Source of the DNA: Natronospira proteinivora
Lineage (GTDB): Bacteria > Pseudomonadota > Gammaproteobacteria > Natronospirales > Natronospiraceae
Length of the DNA: 64,000 nucleotides
Reading direction: 5' to 3'
Assembly (NCBI RefSeq): GCF_024170465.1
Contig: NZ_JALJYF010000002.1
Coordinates: 744,001-808,000 of the forward strand
Shown: piece by piece, positions 1-64,000 of the stretch
Position numbering within the stretch: position 1 is the stretch's first letter
How the letters are laid out: each line of letters begins with the position of its first letter
Made by a program: the position numbers and the translations under genes
The notes under the pieces: model-generated
The model's database searches: none
What the model saw: only the letters and a program-made list of their open reading frames with translations
What the model was told of the DNA's origin: nothing

Positions 1-460
1 AATTGCGAAAGGCCGACAGGCCCGGATCATCCGGGGCCACCACCCGGGCGGGCAGCTGGCCGGCATCCGAATGCTGTTCACTGAACAGGCAAATGATGAC
101 CTCGTCGGCGCTGAAGCGGGCTCGGAGGACCTCGTCGATTCCAGCCAACAGTTCCTGGCGGTCTCCCGCATTTACCAGGGCCAGGGCCAGATGATGCATG
201 CGGTCGATCAGGGTGTCATTACTGCGTGCCACTTCCACCAGATCCACCAGGCGTCGCTCCAGCTGGCGGTTTTGCTGGCGCAGCACGGCCACCTGTTTTT
301 CCACCAGAGAGACCGCATCCCCGCTGTCGTGGGGCACCCGCAGGCGACTCACCAGTTCGGGATGTTGGTCGAAGAACTCCGGATGGGCGGTAAGGTAGTC
401 CACCACACCCTGTTCTTCCGGTTGAAGTTCCTGACTGCCCAGTTTGCGTTCAGTGCTCAT
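1..460 (-). CDS. DUF484 family protein (3' part cut off by the window edge)
   Basis: The first 153 codons of a gene whose 3' end lies outside the window. The N-terminus begins MSTERKLGSQELQPEEQGVV and continues with a helical stretch rich in L, R and Q (VEKQVAVLRQQNRQLERRL), probably a coiled coil, then the start of what should be a GAF-like domain. This is the DUF484 layout, and DUF484 genes commonly sit between dapF and xerC in gammaproteobacteria. The start is set by an ATGA overlap with the dapF stop codon (ATG at 460-458, TGA at 459-457), which implies translational coupling. The biochemical role of DUF484 is not established; XerC and a HAD hydrolase would be expected beyond the left edge. 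Confidence 0.85.
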   Translation of the reverse strand, partial: MSTERKLGSQELQPEEQGVVDYLTAHPEFFDQHPELVSRLRVPHDSGDAVSLVEKQVAVLRQQNRQLERRLVDLVEVARSNDTLIDRMHHLALALVNAGDRQELLAGIDEVLRARFSADEVIICLFSEQHSDAGQLPARVVAPDDPGLSAFRN

Positions 461-1275
461 AGCCGGATGCTTCCCGTGAATGCGTATTCAGCCGGACCCT
501 GCATCCACAGCGGCCTGCCGTCTCCCTCAAAGCTTATCATGAGTTCGCCGCCTTGCAGCCTTACTTTTACGCTGGATTCCAGCCAGCCGGCGACGCGTCC
601 AGCAGCCACCGCGGCGCAGGCGCCGCTGCCACAGGCCAGGGTCTCGCCTACGCCCCGTTCCCAGACCCGCAGGCTGACTTTCTCGGGGTTGTCCACCACC
701 ATGAAACCCACATTTACCCCTTCCGGAAAGGCGGCATGGTGCTCCAGGGCCGGGCCCAGACTGTCCACCGGCGCATCAAGCACCGAATCCACACGGATCA
801 CGGCATGAGGATTGCCCATATCCACCAGGTGCAGCATGGGGGCCCGATCCTCGATTTGAATGATGGCCGGGTTGTCATCCAGTTTGGCCGGCAGATCGAC
901 GGGCTGGAATCGGGGAAGCCCCATATCCACCCGGATCTGGCCACCTTCGGCGGGCTCGGCCCGCATCAATCCGGTGCGGGTGCGCAGGCGAACGGGTCCG
1001 GTCTCGATATGGCCCTGGTCCATGGCCAGCCGGGCCACGCAGCGGGCGCCGTTGCCACACTGGGCCACCTCGCCCCCGTCGGCGTTGTAGACCCGATAGT
1101 AGAAATCGCTCTCTTCATCCCGGGCCGCTTCCAGGATCAGCAGCTGGTCGCAGCCGACGCCGTAACGGCGATGGGCGATATGGCGGACCTGCTCCGCCGA
1201 CAAGGTCACCGGCGTTTTCACCGCATCAATGACCACAAAGTCATTGCCCAGGCCCTGCATCTTGAAAAAATCCAT
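457..1275 (-). CDS. dapF: Diaminopimelate epimerase DapF
   Basis: Interconverts LL- and meso-diaminopimelate in the cytoplasm, the penultimate step of lysine synthesis and the source of meso-DAP for peptidoglycan. The protein has 272 residues, close to the E. coli enzyme (274). Both catalytic cysteines are visible: Cys73 in AQCGNGARCV and Cys215 in LACGSGAC, each in the family's glycine-rich loop, and the N-terminus MDFFKMQGLGNDF is typical. It directly follows the CoA-binding gene (its ATG immediately precedes that gene's stop codon in plus-strand coordinates) and overlaps the DUF484 gene by 4 bases. No lptM or lysA is attached here; lptM is instead next to polA elsewhere in the window. Confidence 0.97.
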   Translation of the reverse strand: MDFFKMQGLGNDFVVIDAVKTPVTLSAEQVRHIAHRRYGVGCDQLLILEAARDEESDFYYRVYNADGGEVAQCGNGARCVARLAMDQGHIETGPVRLRTRTGLMRAEPAEGGQIRVDMGLPRFQPVDLPAKLDDNPAIIQIEDRAPMLHLVDMGNPHAVIRVDSVLDAPVDSLGPALEHHAAFPEGVNVGFMVVDNPEKVSLRVWERGVGETLACGSGACAAVAAGRVAGWLESSVKVRLQGGELMISFEGDGRPLWMQGPAEYAFTGSIRL

Positions 1276-1701
1276 TTAGCCCGCCTGCATCAAGGGGACG
1301 CCGTCACGATAAATGCAGCGGTCCATGACCACAAAGAGCCCGGCCTGGCGGGCCTTTTCTGCCGCCTCACGATCCACCACGCCATCCTGAAGCCAGAGGG
1401 CCGGGATATTGGCGGCGATGGCATCATCCACCACCTCGGCCACGTGCTCCGGGCGGCGGAATACCACCGCCATATCTACCTTGTCAGGCAGATCCCGAAG
1501 GGTGGGCACCGCCGGCACCCCCATCACCTCATCGGTGCCCGGGCGCACCGCCAGCAACTCGAAGCCCAGGCGCTTGAGCGCAGAGCCCACGCCATGACTG
1601 GGCCGACCTTCCTTGGGCGACAAGCCCACCACGGCAATCCGCCGGGTCTCCGCCAATCGCTTGGCGATGGCCTCATCACTCGGGTTTTCAAACTCACTCA
1701 T
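1276..1701 (-). CDS. CoA-binding domain protein (YccU-like)
   Basis: A 141-residue single-domain protein with a Rossmann-type CoA-binding fold. The family motif is visible as RRIAVVGLSPKEGRPSHGVG followed by LGFELLAVRPG and VDMAVVFRRPEHVAEVVDDA, with LWLQDGVVDREA and VVMDRCI near the C-terminus. It resembles E. coli YccU and the CoA-binding domain of succinyl-CoA synthetase; the physiological role is unknown. The ATG at 1701 is chosen because AAAGGAG lies 6 to 8 bases upstream; an in-frame longer version starting at 1725 has no such site. dapF follows with no gap, so the two are probably co-transcribed. Confidence 0.9.
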   Translation of the reverse strand: MSEFENPSDEAIAKRLAETRRIAVVGLSPKEGRPSHGVGSALKRLGFELLAVRPGTDEVMGVPAVPTLRDLPDKVDMAVVFRRPEHVAEVVDDAIAANIPALWLQDGVVDREAAEKARQAGLFVVMDRCIYRDGVPLMQAG

Positions 1702-1786
1702 GCCGGCACTCCTTTGAACGACCACGCCGTCATTATGGGCACAGTGCCCGGAACCACGCTAGCCTGTAGGTAGTTTGGTTTTTGCT

Positions 1787-1984
1787 AACACGGAGGGCAC
1801 GGAGGTTTCACGGAGAACACGGAGGAATGCGATGGGGGTTGGGGAGGCTCGTGGGAGCGGCGTCCGCCGCGATAAACAGAGAGCTCCCTGGCAATCGCGG
1901 CGGACGCCGCTCCCACAAGGCACTGCTACTTCTCAACAATAATCCCCTCCGTGTTCTCCGTGAAACCTCCGTGCCCTCCGTGTT
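1787..1984. repeat. Nested inverted repeat: CACGGAG arrays flanking a REP palindrome pair
   Basis: Fills most of the 314-base gap between the CoA-binding gene and ubiD. The outer arms (1787-1825 and 1946-1984, 39 bases each) are perfect inverted copies of one another and consist of tandem CACGGAG units spaced 9 to 11 bases. The inner arms (1851-1873 and 1894-1916, 23 bases each) are also perfect inverted copies and belong to the dispersed GTGGGAGCGG...CCGCGAT REP family seen at several other points in this window. No protein-coding signal is evident. Confidence 0.85.
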
Positions 1985-2015
1985 CAAAAACCCAACCCCT
2001 ACCCACCGCAAACCG

Positions 2016-3482
2016 TCAATCAATCCCCAGATCATCCCAGATGTCGTCGACGCGGGATTTGATGGTGTCGCTCATGTGGATGGCGCGGCCCCATTCGCGG
2101 GTGGTTTCGCCGGGCCATTTGCTGGTGGCGTCCAGGCCCATCTTGGAGCCCAGGCCGGAGACCGGGGAGGCGAAATCCAGGTAATCGATGGGGGTGTTCT
2201 CCACCATCACCGTGTCCCGGGCCGGGTCCATGCGGGTTGTCATGGCCCAGATCACATCCTTCCAGTCGCGGGGATTCACGTCCTCGTCCACCACCACCAC
2301 AAACTTGGTGTACATGAACTGACGCAGGAAGGACCAGGTGCCCATCATCACCCGCTTGGCATGGCCCGGGTACTGCTTTTTCATGCTGATCACCGCCATG
2401 CGGTAGGAGCAGCCCTCCGGCGGCAGGTAGAAATCCAGGATCTCCGGGAAGGTCTTTTGCAGTATCGGCACGAAGACCTCGTTCAGGGCCACGCCCAGCA
2501 CGGCCGGCTCATCCGGTGGTCGGCCGGTGTAGGTGCTGTGGTATATGGGGTCCGAGCGGTGGGTGATGCGTTCAATGGTGAAGACCGGAAAGCGCTCCAC
2601 TTCATTGTAATAACCGGTGTGATCGCCGAAGGGGCCTTCCGGGGCGGTGTCGTCGGGATAGATATGGCCTTCCAGGACGATCTCGGCCGAGGCCGGCACC
2701 TGCAGATCGGAATCCATGGCCTTGACCAGTTCGGTCTTGGCGCCCCGCAGCAGACCGGCGAAGGCGTATTCCGAAATCCGGTCCGGCACCGGGGTCACGG
2801 CCGCCAGAATGGTGGCCGGATCACAGCCCAGGGTCACCGTGATCGGGAAAGGCTCACCGGGACGTTTCTGCTGCCAGGTCTGATAATCCAGGGCCCCGCC
2901 GCGATGCCCCAGCCAGCGCATGATCACCCGATTGCGCCCGATCACCTGCTGTCGATAGATACCCATGTTCTGCCGCCCGCCATCCGGGCCCCGGGTGGTC
3001 ACCAGGCCCCAGGTAATCAAGGGCCCGGCATCCTCCGGCCAGCAGGTCTGGATCGGCAAGCTGGCCAGATCCACCGCATCACCCTCGATCACCTCCGCCT
3101 GGCAGGGCGCCTTTTTCACCACCTTGGGCGCCATATTCATCACTTGGCGAAAGATCGGCAGCTTTTCCCAGGCATCCCGCATGCCCTTGGGGGGGTCGGG
3201 CTCCTTGAGGAAGGCCAGCAGTTTGCCGATCTCGCGCAGGGACTCGATGGACTCGGCACCCATGCCCAGGGCTACCCGTTCGGTGGTCCCGAAGAGATTG
3301 CCCAGCACCGGTGTCTGGTGGCCGCTGGGGTTTTCAAACAGCAAGGCCGGGCCCTCGGCTCGCAGGGTTCGGTCACAAACCTCGGTCATTTCCAGCTCGG
3401 GGCTGACCGGATGACTGACCCGTTTCAGCAGTTCACGTTTCTCCAGCTGGCTGATGAAGTCGCGAAGATCCTTATATTGCAT
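2016..3482 (-). CDS. ubiD: 4-hydroxy-3-polyprenylbenzoate decarboxylase UbiD
   Basis: The prenylated-FMN-dependent decarboxylase of ubiquinone synthesis; it removes the carboxyl group of 3-polyprenyl-4-hydroxybenzoate. The 488-residue length matches the family (E. coli 497). Recognisable segments are the N-terminal [15 protein letters not shown], the cofactor-binding stretch [18 protein letters not shown], and [11 protein letters not shown], which carries the conserved acidic residue. A TTG codon at 3488 would add MS in front; the ATG at 3482 is preferred but neither has a clear ribosome site. The matching prenyl-FMN synthase gene ubiX is not in the window. It is transcribed away from the divergent ParA-like gene. 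Confidence 0.96.
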
Positions 3483-3625
3483 GCTCAATGACTCGCGTGG
3501 TGATTATGGTCGAGGAATGATATCAGGCGAGACCGAACGGAGTAGGGCGATGACTTGACCCAACCAGGCTTCTCTCTCAATGATCTATACTTTCCAGCCA
3601 AGTCCGAAGCATAAAAGGAGTGGGC

Positions 3626-4255
3626 ATGCGCCATATCATGGTTTTGAATCCCAAGGGCGGTTCGGGCAAGACCACCCTGGCCACCAATCTGGCGGCCTAT
3701 TACGCCGGGGAAGGCGAAAATGTGGTGCTGGCGGATTTCGATCCCCAGCGTTCCAGCATGGACTGGCTGGAACGGCGTCCGGCCGATCAGCCGGAAATTC
3801 GGGGTCTGCCCGCCTACGAGGAAGGCCTCAAGGCCATGGGCCAGCCGGATATGGTCATCATGGACGCCCCTGCCGGGGCCCGCGGCCCGGAACTGACGGA
3901 TCTGCTGCGGCGGGTGGAGACCCTGCTGATCCCCGTGCTGCCCTCGCCGGTGGACATGGAGGCCAGTACCCGTTTCGTCAAGGAGCTGCGCAACCACGCC
4001 CGTTACGGCAAGCTCAAGGCGGCGCTGGTGGGTAATCGGGCCAAGGACCATACCCGCATCACCGCCGCGCTCTACCGCTTTCTCGAGAAGCAACGTGTGC
4101 CCTATATCGGCGCCCTGCGGGATACCCAGAACTATGTCCGCGCCTTCGACCGGGGCTTGGGCGTCTGGGAAATGGCGCCGTATATGAGCTACAAGGACTG
4201 GCAGCAGTGGGATCCCATCATTGAATGGCTGGATTCGGCCCGCAGCCGGCCCTAG
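3626..4255 (+). CDS. Orphan ParA/MinD-like ATPase
   Basis: A 209-residue deviant Walker ATPase. The N-terminus MRHIMVLNPKGGSGKTT contains the signature lysine (K10) and the P-loop lysine (K15) of the ParA/MinD class, followed by VVLADFDPQRSSMDWL and the Walker B-like MVIMDAPAG. No ParB, MinE or centromere-like repeats are nearby, so it is not a plasmid-type partition locus; orphan ParAs of this size often position cytoplasmic or polar cargo, but the cargo here is unknown. ATG 3626 is chosen over GTG 3620 because AAAAGGAG ends five bases upstream. The stop codon overlaps that of the convergent sensor kinase gene by 4 bases, leaving no room for a terminator between them. Confidence 0.9.
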   Translation: MRHIMVLNPKGGSGKTTLATNLAAYYAGEGENVVLADFDPQRSSMDWLERRPADQPEIRGLPAYEEGLKAMGQPDMVIMDAPAGARGPELTDLLRRVETLLIPVLPSPVDMEASTRFVKELRNHARYGKLKAALVGNRAKDHTRITAALYRFLEKQRVPYIGALRDTQNYVRAFDRGLGVWEMAPYMSYKDWQQWDPIIEWLDSARSRP

Positions 4256-7200
4256 ATCAAGGCCCGCAAAGCGGCCAGCAAGGGGCCGGGATCGCCATCC
4301 TTGACCACCACCTGGTTCATGCCGGCCCGGCGACATTCCTCATGCGTCCCGGGGGCATCGGCGGCCGTAAGCCCGATCACGGGCAATTCCTGGTAACCCT
4401 GCCGTCGCAGGGCCCGGGTGGTGGCCAGACCGTCCATTCCGGGCATGTAGCGATCCATGAGTACTGCGGCATAGCTGTCCGTCTTCAGGCTTTCCAACAC
4501 TGCTTCGCCGCTTTCCACCACCACCACCTGATAGCCCTCAGTGGCCAGTACGTCACTGACCACCCGGGCATTGACCGGGTTATCCTCGGCCACCAGAAGG
4601 CGGTGCCCACGGCCTGGCGGGGGCAGATGGTGCTCAAACCCTTCAGGCAGGTGTTCCGGCGACAATCCATCGGCCCGATCCAGTAGGGCAGCCAGGCGAT
4701 CCTCTCGCACCGGCCAGTCCAGATAGTCCCGATCGTCCTCCAAGCGCACACCCTGCGAGTCGCAGACCAGGCGAATATCATCGGCATCCCGAACCATGGC
4801 CGTGGCCGCGGTTTCCAGATGGGTTTTCAGACCGGATTCGGCCAGGCGAATGGCAACGAGTTCAGCGGCCGGTCCCGGGCTAGCCAAAACGGTAATCTCC
4901 CGGCGGCATTGCGTGATCCGCCGTTCACCGCCATCGTCTTCAGCCGCAAAGATCACCTCAAAACGGGCTCCATCGCCGGGGGCCGTATCCAGGTGAATAT
5001 CGCCCCCCATGAGGCGCGCCAGCTCGCGGCAGATCACCAAACCCAGACCACTACCCTCAGCGGTTCGCTTACTCTCCACTTGAGAAAAGGGCTGAAACAG
5101 GCGCTCGACCGCCTCGTCACTCATGCCGGGGCCGGTGTCGCTTACCGTCAGGCGTAATCGGCTGGCGTCGTAGCGGTCCATTTCCACCGTGATGGCACCG
5201 TTTTCGGTGAATTTGACCGCATTGCTCAGCAGATTACCCAGAATCTGGCGAAAGCGAACCTCATCGGCAATGACCCGCCGGGGTAGCTCCCGGCTGACAT
5301 GGGTCACCACGGGGACGGCCTTTTGAACCGCGCTGGCGGCATGCAGGGCGGCGGTATCTTCCACTGCAGCCACCAGATCAAAGGGAGCGGGATGGATTTC
5401 CATGCGCCCGGCTTCCAGGCGGGCATTGTCGAGAATATCGCTGAGAATTGCCATCAGACCCTGACCGGAACTCTGAATCGCCTGGGCGTAATCGCGACTG
5501 CGCGGTTCCAGGGATTCCCGTAGCAAGAGTCCGGCCAGGCCCAGCATGCCGCTCACCGGGGTACGGATCTCATGGCTGAGCTTGGCCAGGAAGGAGGACT
5601 TGGCCCGATTGGCGGCATCCGCCTCGTCCACCAGCAATGCCGTATCCAGGGCCTGGGCGGCCTGGTCCGCCGTGGCAGCCAGGGCCAGCTTGTCCCGTTC
5701 GCTAAAGGCATGGCCTGCCTGGGGCCGCACATGCAACAGACCCAGGCGGCGGCGGCGAGTCGCCAGAGGCAGGGAAACCAGATGTTGATCGTCACTGCTC
5801 AATCCCGAACAGCCGGGGCGGGCACGCTTGACGCGCAGGGGCGGCAAGGAAGCACTGCGCTCCAGACGCACCGTGGCCGCCTCCACCGGCAGGATTTCCA
5901 ACAGCTGCTCCAGAAAGCGCTCAAGCAGAGTGTTTCGGTCGGCGGGTTCACCAAGCCACCGGGCCATCTGATGCAGCTGGCTCACCCACTGGCGTTCCCG
6001 ACGCTCTTGCTGCAGCGCCGCCTCACGGCGGCTGCGTTCATGCCAGAACCAAGCCCCGCTGATCAACAGCAACAAGGTCGCAAGGCCATAAGCGGCGTAG
6101 GCGGCCGTACTCCGCCAGGGGGGTGGCGGCAGGTGAACGGCCAATGACTGCTCCAGAGCCTGCCACCCCCCCTCGCGACCCATGACCTGGACCTCCAGTT
6201 GATAATGGCCGGGTGGCAGATTGGTATAAGCAGCCTGGGCCCGGTCCGCCGCCACGTACTGCCAGTCACGGTCCAGACCGTCGAGACGGTATCGATAGCG
6301 TTGCGCCCCAGGGTCGCGGTAATCCAGCAGGGCAAAATCCACCGAAAAGGCCGGCTCATGGTGGTTGAGGACAAGCTCGTCGTCCTGCCAGATGGCCGCG
6401 GACGATTGACCATTGTCCCCGCTGGATTGATCACTTCGGCCCGGGCCCCAACGATCCTGCCCCATCACCCGAAGGCCGGTGAGCCGGAGCGGAGCCGCTT
6501 GGTCTGAGAATTCAACCTGCTCTGGATGCAAGGACAGCAGGCCTTCGGCCGCGGCAAATAGCAACGCCCCGGACGGGCTCTGACCATGGGCACCGGCGTG
6601 AAAGCTCAGCGCGGGCACCCCTTCTGTGAGACCGAGACGGGTGACAGTGCCGTCCGCGCTGATGCGGGCCAGGCCGGCATCGGTCATTGCCCAGACCCGG
6701 TCCTGATCATCCACTTCCAGGGCAATAATACTGTCGCTAGGAAGGCCCTGATTGGCACCGAAAACCTCCATCTCGCCATCCGGAGACAATCGCGTCAGGC
6801 CCCCATCGTAACTGCCCACCCAGACGCGGCCACGGCTGTCATAGGCCAGGGCCTCCACCACCGAACCGAGCAGGGACTCCGGGCCGGTGGGAATGTGCCG
6901 GAAGCGATCCGCCTCGGGCATCCAGACATAGAGCCCATCCCCTTCCGTGCCTACCCAGATCCGACCAGCCGGATCTTCCATCAACACCGTGACCCGGTCA
7001 TCACCAAGCCCATGACGACCCTGCCCAGCGGCCCGCCAGACACGCAAACTGCCGTCACCGGGATCGTAGCGGTGCAGGCCATCCCCATTGGTACTGATCC
7101 AGAGCCGCCCGGCCCGATCTTCGAGCAGATCCCAGAGTGCAGCGGCCCGGGCAGGATCCAATTCATCCAAAGCCTGATTCCGCAATTGACCACGCTCATC

Positions 7201-8520
7201 GCCGTCCGGGAAGTAATACAGAGCCAGGTCGTCGGTCCCCACCCACAGGCCCTGGCGCCCGGAGGCCAGAGACCAGATATTGTCACCCACCCCACTGACA
7301 GGATCATGCAGTCTGCTGGCGGCCACCTCACCGGCATCATCCAGGGCCAATACTCCGTGACGTTCCGTTCCCAGCCAGAGCTGCCCGGCGTGCTCGGTAA
7401 CCGCCCATGCCGATACCGGCTCTTCCTGATGGGCCAAGGGACTGACGCTCATCCCCGCTGGCGCCTGAAGCAGGCGAATGGCCCCGCGACTCTCACTGCC
7501 CAGCCAAAGCAGACCCTGGCGGTCTCGATACACGGTCCGGAGGACACGACTGGGCAGGCTGTCGGGATGATCATCCGGCTCGATATGGTGAAAATGACGG
7601 CCATCGCCGTGGAACAGGCCATGGCGGGAAGTCAGCCAGATGCGGCCGTCGGCATCACTGGTGACGCCGTTGAAGGACGGGGTGGCTGCCTCCGGGAGGG
7701 GCATCTCCACCTGTTCAAAGCCGGCACCTCCAGATGGGCGGATCCAGACACCGCTCACACCGGCGGCCAAAATGGCGCCGTCCGGCGTCTCATGGATGGC
7801 ATTGATACCGTAGAAAGCCGAAGGGTCGGCTATGGCCTCCGGGGCTGGCAGCAGTTTAGAGACCGGCTGGCCTGAGGGCCAGGCCATGAAATCCAGACCC
7901 CGGGGGCCACCGATCCACAACCCTTGTTCCGTGGCCAGCAGGGCAGAGGCGCCCTGGCGGCGGCCATCCTCGCCCCAGGCACGACGATGGGCTCGGGCTG
8001 AACGGGTTTCGGCATCGATGAGTGACAGGCCCTCACCGGGGTGGGCCACCCAGACCCTGTCATTCGGGCCCACCGCGATATCCAGCACCCGATTGCTGGC
8101 CAGGCCCTGGGATTCCCCGACCCGCTGCACGGCACCGCTGGCCGGATCGATTCGGGCCACACCGCCGCTCACGGTACCGATCCACAAGCCGCCTCGACTG
8201 TCCTCGGCAATGGCCTCCACGTGATTGCCGGGCAAACTATCGGGATTGCCCGGGTCATGGCGAAAGGTCTTGATCCGGTGACCATCCCAACGGGCCAGGC
8301 CCGACTGGGTCGCGATCCAGATAAAACCATGGCGGTCCTGATGAAAGGCCTCCACGGCATTGGCAGGGAGACCGTCCCAGGCATCCAGGGTAAGGAAAAC
8401 GGGAATGGGGGAGTCGGCCTCCGCCTGGGCCCGGGGGCTGGCCAGCAGTAACAACAGAACCACAAGCAAGATGGCCCAAGTGGCCACTCGTCTTGTCAGG
8501 CAATCACTTCCCAAAATCAT
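4252..8520 (-). CDS. Hybrid two-component sensor with beta-propeller periplasmic domain
   Basis: A 1422-residue membrane sensor. After a signal anchor (ATWAILLVVLLLLLASP) come many short repeats of the two-component regulator propeller type (GLPANAVEAFHQDRHGFIWI, SRGGLWIGTVSGGVARID, GRVWVGSYDGGLTRL), then a Y_Y_Y domain (RYRYRLDGLDRDWQYV...YTNLPPGHYQLEVQV), a transmembrane helix (AAYGLATLLLLISGAWFW), a GAF-like stretch, HisKA with SHEIRTPVSG (His near residue 982), HATPase with DTGPGMSDE and GSGLGLVICREL, and a C-terminal receiver with LVAEDNPVNARVV and LMDRYMPGMDG (Asp near 1354). There is no DNA-binding domain and no partner regulator nearby, so phosphate must pass to an unlinked protein. 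ATG 8520 follows a strong GGGGGAGGGGG; ATG 8541 is the longer option. Ligand unknown. Confidence 0.93.
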   Translation of the reverse strand: MILGSDCLTRRVATWAILLVVLLLLLASPRAQAEADSPIPVFLTLDAWDGLPANAVEAFHQDRHGFIWIATQSGLARWDGHRIKTFRHDPGNPDSLPGNHVEAIAEDSRGGLWIGTVSGGVARIDPASGAVQRVGESQGLASNRVLDIAVGPNDRVWVAHPGEGLSLIDAETRSARAHRRAWGEDGRRQGASALLATEQGLWIGGPRGLDFMAWPSGQPVSKLLPAPEAIADPSAFYGINAIHETPDGAILAAGVSGVWIRPSGGAGFEQVEMPLPEAATPSFNGVTSDADGRIWLTSRHGLFHGDGRHFHHIEPDDHPDSLPSRVLRTVYRDRQGLLWLGSESRGAIRLLQAPAGMSVSPLAHQEEPVSAWAVTEHAGQLWLGTERHGVLALDDAGEVAASRLHDPVSGVGDNIWSLASGRQGLWVGTDDLALYYFPDGDERGQLRNQALDELDPARAAALWDLLEDRAGRLWISTNGDGLHRYDPGDGSLRVWRAAGQGRHGLGDDRVTVLMEDPAGRIWVGTEGDGLYVWMPEADRFRHIPTGPESLLGSVVEALAYDSRGRVWVGSYDGGLTRLSPDGEMEVFGANQGLPSDSIIALEVDDQDRVWAMTDAGLARISADGTVTRLGLTEGVPALSFHAGAHGQSPSGALLFAAAEGLLSLHPEQVEFSDQAAPLRLTGLRVMGQDRWGPGRSDQSSGDNGQSSAAIWQDDELVLNHHEPAFSVDFALLDYRDPGAQRYRYRLDGLDRDWQYVAADRAQAAYTNLPPGHYQLEVQVMGREGGWQALEQSLAVHLPPPPWRSTAAYAAYGLATLLLLISGAWFWHERSRREAALQQERRERQWVSQLHQMARWLGEPADRNTLLERFLEQLLEILPVEAATVRLERSASLPPLRVKRARPGCSGLSSDDQHLVSLPLATRRRRLGLLHVRPQAGHAFSERDKLALAATADQAAQALDTALLVDEADAANRAKSSFLAKLSHEIRTPVSGMLGLAGLLLRESLEPRSRDYAQAIQSSGQGLMAILSDILDNARLEAGRMEIHPAPFDLVAAVEDTAALHAASAVQKAVPVVTHVSRELPRRVIADEVRFRQILGNLLSNAVKFTENGAITVEMDRYDASRLRLTVSDTGPGMSDEAVERLFQPFSQVESKRTAEGSGLGLVICRELARLMGGDIHLDTAPGDGARFEVIFAAEDDGGERRITQCRREITVLASPGPAAELVAIRLAESGLKTHLETAATAMVRDADDIRLVCDSQGVRLEDDRDYLDWPVREDRLAALLDRADGLSPEHLPEGFEHHLPPPGRGHRLLVAEDNPVNARVVSDVLATEGYQVVVVESGEAVLESLKTDSYAAVLMDRYMPGMDGLATTRALRRQGYQELPVIGLTAADAPGTHEECRRAGMNQVVVKDGDPGPLLAALRALI

Positions 8521-8576
8521 GCCCCCTCCCCCTGGACGCATGGCCGACTATGCCCCATTACAGGCGGCAAGCAGAA

Positions 8577-9458
8577 TCAATCGGCATGGTCGCCTTTGGC
8601 GAGACTGGCTTCAATGCCCTGATGAAAATCCGGATAACGCAAGCACACGCCCAATTCCTCCCGCAGACGGCGATTGTCAACCCGACGCCCGCGGGCAAGA
8701 AAGGCCGCCGCGGGATCATCTCCGGCATTTTCATCACGCGGCAGTCTCGCCAGGCCCAGGGCATCGGCACAGGCATCGAGGTAATCCCCAAATGGGGCCG
8801 GATACCCATCCGCAACGTTGTAAACCGCCCCGTCCCGCCCTTGGATCAAGGCCTGGTACAGGCTGATGACCAGATCCGCCTGGTGAATCCGGTTCCCCGG
8901 CCGCGCCGCCAGTTCCGGAGTAATGGGCCGACCGGCCTCCAAGCGCGCTCGCGGCAGCCGCCCTGGACCATAGATCCCGGCGATTCGCAGGCGAATCACG
9001 TCAACCCCGGCCCTTTGTCCTTCGGTCAAGGCCACCTGCTCGGCATCCAGACGGCGCCGACCCCGTTCGCTATCCGGCTCGGTGACGCCGGTCTCATCCA
9101 CCCAGCCGCTTAGCTGACTCCCGTAGACACCGGTGGTGGAGGCATAGAGCAAACGCCTGAACCGCCCTTGCGCCAGCAAACGGGGCAGCCATTGGCGCAG
9201 CCGGCTATCCTCGTCTCCCTGGCGGGGCGGCGGCGCCAGCCAGACCAAATCGCCCCCCGACGGCAGAATCGGCAGGGCGCCGTCCGCCTGGTCCAGATCC
9301 TGGCGCCAGACCGTCAGTCCCTGGGCCTCCAGGGTGGCGGCCCGCTCAATGCGACGGCAATGGGCAATGACCGGGCGGTGTGCTTGGGCCAGGCAGTACT
9401 GGGCCAGATCCAGGCCGCTGGCACCGCAGCCGATAATCAGCAGGGGAGCAGACGCCAT
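8577..9458 (-). CDS. Atypical SDR / NAD-dependent epimerase (YeeZ-like)
   Basis: A 293-residue extended short-chain dehydrogenase fold. The N-terminal dinucleotide loop is IIGCGASGLDLAQYC, and the central part reads LLYASTTGVYGSQLSGWVDE with ARLNTPxSxxG-like spacing typical of YeeZ/atypical SDR proteins rather than a classical YxxxK catalytic pair. Substrate unknown. It lies 9 bases downstream of hemY in the same direction and may be the last gene of the hem operon; the sensor kinase gene starts 57 bases further on. Family assignment is secure, function is not. Confidence 0.85.
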   Translation of the reverse strand: MASAPLLIIGCGASGLDLAQYCLAQAHRPVIAHCRRIERAATLEAQGLTVWRQDLDQADGALPILPSGGDLVWLAPPPRQGDEDSRLRQWLPRLLAQGRFRRLLYASTTGVYGSQLSGWVDETGVTEPDSERGRRRLDAEQVALTEGQRAGVDVIRLRIAGIYGPGRLPRARLEAGRPITPELAARPGNRIHQADLVISLYQALIQGRDGAVYNVADGYPAPFGDYLDACADALGLARLPRDENAGDDPAAAFLARGRRVDNRRLREELGVCLRYPDFHQGIEASLAKGDHAD

Positions 9459-9467
9459 GGCGGATGC

Positions 9468-10712
9468 TCAGTCCTGTGCCCGGGCCGGACGGGGCACAAT
9501 GGGCATCTTCGCGCCCGGTGTCTCGGCCTTGTGCTTGACGGCCATTTCCAGGCCCTGTCGATAGGCCACACCGGCCTTTTGCTGTTCACCCAGGTGCTCC
9601 AGCAATCGGCCCAGTTCCTCATAGCTGTCAGGTCGTGGCTCCAGGGCCAGGCTGTCGTCCAGATACTGATGGGCCTTGCCCCACAGTTCATTGACGATAC
9701 AGAGCCGTGCCAGGGTCAGCAGCAGCATGGGATCGTTGGGATGCTGTTTCTGCCAGGTCTCTGCCTGCTTCAGCCGACGGGCCGGGTCGCCCCCGGACAG
9801 GGTGCCGTACAAAACCACCATGTCGGACTGCCAATGCCGCTTGAGCCCGTCCTCGATGGCATGCTCGGCATCGGACTGGGCATTCACCGCCAGCAGGGCC
9901 CGGATCCGGGCCAGCTGAATATCGGCGTCACGTCGCAGGCGACGCGGCATCTTGGCCCAGACCGCCTCCACCGCCTCGCGATTACCTTCCTCGCCCCGTT
10001 GTCGAAGCAGGCGCCGGAAGCAGTCGCGTTCGATGGTGTTCATTTCCTGCTCATGGAAAACATGCTTGCGGCGAAGCTGGGGCAGGATTTCATGCAGGGA
10101 GTACCAGTCACCCACCTGCTGATAGGCGCGGGCCAGCATGCGCAGCCCAAAACGATGGCCGGGGGACAGCTCCTGCAACCGACGCAGGGTCGCCAAGGCA
10201 TGTTCCTGCTGGCCGTGGCCCAATTGCAGTTCCGCCTGGGTCAGCAGCACCGCAAGGGTAGCGGAGGGCGTCTGCTCATAGGCATTCTTGAGATAGATAT
10301 CGCGACGCCGATGCCCCCCTTGCAACTGGGCCGCCCGGGCGGCGGCCAGGTAATTGATCAGGGGTGTCTCGCTGTAGTCGGCCCACTTGCCAAGCCCTCG
10401 CTCCGCCGCTTGCCAGCGGCCTTCGGCCAGGTCGATCAAGCCCTGGGTCAGGCCCTGCCGGGCCCGGCGACGGCGCCAGCCGGACATGCCGCCCCGCAGT
10501 CGCCGGGGCAGGCGCATGATGGCACGGAGGGTACGAACAATGACAAACAGCAGGAACAGGCCCACCACCAGGAAGATGGCGAACAGAGCCAGGCTCATTT
10601 CCACGCTCCAGCTGCCCCAGCTCAGCAGGACATAGCCATTATCGGCGCGCAGCAGCAAACCCAGGCCAATGGCCACCAGCAGAAGAAGCAGAAAGGCAAA
10701 CAGACGGCGCAT
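9468..10712 (-). CDS. hemY: HemY-like inner membrane TPR protein
   Basis: 414 residues. Two N-terminal membrane helices (FAFLLLLLVAIGLGLLL and MSLALFAIFLVVGLFLLFVI) precede an alpha-helical TPR-rich region (for example LARLCIVNELWGKAHQYLDD and YEELGRLLEHLGEQQKAG). This matches E. coli HemY (398 residues), a membrane protein of the hem locus; despite the name it is not the protoporphyrinogen oxidase of Gram-positives and its exact role remains open. Its start overlaps the hemX stop as TGATG, so translation is likely coupled. Confidence 0.93.
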   Translation of the reverse strand: MRRLFAFLLLLLVAIGLGLLLRADNGYVLLSWGSWSVEMSLALFAIFLVVGLFLLFVIVRTLRAIMRLPRRLRGGMSGWRRRRARQGLTQGLIDLAEGRWQAAERGLGKWADYSETPLINYLAAARAAQLQGGHRRRDIYLKNAYEQTPSATLAVLLTQAELQLGHGQQEHALATLRRLQELSPGHRFGLRMLARAYQQVGDWYSLHEILPQLRRKHVFHEQEMNTIERDCFRRLLRQRGEEGNREAVEAVWAKMPRRLRRDADIQLARIRALLAVNAQSDAEHAIEDGLKRHWQSDMVVLYGTLSGGDPARRLKQAETWQKQHPNDPMLLLTLARLCIVNELWGKAHQYLDDSLALEPRPDSYEELGRLLEHLGEQQKAGVAYRQGLEMAVKHKAETPGAKMPIVPRPARAQD

Positions 10713-11908
10713 CAGTCTCTCGTCTCCCGGATGCCGCGCAGGCGTTCAAGGGAGGCGGATATATCCGGACGTTCCCGGCGAATACGGCTTTCAGCCAGAT
10801 CACTCAGGGCCTCGTCGGTGGCAATCACCGCCTCATCCTCGGGGTCAAAATACGTGGCCAACCAATCACGGGCCTCGTCCAGGCTGGCACGCCAGACCTC
10901 GGGCTGCTCCTGCAGCAGGGCCAGACGGGCCGTGGCCAAGCTCAGCTGCAGGTTCTGGCGCAGAAAATACTCCTGTTCCGGTGCCAGCAGGGGCCGTACC
11001 GCCACATCATCGTGACGCACCGTCACCAGGTCACTGAAAATCTCGCTGCTCCGTTCGCGCAACCGTTGCCACCATCGCTGGGCATCCTCCGGGACTTGCT
11101 CCACCGCCGCTTCCCCGCGAATGAGGCCTTGCTCGATGGGCAGGGCCGGAACCCGCTCGATCAGACTGCCCAAGGTCAGCGTGGCGCCGGAGATATCCAC
11201 ATCCTCGGCGGCCCGCAGCCGTTCCCGATCCCGGGCAATGGCCTCACGGACCGGGGTGAAGCCCGGGTCGGCCAGGGCCGCCAGACGCTGATCGGCGGCG
11301 GCCAGGGCGGCATCCGCGGTGTCATGCCGACCTGCCAGCTGCAGCTCGGCATTGGCCAACTGCAGCAAATATTCCACTTCAGCTACCCGCCAGGCCGAAC
11401 GCCCGGCATCGATGAAATCCCGCAGGGATTCGGTTCGCTGGTCCAGGCGGCCGATGCTGTCTTCCAGATCCTGTCGCGCACGCTCTGCCGTGCGTTGATC
11501 GTCTTCCAGATCAGAGAGCTGATCGGAGAGACGGGGCAGCCGCTGAGCCAGTTCGCGCTGCTCTTCGCGAGCGTCCTGCTGATCTTGTACTTGGCTTTCC
11601 AGGGCATCCAGCCGCTCCAGGCGTTCATCCAGCCAAGCCCAGCCCCACCAGGCCGCGGCCATCAAGCCGGCCAGCAAAACAATGGTGATCAGAGACAAGG
11701 TCGTGGCCAAGGCCGCCCCGCGTCCTCCGGTCTTCGCGGCGCGCTGCCGGGGGGCCGAGCCCGTCTTGGCAGTGGATTCGGCCCCGCCTGCCCCTTTGCC
11801 CTTGCCAGTATGGGCCGCTTGCGACGAGGCCGTATCATGCCCACCCTCATCGGCCGGTGTCTTTTGTTTCTGCTTATCGTGTTTCTGCTTATCGCCTTTA
11901 TCAGTCAT
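10712..11908 (-). CDS. hemX: HemX-like membrane protein
   Basis: 398 residues. A low-complexity charged N-terminus (MTDKGDKQKHDKQKQKT, rich in K, D, G and A) leads to one membrane helix (LITIVLLAGLMAAAWWGWAWL), then a long coiled coil (LERLDALESQVQDQQDAREE... LERSIGR-type heptads) and a conserved C-terminal helical domain (WRVAEVEYLLQLANAELQLAG). This is the layout of E. coli HemX, often annotated as a putative uroporphyrinogen-III methyltransferase although no methyltransferase motifs are present here. It overlaps hemD by 8 bases and hemY by 1 base. Role in tetrapyrrole synthesis is inferred from the operon only. Confidence 0.93.
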   Translation of the reverse strand: MTDKGDKQKHDKQKQKTPADEGGHDTASSQAAHTGKGKGAGGAESTAKTGSAPRQRAAKTGGRGAALATTLSLITIVLLAGLMAAAWWGWAWLDERLERLDALESQVQDQQDAREEQRELAQRLPRLSDQLSDLEDDQRTAERARQDLEDSIGRLDQRTESLRDFIDAGRSAWRVAEVEYLLQLANAELQLAGRHDTADAALAAADQRLAALADPGFTPVREAIARDRERLRAAEDVDISGATLTLGSLIERVPALPIEQGLIRGEAAVEQVPEDAQRWWQRLRERSSEIFSDLVTVRHDDVAVRPLLAPEQEYFLRQNLQLSLATARLALLQEQPEVWRASLDEARDWLATYFDPEDEAVIATDEALSDLAESRIRRERPDISASLERLRGIRETRD

Positions 11909-12752
11909 GCTCGGGTCCTGTTGTCCTGTCTACCCCAGACCCCATGGCCTGTTCCTGGGTCCGCCACCATTGGGCAGCCCGCTCGACCATGGCCTGATCG
12001 CTGGCATCGGAAGCAGCGAGCAGCGGGCCATGAAAGCCCATTGTCTGCGCCTGTTTTAACACACGCTCGCTCGGGGCCACCACTGCCAGGGATTGCAGCT
12101 GCTCGCGCAAGGCGCTGTCGCTGGCGTCCATCAGATGTTGCAGGGCAGTACCGCTGGTCAAAAATAGTAACTGGCATTGTGCTTGCGCCAGGGCCTGGCG
12201 CAAGGCACTCAGACCCAGGGCCGGACGGCGCCGTCGATACAGCCGCAAGTCCACCAGCGTCGCCCCGGCCTGGGTCAGGCCCTCATCCAAGACGCGACGC
12301 CCCCCTTCCCCTCGAGCAAGCACTACCGGCCGCCCGGGCAAGGGCTGAAAGCCGGGGCTGTCCAGCAAGGCCTGAGCACCGTCGCCCCGCCGGGGTCGAG
12401 CCGAGACGGGCCAGCCGGCCGCTTCCAGGGCCCGTGCGCTGCCTTCACCCACAGCGGCAAAGCGCAATGCCGGCAGACGCAATCGACGATCCGCTACCCA
12501 TCGCTGCAGCGCCGTCACGGCATTGGGGCTTACCGCCACCAGCCAATCATTATCACTCAGAGCGTCCCAGCCGGAGATGTGCTGGGGTGCGGGATTCAGA
12601 AACTCGATCTCGATCAGCGGCAATGACCACGGTTCACCGCCCTCTGCCCGAATATGACGGAGACAGGCTTGCTGTTGATGGGCCGGACGGGTCACCAGCA
12701 CCCCGGCACCCTGTAATCTCCGGCCTGGTCCAGGTTCCGATTCAGGCGCCAT
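11901..12752 (-). CDS. hemD: Uroporphyrinogen-III synthase HemD
   Basis: Cyclises hydroxymethylbilane with inversion of ring D to give uroporphyrinogen III. The family is poorly conserved; here it is recognised by the N-terminal GAGVLVTRPAHQQQACLRHI, SDNDWLVAVSPNAVTAL, and the C-terminal LLFLTSGTALQHLMD, plus its position immediately downstream of hemC. The ATG at 12752 gives 283 residues and overlaps the hemC stop by 11 bases; an in-frame ATG at 12761 is equally possible. Length is slightly above E. coli HemD (246) because of an N-terminal tail rich in P, E and G. Confidence 0.94.
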   Translation of the reverse strand: MAPESEPGPGRRLQGAGVLVTRPAHQQQACLRHIRAEGGEPWSLPLIEIEFLNPAPQHISGWDALSDNDWLVAVSPNAVTALQRWVADRRLRLPALRFAAVGEGSARALEAAGWPVSARPRRGDGAQALLDSPGFQPLPGRPVVLARGEGGRRVLDEGLTQAGATLVDLRLYRRRRPALGLSALRQALAQAQCQLLFLTSGTALQHLMDASDSALREQLQSLAVVAPSERVLKQAQTMGFHGPLLAASDASDQAMVERAAQWWRTQEQAMGSGVDRTTGPEHD

Positions 12753-13677
12753 GGCCTTCATCGGCAAGTCGATCGAGGATTTCCTGGCCGCCACGCTCGA
12801 TGATCTCCCGACCTACCTGATCACCCACGGCTTCCGGATCATCGGCCGGGCCCCGGGCTTCGGCACGAATCACGGTCTCGCCGTTGGGCCAACCCACCAT
12901 GCCGCGCAAATGAATGGAGTGATCGGCCAGTTGGGCGAAGCCGGCAATCGGGACCGAGCAACTGCCGTTGAGACGTGCATTCATGGCCCGCTCCGCCAGG
13001 GTGCGGGTCCAGGTATCGGGGTCATTGACCGCCCGCAACAAATCGGCGATTTCATGATCATCGGCCCGGCATTCCATCCCGATGGTTCCCTGAGCCACCG
13101 AGGGCAGGGATTCTTCCGGACTCAGCCGGCGGCGAATCCGGCCTTCCAGGCCCATGCGGTCCAGGCCGGAGGCCGCCAGAATAATGGCGTCGTACTCGCC
13201 GGCATCCAACTTGGACAGGCGGGTCTGGACATTGCCCCGCAGGAACCGGACGGTCAATTGGGGATACTGCTGCTTCATCAGGCATTGCCGACGCAGGCTG
13301 GAGGTGCCCAGTACTGCCCCCGCCGGCATCTCTGCAGGGCTGGCATAGCGCTGGGAAATAAAGGCATCGCGGGGATCGTGCCGGGGCAGCACCGAAGGCA
13401 GCAGGAAGCCCTCGGGGAGATGGGCCGGCAGGTCCTTCATGGAATGCACGGCGATATCCGCTTCACCGGCCAGCATGGCGCGCTCCAGCTCCTTGATGAA
13501 CAGCCCCTTGCCGCCAATCTGGGAGAGGGGCGCGGATTGGAATTCATCGCCCCGGGTGGAGAGCGGTACCAGCTCCACCGACAGCCCGGGATGAGCCTTG
13601 CAAAGTTCATCAGCGGCGAATTGTGCCTGCCAGAGAGCCAGCTTGCTCTGGCGGGTGGCAATGCGTAGGCGGTCCAT
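12742..13677 (-). CDS. hemC: Hydroxymethylbilane synthase HemC
   Basis: Polymerises four porphobilinogen molecules to hydroxymethylbilane. All hallmarks are visible: RIATRQSKLALWQA at the N-terminus, the catalytic aspartate D82 in HSMKDLP, GTSSLRRQ and RGNVQTRLSKLDAGEYDAI for cofactor binding, and Cys240 in ARLNGSCSVPIAG, which carries the dipyrromethane cofactor. At 311 residues it matches E. coli (313). It heads hemC-hemD-hemX-hemY, all overlapping; algR ends 33 bases upstream in the same direction, so a shared transcript with algZ-algR is possible, as in Pseudomonas. Confidence 0.98.
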   Translation of the reverse strand: MDRLRIATRQSKLALWQAQFAADELCKAHPGLSVELVPLSTRGDEFQSAPLSQIGGKGLFIKELERAMLAGEADIAVHSMKDLPAHLPEGFLLPSVLPRHDPRDAFISQRYASPAEMPAGAVLGTSSLRRQCLMKQQYPQLTVRFLRGNVQTRLSKLDAGEYDAIILAASGLDRMGLEGRIRRRLSPEESLPSVAQGTIGMECRADDHEIADLLRAVNDPDTWTRTLAERAMNARLNGSCSVPIAGFAQLADHSIHLRGMVGWPNGETVIRAEARGPADDPEAVGDQVGREIIERGGQEILDRLADEGHGA

Positions 13678-13710
13678 TAAAGTATTTTCCGTTTTGGATG
13701 GAGCCCCATT

Positions 13711-14454
13711 CTACAAGCCCAGGCGTTCCCGTACCGAAGGCAACATGCGGCGACTGACCTCCAGGCAATCATCGCAATCCCGCAGGTGCAGACGAAAACG
13801 TCCCCGACCAATCTTCTCCAGACGGGAAACCTGGGCCACCGACACCAGTGCATTGCGGTGAATGCGCTGAAAACGGTCGGAAAACTCCTCTTCCAGTTGT
13901 TTCAAAGGCTCCTCCACCAGGACTTCGCCGTTCACATGCCGAACCACCACGTATTTATGCTCTGCGCGGAAGAAAAGCACCTCTTCAATGGGAATCAGAT
14001 GGAGCTGGTCACCCATACGGGCACGAATATGCGCTCGCCCCTTGCGGCTCCCACCCTGATTGTTGCCCTTGAGTTCCAAGGCGGATAGCTGGGCCCGGCT
14101 GGGCTTTCCAGCCCGTTCCAGCGCTTGGTGCAGGCGTTCGGCGCGAATGGGTTTCAACAGGTAATCCACCCCCTGCACTTCAAAGGCCTCCATGGCGAAT
14201 CGATCATAGGCGGTGGTAAAGATCACCGCGGGCGGGGCATCCAGCTCAGCCAGTTGGCGTGCGGCACTGAGACCGTCCATGCCGGGCATGCGGATATCCA
14301 GTAGCACTACATCCGCACCGGTCTTGGCAAACATGTCCAAGGCCTCCCGGCCATTGCCGGCCTCGCCCACCGCTTCCCAGCCATCCATGCCCTCGATCAG
14401 GTGACGGATACGGCTCCGGGCCAGGGCTTCGTCATCGACGATCAGGACCTTCAT
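13711..14454 (-). CDS. algR: LytTR-family response regulator AlgR
   Basis: 247 residues: an N-terminal receiver (VLIVDDEALAR, phosphoacceptor Asp53 in LLDIRMPGMDG, K in LLKPIRA) and a C-terminal LytTR DNA-binding domain (residues about 145-245; VLFFRAEHKYVVVRH...LVEEPLKQLEEEF... FQRIHRNALVSV). This matches AlgR, the alginate and virulence regulator of Pseudomonas. The gene order algZ-algR-hemC-hemD is the Pseudomonas order. What it controls in this organism is unknown, since no alginate genes are in the window. Confidence 0.93.
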   Translation of the reverse strand: MKVLIVDDEALARSRIRHLIEGMDGWEAVGEAGNGREALDMFAKTGADVVLLDIRMPGMDGLSAARQLAELDAPPAVIFTTAYDRFAMEAFEVQGVDYLLKPIRAERLHQALERAGKPSRAQLSALELKGNNQGGSRKGRAHIRARMGDQLHLIPIEEVLFFRAEHKYVVVRHVNGEVLVEEPLKQLEEEFSDRFQRIHRNALVSVAQVSRLEKIGRGRFRLHLRDCDDCLEVSRRMLPSVRERLGL

Positions 14455-14466
14455 GCGCGATTCCCC

Positions 14467-15534
14467 TTATTCTTGCAATTTGGGCAGACGCAGGCGGGTG
14501 ATGAACGCCCCGTCACTTCGTTCCGTTTCCAGCCGAGCTTCATGGCCCAGACTCAGGCTGAGCCGCTGACTGACATTGTTCAGAGCCATTTGATGCCCTT
14601 CCCGGGTGGACTTCCGGTCCACGTCCTCGGGCAAGGGATTGCGAATCACCACTTCCACCCAACCCCCCCGGTCCCGAACCACGACCTCGACCCGCCCGCC
14701 ATCCGGCCGGGTCTCTATCCCATGATAGACGGCATTCTCGACCAGTGGTTGAATGATCAACCTGGGCACCCGAACTTGATCCAGGGAACCGCTCTCAACA
14801 TCCCATTCCACCACCAAGCGATCCCCCAGCCGGAGGGCCTCCAGATGCAGATAACGTTCCGCCAGAGCAATCTCGTCAGCCAGGCTGACCCCATCCGGAT
14901 CATCGGTGAGGCTGGCACGGAACAGATCCGAGAGATCCTCTACTGCTCGCTCGGCGTGTTCCGGCTTGATGGCAATCAGGGCAGCCACGGTATTGAGGCT
15001 ATTAAACAGAAAATGCGGTCGAATCCGTGCCTGCAGGGCTTCGATGCGTGCGGCCGCTTCCCGGCGCACATTCTCCTTCCATTGGTGCTGAACATAAAAG
15101 TAGCGCAGGACCACGGCGCTGACGATGGCACTAATGGCGGTATTGCGCAGCAGAAAGACCCAGGCGTTATCCGGCGTCCAGTCCACACCCAAACCCGAGC
15201 GCTCGGCCACCAGCCAGGCCACCACGGACAGCGCCAAGGTCGCGCTCACCAGCGCCACATAGGCCAGCGTAGCAGCCTGGGGCCCAGACAGTCGTGACAG
15301 CCAGGCCCGCATGGCACAGATCAGCGCCGCGCTGCTCAGCGCAATCCACTGCAGGAAAAGAGAGATGACACCCAGGTCGATCCAGAAACCCATGCCCACA
15401 AAGCCCCGGGCAAGCACCAGCAGGAAGGCCAACAGCTGGGCCGCCAGAACCACTACCAGCAGTACGGGGGCAGCACAGAAGTCCGGCAGGAACTCGCTGT
15501 CCGCCTGGCGCCTGTCTTGCAATGCCTGGATCAC
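14467..15534 (-). CDS. algZ: LytS/AlgZ-type sensor histidine kinase
   Basis: 355 residues. Four or five membrane helices occupy residues 22-145 (LLVVVLAAQLLAFLLVLA; LGVISLFLQWIALSSAALICA; LAYVALVSATLALSVVAWLVA), followed by the His_kinase domain with IEALQARIRPHFLFNSLNTV (His174) and an ATPase domain (LIIQPLVENAVYHGIE). This is the unorthodox LytS class that lacks the classical H-box, as in AlgZ/FimS. It pairs with the AlgR homologue 12 bases downstream. Its ATG overlaps the stop of the upstream dehydrogenase gene as ATGA, suggesting that gene is part of the operon. Confidence 0.93.
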   Translation of the reverse strand: MIQALQDRRQADSEFLPDFCAAPVLLVVVLAAQLLAFLLVLARGFVGMGFWIDLGVISLFLQWIALSSAALICAMRAWLSRLSGPQAATLAYVALVSATLALSVVAWLVAERSGLGVDWTPDNAWVFLLRNTAISAIVSAVVLRYFYVQHQWKENVRREAAARIEALQARIRPHFLFNSLNTVAALIAIKPEHAERAVEDLSDLFRASLTDDPDGVSLADEIALAERYLHLEALRLGDRLVVEWDVESGSLDQVRVPRLIIQPLVENAVYHGIETRPDGGRVEVVVRDRGGWVEVVIRNPLPEDVDRKSTREGHQMALNNVSQRLSLSLGHEARLETERSDGAFITRLRLPKLQE

Positions 15535-16418
15535 GATTCGGATTCCCCCGAAAGCTGAGCCTGCTTGATGCGGTGCAAGGAGGAGACGTCCTCATCGCCA
15601 TGCCCGGCATCCATCAAGCGACGATAGTGCAGCCGCGTCATCTCCACGATGGGCAGCTGCGCATCCTGTTCCGCCGCCAGGGATTGGCAGATAGCCAGAT
15701 CCTTGTCATGGAGGCTGACCCGGAACCCCAAAGGATAGACCCCGTTACGCATATTGGGTCCACGCTTGCGCAGAAACCAGCTATCGGCGGCCCCGCCGGA
15801 CAGGGCCTGGATTACCCGGTCGGCATCCAGGCCCTGGGTTTCAGCCAGGGCCATGGCTTCGCTCACGGCTTGGTTGACCCCGGCCACGGCCACCTGATTG
15901 ACCGCCTTTGTGGCTTGACCACTGCCCGCCGGCCCCATGTGGATAATGCTGGAGGCCATGGCCTCCAGCGGGCCCCGGGCTAACACCAGGGCATCGGCAT
16001 CGCCCCCTACCATCATGGACAGGCTACCCTGCTCGGCCCCTTCGGTTCCCCCGGACACCGGCGCATCCAGAAAACCGGCTCCGGCCTCCGAAATTCGGCT
16101 GGCCACGCTGCGGGCGGTTGCGGGACGCACGGTGGAACAATCCACCACCACATGATCCGGCCCCAGCGCCGGCAGAAGGGCCGTCACCATTGCCTCCAGG
16201 TCCGAATCGGCGCTGATACAGGTAACAATCAGTTGACAGCTTCGAGCCAGTTCGGCGGGATCCTCGGCGACGGTGACCGAATACTGCCGGGCGAAATCCC
16301 GGGCCTTTTCTGGACTGCGATTCCACACCGCCCCGAGCAGGCCGGCCTTTTGCAGATTCCTCGCCATGGGCCAGCCCATGCTGCCCAGTCCGATGAATCC
16401 GCATTTGCCATTTTGCAT
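15531..16418 (-). CDS. 3-hydroxyisobutyrate/tartronate-semialdehyde-type dehydrogenase
   Basis: A beta-hydroxyacid dehydrogenase of 295 residues. The NAD(P) loop is GFIGLGSMGWPMARNL, the substrate loop DAPVSGGTEGA, and the catalytic lysine lies in GPAGSGQATKAVNQVAVAG. Substrate (3-hydroxyisobutyrate, tartronate semialdehyde, succinic semialdehyde or glyoxylate) cannot be told from sequence. ATG 16418 is preferred because GGAG lies 7 bases upstream; ATG 16424 overlaps that site too closely. It follows speA by 11 bases and overlaps algZ by 4, so speA, this gene, algZ and algR may form one transcript. Confidence 0.88.
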   Translation of the reverse strand: MQNGKCGFIGLGSMGWPMARNLQKAGLLGAVWNRSPEKARDFARQYSVTVAEDPAELARSCQLIVTCISADSDLEAMVTALLPALGPDHVVVDCSTVRPATARSVASRISEAGAGFLDAPVSGGTEGAEQGSLSMMVGGDADALVLARGPLEAMASSIIHMGPAGSGQATKAVNQVAVAGVNQAVSEAMALAETQGLDADRVIQALSGGAADSWFLRKRGPNMRNGVYPLGFRVSLHDKDLAICQSLAAEQDAQLPIVEMTRLHYRRLMDAGHGDEDVSSLHRIKQAQLSGESES

Positions 16419-16429
16419 ATCCATTCTCC

Positions 16430-18325
16430 TTAGGATTCGACATCGTCGAAACTGTCCAGGTAAGTGTAGGCGCGCAAACCGGCCTGCATATGCGCCAGGA
16501 GGTCTTGCTGCTCCGCCTCGGCCAGCCCAGCTTTGCTCACCTTGTCCCGATAACTGGCCAGCAGGGCGTCGGGATCAAAATGGACGTAGCGCAGCAGGGC
16601 ATCAGCACGGTCGCCATGTTCGGCACCGCTGAAGCCAAAGGCCTCGCCGCTGACTTCCACATCCACCGAATCGGTATCGCCGAACAGGTTGTGCATATCA
16701 CCTAGTATCTCCTGATAGGCGCCTACCATGAAAAAGGCAATGTGATCCTCGCGGCAAGGTTCGGGAAATGGCAGGGTGGATTCCAGGCCATGCTGATCCA
16801 CATAGCGATCCACGCGCCCATCCGAATCGCAGGTCAGATCGCGGATCACTACCCGTTCGGTCAAGGGCTCATTCAATCGGCTAATGGGCAGAATGGGAAA
16901 GACCTGCTCTATGGCCCAGACATCCGGCAGGGACTGGAACAGGGAGAAATTGCAGAACAGGCGATGGGCCAGCTTCTCGTTGAGCTCGTCCTGGGGCTCC
17001 TGGTGATGGCGAATATGGGGCTCTAGCCGATCCTTCACTCGATGACAAATGGCCTGATACAGGGCCTCCGCCTGGGCTCGCCGTTGCAAGCCCAGCACAC
17101 CATGGGTGTACATGCTCTGGCTCTCGCTCAGCCAATGCACAGCATCGTGATAGACCTCCACCGCAGGCCGCTGCCCGGCCTGCTCATACAACTCCCACAA
17201 ATCCCGGATGATCAGGGGCGCCTCCTCTTCGGGTGCCTGGGGGGACTGACGGGAGGGGCTCTCCAAGTCCACCACATTGGTGACCAGGACCGCATGTTGC
17301 GCGGTCAGGGCACGGCCGGATTCACTGATGATATGGGGATGGGGCAGATCAGCCTCCTGGCAAACCTCCCAGAAGGTGCGAACAATGGCCTGAGCATACT
17401 GGGCGAGGCTGTAATTCATTGAGCAGTAACTGCGCGAGGCGGTGCCCTCGTAATCCACCCCCAGGCCACCACCCACATCCATGATTTCCACCGGCACGTC
17501 CTGAGCGTGGAGCTCGGCGTAGAAACGAGCGGCTTCCCTCAGGCCTCGCTGGATATCCCGGATGTTGGCCAGCTGGGAACCCAGATGGAAATGCAGCAGC
17601 TTCAGGCAATCAGCCATACCCGCCTGACGCAGGCGTTCCACTGCACTCAGCAACTGGGTGGCAGACAGGCCAAACTTGGACTTCTCGCCACCAGTGTTCT
17701 GCCAGTTGCCGCTGCCCACACTGGCCAGGCGAATCCGAATACCGATCCGTGGTTTCACGCCCAGGGCACGGGCCTCGTCCAGCAGCATACCCAGTTCCGA
17801 GAGCTTTTCCACCACCACATACACCCGGTGACCCAGCTTTTCACCGATCAGGGCGAGGCGCAGATAATCCCGGTCCTTGTAACCGTTGCAGATGATCACC
17901 GAGCCCACCGGCGCCACCCCGAGTACCGCCATGAGCTCCGGCTTGGACCCGGCCTCCAGTCCGACCCGTTCACCGCCATGACTCACGATCTCCTCCACCA
18001 CGGCCCGTTGCTGGTTCACCTTGATGGGGTACACCGCCGTGTACTGACCCTGGTAGTCGTCATGGGCACGGGCCTGCTCGAAGGCCTGGCAAAGCCGATC
18101 CACCCGATCGCGCAGGATACCGCGAAAGCGAAGTAGAACCGGCAGCTGAAGCTGCGCCTCGTGCAAGGCCGCGATCACCGCCGGCAGACTCACCCCCGGT
18201 CCCTGGCGATCTGGATGGACCCGAAGCGCGCCCTGTCCGTCCACACTGAAATAGCCATCACCCCATCGTTGAATGGCATAGACATCCGCCGCTGGGTAAT
18301 CGGAACTGGACGGTGTATTAGACAT
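16430..18325 (-). CDS. speA: Biosynthetic arginine decarboxylase SpeA
   Basis: PLP enzyme that decarboxylates arginine to agmatine, the first step of the arginine route to putrescine. From ATG 18325 it has 631 residues (E. coli 658). The PLP lysine is K102 in YTAVYPIKVNQQ; other family segments are GLEAGSKPELMAVL, VYVVVEKLSELGMLLDEA, FGLSATQLLSAVERL, LHFHLGSQLANIRDIQ, and DVGGGLGVDYEGT. The start is set by AGGA 7 bases upstream; the reading frame stays open for 65 more codons upstream but that part does not resemble SpeA and runs through the speE promoter region. It is divergent from speE, a sensible pairing for polyamine synthesis. Confidence 0.97.
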   Translation of the reverse strand: MSNTPSSSDYPAADVYAIQRWGDGYFSVDGQGALRVHPDRQGPGVSLPAVIAALHEAQLQLPVLLRFRGILRDRVDRLCQAFEQARAHDDYQGQYTAVYPIKVNQQRAVVEEIVSHGGERVGLEAGSKPELMAVLGVAPVGSVIICNGYKDRDYLRLALIGEKLGHRVYVVVEKLSELGMLLDEARALGVKPRIGIRIRLASVGSGNWQNTGGEKSKFGLSATQLLSAVERLRQAGMADCLKLLHFHLGSQLANIRDIQRGLREAARFYAELHAQDVPVEIMDVGGGLGVDYEGTASRSYCSMNYSLAQYAQAIVRTFWEVCQEADLPHPHIISESGRALTAQHAVLVTNVVDLESPSRQSPQAPEEEAPLIIRDLWELYEQAGQRPAVEVYHDAVHWLSESQSMYTHGVLGLQRRAQAEALYQAICHRVKDRLEPHIRHHQEPQDELNEKLAHRLFCNFSLFQSLPDVWAIEQVFPILPISRLNEPLTERVVIRDLTCDSDGRVDRYVDQHGLESTLPFPEPCREDHIAFFMVGAYQEILGDMHNLFGDTDSVDVEVSGEAFGFSGAEHGDRADALLRYVHFDPDALLASYRDKVSKAGLAEAEQQDLLAHMQAGLRAYTYLDSFDDVES

Positions 18326-18383
18326 GAGCATTCCTGTTAGCGCTGCTATTATCACGGGCCGTGGCCTTGATTGTAACGAAGTG

Positions 18384-18410
18384 TTGCCTTTGGCGTGGCT
18401 TGCGTATAAT
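18384..18410 (+). promoter_or_regulatory. Candidate sigma-70 promoter for speE
   Basis: A perfect TATAAT (18405-18410) lies 43 bases upstream of the speE start. TTGCCT at 18384-18389 gives a short 15-base spacer; TGTTGC at 18382 gives 17 bases but matches the -35 consensus less well. The -10 box is convincing, the -35 choice is not. Confidence 0.5.
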
Positions 18411-18452
18411 CCGGCAGCCATAAGGTGACAGGCCAAGGCCTTTCGGGAGTCG

Positions 18453-19328
18453 ATGATGGGTATTGAAGAAAAGCAGGATGATAGCCGCTGGTTCACCGAA
18501 CGGGCCGACGAGGCCGGCATGGGGCTGCAGCTGCGTATACGCGGGAAGCTGCACGAGGAACAAAGCGATTTTCAGTTCCTGGAGATCTACGAAACCGAAT
18601 CCTTCGGTCACCTGATGGTGATTGACGGTTTCGTGATGCTCACCGAGCGAGACAACTTCGTCTATCACGAAATGATGACCCACCCCGTGCTGTTCACCCA
18701 TGCCCGGCCACGCCAGGTGGCCATCATCGGCGGGGGTGATTGCGGCAGTCTGCGGGAAGTCCTGCGCCACGATACGGTGGACTCGGTGACCCAGGTGGAC
18801 ATTGACGAGCGGGTAACACGCTTGTCGGAGCAGTATTTCCCGGAACTCTGCGAATCCAACAACGATCCGCGGGCCCGGCTGCTATTTGATGACGGCATTG
18901 AATGGATGCGTCAGGCTCCGGATGCCAGCCTGGATGTAATCATCGTGGACAGCACCGACCCGGTGGGCCCCGGTGAAGGCCTGTTCAATCGCGCCTTCTA
19001 TACCCAGTGCTACCGGGCCCTGGCCGATGGCGGGATACTGATTCAGCAGAGCGAATCTCCCCTGCTGCATCTGGACCTCATCCAATCCATGCGGGAAGCC
19101 ATGAGTAACGGCGGCTTTGATCAGCTGCATACCCTGCAATTCCCCCAGCCCACCTACCCCAGCGGTTGGTGGTCGGCCACCATGGCCCGCAAAGGCGATC
19201 AGGGGCTGGAACAGTTCCGGCGGGGAGACGCAGCAAAGCGCCGCTTCCCGACACGCTATTACTCAGCCGAGGTGCATGCCGGTGCGCTGGCCATGCCCCC
19301 CTTCTTTTGTCAGGCCATGGCGCGCTAA
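18453..19328 (+). CDS. speE: Polyamine aminopropyltransferase (spermidine synthase) SpeE
   Basis: Transfers the aminopropyl group of decarboxylated S-adenosylmethionine to putrescine. 291 residues, near E. coli SpeE (288). Visible are FQFLEIYETESFGHLMVIDG, YHEMMTHPVLFTH, the SAM-binding loop IIGGGDCGSLREVLRH (C where most members have G), VDIDERVT, and the catalytic aspartate region VDSTDPVGPGEGLF. Two adjacent ATG codons (18453, 18456) follow CGGGAG; the second has the more usual spacing. Divergent from speA. The agmatine-to-putrescine and SAM decarboxylase genes are not in the window. Confidence 0.96.
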   Translation: MMGIEEKQDDSRWFTERADEAGMGLQLRIRGKLHEEQSDFQFLEIYETESFGHLMVIDGFVMLTERDNFVYHEMMTHPVLFTHARPRQVAIIGGGDCGSLREVLRHDTVDSVTQVDIDERVTRLSEQYFPELCESNNDPRARLLFDDGIEWMRQAPDASLDVIIVDSTDPVGPGEGLFNRAFYTQCYRALADGGILIQQSESPLLHLDLIQSMREAMSNGGFDQLHTLQFPQPTYPSGWWSATMARKGDQGLEQFRRGDAAKRRFPTRYYSAEVHAGALAMPPFFCQAMAR

Positions 19329-19352
19329 GGCGTAAACGGCGGGCCCTAAGTC

Positions 19353-19751
19353 TTAGTCACAATAGTCATCAATCTGGCGCTGAAGGCGGTCCATCTCAGC
19401 CTGGGCCACTTCAGCTTCCAGCTCTTCCTGCTCACCCTGGTCATTGATTCGATACAGGACATCGGCGTCGCGGTACTCGGCCAGGCGCTCTTCCATGCCT
19501 TCGCATTCGGCCTCGCTCAGACGGGGTCCCGAACGGTCACTATCAGCATCCTCGTCTTCATCCTCTTCCTCGGCCAGGGCGGCCGGACCGCTGCGAATCT
19601 GAACCCGCTCGCTGTCACGTTCATCTTCCGGCGGTGTATCGGTGAAGTGCACATTGCCTTCATCGTCTACCCAGCGATAGACCTCCTGAGCGGAAAGACT
19701 GCCTGCCAGAAGGCAAAGAAAGATTCCAATTATCAACAATCGCCTGTTCAT
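19353..19751 (-). CDS. DUF4124 domain envelope protein
   Basis: 132 residues with a signal peptide (RLLIIGIFLCLLAGSLSAQ) followed at once by the DUF4124 motif EVYRWVDDEGNVHFTDTPP. The rest is highly acidic (EEEDEDEDADSDRS) and ends in a charged helix with two cysteines (SEAECEGMEERL... QIDDYCD) that could form a disulfide in the periplasm. DUF4124 proteins are common in gammaproteobacteria, with no known function. The gene starts 8 bases after the glnK stop in the same direction, so it may be a passenger on the glnK transcript. Confidence 0.85.
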   Translation of the reverse strand: MNRRLLIIGIFLCLLAGSLSAQEVYRWVDDEGNVHFTDTPPEDERDSERVQIRSGPAALAEEEDEDEDADSDRSGPRLSEAECEGMEERLAEYRDADVLYRINDQGEQEELEAEVAQAEMDRLQRQIDDYCD

Positions 19752-19759
19752 GATGCCCC

Positions 19760-20134
<375 letters not shown>

Positions 20135-20301
20135 TCATTTTGCGAACTCTGTCCCGGTTTCGCAAGCAAGGCTTGGACGAAGCCGACAATATCCGGGGAT
20201 GGGGGATTGGCTTTATACTGAGAGACGCCTGATCCAGCAGACCCCAGCGATCATGGCCGGGTGGCCCATGTGGCCGATACCAACGGCAAAGGAGAGGGAA
20301 T

Positions 20302-20556
20302 ATGGCTTTCGATCCCCGCAAACTCGACGAACTGGCCCGGCAGCTGGCCGGCAGCCTGCCCGAAGGCCTGCGTCACCTGCATAGCGATGCAGAGAAAAAC
20401 TTCCGGGAAGTCCTGCAGGGCGCCTTGTCGCGCATGGATTTGGTGACCCGGGAAGAATTCGATGCCCAGTCGGAGGTCCTAGCCCGAACCCGGGCCAAGC
20501 TGGAGAGCCTGAGTGAACGCCTGGAGACCCTGGAGCAGGAATCCCGGGATACATAA
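20302..20556 (+). CDS. ubiK: Ubiquinone biosynthesis accessory factor UbiK
   Basis: An 84-residue helical protein (BMFP family, formerly YqiC). Two segments are visible: an amphipathic N-terminal helix (PRKLDELARQLAGSLPEGL) and a C-terminal coiled coil (FDAQSEVLARTRAKLESLSERLETLEQE) following the conserved LVTREEFDAQ. UbiK forms a complex with UbiJ and assists the late hydroxylation steps of ubiquinone synthesis at the membrane under aerobic conditions. ATG 20302 follows AAAGGAGAGGGAAT. It is divergent from glnK and upstream of comM with one extra gene inserted between. Confidence 0.92.
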   Translation: MAFDPRKLDELARQLAGSLPEGLRHLHSDAEKNFREVLQGALSRMDLVTREEFDAQSEVLARTRAKLESLSERLETLEQESRDT

Positions 20557-20611
20557 GGGAACTTGCCCCCAAGGCATAACGCCCAACCACCGCATTCGAT
20601 AGCAGACGTAC

Positions 20612-20640
20612 TTGACTTAGGTGATTTGGTGAACTATAAC
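20612..20640 (+). promoter_or_regulatory. Sigma-70 promoter of the TRNG-repeat gene
   Basis: TTGACT (20612-20617), a 17-base spacer and TATAAC (20635-20640) give a near-consensus promoter. The start codon at 20685 is 45 bases beyond the -10 box, with CCCGGAGGGAAA as ribosome site. Among the best promoter matches in the window, implying a gene that is read well without an activator. Confidence 0.7.
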
Positions 20641-20684
20641 AGCAGTATTGCTATTCTGAACACCATATCCCGGAGGGAAAGCGA

Positions 20685-21635
20685 ATGGTCAAGCACTATC
20701 TGGCACTGAGTCTATTGGGCGGCCTGTTGCTGGCAGGCCCCGCTGCCGCCCATGAAGCCATCGATCTGGACGACGGCAGCGAGGTCAAGGGCAACCTGGA
20801 GACCCGTAACAGCCCTATTCGCCTGGGCAATGAGATCCAGGTGGAGGGCAACATCAACAGCCGCAACGGGGGCATCACCCTGGGCAACTCGGTCACCGCC
20901 CGAGACCTGAGCAGCCGCAACGGCCATATCCGGGTCGGCGACCAGGGGGAATTTCGTTCCCTGAGCACACGCAACGGCAGTATCACTCTGGGTAGCGGTA
21001 CCCGCAGCGAAGACATTGAAACCCGAAACGGCAGCGTCCAGGTGGGCCCAAACAGTCGAGTGCGCTCACTGGACAGCCGCAATGGCTCGCTCACCCTCGG
21101 CGCAGACAGCGAAGTGGAACGGGGACTCATCACCCGAAACGGCGCCATCACCGTCGAGCAGAATGTCCACATCGGGGAAACGATCGAGAGCCGCAACGGA
21201 CGCATCGAGCTGGCACAGGACAGTCGGGTGGGCGAGTCCATTCGGACGCGGAACGGCAGCATTCGTCTTATCGGCACGGAAGTGGGGCGCGACGTGGAAA
21301 GTCGGGGCGGCGACATCTCGCTCCAGTCCGGCAGCCATGTACAGGGCGATGTGACCATCGAAATAGACGCCGACAGCGGGCAGCGAAGCGGTGGCTTCCT
21401 CTGGTGGGGCAGAAGCAGCAATTATGCCGATGCCGGCAATATCGAGCTCAGCGGCGCCAGTGTGGTGGACGGCGAGGTCAAGATTCTGCTGCCTGCCGAC
21501 TATGACGGCGAGACGCCGGTCCTGCGGGTGGATGGAGACAGTGAGATCCACGGCAGGCTGCTGCTGGACCACCGGGTCGAGCTGGAGATCGATGACAATG
21601 CCAGGGTGGGTGACATCGAACGCCAGCAACCGTAA
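20685..21635 (+). CDS. Secreted protein of ten 18-residue [ST]RNG repeats (predicted beta-solenoid)
   Basis: 316 residues with a signal peptide (YLALSLLGGLLLAGPAAA, cleavage near 22). Residues 40-224 are ten tandem repeats of 18 or 19 residues, each starting SRNG or TRNG (first TRNS, last SRGG) and running as [ST]RNGxIxLGxxSxVxxxIx. A short hydrophobic/polar alternation with one turn per 18 residues is what a left- or right-handed beta-solenoid would show. Residues 225-316 are a different domain (GGFLWWGRSSNYADAGNIELSGASVVDGEVKILLPADYDGETPVL) that returns to the same rhythm at the end. It resembles polymer-forming or DUF4097-like adhesin-type proteins loosely, but I cannot place it in a named family. 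It has its own strong promoter and terminator, and interrupts the usual ubiK-comM adjacency. Confidence 0.88.
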   Translation: MVKHYLALSLLGGLLLAGPAAAHEAIDLDDGSEVKGNLETRNSPIRLGNEIQVEGNINSRNGGITLGNSVTARDLSSRNGHIRVGDQGEFRSLSTRNGSITLGSGTRSEDIETRNGSVQVGPNSRVRSLDSRNGSLTLGADSEVERGLITRNGAITVEQNVHIGETIESRNGRIELAQDSRVGESIRTRNGSIRLIGTEVGRDVESRGGDISLQSGSHVQGDVTIEIDADSGQRSGGFLWWGRSSNYADAGNIELSGASVVDGEVKILLPADYDGETPVLRVDGDSEIHGRLLLDHRVELEIDDNARVGDIERQQP

Positions 21636-21658
21636 TGGCGGCTGAGCTGCTCCTTACA

Positions 21659-21683
21659 GGGCCACCTTCCGGTGGCCCTTTTT
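21659..21683 (+). terminator. Intrinsic terminator after the TRNG-repeat gene
   Basis: Perfect 8-bp stem GGGCCACC / GGTGGCCC with a TTCC loop, followed by five T. It lies 24 bases after the stop codon, isolating this gene from comM. Confidence 0.9.
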
Positions 21684-21796
21684 CGTGCTTGCCATATTTT
21701 TCCTACAAAACAGGGCGTTTACAGCGGACAGCAGCACCGTGATGGGACTGGCAAAATCCTTCCCGGCTGAACGAGCAACAAGAATGGGGGGAGGGC

Positions 21797-23329
21797 ATGC
21801 GTCTAGCCACGGTTCGAACACGGGCATTGCTGGGAATCCAGTCGCCGGAGGTGCGGGTGGAGGTGCACATCGCCCGGGGCCTGCCCTCGCTGTCCATTGT
21901 CGGCTTGCCGGATGCCGCCATGCGGGAGAGCCGGGACCGGGTCAAGGCGGCCATCGGCAATGCCGGCTTCGAATTTCCTCGACGGCGGGTGGTGGTCAAC
22001 CTGGCACCCGCGGATCTCCCAAAGGAAGGAGCGCGATTCGACCTGCCCATTGCACTGGGTATTCTGGCGGCGGCAGGCGAGATTCCAGCGGATGCGCTGG
22101 AGGCCTATTGCTTCCTCGGGGAGCTTTCCTTGTCAGGTACCTTGCGCCCCGTCAATGGCGTTCTCCCCGCTGCCTGTGCCTGCGGACCGGCCGGCCAGCA
22201 ACTGGTGGTTCCCGAGGGTAATGGCAGTGAAGCGGCCCTGGCCGCCGAGACCGACAGTCGAGTAGCGGACCACTTGCTAACTGTGGCCAATGCCCTGATC
22301 AAGGACAGTGCCTTGCCCAAGACGGAACCGGCCGTGGCCGACAAGCCGGCCCGGGTGGCGGATCTTGAGGATGTGCGGGGCCAGCACCAGGCACGGCGGG
22401 CCCTGGAGGTGGCGGCGGCCGGGGGCCATTCGCTGCTGTTTTTGGGCCCGCCCGGTACCGGCAAATCCATGCTCGCCGCCCGCCTGCCCGGCATCCTCCC
22501 TGAAATGGATGACGGGGAGGCTTTGGAAGCCGCCGCCGTGGCCTCGGTAAGCGGTGAAGGCCTGGACCCGGCTCGATGGCGGATACGCCCCTTCCGTTGC
22601 CCTCACCACACGGCCTCGGGGGTCGCCCTGGTAGGGGGCGGCTCGCAACCACGTCCCGGGGAAATCTCCCTGGCCCACCGTGGGGTGCTGTTCCTGGATG
22701 AGTTGCCGGAATTCAGCCGCAAGGTACTGGAAGTCCTGCGCGAGCCCCTGGAAAGTGGCGAGATTCATATTTCCCGGGCTGCACGCCGTGCCACCTTCCC
22801 GGCCCGTTTCCAGCTGGTGGCGGCCATGAACCCCTGCCCCTGCGGCTACCAGGGCGACCCTATCAAGGCCTGTCGCTGCACCGAGGAACAGGTGGAACGT
22901 TACCGCAATCGGATATCGGGCCCCCTGTTGGACCGGATCGACCTGCAGGTGAGTGTGCCGCGCCCGGAACGGGAATTACTGCGTCCAGACGCGCCCCCGG
23001 GGGAATCCAGCGCGGCCGTGCGCGAACGTGTAATGGCCGCCCGCCAGCGTCAACAACAGCGGCAAGGCTGTCTCAATGCGGCCCTGGACAATGGGGGTAT
23101 TGCTGCCCATTGTGTGCCGGATCCGGCGGGCGGGCAGCTGATCGAACAGGCCACCGAACGCTTTGGGCTGTCCGGGCGGGCCTACCATCGCATCCTGCGC
23201 CTGGCGCGAACCCTGGCCGACCTGGAAGGCCTCGAGGGGATCCATGCCGGCCATGTGGCGGAAGCCATTCAGTATCGCAGCCTGGATCGTCGAGAAGCCA
23301 CGAACCCGGACCCGGCGATGGACGCCTGA
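21797..23329 (+). CDS. comM: ComM-like AAA+ ATPase (Mg-chelatase family, YifB)
   Basis: 510 residues. The N-terminal ChlI-type domain (TRALLGIQSPEVRVEVHIARG, GLPDAAMRESRDRVKAAI, VNLAPADLPKEGARFDL) is followed by an AAA+ module with Walker A GPPGTGKSM, the Walker B region GVLFLDELPEF, FPARFQLVAAMNPCPCGY with the CPCG zinc-like motif, and a C-terminal helical lid (YHRILRLARTLADLEG). In Haemophilus and Vibrio ComM is a hexameric helicase that promotes branch migration during natural transformation. It is close to ubiK as usual. GGGGGGAGGGC precedes the ATG. Whether this strain is naturally competent cannot be judged here. Confidence 0.95.
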   Translation: MRLATVRTRALLGIQSPEVRVEVHIARGLPSLSIVGLPDAAMRESRDRVKAAIGNAGFEFPRRRVVVNLAPADLPKEGARFDLPIALGILAAAGEIPADALEAYCFLGELSLSGTLRPVNGVLPAACACGPAGQQLVVPEGNGSEAALAAETDSRVADHLLTVANALIKDSALPKTEPAVADKPARVADLEDVRGQHQARRALEVAAAGGHSLLFLGPPGTGKSMLAARLPGILPEMDDGEALEAAAVASVSGEGLDPARWRIRPFRCPHHTASGVALVGGGSQPRPGEISLAHRGVLFLDELPEFSRKVLEVLREPLESGEIHISRAARRATFPARFQLVAAMNPCPCGYQGDPIKACRCTEEQVERYRNRISGPLLDRIDLQVSVPRPERELLRPDAPPGESSAAVRERVMAARQRQQQRQGCLNAALDNGGIAAHCVPDPAGGQLIEQATERFGLSGRAYHRILRLARTLADLEGLEGIHAGHVAEAIQYRSLDRREATNPDPAMDA

Positions 23330-23345
23330 AACCACCCGGCGGGCC

Positions 23346-23669
23346 TCAGCCCCCCGGCAAACCATCCGTGTGCTGGACCTCATAGTGGGTCACATCGGTG
23401 GGCATTTCCACCAGGTAGTCCTGCTCCTTGCTGTGATAACGGGCCCGGTCGGCGCGCCCGCCGGTAAAGGCCTCAATCGCTTCACGGCTATCCCAGAGAG
23501 TGAGGATCACAATCTCACTACGATTATTCGGGAGATCCCGGGTCATGACCATGACGCCGTGGTTACCTTTCAAACCGGTATGGGCCTTGATGCCTGTTTT
23601 TTCCATGTAAGCGAGGTATTCGTCCCGCTTGGCTGTAGGGGTCACGCCGCGCCATTCCCGAAGAATCAT
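23346..23669 (-). CDS. Antibiotic biosynthesis monooxygenase (ABM) domain protein
   Basis: 107 residues forming one ferredoxin-like ABM domain: MILREWRGVTPTAKRDEYLAY at the N-terminus, GVMVMTRDLPNNRSEIVILTLWDSREAIEAFTGG in the centre and YLVEMPTDVTHYEVQ at the end. The domain occurs in small heme- or quinol-oxidising enzymes and in stress proteins; the conserved residues do not reveal a substrate. GGAGGAG precedes the ATG. It converges on comM, with only 16 bases between the stops. Confidence 0.8.
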   Translation of the reverse strand: MILREWRGVTPTAKRDEYLAYMEKTGIKAHTGLKGNHGVMVMTRDLPNNRSEIVILTLWDSREAIEAFTGGRADRARYHSKEQDYLVEMPTDVTHYEVQHTDGLPGG

Positions 23670-23812
23670 GAGAGCTCTCCTCCAATACCGGCTGTAGCAG
23701 GGGTTTCAGCTTAGCATCCCTGCAGCGGATGCAAAGTCATCTGCCAAGCCCTATCCTGTACGAGTGTCGAAAACCAACGCAACCCGAACCTCAATCCCAA
23801 AGGGGCGGCTAG

Positions 23813-25447
23813 ATGCTGAAGAAACTGGAAGAAAAGCTGGGACTAAAAATGATTCCGGCGGTCTTTTTCACCTCCGCCATTCTGGCCATTGTCTTTGTCG
23901 CTTTTGCCGCACCGCTCAATGAGCCGGTTGCCGCCTTTTTTGACGAAGTAACCGGCTGGATCTCCACTTACTTCGGGTGGTTCTACATATTGAGTGTAAC
24001 CGGGCTACTGGGCTTTCTGATCTGGGTGGCCATGAGTCGTTACGGCACCATCCGCCTGGGAGGAGATGATGCCCGGCCTGAGTACAGCACTGTTACCTGG
24101 TTCACCATGCTGTTTGCCGCTGGCATCGGCACCATCCTGATGTTCTGGGGGGTGGCCGAACCCATGACCCGACTGGCCTCCCCGCCGCTGGAAGGGGTGG
24201 ACCCGGGCAGCCGGGAAGCGGCCCGTCTCGCCATGAGCATTTCGCTTTACCATTTCGGCCTGCATACCTGGACAATCTTCACCCTGCCGGCCTTGGCCAT
24301 TGGCTATTTCGCCTACCGCCATGAATTGCCCATGCGCATCAGCAGCATCTTCTATCCGGTGCTGGGTGAGAAAATTTATGGCCCCTGGGGCTGGACCATT
24401 GATGTCATCGCCCTGCTGGGCACACTCTTCGGGGTAGCGGTCTCCGTAAGTCTGGGTACGTTGCAGCTGAACAGCGGCCTCAATTACCTGGTGGGGCTGC
24501 CCACCAACCAGCTGTCTGAATTCGGCATTATCGTGGTGATCACCGTGCTGGCCACGATCTCGGTGGCCCTGGGTCTGGACCGGGGCATTCGTCGACTGTC
24601 CCAGTTCAATATCGCCATCGCCGTGGCGCTGATGCTATTCATCTGGCTGGTGGGCCCCACCCTGTTCATTACCAAGGGCGCGGTGGAAAGCGTGGGCAAT
24701 TACATCCAGGACCTGCCCTGGATGGCCTTCTGGACCGAAACCTTCCAGGACAGTGACTGGCAACGAGGGGCAACCGTATTCTACTGGGCCTGGACCATCG
24801 CCTGGGCGCCCTATGTGGGCATCTTCATCGCCCGAATCTCCCGCGGACGCACCATTCGGCAGTTTGTGGCGGGGGCCCTGGGCGCACCCACGCTGTTCAC
24901 CGTGCTCTGGTTTTCCAGCTTTGGCCTGGCAGCCATCAACCTGGAACTGGATCGGGGCGTGGATCTGGCCCAGCAGGTCCAGGAGGATGTCCCGGTGGCC
25001 CTGTTTTCCTTCCTGGAACAATACCCTTGGGCCCTGCTGACCTCCCTGGCCAGCGTCATTATCATCGCGGTTTTCCTGACCACCTCGGCGGATTCGGCGG
25101 CCCTGGTGGTGGACTTGCTTTCCCGCCGCGATGACCAGCCATCCCAGATTCGCCAGCGGGTTTTCTGGACATTGATGCTCGGGGGTGTGGCCGCCACCCT
25201 GCTACTGGGTGGGGGTCTGGAAGCCCTGCAAAACGTCATCATTACCCTGGGCCTGCCTTTCTGTGCCCTGCTGGTCTTCATGGCCTTCTCTCTCTTGCGG
25301 GCCCTGCATGCCGACCACCTGGGCTACTCCCTGAAAGATCTGGCCGAAGGTCGGACACCGAAAATGGAGCCCATGGGGGACCGTCCCATTGGCAAAGACA
25401 GTGGCTCGGAACCCTTTATGGAAGACCGCAGGGACCAGGAGAAATGA
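23813..25447 (+). CDS. BCCT-family betaine/choline/carnitine transporter (BetT-like core)
   Basis: 544 residues with about 12 membrane helices. The glycine-rich helix-3 motif reads FAAGIGTILMFWGVAEP, the AGIG form seen in E. coli BetT (proton-coupled choline uptake) rather than the GMGIG form of Na+-coupled BetP. The second signature is FYWAWTIAWAPYVGIFIARISRGRTIRQFV in register with BetT. Unlike BetT (677 residues) it lacks the long C-terminal osmosensing tail, ending after about 35 polar residues. Expected substrate is choline or a betaine, used as osmoprotectant. No betaine synthesis genes are adjacent. AAAGGGGCGGC precedes the ATG. Confidence 0.9.
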   Translation: MLKKLEEKLGLKMIPAVFFTSAILAIVFVAFAAPLNEPVAAFFDEVTGWISTYFGWFYILSVTGLLGFLIWVAMSRYGTIRLGGDDARPEYSTVTWFTMLFAAGIGTILMFWGVAEPMTRLASPPLEGVDPGSREAARLAMSISLYHFGLHTWTIFTLPALAIGYFAYRHELPMRISSIFYPVLGEKIYGPWGWTIDVIALLGTLFGVAVSVSLGTLQLNSGLNYLVGLPTNQLSEFGIIVVITVLATISVALGLDRGIRRLSQFNIAIAVALMLFIWLVGPTLFITKGAVESVGNYIQDLPWMAFWTETFQDSDWQRGATVFYWAWTIAWAPYVGIFIARISRGRTIRQFVAGALGAPTLFTVLWFSSFGLAAINLELDRGVDLAQQVQEDVPVALFSFLEQYPWALLTSLASVIIIAVFLTTSADSAALVVDLLSRRDDQPSQIRQRVFWTLMLGGVAATLLLGGGLEALQNVIITLGLPFCALLVFMAFSLLRALHADHLGYSLKDLAEGRTPKMEPMGDRPIGKDSGSEPFMEDRRDQEK

Positions 25448-25497
25448 TCCTGAGATCTCCCCACCGGACCCGGCCATAAGCCGGACCTGAATTCAAG

Positions 25498-25520
25498 CCT
25501 CCCGCCGGCACGGCGGGAGG
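25498..25520. other. Perfect 10-bp hairpin between the BCCT gene and rep
   Basis: CCTCCCGCCG / CGGCGGGAGG with a GCA loop, 17 bases before the rep start codon. It has no T run, so it is not a standard terminator. It lies in the rep leader or at the end of the transporter transcript and could modulate either. Confidence 0.5.
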
Positions 25521-25536
25521 CGTAGAATTCACGCCC

Positions 25537-27570
25537 ATGTCCTCCCTCGAATCACAATTAAACACCCTGAACCCGGAACAGCGGGCGGCAGTGACCGCCA
25601 TTGATGGGCCCGTGCTGGTACTGGCCGGTGCCGGTAGCGGCAAGACCCGGGTCATTACCCACAAGATTGCCTGGCTGCTGGGTGAGTGTCAGGTGCCCCC
25701 CGAACGGGTGGCCGCCGTAACCTTCACCAACAAGGCCGCGCGGGAGATGAAGGAACGGGTGGGCCGCCTGATTCCCGCCGAACGAGCCAAGCACCTGATG
25801 GTATGCACCTTCCACACCCTGGGTCTGAGAATCATCCGCGAAGAGTACAAGGCCCTGGGGCTCAAACGCGGTTTCAGCATTTTCGATGCCGAAGACAGCC
25901 GCAACTTGATCCGGGAATTGCTCAAGGGAGATAACCGGGATGCCCAGGATGTGATTGATGTGGTCCAGTGGCGGATTTCCGGCTGGAAATCCGCCCGGGT
26001 AGGCGCGGAACAAGCCGTGGGTCTGGCCGAGAACAACCAGGAACTGATGGCAGCCCGGATCTATGCCCAGTATGAACGGCATCTGCTGGCCTACAATGCG
26101 GTGGATTTCGACGACCTGATCGTCAAGCCGGTGCATCTTTTCGCGGAGAACGCCGAGATTCGGGATCGCTGGCAGAATCGCTTTCGCTATCTGCTGGTGG
26201 ATGAGTATCAGGACACCAACGGGGCCCAGTATGAACTGCTCCGCCAGCTCACCGGCCCCCGGGCGGCTTTTACGGTGGTGGGGGATGACGACCAGAGCAT
26301 TTACGCCTGGCGGGGCGCCCAGCCAGAGAACCTGGCCAATCTGCAAACGGACTACCCCGCCCTCTCGGTGGTCAAACTGGAACAGAATTTCCGGTCCACC
26401 TCCCGGATTCTGCGGGTGGCCAACCAATTGATCGCCAATAACCCCCATCTGTTCGACAAGCAGCTCTGGAGCCGCAAGGGCGAAGGTGACGATATTCGCG
26501 TGGTGCCCTGCAAGGATGGCTTCGGGGAAGCGGAACAGGTGGTGGCAAGAATCCTTCAACACAAGATGGAGCGGGGTTGCAGCTGGGGCAATTACGCCAT
26601 CCTCTACCGCGGCAATCACCAGGCCAAACCCTTCGAGAAGATGCTGCGGGAACACAATATCCCCTACCACATCTCTGGTGGGCAGAGCTTCTTTGACCGG
26701 GCCGAAGTGAAGGACACCGTGGCCTATCTGCGACTGCTGGCCAATCCGGATGACGATAGCGCCTTCCTGAGAGTCATCAATGTACCCCGGAGAGAAGTGG
26801 GCGCCACCACCCTGGAAAAGCTGGGGGGCTATGCCCGGGAACGGGGCATCGGCCTGTTCTCCAGCTGCCTGGAGTTCGGCCTGCATCATGTGCTCCCTGC
26901 CCGCACTGCCCAACGCCTGGAGGAATTCGCGGTCTGGCTGGGCAAACTGGGCGAAGAAGCGGAACACAGTGACGAGCCGGTCCAGATCGCCCGTCGGCTG
27001 ATTGAGGAAGCAGGGTACCTGGATTGGCTGGAGGAAACCGCCCGGGACCCCAAGGCCTTTGAACGACGCAAAGACAATCTGGAAGAGCTGTTCAGCTGGA
27101 TGGGCAATATCGCCAAGCGGGCCGACGGTGATATCGACCTGACCGGCATCCTCAATCACATGAGCCTGATGGACATGCTGGACCGATCCGGCGATGACCC
27201 CGGGGATGCAGTCAGCCTGATGACCCTGCACGCTGCCAAGGGCCTGGAATTTCCCCATGTCCATCTAGTGGGCATGGAAGAGGAGCTGCTGCCCCACCGC
27301 AACAACCTGGAAGGGGAAGGCCTGGAGGAAGAGCGGCGTCTGTTCTACGTGGGCATTACCCGCGCCCAGGAGGAACTCACCCTCACCTATGCCCGCAAGC
27401 GCCGCCGCTACGGCGAGGACCTGGATTGCACACCCAGTCGTTTTCTCGAGGAACTGCCCGAAGAAGATCTGCACTGGGCCGGCCGTACCCCGGAAGACCC
27501 GGAGAAAAAGAAGGAAACCGGCCGCAGCCATGTAGCCGGCCTGCGCAGTCTTTTAGCCCCGGAGACTTGA
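25537..27570 (+). CDS. rep: ATP-dependent DNA helicase Rep
   Basis: A 677-residue UvrD-family 3'-5' helicase, the same size as E. coli Rep (673). Motifs in order: NPEQRAAV (Q), LAGAGSGKTRVIT (I), VTFTNKAAREMKERV (Ia), LLVDEYQDTN (II), VVGDDDQSIYAWRGA (III), LEQNFRSTSRIL (IV), VSLMTLHAAKGLEFPHV (V) and YVGITRAQEELTL (VI). Specific identity with Rep rather than UvrD or PcrA rests on FHTLGLRIIREEY and YHISGGQSFFDRAEVKD. Rep removes proteins ahead of replication forks. It may be transcribed from within the short gap after the BCCT gene. Confidence 0.96.
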   Translation: MSSLESQLNTLNPEQRAAVTAIDGPVLVLAGAGSGKTRVITHKIAWLLGECQVPPERVAAVTFTNKAAREMKERVGRLIPAERAKHLMVCTFHTLGLRIIREEYKALGLKRGFSIFDAEDSRNLIRELLKGDNRDAQDVIDVVQWRISGWKSARVGAEQAVGLAENNQELMAARIYAQYERHLLAYNAVDFDDLIVKPVHLFAENAEIRDRWQNRFRYLLVDEYQDTNGAQYELLRQLTGPRAAFTVVGDDDQSIYAWRGAQPENLANLQTDYPALSVVKLEQNFRSTSRILRVANQLIANNPHLFDKQLWSRKGEGDDIRVVPCKDGFGEAEQVVARILQHKMERGCSWGNYAILYRGNHQAKPFEKMLREHNIPYHISGGQSFFDRAEVKDTVAYLRLLANPDDDSAFLRVINVPRREVGATTLEKLGGYARERGIGLFSSCLEFGLHHVLPARTAQRLEEFAVWLGKLGEEAEHSDEPVQIARRLIEEAGYLDWLEETARDPKAFERRKDNLEELFSWMGNIAKRADGDIDLTGILNHMSLMDMLDRSGDDPGDAVSLMTLHAAKGLEFPHVHLVGMEEELLPHRNNLEGEGLEEERRLFYVGITRAQEELTLTYARKRRRYGEDLDCTPSRFLEELPEEDLHWAGRTPEDPEKKKETGRSHVAGLRSLLAPET

Positions 27571-27611
27571 GTGTTTGGTAGAGGGATTTAGGCGTTAGAA
27601 AGATTTAAAGG

Positions 27612-27979
27612 CGAACACGAAGGTCACGAAGGGAAAATGGCTGGCAAACATCCCGGCAATCGTGGCGATTTGGGTAATGCCAGCTTTGTTGGGGAACACG
27701 GAGTACACGGAGGAGCACGGAGATCACGGAGGGGACTTTTTGTGGGAGGGCCTTTCCAGGCCCGACTGACTCAAGGCTTTGAAGTGTACGGGTTCGTTTT
27801 TTGTATTCTTATTCTCCGTGTCCCTCCGTGGTTCTCCGTGATCTCCGCGTTAAAAAAAAACCAAACCCTCTATACACTCCGGGACCCAATCGCGGATAAA
27901 TCCGCTCCTGCGGGGACGGGACCGCCAGCCAATTCTTCCTTCGTGTCCTTCTGCCTTTCTTCGTGACCTTCGTGTCAGC
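27612..27979. repeat. Nested CACGAAG and CACGGAG inverted arrays with REP half-sites
   Basis: Occupies most of the 509-base gap after rep. Outer arms are made of CACGAAGG units (27613-27635 on the left; the complement at about 27951-27978 on the right). Inner arms are made of CACGGAG units (27695-27733; complement at 27812-27851). Inside and between are two REP-family halves, GTGGGAGGGCC at 27742 and AATCGCGGATAAATCCGCTC at 27888-27907. Same general plan as the element at 1787-1984 but with diverged arms. No coding signal. Confidence 0.8.
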
Positions 27980-28024
27980 TTTTTTGAGCCCGCAGTTTCC
28001 CCCAAAACCTAATCCGCCAGGCAT

Positions 28025-28055
28025 AAAAAAACCCCGGCGGATTGGCCGGGGTTTT
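28025..28055 (-). terminator. Bidirectional-looking terminator after cytochrome c5
   Basis: AAAACCCCGGC / GCCGGGGTTTT, an 11-bp stem with a 6-base loop, followed on the minus strand by T residues. It lies 24 bases beyond the cytochrome stop codon. Because the arms are A- and T-flanked on both sides, it could also work for plus-strand transcripts. Confidence 0.85.
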
Positions 28056-28079
28056 GATGCTGCTGGGCAGTGAGTCGCT

Positions 28080-28616
28080 TTAGTCGACTTGCTCCAGCAT
28101 GTAGTCCAGGGCGGCGGCGACCTGTTCGTCGCTCAGGTTGGGATTGCCGCCCTTGGCGGGCATGTAGCCGGCATCCCCCTGGAAGCCCTCGATGGAATGC
28201 TCCAGGAGGGTGTCATAGCCCTTGTCCAGGCGGGCCGCCCAGGCACCATCGTCGCCGGTCACCGGCGCACCTGCCACGCCCTGGCCGTGACAGGTGGTGC
28301 AAGCCTGATTGTAGACCTGCTGGCCATCCACCTCGCCTTCAGCCTCGGCCACGGCATCGTCCTCATCGGACACCGGATCCACGGTGGCAATGTCGACTTC
28401 ACATTCTTCTTCCTGCCCCTTCAGGCAGAGCCGACCCTCCGGTCGGATTCGCTCAGCCAGTTGGGACTGAGCATCCACCGTCTGGACATGGCGGTCAGCA
28501 ATGGTGCGGTTGGCCACCATGTTGGAGATGGCGTAGATCACCACCGTGAACACGATCAGTGCGGCCAGCACCATCATGAAAGTATCAAAAAAATTGCGGT
28601 CTTCTTGCTCGGACAC
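28080..28616 (-). CDS. Membrane-anchored cytochrome c5-type monohaem protein
   Basis: 178 residues from a GTG start at 28616 (AAGGG 9 bases upstream). An N-terminal anchor helix (DTFMMVLAALIVFTVVIYAISNM) is followed by an acidic linker (DPVSDEDDAVAEAEGEVDG) and one haem-binding motif CTTCHG, with MPAKGG giving the likely methionine ligand. Layout and motif spacing match cytochrome c5, a periplasmic electron carrier between quinol oxidising complexes and terminal oxidases. A second cysteine pair upstream (RLCLKGQEEECEV) is unusual and may form a disulfide. It is the first of two c-type cytochromes near dsbA. Confidence 0.9.
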   Translation of the reverse strand: MSEQEDRNFFDTFMMVLAALIVFTVVIYAISNMVANRTIADRHVQTVDAQSQLAERIRPEGRLCLKGQEEECEVDIATVDPVSDEDDAVAEAEGEVDGQQVYNQACTTCHGQGVAGAPVTGDDGAWAARLDKGYDTLLEHSIEGFQGDAGYMPAKGGNPNLSDEQVAAALDYMLEQVD

Positions 28617-28828
28617 GATCGCTACCCTTGAAAGATTCCGGGGCCCGCCGGGGCCGGTGTTTGGAGACGGACGATGGGAGCCGTGGCTCCAGAAAATCAG
28701 GCGCAAGTATAAACCGAAAGGGTCCCGGGGAGGAAGCGACAGGGCAATTTGGCGGCAGATTCAGCCCCGCAGGGCGCCGGGGGCATGGACGCCAAGGCTC
28801 CAGGGCGCTACACTATGCCGCTCTCAAA

Positions 28829-28905
<77 letters not shown>

Positions 28906-28915
28906 AGTATTTTCG

Positions 28916-28950
28916 ACGAAGCCTCCGCCCAGTGCGGGGGCTTCGTTGTA
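28916..28950 (+). terminator. Terminator of tRNA-Arg
   Basis: Stem ACGAAGCCTCCGC / GCGGGGGCTTCGT (one G-T pair, loop CCAGT), then TGTATCT. A near-identical copy of the hairpin lies at 29112-29149. Confidence 0.75.
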
Positions 28951-28959
28951 TCTAACGCC

Positions 28960-29102
28960 CGGATTCGAACCTGCGACCATTCACAATGATAGGTTCGAAC
29001 AGCTTGCCGGGAGCAAGCTGTCGCAGGGCCGCAGGCCCTGTCCCGCAGCGAAGCGGAGGGACGAGCCCCAGGACGGGGCTCGCAATCCTGCCGGGCGCAC
29101 CA
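28960..29102. repeat. tRNA-Arg-derived fragments and hairpin cluster
   Basis: Part of the 313-base gap after the tRNA. 28961-28978 is an exact 18-base inverted copy of the tRNA T-arm (28874-28891). 29084-29102 is an exact 19-base direct copy of the tRNA 3' end including CCA. Between them, after AGGTTCGA, lie three strong hairpins: CAGCTTGC/GCAAGCTG (29000-29020), CAGGGCC/GGCCCTG (29024-29040) and CGAGCCCC/GGGGCTCG (29062-29082). It reads as a second, broken tRNA copy with a hairpin element inserted in its T-loop. Confidence 0.75.
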
Positions 29103-29111
29103 CGATTTGTT

Positions 29112-29149
29112 AACGAAGCCTCCGCCATTTGCGGGGGCTTCGTTGTGTC
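29112..29149 (+). terminator. Second copy of the tRNA-Arg terminator
   Basis: Stem AACGAAGCCTCCGC / GCGGGGGCTTCGTT with an ATT-containing loop, then TGTGTCTAAT. Together with the CCA-ending fragment at 29084-29102 it repeats the order of the real tRNA 3' end and terminator, offset by 197 bases. Confidence 0.7.
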
Positions 29150-29218
29150 TAATCTCGCCATCCCGGAAGGGTGGGGCTAAAATAAGGGTTAGGAACCTTC
29201 CGGGGAGCACAAAGAGCG

Positions 29219-29563
29219 GTGGATATCCAGGGTATCCAAGGTGGCGGCTACTATCTCGGCCCGGCTCGACAGGGTCAGGCCCAGCCCGTGGCCAAACCGC
29301 CGGAGATCATTCCACCCCGCCAGAGCGATCATGCCAATCAGGCCATCGACGTCCCGCGCAATCCGGGGCTTGGTGAGGCGCAACAATCGCTTCGGGCCAA
29401 CACCCTGGCACTTCAGGTGCGTACCGACACACCCATGGCCGACCGCAGGCTGGCCGAAGCCGAACCCCAGGCATCTTCAGAGCGCCTCGTGGATACCCTG
29501 GACCGTTTCGGTGTCATGCGCGAACCCGCCGAGCAGGGCCAGCTCATCGATACCCGGGCCTAG
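29219..29563 (+). CDS. Small hypothetical protein
   Basis: 114 residues from a GTG codon with AAAGAG close upstream and GGGGAG further back. The protein begins VDIQGIQGGGYYLGPARQGQA, is rich in Q, P, A and R, has no cysteine, no membrane segment and a mostly helical second half (SERLVDTLDRFGVMREPAEQG). Frame and codon use look coding, and no better frame covers the interval. I do not recognise a family. It lies just beyond the tRNA-derived repeats and converges on dsbA with 21 bases between stops. Confidence 0.6.
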   Translation: MDIQGIQGGGYYLGPARQGQAQPVAKPPEIIPPRQSDHANQAIDVPRNPGLGEAQQSLRANTLALQVRTDTPMADRRLAEAEPQASSERLVDTLDRFGVMREPAEQGQLIDTRA

Positions 29564-29584
29564 GGCCCGGCTCCATCCTCGCAG

Positions 29585-30196
29585 TCAGTCGCGCTCAAGC
29601 AGCCAATTGCCCAACTCCACCATGCCATCCACGCCGCCGGCATTGGACAGGTCGGTGACATAGCGGCCGTTGATGACCAGGGAAGGCGTGCTGCGAATGG
29701 AGAAGCGGCGGGCCAGATTCTCCGCCCGGCGGAGCTTGGAATCCACCTCAAAGGAATTGAACGCTTCGTCAAAGGCTTCGGGATCGGCACCTTGCTCCAC
29801 GAAGAATTCCCGCATGGAATCTTCATCATTGATCTGTCGGCGCTCCTCATGCAGAGCGGTGAACATGGCCCCGTGGATATCGTCTACCATATCCAGGGCT
29901 TCGGCCACATAGAAGGCCTTGCCATGGGTACGCCACTGGGGATTGAGCACGGCCGGTACCCGGACGAAAGCGACATCATCGGGCAGGCTATCCTTCCATT
30001 CTTCCGCAGCCGGCAGGAAGGCATAGCAACCGCCGCAGCCGTACCAGAAGAACTCCACCACTTCCTTTGGCTGATCGGAGAAACGATGCTCCCGGTCAGC
30101 GATCTGATAATGGGTGTCCTCCTGATAGCTCTGGGCCATGGCCAGGGAAGGCAACAGAAACAATGCGGCAATCAGGCTGAGACTATTCTTGAACAT
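29585..30196 (-). CDS. dsbA: Thiol:disulfide interchange protein DsbA with CGGC active site
   Basis: 203 residues: signal peptide (NSLSLIAALFLLPSLAMAQ), then a thioredoxin fold with the helical insertion of DsbA. The active site is VEFFWYGCGGCYAF (Cys54 and Cys57), and the cis-proline loop is SIRSTPSLVING. Most DsbA proteins have CPHC; here both middle residues are glycine, which should change the redox potential. DsbA oxidises cysteines of periplasmic proteins and is re-oxidised by DsbB (not in the window). ATG 30196 is preferred over an in-frame GTG at 30205. Located next to two cytochrome c genes, where periplasmic thiol chemistry matters for haem attachment. Confidence 0.92.
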   Translation of the reverse strand: MFKNSLSLIAALFLLPSLAMAQSYQEDTHYQIADREHRFSDQPKEVVEFFWYGCGGCYAFLPAAEEWKDSLPDDVAFVRVPAVLNPQWRTHGKAFYVAEALDMVDDIHGAMFTALHEERRQINDEDSMREFFVEQGADPEAFDEAFNSFEVDSKLRRAENLARRFSIRSTPSLVINGRYVTDLSNAGGVDGMVELGNWLLERD

Positions 30197-30305
30197 GGTT
30201 TCCACTCGATTAAGGGATCAGCTGAGGAAAAGATTCTCCGGGTATCAGGCCCCGGCTCAGGATAAAAGGTTCCCACAATAGAGTGCTCGGGCCAAGTCGG
30301 CCCGC

Positions 30306-30340
30306 CACAAAAAAAGCCCCGGTCAGCTGGCCGGGGCTTT
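30306..30340 (-). terminator. Terminator of the cytochrome c4 gene
   Basis: AAAGCCCCGG / CCGGGGCTTT (10-bp stem) followed on the minus strand by TTTTT. It lies 27 bases after the cytochrome c4 stop and separates it from dsbA. Confidence 0.88.
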
Positions 30341-30366
30341 CAAGGCGGACAACAAACCGGTCTGGA

Positions 30367-30984
30367 TCAGTAAAGGCCCTGAATATACTCGGCCACCGCC
30401 TCGATTTCCTCGTCGCTCATGCGGGCGGCAATATCGCGCATCATGCCGGCCCGGTCGGTGCTGCGCTCACCATCACGATAGGCCTCAAGCTGCTCGATGG
30501 TGTACTGGGCATGCTGGCCACTCAACATGGGGTAATTGGCCATGGGCACACCTTCACCACGCGGACCATGGCAGGCAATACAGGCGGTCACGCCGGTTTC
30601 CAGGTTGCCTCCGCGATAGATTTTCTTGCCGGCTTCGCCCAGCTCTTCATCAGCACTGCCCACCTGCGGGACCTGCTGAGCATAGAAAACGGCCAGATCC
30701 TTCATGTCCTGATCGTCCAGATTCTGGACCTGACCCATCATGACCGCATCATCCCGCTCACCGCTCTTGTAAGCCTTGAGCTGTTCATAGGTGTATTTGG
30801 CATGCTGACCGGCCAGTTTGGGCCATTCCGGATTACTGCTATTGCCATCCGGACCATGGCAGGCCGCGCAGGCGGTGCTGTTGGCTTCACCCGCCTCGGC
30901 ATCCCCATCCACCATGGGATCGGCGCTGGCGGAACCGGCCAGGGAGAGGGCAAAGGCCCCGGCGAGAAGGTACAGTGTCCTCAT
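30367..30984 (-). CDS. Dihaem cytochrome c4
   Basis: 205 residues with a signal peptide ([18 protein letters not shown]) and two similar cytochrome domains. Haem motifs are CAACHG (Cys39, Cys42, His43) and CIACHG (Cys135, Cys138, His139); each domain repeats the sequence [21 protein letters not shown] / [21 protein letters not shown], so the protein arose by domain duplication. Cytochrome c4 carries electrons from the bc1 complex to cbb3-type oxidases in the periplasm. It is divergent from engB, the neighbourhood seen in Pseudomonas. Confidence 0.94.
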
Positions 30985-31090
30985 CGTTCTTCAGGCTCCT
31001 GATTTTGCCCGCGCGACCGCGGGGCAGACAAAACGGGAATTCAAAGATCGGGTATTGTACACAAAACCTCGGCCTGGGACCGCAACCGAA

Positions 31091-31711
31091 ATGAAAGCCA
31101 ATCGCAATCCGCTGAAATCTGCCGAATTCCTGATCAGCGCCGCCCGCGCCGCCCAGTTCCCAGATGAGGACAGCCCGGAAGTGGCCTTTGCAGGCCGCTC
31201 CAATGCTGGAAAGTCGAGCGCGATCAATCGCTTGACGGAACAAAAGAATCTGGCCCGGACCTCCAAGACCCCCGGCCGGACCCAACTGATCAACTTCTTC
31301 CAGCTGGCCAACGGGGCCCGCCTGGTGGATCTGCCCGGCTACGGCTTCGCTAAAGTGCCGCCCGCAGTGAAGGAAAAGTGGGCGCGCTTGATCGACAGCT
31401 ATCTCCAAAAGCGCCCCCAGCTGGCGGGCATTATCCACATCATGGACGTCCGCCACCCCATGAAGCCCTTTGATGAGCAGATGCTGGCCTTCGCCAGTCA
31501 GATCGACTGCCCCATCCATATCCTCATGACCAAGGCCGATAAGCTCAAGCGGGGCCAGCAGGCCCGTCAGCTCCAGATTGTCCGCAATGCTTTGGGTGAG
31601 GCCGCCAGTGTTCAATTGTTTTCGGCGGAAAACGGGCAGGGTCTGGAGGAAGCCAGATCGATTGTCGCTGGCTGGCTGAAAACAGAGACAGGATTCAGGC
31701 CTGAGGATTGA
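31091..31711 (+). CDS. engB: Ribosome biogenesis GTP-binding protein EngB (YihA)
   Basis: 206 residues, one TRAFAC-class GTPase domain. G1 is [11 protein letters not shown]2 region [16 protein letters not shown]3 [10 protein letters not shown]4 MTKADK and G5 SAENG. EngB is required for 50S subunit assembly. ATG 31091 gives the standard N-terminus ([19 protein letters not shown]); the frame is open further upstream, but that part overlaps the divergent cytochrome c4 start. In E. coli polA and engB are convergent neighbours with spf between them; here the same pair is convergent with about 2.3 kb inserted. Confidence 0.95.
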
Positions 31712-31791
31712 AAGGCTTGCCGGCTTTGCGCTAGGCCACGGGCCAGTCTCGACCCCAGACGCTCGCATCCATGCCCGCAAAGAACTGACTG

Positions 31792-31824
31792 CCCCCCATA
31801 CGGCCCTCCGTTTGGGGGGTTCTC
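31792..31824 (+). terminator. Probable terminator after engB
   Basis: CCCCCCATACGG / CCGTTTGGGGGG (one mismatch) around a CCCT loop, followed by TTCTCT. The T run is weak. The remainder of 31712-31969 is the leader of the next gene, with no clear promoter. Confidence 0.6.
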
Positions 31825-31969
31825 TCCCCTACCGACTCTGTCTCACGATAGTCGAGCGGGATGCCTGCCTCGACTCAATTTGGGCTGCCAAGCCTACCGG
31901 CAGCTCGTCAGCCGGTCGAGAGCGGAGAGCAGTCTCGGCACAGACATTCTTCAAAATGGGGAGCTTTCC

Positions 31970-33163
31970 ATGTCTTATCTCAGCCAACCTCGCTCGCGAA
32001 GGGCTTGCACGAGCGTTCTTGCAATCGTGGCAGCCGGCCTGGTCGGGCCGACAATGGCCGATGTACCCAACACCTTTCAGGCGGGCGACACCGCCAGCGC
32101 CGCCGATGTCAACGAGAACTTCTCGGCCATGGCGGATGCCGTTAGTGATCTTTCCTCGGAACTGGAAGCGCTGGCGAGCGAGAACGAGTCGCTGAGCGAT
32201 GAAGTTGCCGCCTTGCAGGATGCGTTAAGCGATCTTGAGACCGAGAACGCCGCTTTGGAATCAGCACTGGTTGACGCGGAGGCTGAAATCGCCAGCCTGT
32301 CGTCAAATCAAGCTGATTTGACCGGCATGGTCTCGGGCCACTCGGACGAGATCGATAGCCTCTGGGCGGAAACAGATGCCTTGGAGAGTTCGCAGAGCAC
32401 CCTGGGTGACGAGGTCACCGTGCTTTCGGACGACTCCTCTGACCAGGGTGATCGCATCACCGATATTGAAGACAGTGAACTGTTCGAACGGGAAAACTTC
32501 CTGGTTGATCTGGATGAGTTCCTCGAAGTCCACTTCAGCGCCCCCACCGATACCGCGCTTGAAGGGCCAATCCTGCGCCTGACCGGGGCCAACTTTCAGA
32601 TCATCAACGAGTCCCAGGAACAGGAAACCCCCGACGGCACCGGTAATCTGGTGGTTGGTTTCGCCACAGCACGTGAGACCGCAGTTGTCGGTATCGAGTC
32701 CATCTGCTCGGACGGCGAACACGACAATCAGACCGATTGTGAAGCCGCTGGCGAGATCTGGGCGGACGACCACAAGAGCGGTTCCCACAATATTGTGGGT
32801 GGCGACCAGCCGGCCTTCTCGCAGACCGGCGGACTGGTGGTCGGTGCAAACAATGCGATCAACAGCGAGTATGCAACCGTGACCGGGGGCGGAAATAATC
32901 TGGCCAGTGGTAGACAATCCACGGTCAGTGGTGGCGGTTCCACCGGCTCCGACGGCGGAAACATCGCCTCTGGACTGCGATCAGCCATCAGCGGTGGTGC
33001 AGCCAATCACGTAAGCAATAGGAGCTCGACAGTCAGCGGCGGCATCCGAAACGAAATCACGGCAACTAACGCAACAATTGGCGGTGGTAATGACTGCACC
33101 GTTTCGGGCTCATCAAGCTGGGGCGCGATGGACAGCGACGATAACCCGCTGGGAGATTGCTGA
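31970..33163 (+). CDS. Secreted coiled-coil protein with YadA-head-like repeats
   Basis: 397 residues. Signal peptide to about Ala30, then NTFQAGDTASAADVNENF, a motif frequent before coiled coils in marine tail-fibre-like proteins. A long heptad coiled coil follows (about residues 45-170: LSSELEALASENESLSDEVAALQDALSDLE). Residues 190-250 are a separate globular part, then CSDGEHDNQTDCEAAGEIW, and finally YadA-head-like repeats (YATVTGGGNNLASGRQSTVSGG; RSAISGGAANHVSNRSSTVSGG). There is no YadA membrane anchor at the C-terminus, so it is not a standalone trimeric autotransporter. GGGGAG lies 6 bases before the ATG. A lipoprotein gene follows with overlapping stop and start. Function unknown; surface or released trimer likely. 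Confidence 0.82.
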   Translation: MSYLSQPRSRRACTSVLAIVAAGLVGPTMADVPNTFQAGDTASAADVNENFSAMADAVSDLSSELEALASENESLSDEVAALQDALSDLETENAALESALVDAEAEIASLSSNQADLTGMVSGHSDEIDSLWAETDALESSQSTLGDEVTVLSDDSSDQGDRITDIEDSELFERENFLVDLDEFLEVHFSAPTDTALEGPILRLTGANFQIINESQEQETPDGTGNLVVGFATARETAVVGIESICSDGEHDNQTDCEAAGEIWADDHKSGSHNIVGGDQPAFSQTGGLVVGANNAINSEYATVTGGGNNLASGRQSTVSGGGSTGSDGGNIASGLRSAISGGAANHVSNRSSTVSGGIRNEITATNATIGGGNDCTVSGSSSWGAMDSDDNPLGDC

Positions 33164-33339
33164 TGCGTAACAGAAGCGATAGTCGAACCCTGTTGGCAAG
33201 TGCGCTATTGGCATCCTTGCTGATGCTCGGCGCCTGTGCCGATGGTGATCTAGACGATGAGGCCGGAGTCGACCCAGGGGAGGAAGACAGCAACTGCGTC
33301 TGGGGCGAATCCGAATGGGATGATTGCGACTGGAGCTAG
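33163..33339 (+). CDS. Small acidic lipoprotein
   Basis: 58 residues. Lipobox LMLGAC (Cys25) follows a short charged N-terminus and hydrophobic stretch (TLLASALLASLLML). The mature part is short and very acidic, GEEDSNCVWGESEWDDCDWS at the end, with two cysteines and three tryptophans. The ATG shares one base with the stop of the upstream coiled-coil gene (TGATG) and has GGGAG 7 bases upstream, so translation is coupled. I know of no named family; a partner or anchor for the coiled-coil protein is a reasonable guess. Confidence 0.75.
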   Translation: MRNRSDSRTLLASALLASLLMLGACADGDLDDEAGVDPGEEDSNCVWGESEWDDCDWS

Positions 33340-33368
33340 CTACAGTCGCAATCGCCGAGTAAAACCGA

Positions 33369-33402
33369 GGCCGGGGTGGCATTTGCTGCTCCGGCCTTTT
33401 TT
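33369..33402 (+). terminator. Terminator of the coiled-coil/lipoprotein operon
   Basis: GGCCGG(GG) / (CT)CCGGCC with a 12- to 16-base loop, followed by six T. It lies 30 bases after the lipoprotein stop. Confidence 0.8.
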
Positions 33403-33421
33403 GGGTGTGGTTATTTTGGTT

Positions 33422-33507
33422 GTGGGAGTGCGCCCCGGAAGTCGCGGTGAATTCCAGACCGGAAGCGGCTCCCGCCGCTTTCGTCGCGGCAAGAATGCCG
33501 CTCCCAC
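33422..33507. repeat. REP-family element, diverged pair
   Basis: Begins GTGGGAGTGCGCC and ends GCCGCTCCCAC, with internal CGCGGT and TCGTCGCGGC segments. It is a diverged form of the paired REP palindromes at 1851-1916, 37743-37808 and 42002-42067. It is the first element in the 685-base non-coding stretch before polA. Confidence 0.65.
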
Positions 33508-33563
33508 GGCTTCTGGATGTAGAGAGAGGCCTTGTTCCGCCGGTCTGGCGGCAGTTCGAGTGG

Positions 33564-33664
33564 CCGGTGGTCTGAGCGTGCGCCTCGCGCCGCCCTGGAC
33601 TGAGGCCCGTAGCAGCGCTACGGGCCGAGGGAAGGGCAAGTGAGGCGTGCGCTCAGACCACCGG
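33564..33664. repeat. 101-bp inverted repeat with an internal perfect hairpin
   Basis: Arms 33564-33586 and 33642-33664 are inverted copies of 23 bases with two differences. Inside is a perfect 10-bp hairpin GGCCCGTAGC / GCTACGGGCC at 33604-33626. Weaker matches (GTTCG / CGAAC) continue outward. This is a miniature-element-like structure without a gene. Confidence 0.75.
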
Positions 33665-33778
33665 GCGCCGAACAGCGTGATCGCCCGGCAAACAATAAGC
33701 TAACTAATGTCGATTGCAGGCAATTCCTGGCATTGGGTCGGCCGGAGCCGAGCGGTCCCGCCTGACCGGCGGAACCGC

Positions 33779-33812
33779 AAAAAAAATTGCCCCGGCCTGG
33801 GGAGGCCGGGGC
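33779..33812 (-). terminator. Second terminator of the sRNA/polA region
   Basis: GCCCCGGCCT / AGGCCGGGGC, a perfect 10-bp stem with a GGGG (minus strand CCCC) loop. On the minus strand it is followed by AA and eight T. It lies directly after the sRNA terminator and would catch read-through from it or from polA. Confidence 0.85.
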
Positions 33813-33929
33813 AAAAAAGGGCCCGGTGTCAAAAGGGGGAAAAACACCGGGCCAGGCGACGTCCGGCTTGGGGTGAACCGAACGTCTCCCACTCAGGGAG
33901 GGGAGTGGGCGAGCACCTTGCGATGCTCA
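33813..33929 (-). ncRNA. Predicted C-rich-loop small RNA downstream of polA
   Basis: On the minus strand four hairpins follow each other: 33930-33909 (GTGAGCA/TGCTCGC), 33909-33888 (CCCACTC/GAGTGGG), 33886-33858 (GACGTTCGG/CCGGACGTC), and the terminator 33853-33820 (GGCCCGGTGT/ACACCGGGCC) followed by CTTTTTT. Three of the four loops are C-rich: CCCTCCCT, TTCACCCCAAG and TTTTCCCCCTTTTG, so each could pair with a Shine-Dalgarno sequence. A T opposite G in the third stem is a wobble on the minus strand but an A-C mismatch on the plus, supporting this strand. The place, between polA and engB, is that of Spot 42 in enterics and ErsA in Pseudomonas. Predicted from sequence only; length about 117 bases. 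Confidence 0.6.
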
Positions 33930-33935
33930 CTGGGT

Positions 33936-33983
33936 ATGATGGGGCCGGTTTGGAAAAGTTCCAGGTCGGACTAAAAAATTTTT
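33936..33983 (-). promoter_or_regulatory. Candidate sRNA promoter with UP element
   Basis: On the minus strand AAAAATTTTTT (33983-33973) is followed by CTGGAA (33964-33959), 17 bases and CATCAT (33941-33936). The -35 and -10 boxes are weak matches (3 and 4 of 6), but the A/T tract sits at about -44 to -54, the position of an UP element, and the implied start near 33929 coincides with the first hairpin. Confidence 0.4.
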
Positions 33984-34024
33984 CTCTTATGCCGGGCGAT
34001 CTCCAGGGGCCGGCGTGGAACCGC

Positions 34025-36742
34025 TTAATGCGCTTCTTCCCAGTCCACACCAGACTCGGCATCCACCCGCAGGGGCACGGACAGCTCAGCGGCTTGGCTC
34101 ATGCGTTCGGCAACGGCCCGGCAGAAAGCGTCGGTCTGCTGTTCCGGCACCTCGAAGACCAGTTCATCGTGAACCTGCATGATCATCCATACCTCGGGCC
34201 ACTCATCACTTAACCAGGCGGCCACATCAAGCATGGCCCGCTTGATGATGTCGGCGGCCGAGCCCTGCATGGGGGCGTTGATGGCGGTGCGCTCGGCGTA
34301 TTGGCGGCGCTGGCCGTTGCGGGAATTGATCTCGGGAAGATACAGGCGCCGGCCGAACACGGTTTCCACATAACCCTGCTCATGGGCCTGGCGACGGGTC
34401 CGATCCATGTACTCGGCCACTCCGGGATAGCGCTCGAAATAGCGGTTCACGTATTCCTGGGCACTCTGGCGTTCGATGCCCAGCTGACGGGCCAGGCCCC
34501 AGGCGGACATGCCGTAGATGAGGCCGAAGTTGATGGCCTTGGCGGCCCGTCGCTGATCGGGCGCCACCGCCTCGGCCTTGCCGCCGAAGACCTCGGCGGC
34601 GGTGGCACTGTGAATATCCAGGTCCTGTTCAAAGGCCTTGAGCAAGCCCTTGTCGCCGGAGAGATGGGCCATGATCCGCAACTCGATCTGGCTATAGTCG
34701 GCGGCCACCAGGCGCTGACCTTCGGGGGCGATAAAGGCCTTGCGGATGCGCCGGCCCTCGGCCCGGCGAATGGGGATGTTTTGCAGATTGGGGTCGGAGG
34801 ACGACAGCCGCCCGGTGGCCGCCACCGCCTGATGATAGGAGGTATGTACCCGGCCTGAACGGGGGTCGATCATCTGGGGCAGCTTGTCGGTGTAAGTGGA
34901 GCGTAGCTTGGACAGGCCCCGGTGCTCGAGAATCATATGCGGCAGTTCGTGACTGACCGCCAGTTCCTCGAGTACGTCTTCCGCGGTGGAGGGCTGGCCC
35001 TTGGGGGTTTTGCGCACCACCGGCAGCTCCAGGTCTTCGAACAGGATCTTTTGCAGCTGCTTGGGTGAGCCCAGATTGAAGTTCTGCCCGGCCAGGTCGT
35101 GGGCCTGGCGTTCGATGGCATCCATGCTGTCCTTGAGCTCGGCGCTTTGCTCGCGGAGCTTGTCGGCATCCACCATCACGCCGCGTTCCTCCATGCCCTG
35201 CAGGATGGGCACCAACGGCATTTCCAGGTCTTGATACACCCGAGCCAGATTGGGAATGGCTTCCAGCCGGGGCTGGATGGCCTGGTGCAGGCGCAAGGTA
35301 ATGTCGGCATCTTCCGCCGCGTAGGGCCCGGCGGTGTCCAGCTCAATCTGGTTGAAGGTCTTCTGCTTTACGCCCTTGCCGGCCACCGCCTCATAGCTGA
35401 TGGGCGTGATCCCCAGGTACTTCTGGGCCACGGAATCCATGTCGTGGCGGGTGGCGGTGGAATCCAGCACATAGGAGGCCAGCATGCTGTCGTGACGGAC
35501 CCCGGCCAGACGGATGCCGACACCGGCCAGCACATGCATATCGTATTTAATGTGATGACCCACCTTGGCCAGATTGGGATCCTCCAGCAAAGGCTTGAGC
35601 TTTTTCAGGGCGGTGGCACGGTCGATCTGCGTAGGGGCGCCTTCGTAATCATGGGCCAGGGGCAGATAGGCGGCCTCGCCGGGCTCAATGGCGAAGGACA
35701 GGCCCACCAGTTCGGCCTGGCGGTAGTGGATGCTGGTGGTCTCGGTGTCCACCGCCATCAAGTCAGTCTGCTTGAGGCGTTTGATCCACTCGTCCAGCTC
35801 GGCTTCCTTGAGCAGGACCTGGTAATCGTTGTTTTCTTCAGCTGCCCCGGCGCCCGCCTGATCGGGGCTCGCGGTGACGGCATTGCCGCTGCCTTCATCC
35901 AGCTCCCGCAGCCAGCTGTTGAATTCATGACTGCGATAAAGCTCGCGCAGGGTAGCCACATCGGCCTCACCCAGCTTGAGGTCGGATTCGCTCACCCCCA
36001 TGTCCAGATCCAGGCGGATGGTGGCCAGCTCCCGGGACAGCTTGAGCTGCTCGATGTTCTCCCGCAGGCTCTCGCCCACCTTGCCCTTGACCTCATCGGC
36101 CCGGGCCATGATCTGGTCCAGGTCGCCGAATTCCTTGAGCCATTTGACGGCCGTCTTGGGGCCCACCTTGGGCACGCCGGGGATGTTGTCGGACTTGTCC
36201 CCCACCAGGGCGAGATAATCGATGATCCGCTCCGGCGGGATGCCGAACTTTTCCTCCACCCCCGCCCGATCCATGAACTTGCCGGTCATGGTGTTCACCA
36301 GGGTGATGTGCTCATCCACCAGCTGGGCCATGTCCTTGTCGCCGGTGGAGATCAGCACCTGTTGCCCCCGGCTGGCGGCCTCCCGGGCCAGGGTGCCGAT
36401 CACATCATCGGCCTCGACGCCGGATTCCCGCAGCAGGGGCAGGCCCAGGGCCTCGACCATGCTCAGCAGGGGATCGATCTGATCGCGCAGGTCGTCCGGC
36501 ATGGGGGGTCGATGGGCCTTGTAGTCTTCGAACAGCTCGTCCCGGAAGGTCTTGCCGGGCGCATCGAAAACCACGGCGATATGGGCATCGGCGTAGTCCT
36601 TACGCAGACGGCGCAGCATATTGCCCACGCCATAGACAGCCCCGGTGGGCCGGCCATCGGCGGTGGTCAGCGGCGGCAGGGCGTGAAAGGCGCGATAAAG
36701 ATAGGAGGAGCCGTCCACCAGCACCAGATCCGGCTGCTTCAT
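34025..36742 (-). CDS. polA: DNA polymerase I
   Basis: 905 residues (E. coli 928). The N-terminal 5'-3' exonuclease (residues 1-290) shows LVLVDGSSYLYRAFHALPPL, FDAPGKTFRDELFEDYKAHR and SGVEADDVIGTLA; the 3'-5' proofreading domain keeps its acidic pair in MAVDTETTSIHY and DADITLRLH; the polymerase domain has DPNLQNIPIRRAEGRRIRKAF, DYSQIELRIMAHLSGD (motif A), RRAAKAINFGLIYGMSAWGL (motif B) and MQVHDELVFEV (motif C). All three activities should be intact. It fills Okazaki-fragment gaps and repairs DNA. Its ATG overlaps the lptM stop (ATGA). Confidence 0.98.
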   Translation of the reverse strand: MKQPDLVLVDGSSYLYRAFHALPPLTTADGRPTGAVYGVGNMLRRLRKDYADAHIAVVFDAPGKTFRDELFEDYKAHRPPMPDDLRDQIDPLLSMVEALGLPLLRESGVEADDVIGTLAREAASRGQQVLISTGDKDMAQLVDEHITLVNTMTGKFMDRAGVEEKFGIPPERIIDYLALVGDKSDNIPGVPKVGPKTAVKWLKEFGDLDQIMARADEVKGKVGESLRENIEQLKLSRELATIRLDLDMGVSESDLKLGEADVATLRELYRSHEFNSWLRELDEGSGNAVTASPDQAGAGAAEENNDYQVLLKEAELDEWIKRLKQTDLMAVDTETTSIHYRQAELVGLSFAIEPGEAAYLPLAHDYEGAPTQIDRATALKKLKPLLEDPNLAKVGHHIKYDMHVLAGVGIRLAGVRHDSMLASYVLDSTATRHDMDSVAQKYLGITPISYEAVAGKGVKQKTFNQIELDTAGPYAAEDADITLRLHQAIQPRLEAIPNLARVYQDLEMPLVPILQGMEERGVMVDADKLREQSAELKDSMDAIERQAHDLAGQNFNLGSPKQLQKILFEDLELPVVRKTPKGQPSTAEDVLEELAVSHELPHMILEHRGLSKLRSTYTDKLPQMIDPRSGRVHTSYHQAVAATGRLSSSDPNLQNIPIRRAEGRRIRKAFIAPEGQRLVAADYSQIELRIMAHLSGDKGLLKAFEQDLDIHSATAAEVFGGKAEAVAPDQRRAAKAINFGLIYGMSAWGLARQLGIERQSAQEYVNRYFERYPGVAEYMDRTRRQAHEQGYVETVFGRRLYLPEINSRNGQRRQYAERTAINAPMQGSAADIIKRAMLDVAAWLSDEWPEVWMIMQVHDELVFEVPEQQTDAFCRAVAERMSQAAELSVPLRVDAESGVDWEEAH

Positions 36743-36903
36743 CCCTCTGTCTCCTGGTCGTTTTCTTCTTCGTTGTCGGTCTCGTCGTTGTCTTGTTCAA
36801 CTTCCTGATTCTGCGGTTCCTCGGGCTCGGGCAGGAAGAGATCCCCCCGTTGGCCACAGGCGGTGAGCAAAAGCAGCAGGAACAACAAAAGGGCCGCGCG
36901 CAT
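36739..36903 (-). CDS. lptM: LPS translocon maturation lipoprotein LptM (YifL-like)
   Basis: 54 residues. Lipobox LLTACG (Cys16) after MRAALLLFLLLLL, then the family motif CGQRGDLFLPEPEE, and a very acidic tail (NDETDNEEENDQETEG). LptM binds the LptD-LptE complex at the outer membrane and helps LptD disulfide maturation. In E. coli lptM sits before dapF; here it precedes polA with a 4-base overlap. GGAGG lies 5 bases before the ATG at 36903; longer starts would add an implausible prefix. Confidence 0.85.
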   Translation of the reverse strand: MRAALLLFLLLLLTACGQRGDLFLPEPEEPQNQEVEQDNDETDNEEENDQETEG

Positions 36904-37042
36904 GAATCCTCCGGAAAGCCGATCGACAAGGCATCCAGTATAACCCCCGGCCACCGACCCGAGTCATCCGCCGCGGGCTCGTGGGGGCAAATTTGGATCA
37001 TTTGCACAGGGGAGTGCTATCTTTGAATCCATGGAGATGAAC

Positions 37043-37732
37043 ATGCCCGGTCCCTATGCCCTGTCCACGCTGATCGCCCTGGGCGCTTGGCTGATTCTGG
37101 CGGTGGGGGCGCTGGGACTGCTGCTGTCCGGGCTCAAGGGTCTCTGGCATCGGCACCTGGCCGGCGGTTCTTTCAAGATCTGCTGCTCGGCGGTAGTGGG
37201 CGGTTTTGCCGCCGCTCTGGCCGGCATTGGCTTGGTGCTGCACACCTATGACCGCCTCACCCATGAGCAGGCAGCGGTGACCCTGCATTTCGAGGAATTG
37301 GCCAGCCAGCAGTACCGGGCCAATCTGAGTTTTCCAGACGGGCAGTTTCAGAGCCTGGAACTCCACGGCGACCAGTGGCAGGTCGATGCCCGTATCCTGC
37401 GCTGGACCGGGCCGGCCATCATCGCCGGCATGGACGCCCTGTTTCGCATGGAACGCATCAGCGGTCGCTTTGCCGACCTGGGGCGGGAACGGGAAGGACC
37501 GCGCAGCATCCACGCCCTGCCCTCCGGGCTGGCCGAGGTGGAGAACCATTTCGACCCCTGGGCCCTGGCCCGGCGCCACCCCAATCGATTCCCCTGGGTG
37601 GACGCGGTCTATGGCAGCGCCACCTATCTGCCCATGGCCCATGATGCCGAGTTCGAGGTGGTGGTGACCCAGACCGGGCTGGCGGCTAGGCCGCTGAATG
37701 ATTCGGCCCGCCGCGCCATCCGCGATTGGTGA
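37043..37732 (+). CDS. Conserved membrane protein of unknown function
   Basis: 229 residues from ATG 37043, which has GGAG 6 bases upstream; earlier in-frame ATGs at 37031 and 37037 do not. Two membrane helices lie at the N-terminus (ALSTLIALGAWLILAVGALGLLL and CCSAVVGGFAAALAGIGLVL). The rest is soluble, with FHFEELASQQYRANLSFPDG-type beta strands, DARILRWTGPAIIAGMDALFRMERISG and NRFPWVDAVYGSATYLP. Similar proteins are annotated vaguely as multidrug transporters, but two helices and no transporter motif argue against that. Divergent from polA-lptM and convergent with ntrC. Confidence 0.8.
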   Translation: MPGPYALSTLIALGAWLILAVGALGLLLSGLKGLWHRHLAGGSFKICCSAVVGGFAAALAGIGLVLHTYDRLTHEQAAVTLHFEELASQQYRANLSFPDGQFQSLELHGDQWQVDARILRWTGPAIIAGMDALFRMERISGRFADLGREREGPRSIHALPSGLAEVENHFDPWALARRHPNRFPWVDAVYGSATYLPMAHDAEFEVVVTQTGLAARPLNDSARRAIRDW

Positions 37733-37742
37733 ATTTATCCCC

Positions 37743-37804
37743 GTAGGAGCGGATTCATCCGCGATTCGAGGTCGGCTCCTGGAAAATCGCGGATAAATCC
37801 GCTC

Positions 37805-37808
<4 letters not shown>
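37743..37808. repeat. REP palindrome pair overlapping the ntrC stop codon
   Basis: Left arm 37743-37766 starts GTAGGAGCGGATTCATCCGC; right arm 37785-37808 is its inverted copy with one difference (TTATCC). The spacer is 18 bases. The last two codons and the TAG stop of ntrC fall inside the right arm. Confidence 0.85.
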
Positions 37809-39173
<1,365 letters not shown>

Positions 39174-39181
<8 letters not shown>

Positions 39182-40244
39182 CCAGGGTCTCCAGGGGCAG
39201 GTAGAGGGTGAAACAGGTGGCGCCAGGGCGGCTGTCGACTTCGATCAGGCCCTGGTGGCGGGCCACCAACTCATTGGAAATCGCCAGACCCAGGCCATCC
39301 CCGTCAGGGCGGCCGGAGACCAGGGGATAGAACAGACTGTCCCGCAAGTCCGGCGGGATCCCCGGGCCATCGTCGGCAATCTGCACGCAGAGGGCGATGC
39401 GGTGGCGGCGGCCGGCGAAGGTGACCTGGCGCACGGCACATGTGCTGAAACGAAGATGGCCTTCATCGCCCATGGCCTGGAGGGCATTGCGGGCGATATT
39501 GAGAAAGACCTGCACCAGCTGATCCTGGTCGGCCCGGCACTCGGGGAGGCTGGGATCATAGTCGCGCTGAATGCGGATGCCCTGGGGTGCCTCGGCTTCG
39601 ACCAGGTGGCGGACATGCTCCAAGGGTTCATGGATATTCACTGGGCGACGATTGAGGTGGTCCGGCCCCAGGAGGCGGTCCACCAGACTGCCGATACGGT
39701 CGGCCTCGGCCAGGATCACATCGGTATGGACCTTGAGGGCGGGATCGGGCAGCCGTCGGGCCAAGAGCTGAACCGCCCCGCGCATGCCGCCCAGGGGGTT
39801 GCGAATCTCGTGGGCCAGGCCCCGCACCAATTGGCGGGCCGCATCCCGCCGGCCCTGCTGCTGGCGTTCATCCATGATCCGCTTGGGCCGCTCCCGCGAG
39901 ACCAGCTCCAACAGCAGACCTTCATCCTCCAGCGGGGTGATGATCACATCCACCCGCTGCTCACCCCGATTGCCCGGCAGGGTGAGTTGGCAATCCCACA
40001 GGCTGACCCGCTCGCGGCGCTCACGAACCCGATGCACGGCCTCGCACAGGGCGGGGGTATCGGCAAACAGGCGCTCGGCCTCGGGTCGCCGGCCGCCCAA
40101 GAGGCTAATACCCAGCAAGTCCTCGGCGGCGGGATTCAACCAGCCCAGTTGCTGCCGGGTATCGAACCACAACACCGCTGTGGCCGCGGACTCCAGCAGA
40201 TTCCGGGGCAGGCTGGACGGCATGGGCGCACTGGAATGGTTCAT
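39174..40244 (-). CDS. ntrB: Nitrogen sensor histidine kinase NtrB (GlnL)
   Basis: 356 residues from ATG 40244 (E. coli 349). PAS domain (NLLESAATAVLWFDTRQQLGWLNPAAEDLLG), H-box QLVRGLAHEIRNPLGG (His145), and ATPase domain with DNGPGIPPD-type QIADDGPGIPPDL and GDGLGLAISNELVARHQG. It is soluble, phosphorylates NtrC, and is switched to phosphatase by PII. The frame is open for 54 further codons upstream, but that part covers the NtrC site and the CACGGAG array and does not resemble NtrB. Confidence 0.96.
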
Positions 40245-40261
40245 TGCACCAACATTGTGCA
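40245..40261. promoter_or_regulatory. NtrC-type operator abutting the ntrB start codon
   Basis: TGCACCAACATTGTGCA matches the NtrC consensus TGCACC-N5-GGTGCA in 11 of 12 positions. It directly touches the ntrB ATG (40242-40244), so bound NtrC would block expression of ntrB-ntrC, as NtrC does at the glnL promoter of enterics. Confidence 0.7.
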
Positions 40262-40301
40262 ATACGGCTTTGAATAATGCCAGGGATCCGTAGGCGTGCA
40301 T

Positions 40302-40344
40302 TCCTCCGTGGTCTCCGTGTTTCTCCGTGCCCTCCGTGTTCCCC
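40302..40344. repeat. CACGGAG array, single arm
   Basis: A 43-base run of CTCCGTG units (complement CACGGAG) of the same type as the arms at 1787-1984 and 27695-27851, but here without an inverted partner. It lies between ntrB and the glnA terminator. Confidence 0.75.
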
Positions 40345-40370
40345 ATAAAAATCCCGAACAAATCCAAAAA

Positions 40371-40397
40371 AAACCCGGCACAGGGCCGGGTTTTCTT
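40371..40397 (-). terminator. glnA terminator
   Basis: AAACCCGGC / GCCGGGTTT with an ACAGG loop; on the minus strand it is followed by a run of T (TTTTTTTT at 40373-40366 including the stem end). It lies 22 bases after the glnA stop and partly uncouples glnA from ntrB-ntrC. Confidence 0.85.
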
Positions 40398-40418
40398 CGC
40401 TTCCATTAATGGCCTTCA

Positions 40419-41834
40419 TTAAAGGCTGTAGTACATGTCGAACTCCACCGGGTGGGCGGTCATGCGCAAGCGGGTGACGTCTTCCATCTTGAGATCAATG
40501 TAGGCGTCGATCACATCGTCGGTGAAGACCCCGCCCTGCTTGAGGAAGTCCCGGTCGGCATCCAGGGCGTTGAGGGCCTCTTCCAGAGAGAAGGCCACTT
40601 CCGGGATGTTCTTGCCCTCCTCCGGCGGTAGGTCATAGAGATCCTTGTCCAGGGCCTCGCCCGGGTGGATCTTGTTCAGAATGCCGTCCAGGCCCGCCAT
40701 CATCAGCGCCGCGAAGGCGAAGTAGGGGTTGCCGGTGGAATCGGGGAAACGCACTTCCACCCGACGGCCCTTGGGATTGGGCACATAGGGAATGCGGATG
40801 GAGGCGGAACGGTTACGGGCCGAATAGGCCAGCTTTACCGGGGCCTCGAAGCCGGGCACCAGGCGCTTGTAGCTGTTGGTGGAGGCATTGGTGAAGGCAT
40901 TCAGGGCCTTGGCGTGCTTGATGATGCCGCCGATGTAGTACAGCGCGGTCTCGGACAGGCCACCGTATTCATCCCCGGCGAAGAGATTCTTGCCGTCCTT
41001 CATCAGGGACATATGCACATGCATGCCGGAGCCGTTGTCGCCAACGATGGGCTTGGGCATGAAGGTGGCGGTCTTGCCGTAGCCCTGGGCGACGTTCATC
41101 ACCGTGTACTTGAACAGCTGGGTCTCATCGGCCTTGCGCACCAGGCTGTTGAATTGGGTGCCGATCTCGCACTGGCCGGCGGTGGCCACCTCGTGGTGAT
41201 GGACTTCCACCTTGAGGTTCATCTCTTCCATGGCCAGGCACATGGCGGCGCGGATATCGGCCAGGGAATCCACTGGTGAGACCGGGAAATAGCCGCCCTT
41301 CACCCCGGGACGGTGGCCGAAGTTGCCATCAGAGTAGATGCGCTCGGAGTTCCAATCGGCTTCCTTGGAGTCGATCTGGTAAAAAGCACCACTCATATCG
41401 GCGCCCCAGCGGATATCGTCAAAGATGAAAAACTCGTTTTCGGGGCCAAAATAGGCGGCATCCGCCACACCGGAGGATTGCAAAAAGGCCTCCGCCCGAC
41501 GGGCCAGAGACCGGGGATCCCGCTCATAGCCTTGCAGTGTCGCCGGCTCGATGACATCGCAGATCAGATTCAGGGTGGGCTCCTGGCGAAAGACATCGAT
41601 CACCGCCGTTTCCGGATCCGGGCGCAGGATCATGTCGGACTCGTTGATGCCCTTCCAGCCCTGGATGGAGGAGCCGTCAAACATCTTGCCCTCCTCGAAG
41701 ACCTCCTCATCAATCTCCCGGGCCGGCAGGGTGACGTGCATTTCCTTGCCCTTGGTATCCGAGAAACGGAAATCCACGAACTTCACGCCCTTTTCCTGAA
41801 CCAGCTTGATGACATCTGCGGCGGTCTGCGCCAT
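40419..41834 (-). CDS. glnA: Glutamine synthetase GlnA (type I)
   Basis: 471 residues (E. coli 469). Makes glutamine from glutamate, ammonia and ATP as a dodecamer. Visible are [37 protein letters not shown] (Asp50-type loop), [10 protein letters not shown] (metal ligands), [38 protein letters not shown] and [11 protein letters not shown]. The adenylylation tyrosine is Tyr400 in [12 protein letters not shown], so activity is probably tuned by GlnE and PII. AGGAGAGG precedes the ATG. A sigma-54 promoter and an NtrC site lie upstream. Confidence 0.98.
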
Positions 41835-41883
41835 GTCGACCTCTCCTGTTGAATGAACAATGAAACCAGTATGGCAGGTATAA

Positions 41884-41900
41884 AGCAGAAGTCATGCCAG
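41884..41900 (-). promoter_or_regulatory. Sigma-54 promoter of glnA
   Basis: On the minus strand CTGGCATGACTTCTGCTTT has the required GG (-24) and GC (-12) with exactly 10 bases between them, and matches the YTGGCACG-N4-TTGCW consensus at most other positions. The implied transcript start lies about 40 bases before the glnA ATG. Confidence 0.75.
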
Positions 41901-41972
41901 GACGGGGAAAGGCGCAATAGGGCGGGCCCGGCGCAATCGCACGATCCGGAATGCACCAGTACCATCCGCCGA

Positions 41973-41991
41973 TCGCACCAAGTTGGTGCGA
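41973..41991. promoter_or_regulatory. NtrC enhancer site upstream of glnA
   Basis: TCGCACCAAGTTGGTGCGA is a 19-base palindrome (only the centre base unpaired) and fits GCACC-N5-GGTGC perfectly. It lies about 85 bases upstream of the sigma-54 promoter, a usual enhancer distance. A weak half-site TGCACC at 41952-41957 is centred about two helical turns closer to the promoter. Confidence 0.75.
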
Positions 41992-42001
41992 ATCATCAAC
42001 C

Positions 42002-42067
42002 GTAGGAGCGGCTTTAGCCGCGATTCAGGGCGTCGGATGGTTCAATCGCGGCTAAAGCCGCTCCTAC
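42002..42067. repeat. REP palindrome pair
   Basis: Arms 42002-42025 (GTAGGAGCGGCTTTAGCCGC...) and 42044-42067 are perfect inverted copies of 24 bases, separated by 18 bases. Same family as 37743-37808. It sits between the glnA control region and glyQ. The rest of 41835-42156 is the glnA control region and the glyQ leader. Confidence 0.88.
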
Positions 42068-42109
42068 AGTAAATGGAGGTCGCCACGAGCAAGGCCACGT
42101 CGTGCGCGT

Positions 42110-42115
42110 TATAAT
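42110..42115 (+). promoter_or_regulatory. Candidate -10 box for glyQ-glyS
   Basis: TATAAT, 41 bases before the glyQ start. No convincing -35 box at 16 to 18 bases upstream (GAGCAA at 42087). Confidence 0.4.
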
Positions 42116-42156
42116 GCGCTGTTTTGCGTAAACTCGAATCAATCAGGGCGATTCCC

Positions 42157-43089
42157 ATGAGCAATGTGGCCGCGCCACCCGCGACTTTCCAGGGCCTGAT
42201 CCTGCGCCTGCAGGAATACTGGGCCGAGCAGGGCTGTGTCTTGATGCAGCCCTACGACATGGAGATGGGGGCCGGGACCTTTCATCCGGCCACCTTCCTG
42301 CGCTCCCTGGGTCCGGAACCCTGGGCGGCGGCCTATGTGCAGCCCTGCCGTCGGCCCACCGACGGGCGCTATGGCGAGAATCCCAACCGCCTGCAGCACT
42401 ATTACCAGTTCCAGGTGGTGATCAAGCCCTCGCCGCTGGCAATCCAGGAGCTCTACCTGGGCTCCCTGACGGCCCTGGGCATCGATCCCCAGGAACATGA
42501 CATCCGCTTCGTGGAAGACAACTGGGAATCCCCCACCCTGGGCGCCTGGGGTCTGGGTTGGGAGGTCTGGTTGAACGGCATGGAAATCAGCCAGTTCACC
42601 TATTTCCAGCAGGCCGGGGGCCTGGAATGCCGGCCGGTGACCGGAGAGCTGACCTACGGCCTGGAGCGCCTGGCCATGTATCTGCAGGGGGTGGAGTCGG
42701 TCTACGACCTGATCTGGACGGAAGGACCCGGCGGCCGGGTCACTTACGGGGATGTTTTCCTCCAGAACGAGGTGGAACAATCCACCTACAACTTCGAGCA
42801 GGCCGAAACCGATGCCCTGTTCGCGGGCTTCGACCATGCCGAGGCCGAGTGCCGGCGGCTGCTGGAAGTCGATCTGCCGCTGCCCGCATATGAAATGGTG
42901 CTCAAGGCCTCCCATCAATTCAATTTGCTGGATGCCCGCCACGCCATTTCGGTCACCGAGCGGCAACGCTACATCCTGCGGGTCCGGGGCCTGGCCCGGG
43001 CCGTGGCCGAGAACTATTACGCCCGTCGGGAGGCCCTGGGCTTCCCGCTCTGCCGAGAAGAAGACAGCAAAGGGGCAGCCAATGGCTGA
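42157..43089 (+). CDS. glyQ: Glycyl-tRNA synthetase alpha subunit
   Basis: 310 residues (E. coli 303). The class II catalytic subunit of the bacterial alpha2beta2 enzyme: [60 protein letters not shown] (motif 2) and [16 protein letters not shown] (motif 3). ATG 42157 has AGGG about 8 bases upstream and gives the standard N-terminus; the open frame to 42124 is not needed. Overlaps glyS by 8 bases (ATGGCTGA). Confidence 0.98.
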
Positions 43090-45187
43090 ACAGACCCATA
43101 CTCTGCTCATCGAGGTCGGTACCGAAGAGTTGCCGCCCAGCGAAGCCCGAAACCTGGCCCGCCATTTCAGCGAGCAGCTGGCCACCGCCCTGGTGGAGAA
43201 CGGCCTGGTGGCCGAGACGAATCCGGAGGCAAGCGAGTGGTTTGTCTCGCCCCGCCGTCTGGCGGTTCGGCTGGCCCATGTGCGTGCCCGCCAGGCCGAC
43301 CGGGACGAAGAGCGCCTGGGCCCGGCGGTGGACAAGGCCTTTGATGACGACGGCCAGCCCACCAAGGCCGCCGAAGGCTTTGCCCGCTCCTGTGGGGCCA
43401 GTGTTGAAGAGCTGGACAAAAAGGACACCGACAAGGGCCAACGCCTGGCCTGGCAACGGGTGATTCGCGGTGAACCGGCCGAGCACATCGTCCCGGCCCT
43501 GGCCGATGAAGTGCTGCGCAAGCTGCCGGCCAAGCGTCGCATGCGCTGGGGCGATGGCGATGTGGAATTCGCCCGGCCCGTGCACTGGGTGGTCTGCCTG
43601 CTGGACGATCAGTTCCTGCCCGGCCAGATCCTGGGTCTGGACACCGGCCGTCACAGCTATGGCCATCGCTTCCATGCCCCCGAGGCCATCGACATCCCCC
43701 ACGCCAAGGACTATGAAGCGGTTCTGCGCAAGGCCTGGGTCTTTCTCGACGACCGGGCCGGCAGCCTGCAGGACCATATCCGCGAACAGGTGGCGAGCCT
43801 GGCGGAATCCCTGGGCGGCCACGCCGAACTGAACCCGGAACTGCTGGCCGAGGTGGCCGCGCTGGTGGAATGGCCGGTGGCCCTGGCCGGGCGTTATGAA
43901 GAACGTTTCCTGGCTCTGCCCAATGAAGTGATCATTTCCACCCTGGAAGGTCATCAGCGCTATTTTGCCCTCTGGGGCAAGGATGGCCGCCTCATGCCGC
44001 ATTTCATCACCGTGGCCAATGTGGAATCCCGAGACCCGGAAACCGTGCAGTCCGGCAATGAGCGGGTAATTGGCCCGCGCCTGGACGATGCCATGTTCTT
44101 CTGGAACACCGACCGCGGCCGCCCGCTGGCGGATCGGGTGGACGACCTGGATGCGGTGCTGTTCCAGAAAAAACTCGGCAGTCTGGGCGATAAGCGCCGG
44201 CGGGTGGAATCCCTGGCCTCAGAAGTTGCCGAAGCCATCGGCGCCGATACGAAGGCCACTCGCCGGGCGGCCACCCTCGCCCGCTGTGACCTGCTCACCG
44301 AGATGGTGGGCGAGTTTCCGGAACTGCAGGGCATCATGGGCGGGCATTACGCCCGCGAGGACGGCGAGGATGAGAAGGTCGCCGCCGCCATTGGTGACCA
44401 GTACCGCCCGGCCCAGGCCGGGGATGCCTTGCCGGGGAGCCCGGAAGGTCTGACCCTGGCCATTGCCGATCGCCTGGACACGGTGGTGGGCAGCTTCGCC
44501 ACCGGCCAGAAGCCCTCCGGCAACAAGGACCCCTTCGCCCTGCGCCGGGCTGCCCTGGGCCTGATGCGTATGCTGGTGGAAGAACAGCTGGAACTGGACC
44601 TGGACGCCCAAATCGAGCGCAGCCTGACGGTGCTGGGTGAACAGGGCACGGTGAAAGAAATCGCACCAGAGGTTGCCGGTGAAGTGTTCGATTTTCTGAT
44701 GGAACGACTGCGGGCCTGGTATCGGGAACAGGGTGTTCGGCCCGAGGTTTTTGAGGCGGTCGCCGCCGTTCGGCCCACCCGTCCGGCCGATTTCGCCCGC
44801 CGCATTGATGCGGTTACCGCTTTTCTGAAACTGGATGCGGCCGAATCCCTGGCCGCCGCCAACAAGCGTATCGGCAATCTCCTGCGCAAGGCCGAGGAGG
44901 AGGGTGAAAGCATCGCCGGCTTTGATGCCGCCTTGCTGGCCGAACCGGCCGAGAAGGACCTGGCCCAGGCCCTGGCAAAGAGCCTGAAGCAGGCCCAGTC
45001 AGAGTCGGATTACGGCCGGCGCCTGGAGATCCTGGCAGGCCTGCGGGAACCGGTAGATCGCTTCTTTGATGAAGTCCTGGTCATGGCCGAGGACGCCACC
45101 CTCAAACGCGCCCGACTGGGCCTGCTGGCCGAGCTCAAGGCTGGTTTTTCCAGTGTGGCCGACATTTCCCGTCTGCAGACAGGCTAA
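43082..45187 (+). CDS. glyS: Glycyl-tRNA synthetase beta subunit
   Basis: 701 residues (E. coli 689). Recognises the tRNA; typical segments are [111 protein letters not shown] and the C-terminal anticodon-binding-like helical domain. ATG 43082 overlaps the end of glyQ, giving coupled translation and equal subunit amounts. Confidence 0.98.
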
Positions 45188-45203
45188 GGGGCCGCTGCCG
45201 GGC

Positions 45204-45227
45204 AATCGCGGATAAATCCGCTCCTAC
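45204..45227. repeat. REP half-palindrome
   Basis: Starts AATCGCGGATAAATCCGCTC and ends CTAC: one unpaired arm of the REP family, identical to the right arm at 37785-37808. Located between glyS and gmhB. Confidence 0.75.
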
Positions 45228-45256
45228 GAAGCGTAACCAAGCAACGGGTAGTCGCA

Positions 45257-45823
45257 ATGAGACTGGTCATTCTGGACCGTGACGGGACCATCAACGAGGA
45301 ATCCGACGACTACATCAAGTCGGCGGAGGAATGGCATGCCCTGCCGGGCAGCCTGGAAGCCATCGCCCGGCTGAACCGGGGTGGCTGGCGAGTGGTGGTG
45401 GCCAGTAACCAGTCCGGGCTGGGGCGGGGCTACTTCACCCCCAGCGATCTATTGGGCGTGCATCAGAAGATCCAGGCCCTGCTGAAAACCCATGGCGGGG
45501 AGATCGATGCCTTCTTCTTCTGTCCCCATCACCCGGATGATGGTTGCCATTGTCGCAAACCCAAACCGGGCATGCTGCATGATATCGGCAAGCGCTTTCA
45601 GACCGCGCTCAAACATGTGCCGGTGATCGGTGACACGGAAAAGGATGTGGAAGCGGCCCGCGCCGCCGGTGCCCGCCCCATCCTGGTACTCACCGGACGT
45701 GGCCGGGCCACTCGGGAGCAACTGGAGGCAGAGGATCGACTGTCGGGCATCGAGGTCTTTGACAATCTGGCGGCAGCGGCCAATGTCTTACTGTCGGAAC
45801 ACGGAGAAAGAGAGGCAAGTTAA
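45257..45823 (+). CDS. gmhB: D-glycero-beta-D-manno-heptose-1,7-bisphosphate 7-phosphatase
   Basis: 188 residues, a HAD-superfamily phosphatase of LPS core heptose synthesis. The nucleophile motif is LVILDRDGTINEE, motif II is VVVASNQSGLGRGYF, the zinc-binding loop CPHHPDDGCHCRKPKPGM, and motif IV VPVIGDTEKDVEAARAAGA. Length agrees with E. coli GmhB (191). It lies between glyS and an acyltransferase gene, a common gammaproteobacterial arrangement. Confidence 0.95.
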   Translation: MRLVILDRDGTINEESDDYIKSAEEWHALPGSLEAIARLNRGGWRVVVASNQSGLGRGYFTPSDLLGVHQKIQALLKTHGGEIDAFFFCPHHPDDGCHCRKPKPGMLHDIGKRFQTALKHVPVIGDTEKDVEAARAAGARPILVLTGRGRATREQLEAEDRLSGIEVFDNLAAAANVLLSEHGEREAS

Positions 45824-45828
45824 GGGAA

Positions 45829-46608
45829 ATGCTGGTTCTGCTGAGAAGCACTGTGTTCAATACCTTGATGGCACTGAGCGTGCCAATCTGGGTCATCGTC
45901 TTTTTTCTGGCCGTGCCTTTTGATTTTCGTTGGCGTTTTGCAGTGGCGCGAAGCTGGGGCCATGCCATGCTCTGGCTGCTGAAGGTTGTCTGTCGTCTGG
46001 ACTATCGCGTGGAATGGGAAGGCAAGCTGCCCAAAGGACCCTGCGTGGTCTTGTGCAAGCATGAGTCAGCCTGGGAAACCATGGGCCAGATTGTGATGTT
46101 CGATGCACCACAATCCTGGGTCATGAAAAAAGAGCTTCTCTACGTGCCCTTCTTCGGTTGGGCCATGTACTTTTTTCACACCATTGCCATTGACCGAAGC
46201 GCCGGGCGCCGGGCCGTGGACCAGGTTATTGAACAGGGCCTAGAACGGCTACGCAACGAGCAGTGGGTCATGATCTTTCCGGAAGGACACCGTATGCCGG
46301 TGGGTAAGACCCGTCGCTACGGGATCAGTGGCGCGGTGCTGGCCAAGGAGGCCGGTGTACCGGTCATTCCGGTCTGCCACAATGCCGGTGACTTCTGGGG
46401 CCGGGTCCAGTTCGGCAAGCAACCGGGCACGGTACGGATGGTCATTGGCGAGCCCATTGATCCGACCGACAAGTCGCCGCGCGAAATCAATGAGCAAGCC
46501 CAACTCTGGATCGAGACCCAGCTCCGCCAGATCAGCCCCGATCGAGACTACGAGTACCCCACCGCCGAGGAAGCCGTCGCCGCCTGCCGGCGCAATGGGC
46601 CACGCTAA
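45829..46608 (+). CDS. PlsC-family 1-acylglycerol-3-phosphate acyltransferase
   Basis: 259 residues. One N-terminal membrane helix (NTLMALSVPIWVIVFFLAVPF) precedes the acyltransferase domain. The catalytic block is VVLCKHESAWETMGQ, where the usual HX4D reads HX4E (Glu in place of Asp); block III is VMIFPEGHRMPVG; block IV PVIPVCHNAGDFW. Expected to acylate lysophosphatidate or a related lysolipid at the inner membrane. Starts 5 bases after gmhB and is probably co-transcribed. Exact acceptor uncertain. Confidence 0.88.
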   Translation: MLVLLRSTVFNTLMALSVPIWVIVFFLAVPFDFRWRFAVARSWGHAMLWLLKVVCRLDYRVEWEGKLPKGPCVVLCKHESAWETMGQIVMFDAPQSWVMKKELLYVPFFGWAMYFFHTIAIDRSAGRRAVDQVIEQGLERLRNEQWVMIFPEGHRMPVGKTRRYGISGAVLAKEAGVPVIPVCHNAGDFWGRVQFGKQPGTVRMVIGEPIDPTDKSPREINEQAQLWIETQLRQISPDRDYEYPTAEEAVAACRRNGPR

Positions 46609-46614
46609 GCCACC

Positions 46615-47289
46615 TTAAGACTCTGCCTTCCAAGGCGTCAGACGATCCACTTGCACTCCGTTCCGGGAGACGTGCCAATGGACTTCCATGCCGGCGGCGA
46701 TGTTCACATAGCAGCGCCCCGGATCTCGATGGTAGGCAGGACGGGGGTCCAGGGCCAGCAACTGCTCAATGAGGGCACGGCGACGGTCGTTACTCGTCAA
46801 GGCAGCCTCCGCCTCGGGGCTGAAATGAACCGGCAAGGCGTCCGGCAGCTGATCCGCAAAACCGCCCCGGGCATCGGGGAGAGAATCCGCCCAGGGGAGG
46901 TAGGGTTTGATATCGAGAATGGGGGTGCCGTCCACGATGTCCACGCCGGAAACCAGCAAACGCACGCCCCGATCGATCTCCACACCATCCAGCCTGACCA
47001 CGGACAGACCGATGGGGTTCGGACGAAAAGGGGAGCGGGTGGCGAAAACACCCAAACGGCGATTGCCGCCCAGGCGCGGGGGACGCACTGTGGGTCGCCA
47101 GCCCTCGCTCTGGTGGCAGTGAAACAGCAGCCAGATATGACTGCATTCATCCAGGCCCCGCACCGCTTCCGACCGGGCGAATGCAGGCCGCAGGACTACC
47201 TGGGCCCGGGCGGCCGGTGCTTGGCCGGATTGGCGGGGAATCCCGAACTTCTCGGGGAAATCACTGTAGAGATCGGCGATTGGCTTCAT
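46615..47289 (-). CDS. trmO: tRNA (N6-threonylcarbamoyladenosine37-N6)-methyltransferase TrmO
   Basis: 224 residues (E. coli 235). SAM-dependent enzyme that methylates t6A37 in tRNA-Thr; formerly TsaA/YaeB. Typical are YSDFPEKFGIPRQSGQAPA, GLDECSHIWLLFHCHQ, LGVFATRSPFRPNPIGLSVVRL, VDIVDGTPILDIKPYLPWAD and the C-terminal DPRPAYHRDPGRCYVN. The beta-barrel of this family dimerises. Convergent with the acyltransferase gene and divergent from hemH. Confidence 0.93.
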   Translation of the reverse strand: MKPIADLYSDFPEKFGIPRQSGQAPAARAQVVLRPAFARSEAVRGLDECSHIWLLFHCHQSEGWRPTVRPPRLGGNRRLGVFATRSPFRPNPIGLSVVRLDGVEIDRGVRLLVSGVDIVDGTPILDIKPYLPWADSLPDARGGFADQLPDALPVHFSPEAEAALTSNDRRRALIEQLLALDPRPAYHRDPGRCYVNIAAGMEVHWHVSRNGVQVDRLTPWKAES

Positions 47290-47325
47290 CGGTCCATTAT
47301 GCCAGCCCTGCGGGACAATGCGGGC

Positions 47326-47334
47326 TGATACAAT
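47326..47334 (+). promoter_or_regulatory. Extended -10 promoter candidate for hemH
   Basis: TGATACAAT: a TG extension one base before TACAAT, 46 bases upstream of the hemH ATG. No clear -35 box, which extended -10 promoters can do without. Confidence 0.45.
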
Positions 47335-47380
47335 ATGCGACTGTTTTCACTTTGCCCCCGAGAGAGGGATCGATCACACC

Positions 47381-48490
47381 ATGCAACGATTCGAAGGCCG
47401 CGACGATTACCGCCACGATGAGGTGCCTGGCCTGGGCATTCTTATAACCAACCTGGGTACGCCAGATGAGCCCACTGCCCCCGCCCTGCGCCGCTACCTG
47501 GGCGAGTTTCTCTGGGACCGGCGGGTAGTGGAAGTGCCCCGGCCCTTGTGGTGGTTGATCCTTAATGGTGTAGTTCTGAGAACGCGGCCGGCGAAGTCGG
47601 CAGAAGCCTATGCCCGGGTCTGGACTGACCGGGGCTCGCCCCTGCTCTACCACTGCGAAGACATCGTCGAGAACCTGGAGAAGAAGCTCAAGCAGCGGTT
47701 TAGAGGCAAGGTGACGCTAGCCCTAGGCATGCGCTATGGCAAACCCTCGCTGGAAAGCGCACTGGAATCCCTCCGTGATCGGGGTGTACGCCGCTTGCTG
47801 GTGCTCCCCCTCTATCCCCAGTACGCCTCCTCCACCACCGGTTCCACTTTTGAGAAGATCACCGGCATTCTGTCCCAATGGCGATGGATGCCGGAGTTTC
47901 GCATGGTCACCAGCTACCACGATGACGTGGGCTATGTGCAGGCGCTGGCCAACAGCATTCGCGAACACTGGTACCGCAATGGGCGTGGAGAGCGGCTGAT
48001 GTTCTCTTTCCACGGCATCCCCAGGTTCACCTTTCTGGCCGGCGACCCCTATCACTGCCATTGCCACAAGACCGCCCGCCTGGTGGCCGAAAAACTGGGC
48101 CTGTCCGACGATGAGTGGCATGTTTGCTTTCAATCCCGCTTCGGCAAGGCCGAATGGCTCAAACCCTACACCGATGAGACCCTGGAACACTGGGGTCGGG
48201 AAGGCGTGGGGGACATTGATGTGGCCTGCCCCGGCTTTCCGGCGGATTGCCTGGAAACCCTGGACGAGATCGCCTATGAGAACGCGGAACTATTCGAGTC
48301 CCACGGGGGCGGCAAGCTGCGTTACATCCCGGCGCTCAACAGCAGCGAGGATCATCTTCACATGCTGCAGGAGCTGGTTACCCGCCATGCCGCAGGCTGG
48401 CCGGAACTGAATCGCATCAGTGATGATCAGGCCGAAGCGGATGCTCAGAAGAGCCTGGGTCTCGCCCGCCGCCTGGGGGCCAAGCAATAG
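47381..48490 (+). CDS. hemH: Ferrochelatase HemH
   Basis: 369 residues. Inserts Fe(II) into protoporphyrin IX as the last step of haem synthesis. Typical are GILITNLGTPDEPTAPALRRYL, YARVWTDRGSPLLYH, MRYGKPSLESAL, LPLYPQYASSTTGSTFEK, the active-site histidine in LMFSFHGIPRF, GDPYHCHCHKTARLVAEKL and CFQSRFGKAEWLKPYTDETL, and the glutamate in the SSEDHLHML region. Slightly longer than E. coli HemH (320) at the N-terminus, as in Pseudomonas-type enzymes. It completes the tetrapyrrole set that begins with hemC in this window. Confidence 0.96.
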   Translation: MQRFEGRDDYRHDEVPGLGILITNLGTPDEPTAPALRRYLGEFLWDRRVVEVPRPLWWLILNGVVLRTRPAKSAEAYARVWTDRGSPLLYHCEDIVENLEKKLKQRFRGKVTLALGMRYGKPSLESALESLRDRGVRRLLVLPLYPQYASSTTGSTFEKITGILSQWRWMPEFRMVTSYHDDVGYVQALANSIREHWYRNGRGERLMFSFHGIPRFTFLAGDPYHCHCHKTARLVAEKLGLSDDEWHVCFQSRFGKAEWLKPYTDETLEHWGREGVGDIDVACPGFPADCLETLDEIAYENAELFESHGGGKLRYIPALNSSEDHLHMLQELVTRHAAGWPELNRISDDQAEADAQKSLGLARRLGAKQ

Positions 48491-48501
48491 GGAGAGCCAT
48501 C

Positions 48502-49182
48502 ATGCTGGGAAAGCTGCTGGAACTCAGCATCGACTGCGAGAATGTGCTGGACTCCCTGCATTACTGGCAGGGACTGGGTTTTGACAGCATTCCCGTGGGC
48601 GATGTCTGGCCCCACAAGTACGGGGTCATGAGCGATGGCCGCCTGTGCCTGGGCCTGCATGACTACCGCTTTCCCTCTCCTTCGCTGACCTTCGTCACCC
48701 CAGAACTGCCCACCCGGGTAGCCCAACTGGAAGCGGATGGCATTGAGTTGGCCTTCAGCAAGTTGGGTCCTAACCAGTTCAATGAGGCCGGTTTCTTTGA
48801 TCCCAGCGGCCAGACCGTCTGCCTGCTGGAAGCCCGGACCTTCTCTCCGCCTCCCTTCCAGCAGGACAGCTTCGCCTTGCCCGGCTATTTCCGCGCCCTG
48901 CGCCGACGCAGCCGGGACCCGGAAGCTGCCGCCACCTTCTGGGAGTCCCTGGGCCTGATGCGTTCACCGGATGAAGACGGCGTCACCGAGGTCTGTGCCG
49001 AAGGCTTCAACCTGCAGTTTGATCAAGGGGGACCGGAGGTCTGCCTGGTCTTTGAAACCCCCGAACTGGAAGCCCGAGCCGCAAAACTGGAATATGACGG
49101 TCACAACATTCGCCGGGAGAAGGAATCGCTAGTGATCCCGGCACCGGATGGCCTGAGTCTGATGCTCAAGGCCCTCGAGTAA
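48502..49182 (+). CDS. VOC-family protein (two glyoxalase-like modules)
   Basis: 226 residues with two vicinal-oxygen-chelate modules: LLELSIDCENVLDSLHYWQGLGF and ...FTxDPSGQTVCLLEAR-type GFFDPSGQTVCLLEAR in the first, YFRALRRRSRDPEAAATFWESLGL and IPAPDGLSLMLKALE in the second. The fold covers glyoxalases, dioxygenases and resistance proteins; metal ligands are not clear enough to name a reaction. It starts 11 bases after hemH with GGGAG upstream and is likely co-transcribed with it. Confidence 0.82.
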   Translation: MLGKLLELSIDCENVLDSLHYWQGLGFDSIPVGDVWPHKYGVMSDGRLCLGLHDYRFPSPSLTFVTPELPTRVAQLEADGIELAFSKLGPNQFNEAGFFDPSGQTVCLLEARTFSPPPFQQDSFALPGYFRALRRRSRDPEAAATFWESLGLMRSPDEDGVTEVCAEGFNLQFDQGGPEVCLVFETPELEARAAKLEYDGHNIRREKESLVIPAPDGLSLMLKALE

Positions 49183-51558
49183 TCACCTAAAAAGATTCTC
49201 CCAGTACTCGGGGCGGTGAATGCCGAAGCCCTGTCCGTAATCCACGCCCATCTTGCGCAGTTGCGCCACCAGGGCCTCGGTTTCCACAAATTCAGCAATT
49301 ACTCGTCGATCCATGGTCTGTCCGATTTCCTGAATGGCCTTGACCATGGCGAGATCTGCCTTGTCGGTGAGAATGTTGCGCACAAAGGCGCCATCGATCT
49401 TCAAGTACTGTACTGGTAAGCGTCGCAAATAATTGAAGGAAGACAAACCCGCACCAAAGTCATCCAGGGCAAAGCGACAACCTTTCTGCCCCAGGACGGC
49501 CATGAATTCAGTAGCATCCGCCAGACGCCGGATGGCGGCCGTTTCAGTGATTTCGAAACAAAGGCACTGCCCGGGTATGCTGTAGTAGCTCAACTGCTGC
49601 TGGACAAAATCGAGAAATTCCGGTCGATCAAAGGATTGACCGGATAGATTCACGTGACAGGCATGCAGTGTTTTCAGATGCGTGGAATGATCCGCCAGGG
49701 TTCGACAGACCCGCTCGATCACCCAGCGGTCAAGCCGGTAGGCGGCATCAAAGCGTTCAGCGGCAGGAATGAACGCCCCCGGGGGCACCCTTTCGCCATT
49801 CTCGTCCAGCAATCGCAACAGGACTTCGTAACGAAGCCCTTCGTCATGCTGCAGTGGCAGGATCTTTTGGGCGTCCAGGTAGAAACGATCTTCATCCAGG
49901 GCGTGCCGGATTCGATTAACCCATTCCATTTCACCACGACGATGCCGCACGTGCTCATCATCCGAGCTGCTCACATGCACGCGATTTCGGCCTTTCTCCT
50001 TGGCTACATAGCAGGCCAGATCAGCGGCACGCAGTACCGCATTGATATTGGGCATGTCCTGCTCAACAGGCACCACACCGATGCTGCAAGCCACATTGAA
50101 ACTACGGCCCTCCCATTCAAAAACCAGGCCTTCCGTAACATGACAGAGTTTTTCCGCAACCCGAGCCGCGGCATTCAAATCACAGTCCTTGAGCAGCAAA
50201 CCAAACTCATCGCCGCCCAGGCGTGCAAGCACATCGCCGTCACGTAGCTGGCTCCTTAGCAAGTCCGCTACCTGAACCAGCATTCGGTCCCCCGCCACAT
50301 GACCCGAGGTGTCATTGACTACCTTGAACTGGTCAAGGTCAATAAAGCAGAGGCTGTGACTATATTTTTTTTCCCGGACCGCATGCAGGGCCTGGGCCAG
50401 CTCACGGTCGAAGGCCCGGCGATTGATCAGACCGGTCAGACCATCGTGGGTAGCTTGGTAATGCAGTTCCACCGACAAGCGACGGGACTCGGACACATCT
50501 TCAAGAATGCCGATCATGGACTCGGGCGAACCCTGACGTCCATTGATCGCCGATACGGTCAGCCGACCCCACACAAGGCTGCCGTCCCGATGACGAAAGC
50601 GCTGCTCCACGGTGATAGCGCTTTCCCGCCCCTTGAGCAGGGATTTACCCTGAGCCAGGCCAATCTCAAGATCCTCCTCAAAAGTTAATGCCTGATAGGA
50701 CTGCCCGATCAGCTGATCGGGTGGATAGCCCAGTATCTGGCAAAGGGCGGCATTGACGTTGATAAAGTAGCCGTCCCGATCAATCTCGGCCATGCCCACG
50801 GCCGCCTGCTCAAAAATTGATTGGAAGCGCTGGCGGGAGATATCCACAATTCGAATCAGACGCCACCCCACCAGAGCAGCCAGCACCGCCAATACCGTCA
50901 TGACCACCACGCTACTCGTCATCAGCGTCTGGCGCAGCCAGCGACTGGCATCAGTAAAGGCCTTGGTAAAACGGATGGTCAGATCGTAGTTCCTGGCATT
51001 GACCTGTTCCAGCTGCGTCAGCAGCTGTGATTGCATTGCCTCGTCCGGTGGCCCCTCGGCCCAGGCTGTTTCCAGATCGTCGGCCAATTGGTCCAGGGCC
51101 AGAATATGGCTGTCGGATTCCCGCCAGACTTCGGCGGCTTCCCGCAGATGGGGCAGATCACTGAAGCTGCGATAAAGCCAGATCATGACGGGGATATCGT
51201 CGCGGTGGTTTTCGCCGCGAAGCATTCCCTCCACCGCCATTTCCCGGTCCAGCTCGTCGGCATCCATGGCGCGGCGAGCGGCCATGTCGCCCAGAGGGAT
51301 ATCCAGCAAGGCCCGGGCAGCTTCCAGGTCCTGGGCCCGGCCATACTCGGCATAGCGATAAAGCGCGAAAACGGTGCCCAGTTGGGCACGAGACCAGTGG
51401 CTCTGACCCGCCATATAAGCAGTGGCCGCGCCCTGGGTCTGGACCAGAAACAGGGCGAAACCGGTAGCCAGGGTAAGGATCAGGAACAGCGCGACTATCA
51501 GCCCGCTAATCTCCAGCCGCCGCCCCAGACTGGCGGCATTTATCAGGCTGCGAACCAC
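49183..51558 (-). CDS. Membrane PAS-GGDEF-EAL cyclic-di-GMP protein
   Basis: 791 residues from a GTG start (GGGAGG 6 bases upstream). Order: membrane helix (EISGLIVALFLILTLATGFALFLV), a helical periplasmic domain of about 190 residues, a second helix (TSSVVVMTVLAVLAALVGWRLI), PAS (RFQSIFEQAAVGMAEIDRDGYF), GGDEF with intact RLGGDEFGLLL (near residue 450), and EAL with YEVLLRL in place of EALLR, plus conserved HVNLSGQSF, FEITETA and DDFGAGLSSFNYLRRL. Could make and degrade c-di-GMP, or use one half as a sensor. The frame is open into pntB; MADIP at 51663 is an alternative start. Stops 1 base from the VOC gene stop. Confidence 0.92.
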   Translation of the reverse strand: MVRSLINAASLGRRLEISGLIVALFLILTLATGFALFLVQTQGAATAYMAGQSHWSRAQLGTVFALYRYAEYGRAQDLEAARALLDIPLGDMAARRAMDADELDREMAVEGMLRGENHRDDIPVMIWLYRSFSDLPHLREAAEVWRESDSHILALDQLADDLETAWAEGPPDEAMQSQLLTQLEQVNARNYDLTIRFTKAFTDASRWLRQTLMTSSVVVMTVLAVLAALVGWRLIRIVDISRQRFQSIFEQAAVGMAEIDRDGYFINVNAALCQILGYPPDQLIGQSYQALTFEEDLEIGLAQGKSLLKGRESAITVEQRFRHRDGSLVWGRLTVSAINGRQGSPESMIGILEDVSESRRLSVELHYQATHDGLTGLINRRAFDRELAQALHAVREKKYSHSLCFIDLDQFKVVNDTSGHVAGDRMLVQVADLLRSQLRDGDVLARLGGDEFGLLLKDCDLNAAARVAEKLCHVTEGLVFEWEGRSFNVACSIGVVPVEQDMPNINAVLRAADLACYVAKEKGRNRVHVSSSDDEHVRHRRGEMEWVNRIRHALDEDRFYLDAQKILPLQHDEGLRYEVLLRLLDENGERVPPGAFIPAAERFDAAYRLDRWVIERVCRTLADHSTHLKTLHACHVNLSGQSFDRPEFLDFVQQQLSYYSIPGQCLCFEITETAAIRRLADATEFMAVLGQKGCRFALDDFGAGLSSFNYLRRLPVQYLKIDGAFVRNILTDKADLAMVKAIQEIGQTMDRRVIAEFVETEALVAQLRKMGVDYGQGFGIHRPEYWENLFR

Positions 51559-51655
51559 GCTCTGCCTCCCATGGCTTTCCCTTTGTCGGTTCCGAAAGCC
51601 CTTAATAGGCCCAGACTGGCGGGCGTCACGCCAACCTGGGCCCCTGCCCGGGATA

Positions 51656-53056
51656 TCAGCCATCCAGGGACTTGAGCCCCTGAATAAAATGGCCAGCCAC
51701 TTCCTGGGCATCGCCGAAAACCATCTGGGTGTTGTCGGCAAAGAACAGGGGATTCTCCACGCCGGAGAAACCGGTACCCCGTCCCCGCTTGACCACCATC
51801 ACATTGTCAGCATGATCCACATTGAGGATGGGCATGCCAAAGATGGGGCTGTCCTTCTTGCTGCGGGCATCCGGATTGACCACGTCATTGGCGCCAATCA
51901 CCAAAGCCACATCGGCACCATCAAACTCGCTGTTGATCTCCTCCAGATCAAAGATGTGGTCATACGGCACCCCGGCCTCGGCCAGCAACACATTCATATG
52001 CCCGGGCATGCGTCCGGCCACCGGGTGGATGGCGAATTTCACTTCCACGCCGCGTTCCATCAGGCGCTCGCAGAATTCCCAGAGCTTATGCTGGGCCTGG
52101 GCCACCGCCAAACCGTAACCGGGGACAATGATCACCTTGTCGGCATAGGCCATGGTGATGGCCGCATCCGAGGCCTCGGTTTCCTTCATGGTGCCGCCTG
52201 GCCCCTCTTCACCGCTACCACCGGTATCACCGAAACCGGCGAACAAGACATTGGAAAGCGGTCGATTCATGGCCTTGGCCATCAACTGGGTCAGCAAGGT
52301 ACCCGCCGCCCCCACCACGATGCCGGCAATGATCATGGCCGGGTTGTCCAGTACGAAGCCCTCAAAGGCCACTGCCAAACCGGTGAGTGCGTTGTAGAGG
52401 GAAATCACCACGGGCATGTCGGCCCCGCCGATGGGCATGGTGATGGTAATACCCGCCAACAAGGACAGTGTGAAAAACAGGGTAATCAGCTCAAAGGGAT
52501 AACCGTCCACTGCCAACAGGGCAATGCCGCTGGCAATGGCCCCGAAAAACACCAGGGCATTGAAGACCTGCAAACCCGGGAAGCGCAAGGTCTTGGCAAT
52601 CAACCCCTCCAGCTTGGCATAGGCCACCAGGCTGCCACTGAAAGCGATGGAGCCGATCAGGCCGCCCAGAACAGCCAGGCCCATGATGACCAGATCATAG
52701 TCATGACCGGCGTAAAGGGCGACGGCACCGATGGTGGCGGCCGCACCACCCCCCATACCGTTGTAGAGGGCCACCATCTGGGGCATGCCGGTCATGGCCA
52801 CCTTGCGGGCGCTGATCCAGGCCAGGAGGCTGCCCAAGAAGAGCGCCGTGATGATGAGCAGATAATTGCCCATATCCGGCAGGAAGAAGGTTACCGCCAC
52901 CGCCAGCAACATGCCCAGGCCTGCCTGCCGGATACCGCGTCGGGCGGTGACCGGTGAAGACATGCGCTTGATGCCTAGGATGAAAAGTAGAACAGCCAGG
53001 AAATAACTCGCCTGAATCAAGAGGTCGAGCGTGTCTCTGCTGATGATTTCACTCAC
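51656..53056 (-). CDS. pntB: NAD(P) transhydrogenase beta subunit
   Basis: 466 residues (E. coli 462). About nine membrane helices (YFLAVLLFILGIKRMSSP, AGLGMLLAVAVTFFLP) lead to the NADP-binding dIII domain (KVIIVPGYGLAVAQAQHKLWEF; FAIHPVAGRMPGHMNVLLAEA; DVALVIGANDVVNPDA). Couples hydride transfer between NADH and NADP+ to proton flow, making NADPH. It overlaps pntA2 by 4 bases and forms an operon pntA1-pntA2-pntB. Confidence 0.97.
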   Translation of the reverse strand: MSEIISRDTLDLLIQASYFLAVLLFILGIKRMSSPVTARRGIRQAGLGMLLAVAVTFFLPDMGNYLLIITALFLGSLLAWISARKVAMTGMPQMVALYNGMGGGAAATIGAVALYAGHDYDLVIMGLAVLGGLIGSIAFSGSLVAYAKLEGLIAKTLRFPGLQVFNALVFFGAIASGIALLAVDGYPFELITLFFTLSLLAGITITMPIGGADMPVVISLYNALTGLAVAFEGFVLDNPAMIIAGIVVGAAGTLLTQLMAKAMNRPLSNVLFAGFGDTGGSGEEGPGGTMKETEASDAAITMAYADKVIIVPGYGLAVAQAQHKLWEFCERLMERGVEVKFAIHPVAGRMPGHMNVLLAEAGVPYDHIFDLEEINSEFDGADVALVIGANDVVNPDARSKKDSPIFGMPILNVDHADNVMVVKRGRGTGFSGVENPLFFADNTQMVFGDAQEVAGHFIQGLKSLDG

Positions 53057-53352
53057 GCCTTGCCCCCTTTACTGGATTTGAACATGTCGAGCATCCGTTC
53101 GGTGACCACATAGCCACCCACGGCATTGCCTGCCCCAAGTGCCACCCCGATAAAACCGATCACCTGGCCAAGGGTGGTCTCGGCATGCCCCAGAGCCACC
53201 ATGGCCCCCACCACTACGATGCCGTGGACGAAGTTGGAACCCGACATCAGTGGGGTATGGAGAATCACCGGAACCCGGGAAATGATTTCAATACCCACGA
53301 AAGCCGTGAGCATGACGATGTACAGCGCCAGAAAGCCGGTCAGCTCAATCAT
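53053..53352 (-). CDS. pntA2: NAD(P) transhydrogenase alpha subunit, membrane part
   Basis: 99 residues with three membrane helices (FLALYIVMLTAFVGIEII; HGIVVVGAMVALGHA; VIGFIGVALGAGNAVGGYVV). Corresponds to the C-terminal domain of E. coli PntA, here a separate protein as in many proteobacteria. ATGA overlaps link it to pntA1 and pntB. Confidence 0.95.
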   Translation of the reverse strand: MIELTGFLALYIVMLTAFVGIEIISRVPVILHTPLMSGSNFVHGIVVVGAMVALGHAETTLGQVIGFIGVALGAGNAVGGYVVTERMLDMFKSSKGGKA

Positions 53353-54473
53353 GACTTATCCTCCGCCGGGAAGTGAATCTCGCCTGCATGGGTGACCACA
53401 CTCTGGGCATAGACCTGATCATCCATATCCCAGCTAAGGGTGCCATCCTTGATACAGGGGGAGACGAAGTTCCAGAGGTTGCGGGCATACATTTCACTGG
53501 CATGTTCGGCCAGCATCCCGGGCACATCCTCGGGACCCACCACGGTAACCGCCCCCTCCCGGTGAACCTCGCCGGAACGGGTCAATTCGCAATTTCCGCC
53601 GGTTTCGGCGGCCAGATCCACCAAGACCGCCCCCGCCTTCATATCCTTAACCATGGCCTCGGTGATGATGCGCGGCGCCGCCCGTCCGGGGATGGCGGCG
53701 GTGGTAATCACAATGTCGGCCTGGGCCACATGCTTGGCAAGCACCGCAGCCTGCTGATCTTTTTCTTCCTGGGTCAGTTCACGGGCGTAGCCGCCTTCCG
53801 CTTCCGCCTTGACCCCGGTGTCCACGAACTTTGCCCCCAGGGATTCCACCTGTTCGGCCACCGCACTACGCACATCAAAGGCTTCCACTCGGGCACCCAG
53901 ACGACGGGCCGTGGCAATCGCCTGCAGGCCGGCCACCCCCGCACCCACCACCAGAGCCTTGGCCGGTCGAATGGTACCGGCGGCGGTGGTGAGCATGGGG
54001 AAGAAGCGGGGCAAATGCTCGGCGGCAATCAATACGCTCTTATAGCCGGCCACCGCGGCCTGGGAGGAAAGGGCATCCATGGACTGGGCACGGGAGATTC
54101 GGGGAATACGCTCCACGGCATAGGCACTCAGCTGTTTTTCGGCCAAGGCCCGAATGAAGTCATCCCGTTCCCAGGGGGCAAGAAAACCCACCAGGCCGGC
54201 ACCAGATTTCATCTCTTGGAGACGCTTGTCCTCCGGACGGCGCACACAGAAGACCAGGTCCGCCTCTGCCCAGAGCCGATCCACATCCGACTCAACCTCC
54301 ACCCCATCAAGCTGGGAAAAGGCCTCGTCATCAAAGCCCGCCGATTGCCCGGCACCCGACTGGATACGCAGGGTTACGCCGGCCTTGACGAGCTTGCCGG
54401 CAAGACTGGGCACCATGGCCACCCGGCGTTCCCCTTTGCGGGTTTCCCTTGGTACCGCGATGATGGTACTCAT
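53349..54473 (-). CDS. pntA1: NAD(P) transhydrogenase alpha subunit, NAD-binding part
   Basis: 374 residues. The soluble dI domain: IIAVPRETRKGERRVAMVPSL at the N-terminus, ISRAQSMDALSSQAAVAGYKS, the Rossmann loop ALVVGAGVAGLQAIATARRLGARVEAFDVR, and IITTAAIPGRAAPRII. Binds NAD(H) at the membrane surface in complex with PntA2 and PntB. ATG 54473 is set by homology; a slightly longer reading to 54497 includes the ribosome site GGGAGGAAG itself. Upstream 54474-54728 holds no other gene. Confidence 0.96.
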   Translation of the reverse strand: MSTIIAVPRETRKGERRVAMVPSLAGKLVKAGVTLRIQSGAGQSAGFDDEAFSQLDGVEVESDVDRLWAEADLVFCVRRPEDKRLQEMKSGAGLVGFLAPWERDDFIRALAEKQLSAYAVERIPRISRAQSMDALSSQAAVAGYKSVLIAAEHLPRFFPMLTTAAGTIRPAKALVVGAGVAGLQAIATARRLGARVEAFDVRSAVAEQVESLGAKFVDTGVKAEAEGGYARELTQEEKDQQAAVLAKHVAQADIVITTAAIPGRAAPRIITEAMVKDMKAGAVLVDLAAETGGNCELTRSGEVHREGAVTVVGPEDVPGMLAEHASEMYARNLWNFVSPCIKDGTLSWDMDDQVYAQSVVTHAGEIHFPAEDKS

Positions 54474-54728
54474 CGATCTGCTTCCTCCCATTGTCATGTT
54501 TTTTCTGGGTCAGTGTCCGAGTGTAGCAGCACAGTCATGGAACCATGGTGCCACGAGCGTGTCACATTCGCCCCCACGTGAAGATTTCGTGATCTGGGCT
54601 TGGAAAATTTGCCAAGCAGGGCGGATTGCATGTAAAAGAAGGGGAGAAGCAACTGCGGTAGCGGCCACAGTCACCGCCGATGCCGCCTCAACAGGCTTCG
54701 AGGAGGCCGGCAACGCCGGAATAACCCC

Positions 54729-55337
54729 ATGAATGATCTGGCTCAGCAGGTTCTGCGAACGGATATCGGGGGCATGCCGCTGGAATGGATCGGCTATCAG
54801 GAAGCCGCCCGACTGTACCATCTGGATCAGGTGGTCTATGAATGCGGATCGGCCCTCTACGATCTGCACGGCGGCATCTGCGCCTTAACCGGACGTCAAT
54901 CCATACTCACCGTCCATTCCATTATCGCCACCCCCGGTGACCGCAAGCATCTCAGGAAACAGGGTTATCGCTACGTCCCGCCCCTGAACAACCACACCTT
55001 GTTCCGGCGTGACGCCAGACTCTGTCTTTACTGCGGGGGACGTTTTCAGACCGGCGAACTGTCCCGGGATCACGTCACCCCGGTGGCCCAGGGGGGGCGT
55101 GATCACTGGAATAATGTGGTCACCGCCTGCAAGCGCTGTAACAACCACAAGGCGGACCGCACACCAGAGCAGTCCGGGATGCAGCTGTTGGCAGTTCCCT
55201 TCACCCCCACCCACGCCGAGTATGTCTATCTCAAGGGCCGGCGGGTACTGGCGGACCAAATGGAATTTCTACTGGCCCATTTTCCGCGGACATCACCCTT
55301 GCATGAGCGCCTGAGCGGGTTGCTGGCGCAGGCCTGA
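54729..55337 (+). CDS. HNH endonuclease family protein
   Basis: 202 residues. An N-terminal domain of unknown fold (LEWIGYQEAARLYHLDQVVY... NHTLFRRD) precedes a zinc HNH domain: CLYCGGRF, SRDHVTPVAQGGRDHWNNVV and CKRCNNHKADRTPEQSGM, with both CxxC pairs and the HNH residues intact. Such proteins are conserved in many free-living gammaproteobacteria outside any restriction or phage context, so a house-keeping nuclease role is possible. Ribosome site poor (AATAACCCC). Stands alone between pntA1 and the kinase. Confidence 0.88.
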   Translation: MNDLAQQVLRTDIGGMPLEWIGYQEAARLYHLDQVVYECGSALYDLHGGICALTGRQSILTVHSIIATPGDRKHLRKQGYRYVPPLNNHTLFRRDARLCLYCGGRFQTGELSRDHVTPVAQGGRDHWNNVVTACKRCNNHKADRTPEQSGMQLLAVPFTPTHAEYVYLKGRRVLADQMEFLLAHFPRTSPLHERLSGLLAQA

Positions 55338-55472
55338 GCCGACAGTACGGTCAAGTAAAGCTGCCTTTCAAAGGACGTCCCGAACATTCCGGGGTCATTC
55401 ATTCACCCTCGCTTGCCTCCCCGCACGGAAGGATCGGTCTGGGATAGGCGAACTGGAGAAAGATCCAAGCCT

Positions 55473-56372
55473 ATGTCGAGCATTGATGAGGCATTGCTCA
55501 GCACTATTCTTATAGAAGCTGGGCGCAAACCCCGGGTTGAGGCAACAGAGGCAATCAGTGGCGGCAACATTAACCAGGCTTGGCGCATTCAGTTGCCGGA
55601 CGGCGAGCAGCTTTTCCTAAAACTTAATCATGCACGCCATGCGGCCATGTTCGAGGGTGAGGCCGAGGGGCTGATGGCCCTGGGCGAAACCGGTGCCGTC
55701 CGCGTGCCCTGGCCCCTGGGTCAAGGGCTTAGCGGAGATCGGGCCTGGCTCTTATGTGAGCATCTTCCCCTCCAGTCGGCCGGCGAGAATGCGGATGCCC
55801 GGCTTGGGGAATGCCTGGCCCAACTCCACAGTCATACCGCCGACGCCTACGGTTGGCATCGGGACAATCACATCGGACTGACCCTCCAGCGCAACCGCTG
55901 GACCACGGACTGGATCACTTTCTTTCGGGATCAAAGGCTGGGCCCGCAGCTGGATCAACTGTCCCGGAAGGAAGGCCTCAATGCCATGGTGGAAAAGGGG
56001 CGGGCCCTGATGGAATCACTGCCTGGGCTCCTGCCAGATTGTCATCCAGCACCCAGCCTGTTGCATGGCGATCTCTGGTTCGGCAACCGAGCCTGCTCGC
56101 CAGACGGAGAAGCGGTACTCTTCGACCCAGCCAGCCATTTTGGCGATTCAGATTGTGACCTGGCCATGACCGAACTGTTTGGCGGCTTCAGTTCACGCTT
56201 TTACCAAGCCTATCGCCACCACCATCCCCGGAAGGAAGATTACCCCCTGCGTCGCGATCTCTACCAGCTTTATCACACCTTGAACCACGCCAATCTCTTC
56301 GGCGGGATTTATGCGGCTCAGGCCACGCGATTGATAGAAGGACTGTTATCCGAAGCCGCAAAAGTTCGTTAA
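55473..56372 (+). CDS. Fructosamine/ketosamine-3-kinase family protein
   Basis: 299 residues (E. coli YniA 286). A kinase fold: SGGNINQAWRIQLPDGEQLFLKLN (lysine), HLHSHTADAYGWHRDNHIGLTLQRN, and the catalytic block LLHGDLWFGNRA with VLFDPASHFGDSDCDLAMTELFGGF. Family members phosphorylate protein-bound fructosamines or ribulosamines and thereby reverse glycation; YniA-like substrates are only partly known. ATG 55473 has GGAGAAAG 12 bases upstream. Confidence 0.92.
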   Translation: MSSIDEALLSTILIEAGRKPRVEATEAISGGNINQAWRIQLPDGEQLFLKLNHARHAAMFEGEAEGLMALGETGAVRVPWPLGQGLSGDRAWLLCEHLPLQSAGENADARLGECLAQLHSHTADAYGWHRDNHIGLTLQRNRWTTDWITFFRDQRLGPQLDQLSRKEGLNAMVEKGRALMESLPGLLPDCHPAPSLLHGDLWFGNRACSPDGEAVLFDPASHFGDSDCDLAMTELFGGFSSRFYQAYRHHHPRKEDYPLRRDLYQLYHTLNHANLFGGIYAAQATRLIEGLLSEAAKVR

Positions 56373-56379
56373 GCCATAA

Positions 56380-56420
56380 AAAACCCCCTGCACGGACCAG
56401 CCGCACAGGGGGTTTTCAGA
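56380..56420. terminator. Convergent terminator
   Basis: AAAACCCCCTG / CAGGGGGTTTT with a 15-base loop. It is followed by TTTT on the plus strand and TTTT on the minus, serving both the kinase and the M3 peptidase gene. Confidence 0.85.
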
Positions 56421-56436
56421 CAAAAGCCGTACTGTC

Positions 56437-58602
56437 TTATTCGGTCAGACCACGACGCTCCAGCAGCGCCTCAATATCGGGCTCCCGGTCGGCAAACTCC
56501 ATATAGAGCTCCATGGCATCCATGGTACCACCGGAGGAGAGAATGGTGTCACGGAAATGCTGACCATTCTCCCGGCTCAGACCACCGTTCTCCTCGAACC
56601 AGAGCACACTGTCCGCATCCAGCACTTCACTCCAGATGTAGGAATAGTAGCCTGCGGAATAGCCACCCATGATGTGGGAGAAATACGGTGTGCGGTAGCG
56701 AGGCGGCACCGGATCGTAGTCCATTTCGTGTTCCGCCAATACACGGGCCTCGAAATCCATTGCCTCGTTTCCGGCCGGCACTTCCTCCGGGCCCAGCTGG
56801 TGCCAAGCCTGGTCTATGGTGGAAGCGGCCAGGTATTCGGTGGTACGGAAACCCTGGTTGAACTGCTGAGCATCCAACACCTTCTCCAGCAGCTCATCGG
56901 GAATCTGCTCGCCGGTTTCATGATGGCGAGCGTAGTTGGCCAGAACCTCAGGATAGGATGCCCACATTTCATAAACCTGGGAGGGGTATTCCACAAAGTC
57001 CCGCGGCACACTGGTACCGGAGAAGCGCGGATAACGTACGTCCGAGAACAGGCCATGAATGGCGTGGCCGAATTCGTGGAACAGGGTGGTGGTTTCATCC
57101 CAGGTCAACAAGGTGGGATCACCGTCTGATGGTTCGCTGATATTCAGATGAATCCCCACCACCGGCTGCCCGCCCAGCAACTCGGACTGGATCACATAAG
57201 AGTTCATCCAGGCACCACCCCGTTTGGAGCTGCGGGAATACATATCGCTGAACATCAGCCCCAGAGGCGTTCCATCTTCCTCGAAGACTTCATAGACACG
57301 GACGGTGTCATGATAAACGGGCAGATCGGTACGCTCCTCAAAGGTAATCCCGAACAGCTTCTCCGCCGAATAGAAAACCCCGTTTTCCATTACGTTATCC
57401 AGCTCGAAGTAGGGACGCACTTCGGAGTCCTGGAAGGCATAACGGTCCTGACGAACTTTTTCGGCATAGTAGGCCCAGTCCCAGGAAGCCAGCTCGAAGG
57501 GCTCTTCCTCGGTCTCGTTAATCAGGGCCTGAATATCGTCGCCTTCCTGGCGGGCATTTCGCACGGCGATGGGGTTGAGGTCGTCATGCAGCTCATTGAC
57601 CACATCCACACTGCCGGCGGTCTGCTCTTCCAGGCTGTATTCTGCGTGGTTCTCGTAACCCAGCATGCGGGCACGTTCGGCACGAAGGTTCATGACTTCG
57701 GAAACGATTTCCAGCGTGTCATGATCATTGCCCCGACTGCCTCGGTTCAGGGACGCTTCATGGACCCGCTGTCGCACTTCCCGATTACTCAGTGAGGACA
57801 GGGGCGGCTGGCCGGATGTGTTGAGCAGGGTAATGACATAGCCATCCACCTCACGCTCCTCGGCTTCCCGCCGCGCACGTTCAATCTCACTGTCTGAAAA
57901 ACCGTCCAGTTCTTCTTCACTTTCCACCACAACGGCAGAATCATTCACCTCGGCCAGAACCTTCTGGCTAAATTCGGTGCCAAGCTCGGCCAGACGGCTG
58001 TTGATCTCCCGCAATCGATCCTGCTCGCTGTCATCAAGCCGGGCGCCGGCACGGACAAAATCCGTGTGATAGCGCTCCAGCAAACGCAGGGATTCGGGAT
58101 CCAGGTCCAGGTCTTCTCGCTGCTGGTAGAGGGTTTCAACCCGCTCGAACAGTTCAGGATTGAGATTAATGGCGTCTTGATGGGCAGACAGCTTGGGGGA
58201 CATTTCCCGCTGGGTATCCTGCAGGGTGTCATCGGTCACGGTGCCGGACAATGCTGAGAAAACCCGGCTCACCCGACTGAGCAGCTGGCCTGCACGCTCC
58301 AGCTCGACAATGGTGTTTTCAAAGGTGGGCGGTTCGGGATTGCCGGCAATGGCTTCAATCTCCGCCATATGCTCTTCCATGCCCTTTTCCAAGGCCGGGG
58401 CGAAATGCTCGCTCTCGATTTTGTCGAAGGGAGGCATGCCATAGGGCAATTCGCTTTCCATCAGCAGGGGGTTGCTGTCGGCGGTGGTGGTTTCCGCAGC
58501 CGGGGCTTCGCCATTGGCATCGGTATCCAATTCCTGGCTTTCACCACAGGCAATCAGTAATAACGGTAGGGCGCTCAGACCCATCAAATATCGCAGTTTC
58601 AC
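56437..58602 (-). CDS. M3-family zinc metallopeptidase, lipoprotein (Dcp-like)
   Basis: 721 residues. Lipobox LLLIACG (Cys19) anchors it to a membrane, followed by an acidic linker, then the M3 oligopeptidase fold. The zinc site is TTLFHEFGHAIHGLF (HEXXH with F before G; His near 508, Glu 509), with ASYPEVLANYARH completing it. Other family segments are MFSDMYSRSSKRGGAWMNSYV and FSHIMGGYSAGYYSYIWSEVLDADS. Similar to dipeptidyl carboxypeptidase Dcp, but exported. Degrades short peptides in the periplasm. Confidence 0.93.
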   Translation of the reverse strand: MKLRYLMGLSALPLLLIACGESQELDTDANGEAPAAETTTADSNPLLMESELPYGMPPFDKIESEHFAPALEKGMEEHMAEIEAIAGNPEPPTFENTIVELERAGQLLSRVSRVFSALSGTVTDDTLQDTQREMSPKLSAHQDAINLNPELFERVETLYQQREDLDLDPESLRLLERYHTDFVRAGARLDDSEQDRLREINSRLAELGTEFSQKVLAEVNDSAVVVESEEELDGFSDSEIERARREAEEREVDGYVITLLNTSGQPPLSSLSNREVRQRVHEASLNRGSRGNDHDTLEIVSEVMNLRAERARMLGYENHAEYSLEEQTAGSVDVVNELHDDLNPIAVRNARQEGDDIQALINETEEEPFELASWDWAYYAEKVRQDRYAFQDSEVRPYFELDNVMENGVFYSAEKLFGITFEERTDLPVYHDTVRVYEVFEEDGTPLGLMFSDMYSRSSKRGGAWMNSYVIQSELLGGQPVVGIHLNISEPSDGDPTLLTWDETTTLFHEFGHAIHGLFSDVRYPRFSGTSVPRDFVEYPSQVYEMWASYPEVLANYARHHETGEQIPDELLEKVLDAQQFNQGFRTTEYLAASTIDQAWHQLGPEEVPAGNEAMDFEARVLAEHEMDYDPVPPRYRTPYFSHIMGGYSAGYYSYIWSEVLDADSVLWFEENGGLSRENGQHFRDTILSSGGTMDAMELYMEFADREPDIEALLERRGLTE

Positions 58603-58643
58603 GTTTTATCTCCTAAGACATACGTTGATACAAGCATCTCGCT

Positions 58644-59618
58644 TTAAGGAAAGAGGGATTCGAAATCACCGGCATCCAATGCCTGTTCCAGTTCATCCAT
58701 GCGATCCCGGGCCCGTTCCAGCTCCCCGGGGGTCATCAAGAGTGACAGGGCATCCTCGGCGCCCTGGAAACCGGGTGGACACCCTTCCTGCAAACAGAGG
58801 GCCTTGACCCAGTCGGCATCCGCGGAACAATCCTGTCCATACTCGCAGGCCAGCATCAGCCAAGCCATCTCATCTTCCTGGGGTGAGCCTCCCAGAGCAC
58901 TCAACTGGCTGGCGCTGGCCAGGGTGTCCGGATTTCGCTTCCGCAAGGTATCCACCACCTGGGCCGGATCAAAATCACTGTCCCGCCCAACGCGCCAGTG
59001 CTGGTACTGGCGGATGCCTTGTTGCATCACGGCTGGACCATAGCCCTGCTTGGCGGCTTCTTCAAGCCAGCCGTCTGCATCACCATAGTGATCAGGCTCG
59101 TCGTCAAAAAAGCCTCGGCAACGGCCCACCTGTTCCATCATCAGATCATTGATCTCCGGATTCAGCTCACCGGGGGTGGCCATGGCCATCTGCTGCTCAT
59201 CCGGGAACTCTCCATCAAACTGGGAAACAGCCAAGCGGCACTGGGAGAGAACCCGCGACAGATAATACTGTGCCGCCGCGTCCCCTTCCTGTGCGGCGTC
59301 GATCATGTCCTCGGTCAGGGCATGGTAGTCATCACTGGCGTGGAACAAGCGTCCAATGGAATCATAGCCACCGCTGGGACGCTCGGCTTCCGGCTGCGGA
59401 TCAACCACCGCCTCGCCTGCGTCAGCCGTTGCCTCCGGGGCTCGACGCTCGCGGACTTCGCCCGAATCTGCCGGCACAGAAGACGCCTGGCGCTCCGAAT
59501 CGGCGCTGTCATCAGCAAATTCGGTAGCTTGCTGATCGGGCGTCCCGCCCGGACGCAAAATCATCAGGAAAATCAGGGTGGCCGCTGCCAGGGCCAACAG
59601 GATCCAGTTCACACGCAT
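58644..59618 (-). CDS. Membrane-anchored Sel1/TPR-like protein of unknown function
   Basis: 324 residues from ATG 59618 (GGGGG 6 bases upstream). An N-terminal anchor (WILLALAAATLIFLMILRP), then an acidic, low-complexity linker, and helical repeats of Sel1 type (AAQEGDAAAQYYLSRVLSQC; WLEEAAKQGYGPAVMQQGI; ALGGSPQEDEMAWLMLACEYGQDC) containing six to seven cysteines. Probably a periplasmic scaffold. It follows the RND gene (105 bases) and precedes the M3 peptidase in the same direction. Confidence 0.8.
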   Translation of the reverse strand: MRVNWILLALAAATLIFLMILRPGGTPDQQATEFADDSADSERQASSVPADSGEVRERRAPEATADAGEAVVDPQPEAERPSGGYDSIGRLFHASDDYHALTEDMIDAAQEGDAAAQYYLSRVLSQCRLAVSQFDGEFPDEQQMAMATPGELNPEINDLMMEQVGRCRGFFDDEPDHYGDADGWLEEAAKQGYGPAVMQQGIRQYQHWRVGRDSDFDPAQVVDTLRKRNPDTLASASQLSALGGSPQEDEMAWLMLACEYGQDCSADADWVKALCLQEGCPPGFQGAEDALSLLMTPGELERARDRMDELEQALDAGDFESLFP

Positions 59619-59722
59619 CGTCATCCCCCTCTACCGGAAATCCAGGCAAAGCCTCCGGACCCCCGGTCCGAAGACGATTAGCCAGAATACCGCGCCCCAA
59701 GGGCAGAAACCATCCCCGCCCC

Positions 59723-62700
59723 TCAAGGAGCAGAGGCGGGAGAAGCCTGGGGACGGCCTGTCAGCCAGGCTTTGAGGCGTTCGGAGAAGCCGCTGACAAT
59801 GTAATAGAGGCAGGGCACCACGAACAGGGTCAGCAGCATGGCCATCAGCAGCCCCCCCACCACCGCCAGGGCCAGGGGCCGCATGATCTCGGCCCCTTCA
59901 CCCAGACCGATGGCCAGGGGTGTCATGCCGAGCACCGTGGTGCTGGTGGTCATCAGGATGGGTCGCAGGCGGATGGCACCGGCCTCGACAATGGCCTCCC
60001 GGATGGACAAGCCCTGTTCCCGTCGGCCCAGCTCGATGTATTCCACCAGCAGAATGGCATTATTCACCACCACCCCGATCAGCAGAATCACCCCGATCAT
60101 GACCGGGGCGGACAGGGGATTGTCCGTCAGCCAGAGAATCCCCACCACCCCGATCAGGGCCAGCGGGGCGGCACTGAGAATCACCAGGGGATTGGCCAGG
60201 CGCTCGTATTGCACGGTGAGGACCACGAAGACCAAAAAGGCCGCCAGCAGGATGACCGTCAGCAGCTCCCGATTGGTGTCCTGAATGGTTTCCCATTGCC
60301 CGCCCACCAGCAGGCTGATGTGGTCCGGGAAATCCATCTCCGCCATGCGGGCTTCCACATCGGCCATGACGCTACCGATATCCCGGATTTCGGTATTGAT
60401 ATCCCCGTTGACCCGCTTGAGACGGTTCTGGTTTTCCCGTTCGATATGGGCCGGCCCCTCGGTGAGCTCGAAGTCGGCCACATCCCGCAACAGAACCGGT
60501 TCGCCGTTGGGCCGGTAAAGCATCATGCCACCCAGGGCCTCGGGATCGGTGCGGTCGGATTGGGGCAGACGCACGCGCACATCATATTCGGTCTGCCCGG
60601 TCACAAATCGAGTTGGTACAGCCCCTTCAATGGCATTGCGCAGGGCATTGCCCACATCGGAGACATTCAGGCCCAGGTCGGCCGCCCGCTCCCGGTCCAC
60701 CCGGACCCGCAACAGCGGGCTTTGGTCTTCCCGGCCCACCTCAACCCCTTCCAGGCCTTCAATGCCATCCAGCCGGGCCACCAGCTCCTGGGCCAGGCGG
60801 TTGAGCTCGTCCAGGTCTTCACCGACGATGCCGATGGACATATCCGTGCCGGCCACGGAGAAACGCAAGCCGGGAATGGAGGGCGGGCGAGCATGAATCC
60901 GGGCGCCGGGAATATCCAGGGCATCCAGGCGATCCTGGGCCTCCGACACCCATTGACCGGCGGTCATGTCCCGCTCAATGGCCGGCACCAACTGAATACT
61001 CAAACGTGAGGTGCCGGGCCGCTCGGAAATCACCCCGCCGCTCAAATGGCCGCCCACACGGGTGAAGACCGATTCCACATGGGGCATGCCGTCGATGACT
61101 TCCTCGATCTGGCGGGTGGCGGCATCATTTTCATGGGGCGGCGTCCCCGGTGGCAGGTTCATGGAGACACTCACATTGCCGTCATCCACCTGGGGCAGGA
61201 AGGTATTGCCCAGCTGGCCGGAGAGGTAGCTGGCCCCCACCAGACCCGCCACGGCCAGGGTCAGCACCCCCCAGCGGAAGGTCAGCACCTTGGGCAGCAG
61301 CCAGCGATAGCCGCCCCGCAGGCGATCGATCACGGCATTGAAGCCGGTGATCAGACGGGTCCGGGACAGGCCGGACTCGAAACGCACCTTGGCCAGCAGG
61401 GCCGCCAGCATGGGAATCAGGGTCAGGGCGGCGGCCAGGGTGGCCAGGATGGCAAAGGAAATGGTCAGGATCAGTTCCCGGAAGACCATGGCGGCCATGC
61501 CGGTAATCAGCAGGAAGGGCACCACCGCGGCCAGATTGGTCAGGGTCCCGGCGGTAATGGCGGAGACCACTTCCCGGGAGCCGTCGTGGGCGGCATCATC
61601 CGGCGACTTACCCAGTTCGTCCCGGTGACGATAGATGTTTTCCAGCATCACGATGCCGTTGTCCAGCAGCAGGCCAACGCCCAGGGCCAGGCCGCCGAGA
61701 CTCATGATGTTCAGGGTCAGGCCACTGGCCCCCATCATGGCAAAGGTGGCCATCAGGGCCACGGGGATAGACAGGCCGATGACAAAGCTCTTGCGCAGGC
61801 TTCCCAGGAAAAGCAGGACCATGGTCATGGCCAGAACCCCGCCCAGAATGGCCGCCGTCCCCACGGAGCTGATGGCCCCGCGGATGAAATAAGTGGGGTC
61901 CCGGGTGGATTCGTACTGGATGTCCTCGGGCAGAAAGCCGGTTCGTTCCAGGCGGTCCATGGTGTCGGTGATTTCGTCCACCACTTCCACGGTATTGGCC
62001 TCGGGGATCTTGAACACCGAAATCTGGGCCGCTTCCACCCCATTGAGGCGGACAAACAGACGCTGATCGCCGTAACCGTCCCGGACCTCGGCCACTTCGG
62101 ACAGACGGATCCGTTGATCATTGTCCGGCAGCTGGATCAGGACATTGGCGATGTCATCGGCGGACTGGAAAAGACCGTCGGTCTTGGCCATGACATCAAA
62201 GGTCTCAGAGGTCACCCAGCCGGCGGCGATATCCACATTCTCCCCTTCCAGGGTCATCACCAGGTGCTCCATGGTCAGACCATAGGAGCGCAGCCGCTCC
62301 TGGTCGACAATGACCTCCATTTCCCGGACCTGCCCCCCGGCCGCCTCCACACCGGAGACCCCATGAATGGACAAGAGCTGGGGTGCCAGCTGATTCTCCA
62401 CCCAGTCGCGGACTTCGGTCTCGGAACGAACCGTGGAACTAAAACCCGCCTCCCAGATGGCATCCTGGGCGGGATCAAATCGGTACAGCCGGGGCGGGTC
62501 GATGTCTTCCGGCAGCTGTGTGCGTGCCAGTTCCAGCAGGCGAGAGGCATCCTGCAGGGCCAAATCCAGGTTGGTGCCGTGCTCGAACTCCAGGTTGACG
62601 TTGGTCCGTCCTTCCGAAGCCCGACTGTGTATCCGGGTGACCCCCTCGGTGGCGGCCAGATTTCGCTCCACCACCCGTGTGACCTGCTGCTCCATGACCT

Positions 62701-62908
62701 CCGGGGCCACACCGGGATAGTTCACCGTGACCCGGATCAGGGGGTTTTCAATCTCGGGCAGCAGATCAATGGGCAGACGATCCAGGAAGAAGGAGCCCAG
62801 CACGAAGACCACCGAGGCAATAGCCAATGTCCCCACCGGCCGCCGAATGGCGGTATTGGCCAGGCTTCGGCGCCCACCGCTTTTTCGCTCAATACTCGGT
62901 CCGCTCAT
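59723..62908 (-). CDS. RND-family efflux transporter permease (HAE1-type)
   Basis: 1061 residues with about 12 membrane helices in two similar halves, each with a large periplasmic domain. Recognised by PVGTLAIASVVFVLGSFFLDRLPIDLLPEIENPLIRVTV at the start (two cut segments of one region), MSLGGLALGVGLLLDNGIVMLENIYRHR with the acidic residues of the proton relay (DNG), and the C-terminal MIGVILLIGVVVNNAILLVEYIELGRREQ. Works with the adaptor encoded 6 bases upstream and an outer membrane channel, absent here, to export drugs, bile salts or lipids. Confidence 0.93.
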   Translation of the reverse strand: MSGPSIERKSGGRRSLANTAIRRPVGTLAIASVVFVLGSFFLDRLPIDLLPEIENPLIRVTVNYPGVAPEVMEQQVTRVVERNLAATEGVTRIHSRASEGRTNVNLEFEHGTNLDLALQDASRLLELARTQLPEDIDPPRLYRFDPAQDAIWEAGFSSTVRSETEVRDWVENQLAPQLLSIHGVSGVEAAGGQVREMEVIVDQERLRSYGLTMEHLVMTLEGENVDIAAGWVTSETFDVMAKTDGLFQSADDIANVLIQLPDNDQRIRLSEVAEVRDGYGDQRLFVRLNGVEAAQISVFKIPEANTVEVVDEITDTMDRLERTGFLPEDIQYESTRDPTYFIRGAISSVGTAAILGGVLAMTMVLLFLGSLRKSFVIGLSIPVALMATFAMMGASGLTLNIMSLGGLALGVGLLLDNGIVMLENIYRHRDELGKSPDDAAHDGSREVVSAITAGTLTNLAAVVPFLLITGMAAMVFRELILTISFAILATLAAALTLIPMLAALLAKVRFESGLSRTRLITGFNAVIDRLRGGYRWLLPKVLTFRWGVLTLAVAGLVGASYLSGQLGNTFLPQVDDGNVSVSMNLPPGTPPHENDAATRQIEEVIDGMPHVESVFTRVGGHLSGGVISERPGTSRLSIQLVPAIERDMTAGQWVSEAQDRLDALDIPGARIHARPPSIPGLRFSVAGTDMSIGIVGEDLDELNRLAQELVARLDGIEGLEGVEVGREDQSPLLRVRVDRERAADLGLNVSDVGNALRNAIEGAVPTRFVTGQTEYDVRVRLPQSDRTDPEALGGMMLYRPNGEPVLLRDVADFELTEGPAHIERENQNRLKRVNGDINTEIRDIGSVMADVEARMAEMDFPDHISLLVGGQWETIQDTNRELLTVILLAAFLVFVVLTVQYERLANPLVILSAAPLALIGVVGILWLTDNPLSAPVMIGVILLIGVVVNNAILLVEYIELGRREQGLSIREAIVEAGAIRLRPILMTTSTTVLGMTPLAIGLGEGAEIMRPLALAVVGGLLMAMLLTLFVVPCLYYIVSGFSERLKAWLTGRPQASPASAP

Positions 62909-62914
62909 GCGCGA

Positions 62915-63994
62915 TTATCCCCGCCATCCCACGATTCTCACGGCCTGGCCATCCTGCATGTCGATGGGATTGGTGGCCAACACGATATCGCCCTCATCCA
63001 GTCCCTCGGCAATCTCTGTCCAATTGCCCCGGGTCACGCCGGTCTGGACCGGGCGATGATGCAGACGATCTTCATTGACCACATAGACATAGCGTTCGCC
63101 GTCCTCCTCCCCCACGGCGGAGGCCGGCACGGCCAACACATCCGGTCGATGATCCACAGCCATGCGCACCCGCCCCAGGAACCCAGGACGCACGCCCTGG
63201 GTTTCGGCGTCTTCCGGCAGGGCCACCTCGACGGTCACCAGGCGGCTGCTGGCATCGGCGGTCGGGAAAATGCGCCGAATCTCCCCCTCCAAGGGCAGAG
63301 CAGGCATGGCATCCAGGGTCACCGGCACGGTCTGGCCCACCTCCAGATGCACCACATCCAGCTCCGACACCCCCAGGCGGAGCACCAGATCGGACATATC
63401 CACCAACTCGAACAGCACATCCTGGGCACTCACCGCCTCACCGATTTCCACCTGGCGATCGGTCACCACCGCATCACGGGGAGTGATGACAGTGCCAAAG
63501 TCACGGCGTGTTTCCCATAAAAGCACTTCGCTGCGGGCAGCCCGGCGAGCCGCCCGAGCGCGCTGATATTCCACTTCGGTAACATTGCCCTGATCCAGCA
63601 GGCTGACGGTACGCTCATATTCCAGATCCGCCTCGTCGCGGTCGGCCTTGGCTCGCTCCAGCTCCGCTTCTTCCTCGGCCACATCCAGCTGAGCCAGAAT
63701 CTGCCCGGCTTCGATCCGGTCTCCCTCCTCGGCCAGAACCTGTTCAACGCGGGCGCTGATTCGGCTGGCAAGACGAATGCGGGTACGTGGCTCAACCCGT
63801 GCGGAAAGAGAGACGTTGCGGGAGAGGTCCCTGGGCGTGACCTCGACGGCCGCAATGGGGGTCTGGCGTTCCGCCGAGTCATTGTCATTGCCCTCATCGG
63901 CATCTCCATTGTCCGAACAGGCCGACAGGCTCAGCAGGAGCAGGGCGAGAATAGCCAGCTGCGGGAAGGGAATACTCGGTGGGCTGAAAGGCAT
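62915..63994 (-). CDS. RND efflux periplasmic adaptor (membrane fusion protein)
   Basis: 359 residues. Signal peptide with lipobox LSLSACS (Cys26), acidic linker, then the MFP layout: barrel-sandwich/lipoyl halves (RVEQVLAEEGDRIEAGQILAQL; VVTDRQVEIGEAVSAQDVLFEL) separated by an alpha hairpin (AEEEAELERAKADRDEADLEYER), and a beta-barrel domain (LEVGQTVPVTLDAMPALPLEGEI). The gene is complete: ATG at 63994, 6 bases from the window edge, so any ribosome site and upstream regulator fall outside. Operon with the permease gene. Confidence 0.92.
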   Translation of the reverse strand: MPFSPPSIPFPQLAILALLLLSLSACSDNGDADEGNDNDSAERQTPIAAVEVTPRDLSRNVSLSARVEPRTRIRLASRISARVEQVLAEEGDRIEAGQILAQLDVAEEEAELERAKADRDEADLEYERTVSLLDQGNVTEVEYQRARAARRAARSEVLLWETRRDFGTVITPRDAVVTDRQVEIGEAVSAQDVLFELVDMSDLVLRLGVSELDVVHLEVGQTVPVTLDAMPALPLEGEIRRIFPTADASSRLVTVEVALPEDAETQGVRPGFLGRVRMAVDHRPDVLAVPASAVGEEDGERYVYVVNEDRLHHRPVQTGVTRGNWTEIAEGLDEGDIVLATNPIDMQDGQAVRIVGWRG

Positions 63995-64000
63995 AATGAT

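Follow-up and report, generated by a model that had tools for sequence, protein, structure and literature searches.

Does the interval between polA and engB in the soda-lake bacterium Natronospira proteinivora encode a small RNA of its own and, if so, how is that RNA related to the sRNAs already described at this locus in other bacteria? A first-pass annotation of the 64,000-nucleotide stretch of DNA analysed here (the window) had proposed an sRNA with four hairpins and three C-rich loops on the minus strand next to polA. Our analysis, a computational one that covered the fold and its covariation, the promoter motif, synteny and relationships to known RNA families, confirmed the prediction that this element is a real small regulatory RNA. 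We consider it likely that it is a trans-acting sRNA, expressed from its own sigma-E promoter, and that it belongs to a family of four-hairpin, C-loop RNAs which includes ErsA, sX13 and anti-hemB. The features of the locus are as follows.

34025 to 36742, minus strand: polA, the upstream neighbour (Pfam DNA_pol_A, 1.4e-164)
33973 to 33983, minus strand: A/T tract AAAAAATTTTT, ahead of the -35 in the manner of an UP element (from sequence)
33956 to 33962, minus strand: putative sigma-E type -35 element GGAACTT (motif and conservation)
33935 to 33939, minus strand: putative sigma-E type -10 element TCATA, after a 16-nt spacer (motif and conservation)
33813 to 33929, minus strand: sRNA gene of ~117 nt (fold, match to covariance model R2 and conservation; inferred 5' end 33931-33928)
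33910 to 33929, minus strand: hairpin H1, loop GCAA (fold; 8/8 pairs covary)
33888 to 33909, minus strand: hairpin H2, loop CCCUCCCU (fold and covariation)
33858 to 33886, minus strand: hairpin H3, loop CACCCCA, with a G-U pair (fold and covariation)
33820 to 33853, minus strand: hairpin H4, the terminator stem, loop UUUUCCCCCUUUUG (UCCCCCU) (fold and covariation)
33813 to 33818, minus strand: T6 tail of the intrinsic terminator (from sequence)
33787 to 33814, minus strand: second terminator hairpin with a CCCC loop, followed by T8 (sequence scan)
30818 to 31711, plus strand: ORF containing engB (ysxC/yihA), the convergent downstream neighbour (Pfam MMR_HSR1, 8.6e-19)

Structure of the RNA

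Four consecutive hairpins between about 33929 and 33820 on the minus strand, followed by T6, were present as the first-pass annotation had described them, as were the three C-rich loops (CCCUCCCU, ACCCC and UCCCCCU). The loop of H2 includes CCUCC, the anti-Shine-Dalgarno sequence of 16S rRNA. The minus-strand fold had a predicted energy of -62.3 kcal/mol (z -6.53), and none of 200 shuffled sequences was equally stable, versus a weaker z of -3.01 for the plus strand. The covariance model R2 (described below) matched the window from 33932 to 33813 at 102.9 bits, a score to be read with the window sequence being part of the R2 training set.

Beyond the T6 tail, the second terminator hairpin recurs at the matching position in both other genomes of the genus, and in L004, a neighbour within the taxonomic family, that place is taken by a GC-rich terminator hairpin. 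Given its CCCC loop and T8, a longer read-through form of the RNA with a fourth C-rich loop is possible.

Conservation, covariation and breadth of the family

Matches at the DNA level were limited to the order Natronospirales plus a few others. A covariance model built from nine sequences of that order (R1) matched 143 of 369 sampled genomes of Gammaproteobacteria, and a second model built from 112 of the R1 matches (R2) matched 203 of the same 369 genomes, representing 149 of 271 genera. As a background for these scores, the second-best R2 match in the window was an ordinary terminator after an ORF (28024-28136, minus strand) at 21.6 bits.

Compensatory substitutions have preserved the stems. 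Across nine relatives, 13 of 35 pairs showed compensatory change, and in the 112 matches all 34 base pairs had changed on both sides while 92.7% of cells were paired. The covariation score was 0.592 versus 0.195 for shuffled alignments and no more than 0.09 when the structure was slid along. Since the alignment had been fitted to the structure, single sequences were also folded alone, and distant members again gave the four hairpins. The loops, conversely, barely vary: the loop 2 core CUCCC is conserved at 92-100% per position, CCCCAA of loop 3 at 86-98% (its CCCC at 92-98%) and the C run of loop 4 at 86-89% per position. Near-invariant C runs in the loops of covarying stems are the signature of loops that read sequence, in keeping with the original suggestion that the C-rich loops are the functional element. 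The window RNA, itself a training member, has the features that define the R2 family, namely four hairpins with covarying stems, conserved C runs in loops 2-4, and a location beside polA and/or engB.

A sigma-E type promoter

The RpoE consensus is GGAACTT-N16-TCnnA. The window motif GGAACTT-N16-TCATA (33962-33935) fits it and is, on motif and conservation, a predicted promoter of the sigma-E (RpoE/AlgU) type, which the first-pass annotation had overlooked. Its position places the 5' end of the RNA near 33931-33928, in agreement with the 5' end at 33929 that had been proposed. The A/T tract said to resemble an UP element does lie at 33973-33983, and an A/T run of at least five within 30 bp upstream of GAAC was found in 69% of 81 promoter-bearing matches versus 20% elsewhere in the loci. 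A scan for a sigma-70 promoter at the locus found none.

A motif of the GGAAC[T/G] type occurred at the equivalent place in all ten of the first relatives compared. Among 98 matches outside the training set (training order), GAACTW-N15-18-TCnn(A/T) was found upstream in 62, versus 45 of 17,819 random windows (0.25%) drawn from the same loci and two of the 98 on the opposite strand. Of 71 spacers, 58 measured 16 nt, and the -10 element mostly stood 2-4 nt before the model start. Genome-wide, the sigma-E pattern was not enriched in the window's genome (8 occurrences versus 23 in a reversed control), and seven of the eight, on reading, were unlike promoters of intergenic genes; the case for the promoter thus rests on its conserved position. 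It is important to note that the upstream GAACTT motif was absent, unclear or decayed at the loci confirmed by Rfam as sX13 and at several beta-type anti-hemB loci, and so control by sigma-E is not universal in the family.

The window's genome encodes a full rpoE gene, itself preceded by GAACTC-N16-TCACA. Upstream of rpoE, GAAC[T/C]-N16-TCnn(A/T) was present in 15 of 17 genomes of the order checked (GAACT in 13, GAACC in two; loci L249 and L355-L370), which suggests autoregulation of rpoE across the order.

Relation to ErsA, sX13, anti-hemB and other RNAs of the polA locus

An Rfam scan at gathering thresholds returned nothing at the window locus. With individual models the window scored 42.4 bits for anti-hemB (RF02837; E 1.9e-8 in 801 bases, gathering 49.5), 36.4 bits for alpha-r7 (RF02342; gathering 60), 34.0 bits for sX13 (RF02232; gathering 50), 18.8 bits for Spot 42 (RF00021; gathering 80) and 14.5 bits for ErsA (RF01719; gathering 50), every score falling below its cut-off. 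The last two values come from the covariance check that the first-pass annotation had recommended. Its analogy with the gene position of Spot 42 and ErsA was sound, the window RNA lying between polA and engB. Its remark that there was no match to ErsA held for the plain score but not for the family, since R2, as an intermediate model, links the two.

ErsA of Pseudomonas (RF01719, Pseudomon-1) lies between polA and engB, depends on sigma-22 and, together with Hfq, acts on algC, amrZ, oprD and anr (PMC8575079, PMC5819304). The window RNA occupies the same interval in the same orientation, with a promoter of the sigma-22/sigma-E type at the level of the motif, and an hfq gene is present in its genome. 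The two RNAs share H1, the C-rich H3 and the C-rich terminator H4, and the ErsA promoter, GAACTT-N16-TCAGA, is likewise of the sigma-E/AlgU type; ErsA differs in having an unstructured U-rich stretch instead of H2. The ErsA loci recovered here had polA upstream, engB mostly downstream and a GAACT[T/A]-N16-TC promoter.

In Xanthomonas, sX13 lies 175 bp downstream of polA and forms three stems with loops of 4C, 4C and UCCCCCU; these loops repress mRNAs that carry G-rich motifs, and they do so without Hfq (PMC3771888). The claim that a multi-loop C-rich design had not been described at the polA locus was therefore mistaken. That RNA was published in 2013 as exclusive to Xanthomonadaceae, in a paper that also considers Spot 42 and alpha-r7 as RNAs of the polA locus and raised the question of related sRNAs there in other bacteria (PMC3771888). 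The window RNA, also downstream of polA, has three such stems with 4C/4C/5C loops in the same hairpin order as sX13 (RF02232), which differs in its lack of a clear GAACTT promoter. The nearest Rfam model is anti-hemB (RF02837, from Burkholderia and relatives), a transcript seen in biofilms of Burkholderia cenocepacia (PMC5688073). It has the H2 loop CCUCCC and the terminator in common with the window RNA; in beta-type members, however, the loops of H3 and H4 are not C-rich, and at several anti-hemB loci the fetched flank contains neither polA nor engB.

The model R2 connects these RNAs. Its matches coincided in coordinates with Rfam calls for ErsA (121-139 bits), sX13 (99-124 bits) and anti-hemB (53-71 bits), and R2 itself scored 33-38 bits at the ErsA loci and 49-53 bits at the sX13 loci. 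None of the 80 loci scanned, which cover part of the R2 training loci, was called ErsA or sX13 by Rfam. Only four of the 80 reached any Rfam cut-off, all four being of the polA/engB type and passing that of anti-hemB. Below threshold, the ErsA model matched seven R1 sites and the sX13 model several. Judged from these sequence comparisons, ErsA, sX13, anti-hemB and the window RNA are probably lineage forms of one family. In the literature searched, we found no paper that names ErsA and sX13 together.

A wider reading would trace every sRNA of the polA-engB interval, even Spot 42 and alpha-r7, back to a single ancestral anti-Shine-Dalgarno RNA of the envelope-stress (sigma-E) response in Proteobacteria, with ErsA, sX13, anti-hemB and Spot 42 as rewired descendants and the window form as near-ancestral; we regard this as conceivable but rather doubtful. 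Spot 42 sits between polA and yihA/engB in the same orientation as the window RNA but has no C-rich loops. The best R2 match in the E. coli interval does fall on spf, at 23.1 bits, which is so close to the terminator background of 21.6 bits that Spot 42 was not accepted as a family member. Alphaproteobacterial alpha-r7 also lies at the polA locus and has three stems with C-rich loops (PMC3771888). It was not recovered by R2, which gave only a few weak matches outside the class Gammaproteobacteria.

A narrower reading would be that C-loop sRNAs between polA and engB arose several times and are structural analogues, the model simply grouping C-rich hairpins that end in a terminator. The sub-threshold scores of the window RNA with the ErsA, sX13 and anti-hemB models, and the level that chance terminators reach with R2, speak for this reading. 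However, the R2 scores at the ErsA and sX13 loci, obtained at matching coordinates with no Rfam-called ErsA or sX13 locus among the training loci scanned, argue against it, as does a single site (L110/L078) that passes anti-hemB gathering and reaches 30 bits under the ErsA model. The RNAs further agree in position, in orientation and in the order of their hairpins, and ErsA has the promoter in common as well. We consider separate origins unlikely.

Genomic position and independence from polA

The usual order at these loci is polA, the RNA on the polA strand, and a convergent engB. Among 96 loci, polA was in the fetched flank of 66 and engB likewise of 66, with both in 49 and at least one in 83; of the 13 loci found only by R2, 11 had polA and/or engB beside the RNA. 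This arrangement raises the alternative that the RNA is only the 3' UTR or terminator region of polA, processed or made by read-through and with no promoter of its own, the more so as the stretch that separates polA from the RNA showed no terminator. At four loci (L035, L045, L261 and L271), however, the RNA and polA lie on opposite strands and the sigma-E-type promoter is kept, so the RNA is not simply a polA 3' UTR. Furthermore, some loci have engB or cytochrome c4 but no polA in the fetched flank, and tandem arrays of two to four sRNA copies occur in which most copies have their own GAAC...TC motif. Transcription solely as the 3' end of polA mRNA, named at the outset as a finding that would count against an sRNA gene, is thus very improbable, and the proposal of a discrete minus-strand sRNA gene is supported.

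Arrays of four copies within one polA-engB interval were seen in L050, L057, L159 (Salinisphaera japonica) and L197 (a Nevskia MAG). The loops of these copies are diverged, and they may be sub-functionalised siblings.

The engB-polA interval of the window also contains, at 31880-33339, an inserted gene for a secreted coiled-coil protein, whose Ser/Gly-rich repeats resemble the head repeats of trimeric autotransporters, followed by a small lipoprotein ORF (33157-33339). Between these and the RNA are a REP-like GC-rich element (~33460-33510) and two nested inverted repeats, one of 18 nt (33534-33775; 94%, 206 nt apart) enclosing one of 23 nt (33564-33664; 91% complementary, 55 nt apart). Together they are possibly a mobile or REP-type element.

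Proposed function and candidate targets

By analogy, the window RNA most likely acts as an anti-Shine-Dalgarno sRNA that is induced by sigma-E and represses mRNAs related to the envelope. RpoE, released under envelope stress, would transcribe the sRNA from the predicted promoter in the polA-engB interval; the C runs exposed in loops 2-4 would then base-pair with Shine-Dalgarno or enhancer sequences rich in G and so block translation of these mRNAs. That sigma-E drives transcription and that the loops bring about repression are both inferred from ErsA and sX13. It is highly unlikely that the RNA is instead a sponge or decoy titrating an RNA-binding protein: conserved loops could be protein sites, and the multi-hairpin layout and tandem copies do resemble protein-sequestering RNAs, but the loops are C runs rather than the GGA of CsrA/RsmA sites and the activity of sX13 loops needs complementary G-rich motifs in the targets (PMC3771888).

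Candidate targets of such an anti-Shine-Dalgarno sRNA were collected in the window's genome by two pattern searches for complementarity to loop 4. Predicted duplexes of this loop with the start region were found for a LemA protein (13 contiguous pairs, -22.1 kcal/mol), a putative lipoprotein (-19.3 kcal/mol), a ComEA-like protein (-16.6 kcal/mol) and FabZ (fabZ; -14.3 kcal/mol), compared with a background from 1500 random 30-nt windows of -14.1 kcal/mol at the 1% level and -19.1 kcal/mol at the lowest. Because strong Shine-Dalgarno sequences would all fit such loops, the list is a prediction only. The rpoE mRNA was rejected as a conserved target, the complementarity of its Shine-Dalgarno region to loop 2 being found in Natronospira and not elsewhere in the order.

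Significance

As far as the literature searched shows, the breadth of the family, its conserved sigma-E-type promoter and the evidence uniting ErsA, sX13 and anti-hemB are new. One RNA family, apparently switched by stress, would extend through much of the Gammaproteobacteria and join three RNAs until now treated as unrelated; over half of the sampled genera (149/271) match a single model, most of them at sites without annotation in Rfam. If this is true, what has been learned of ErsA, sX13 and anti-hemB in one lineage could be applied to another, and the sigma-E response would include an ancient and conserved noncoding branch in bacteria which, to our knowledge, lack MicA and RybB.
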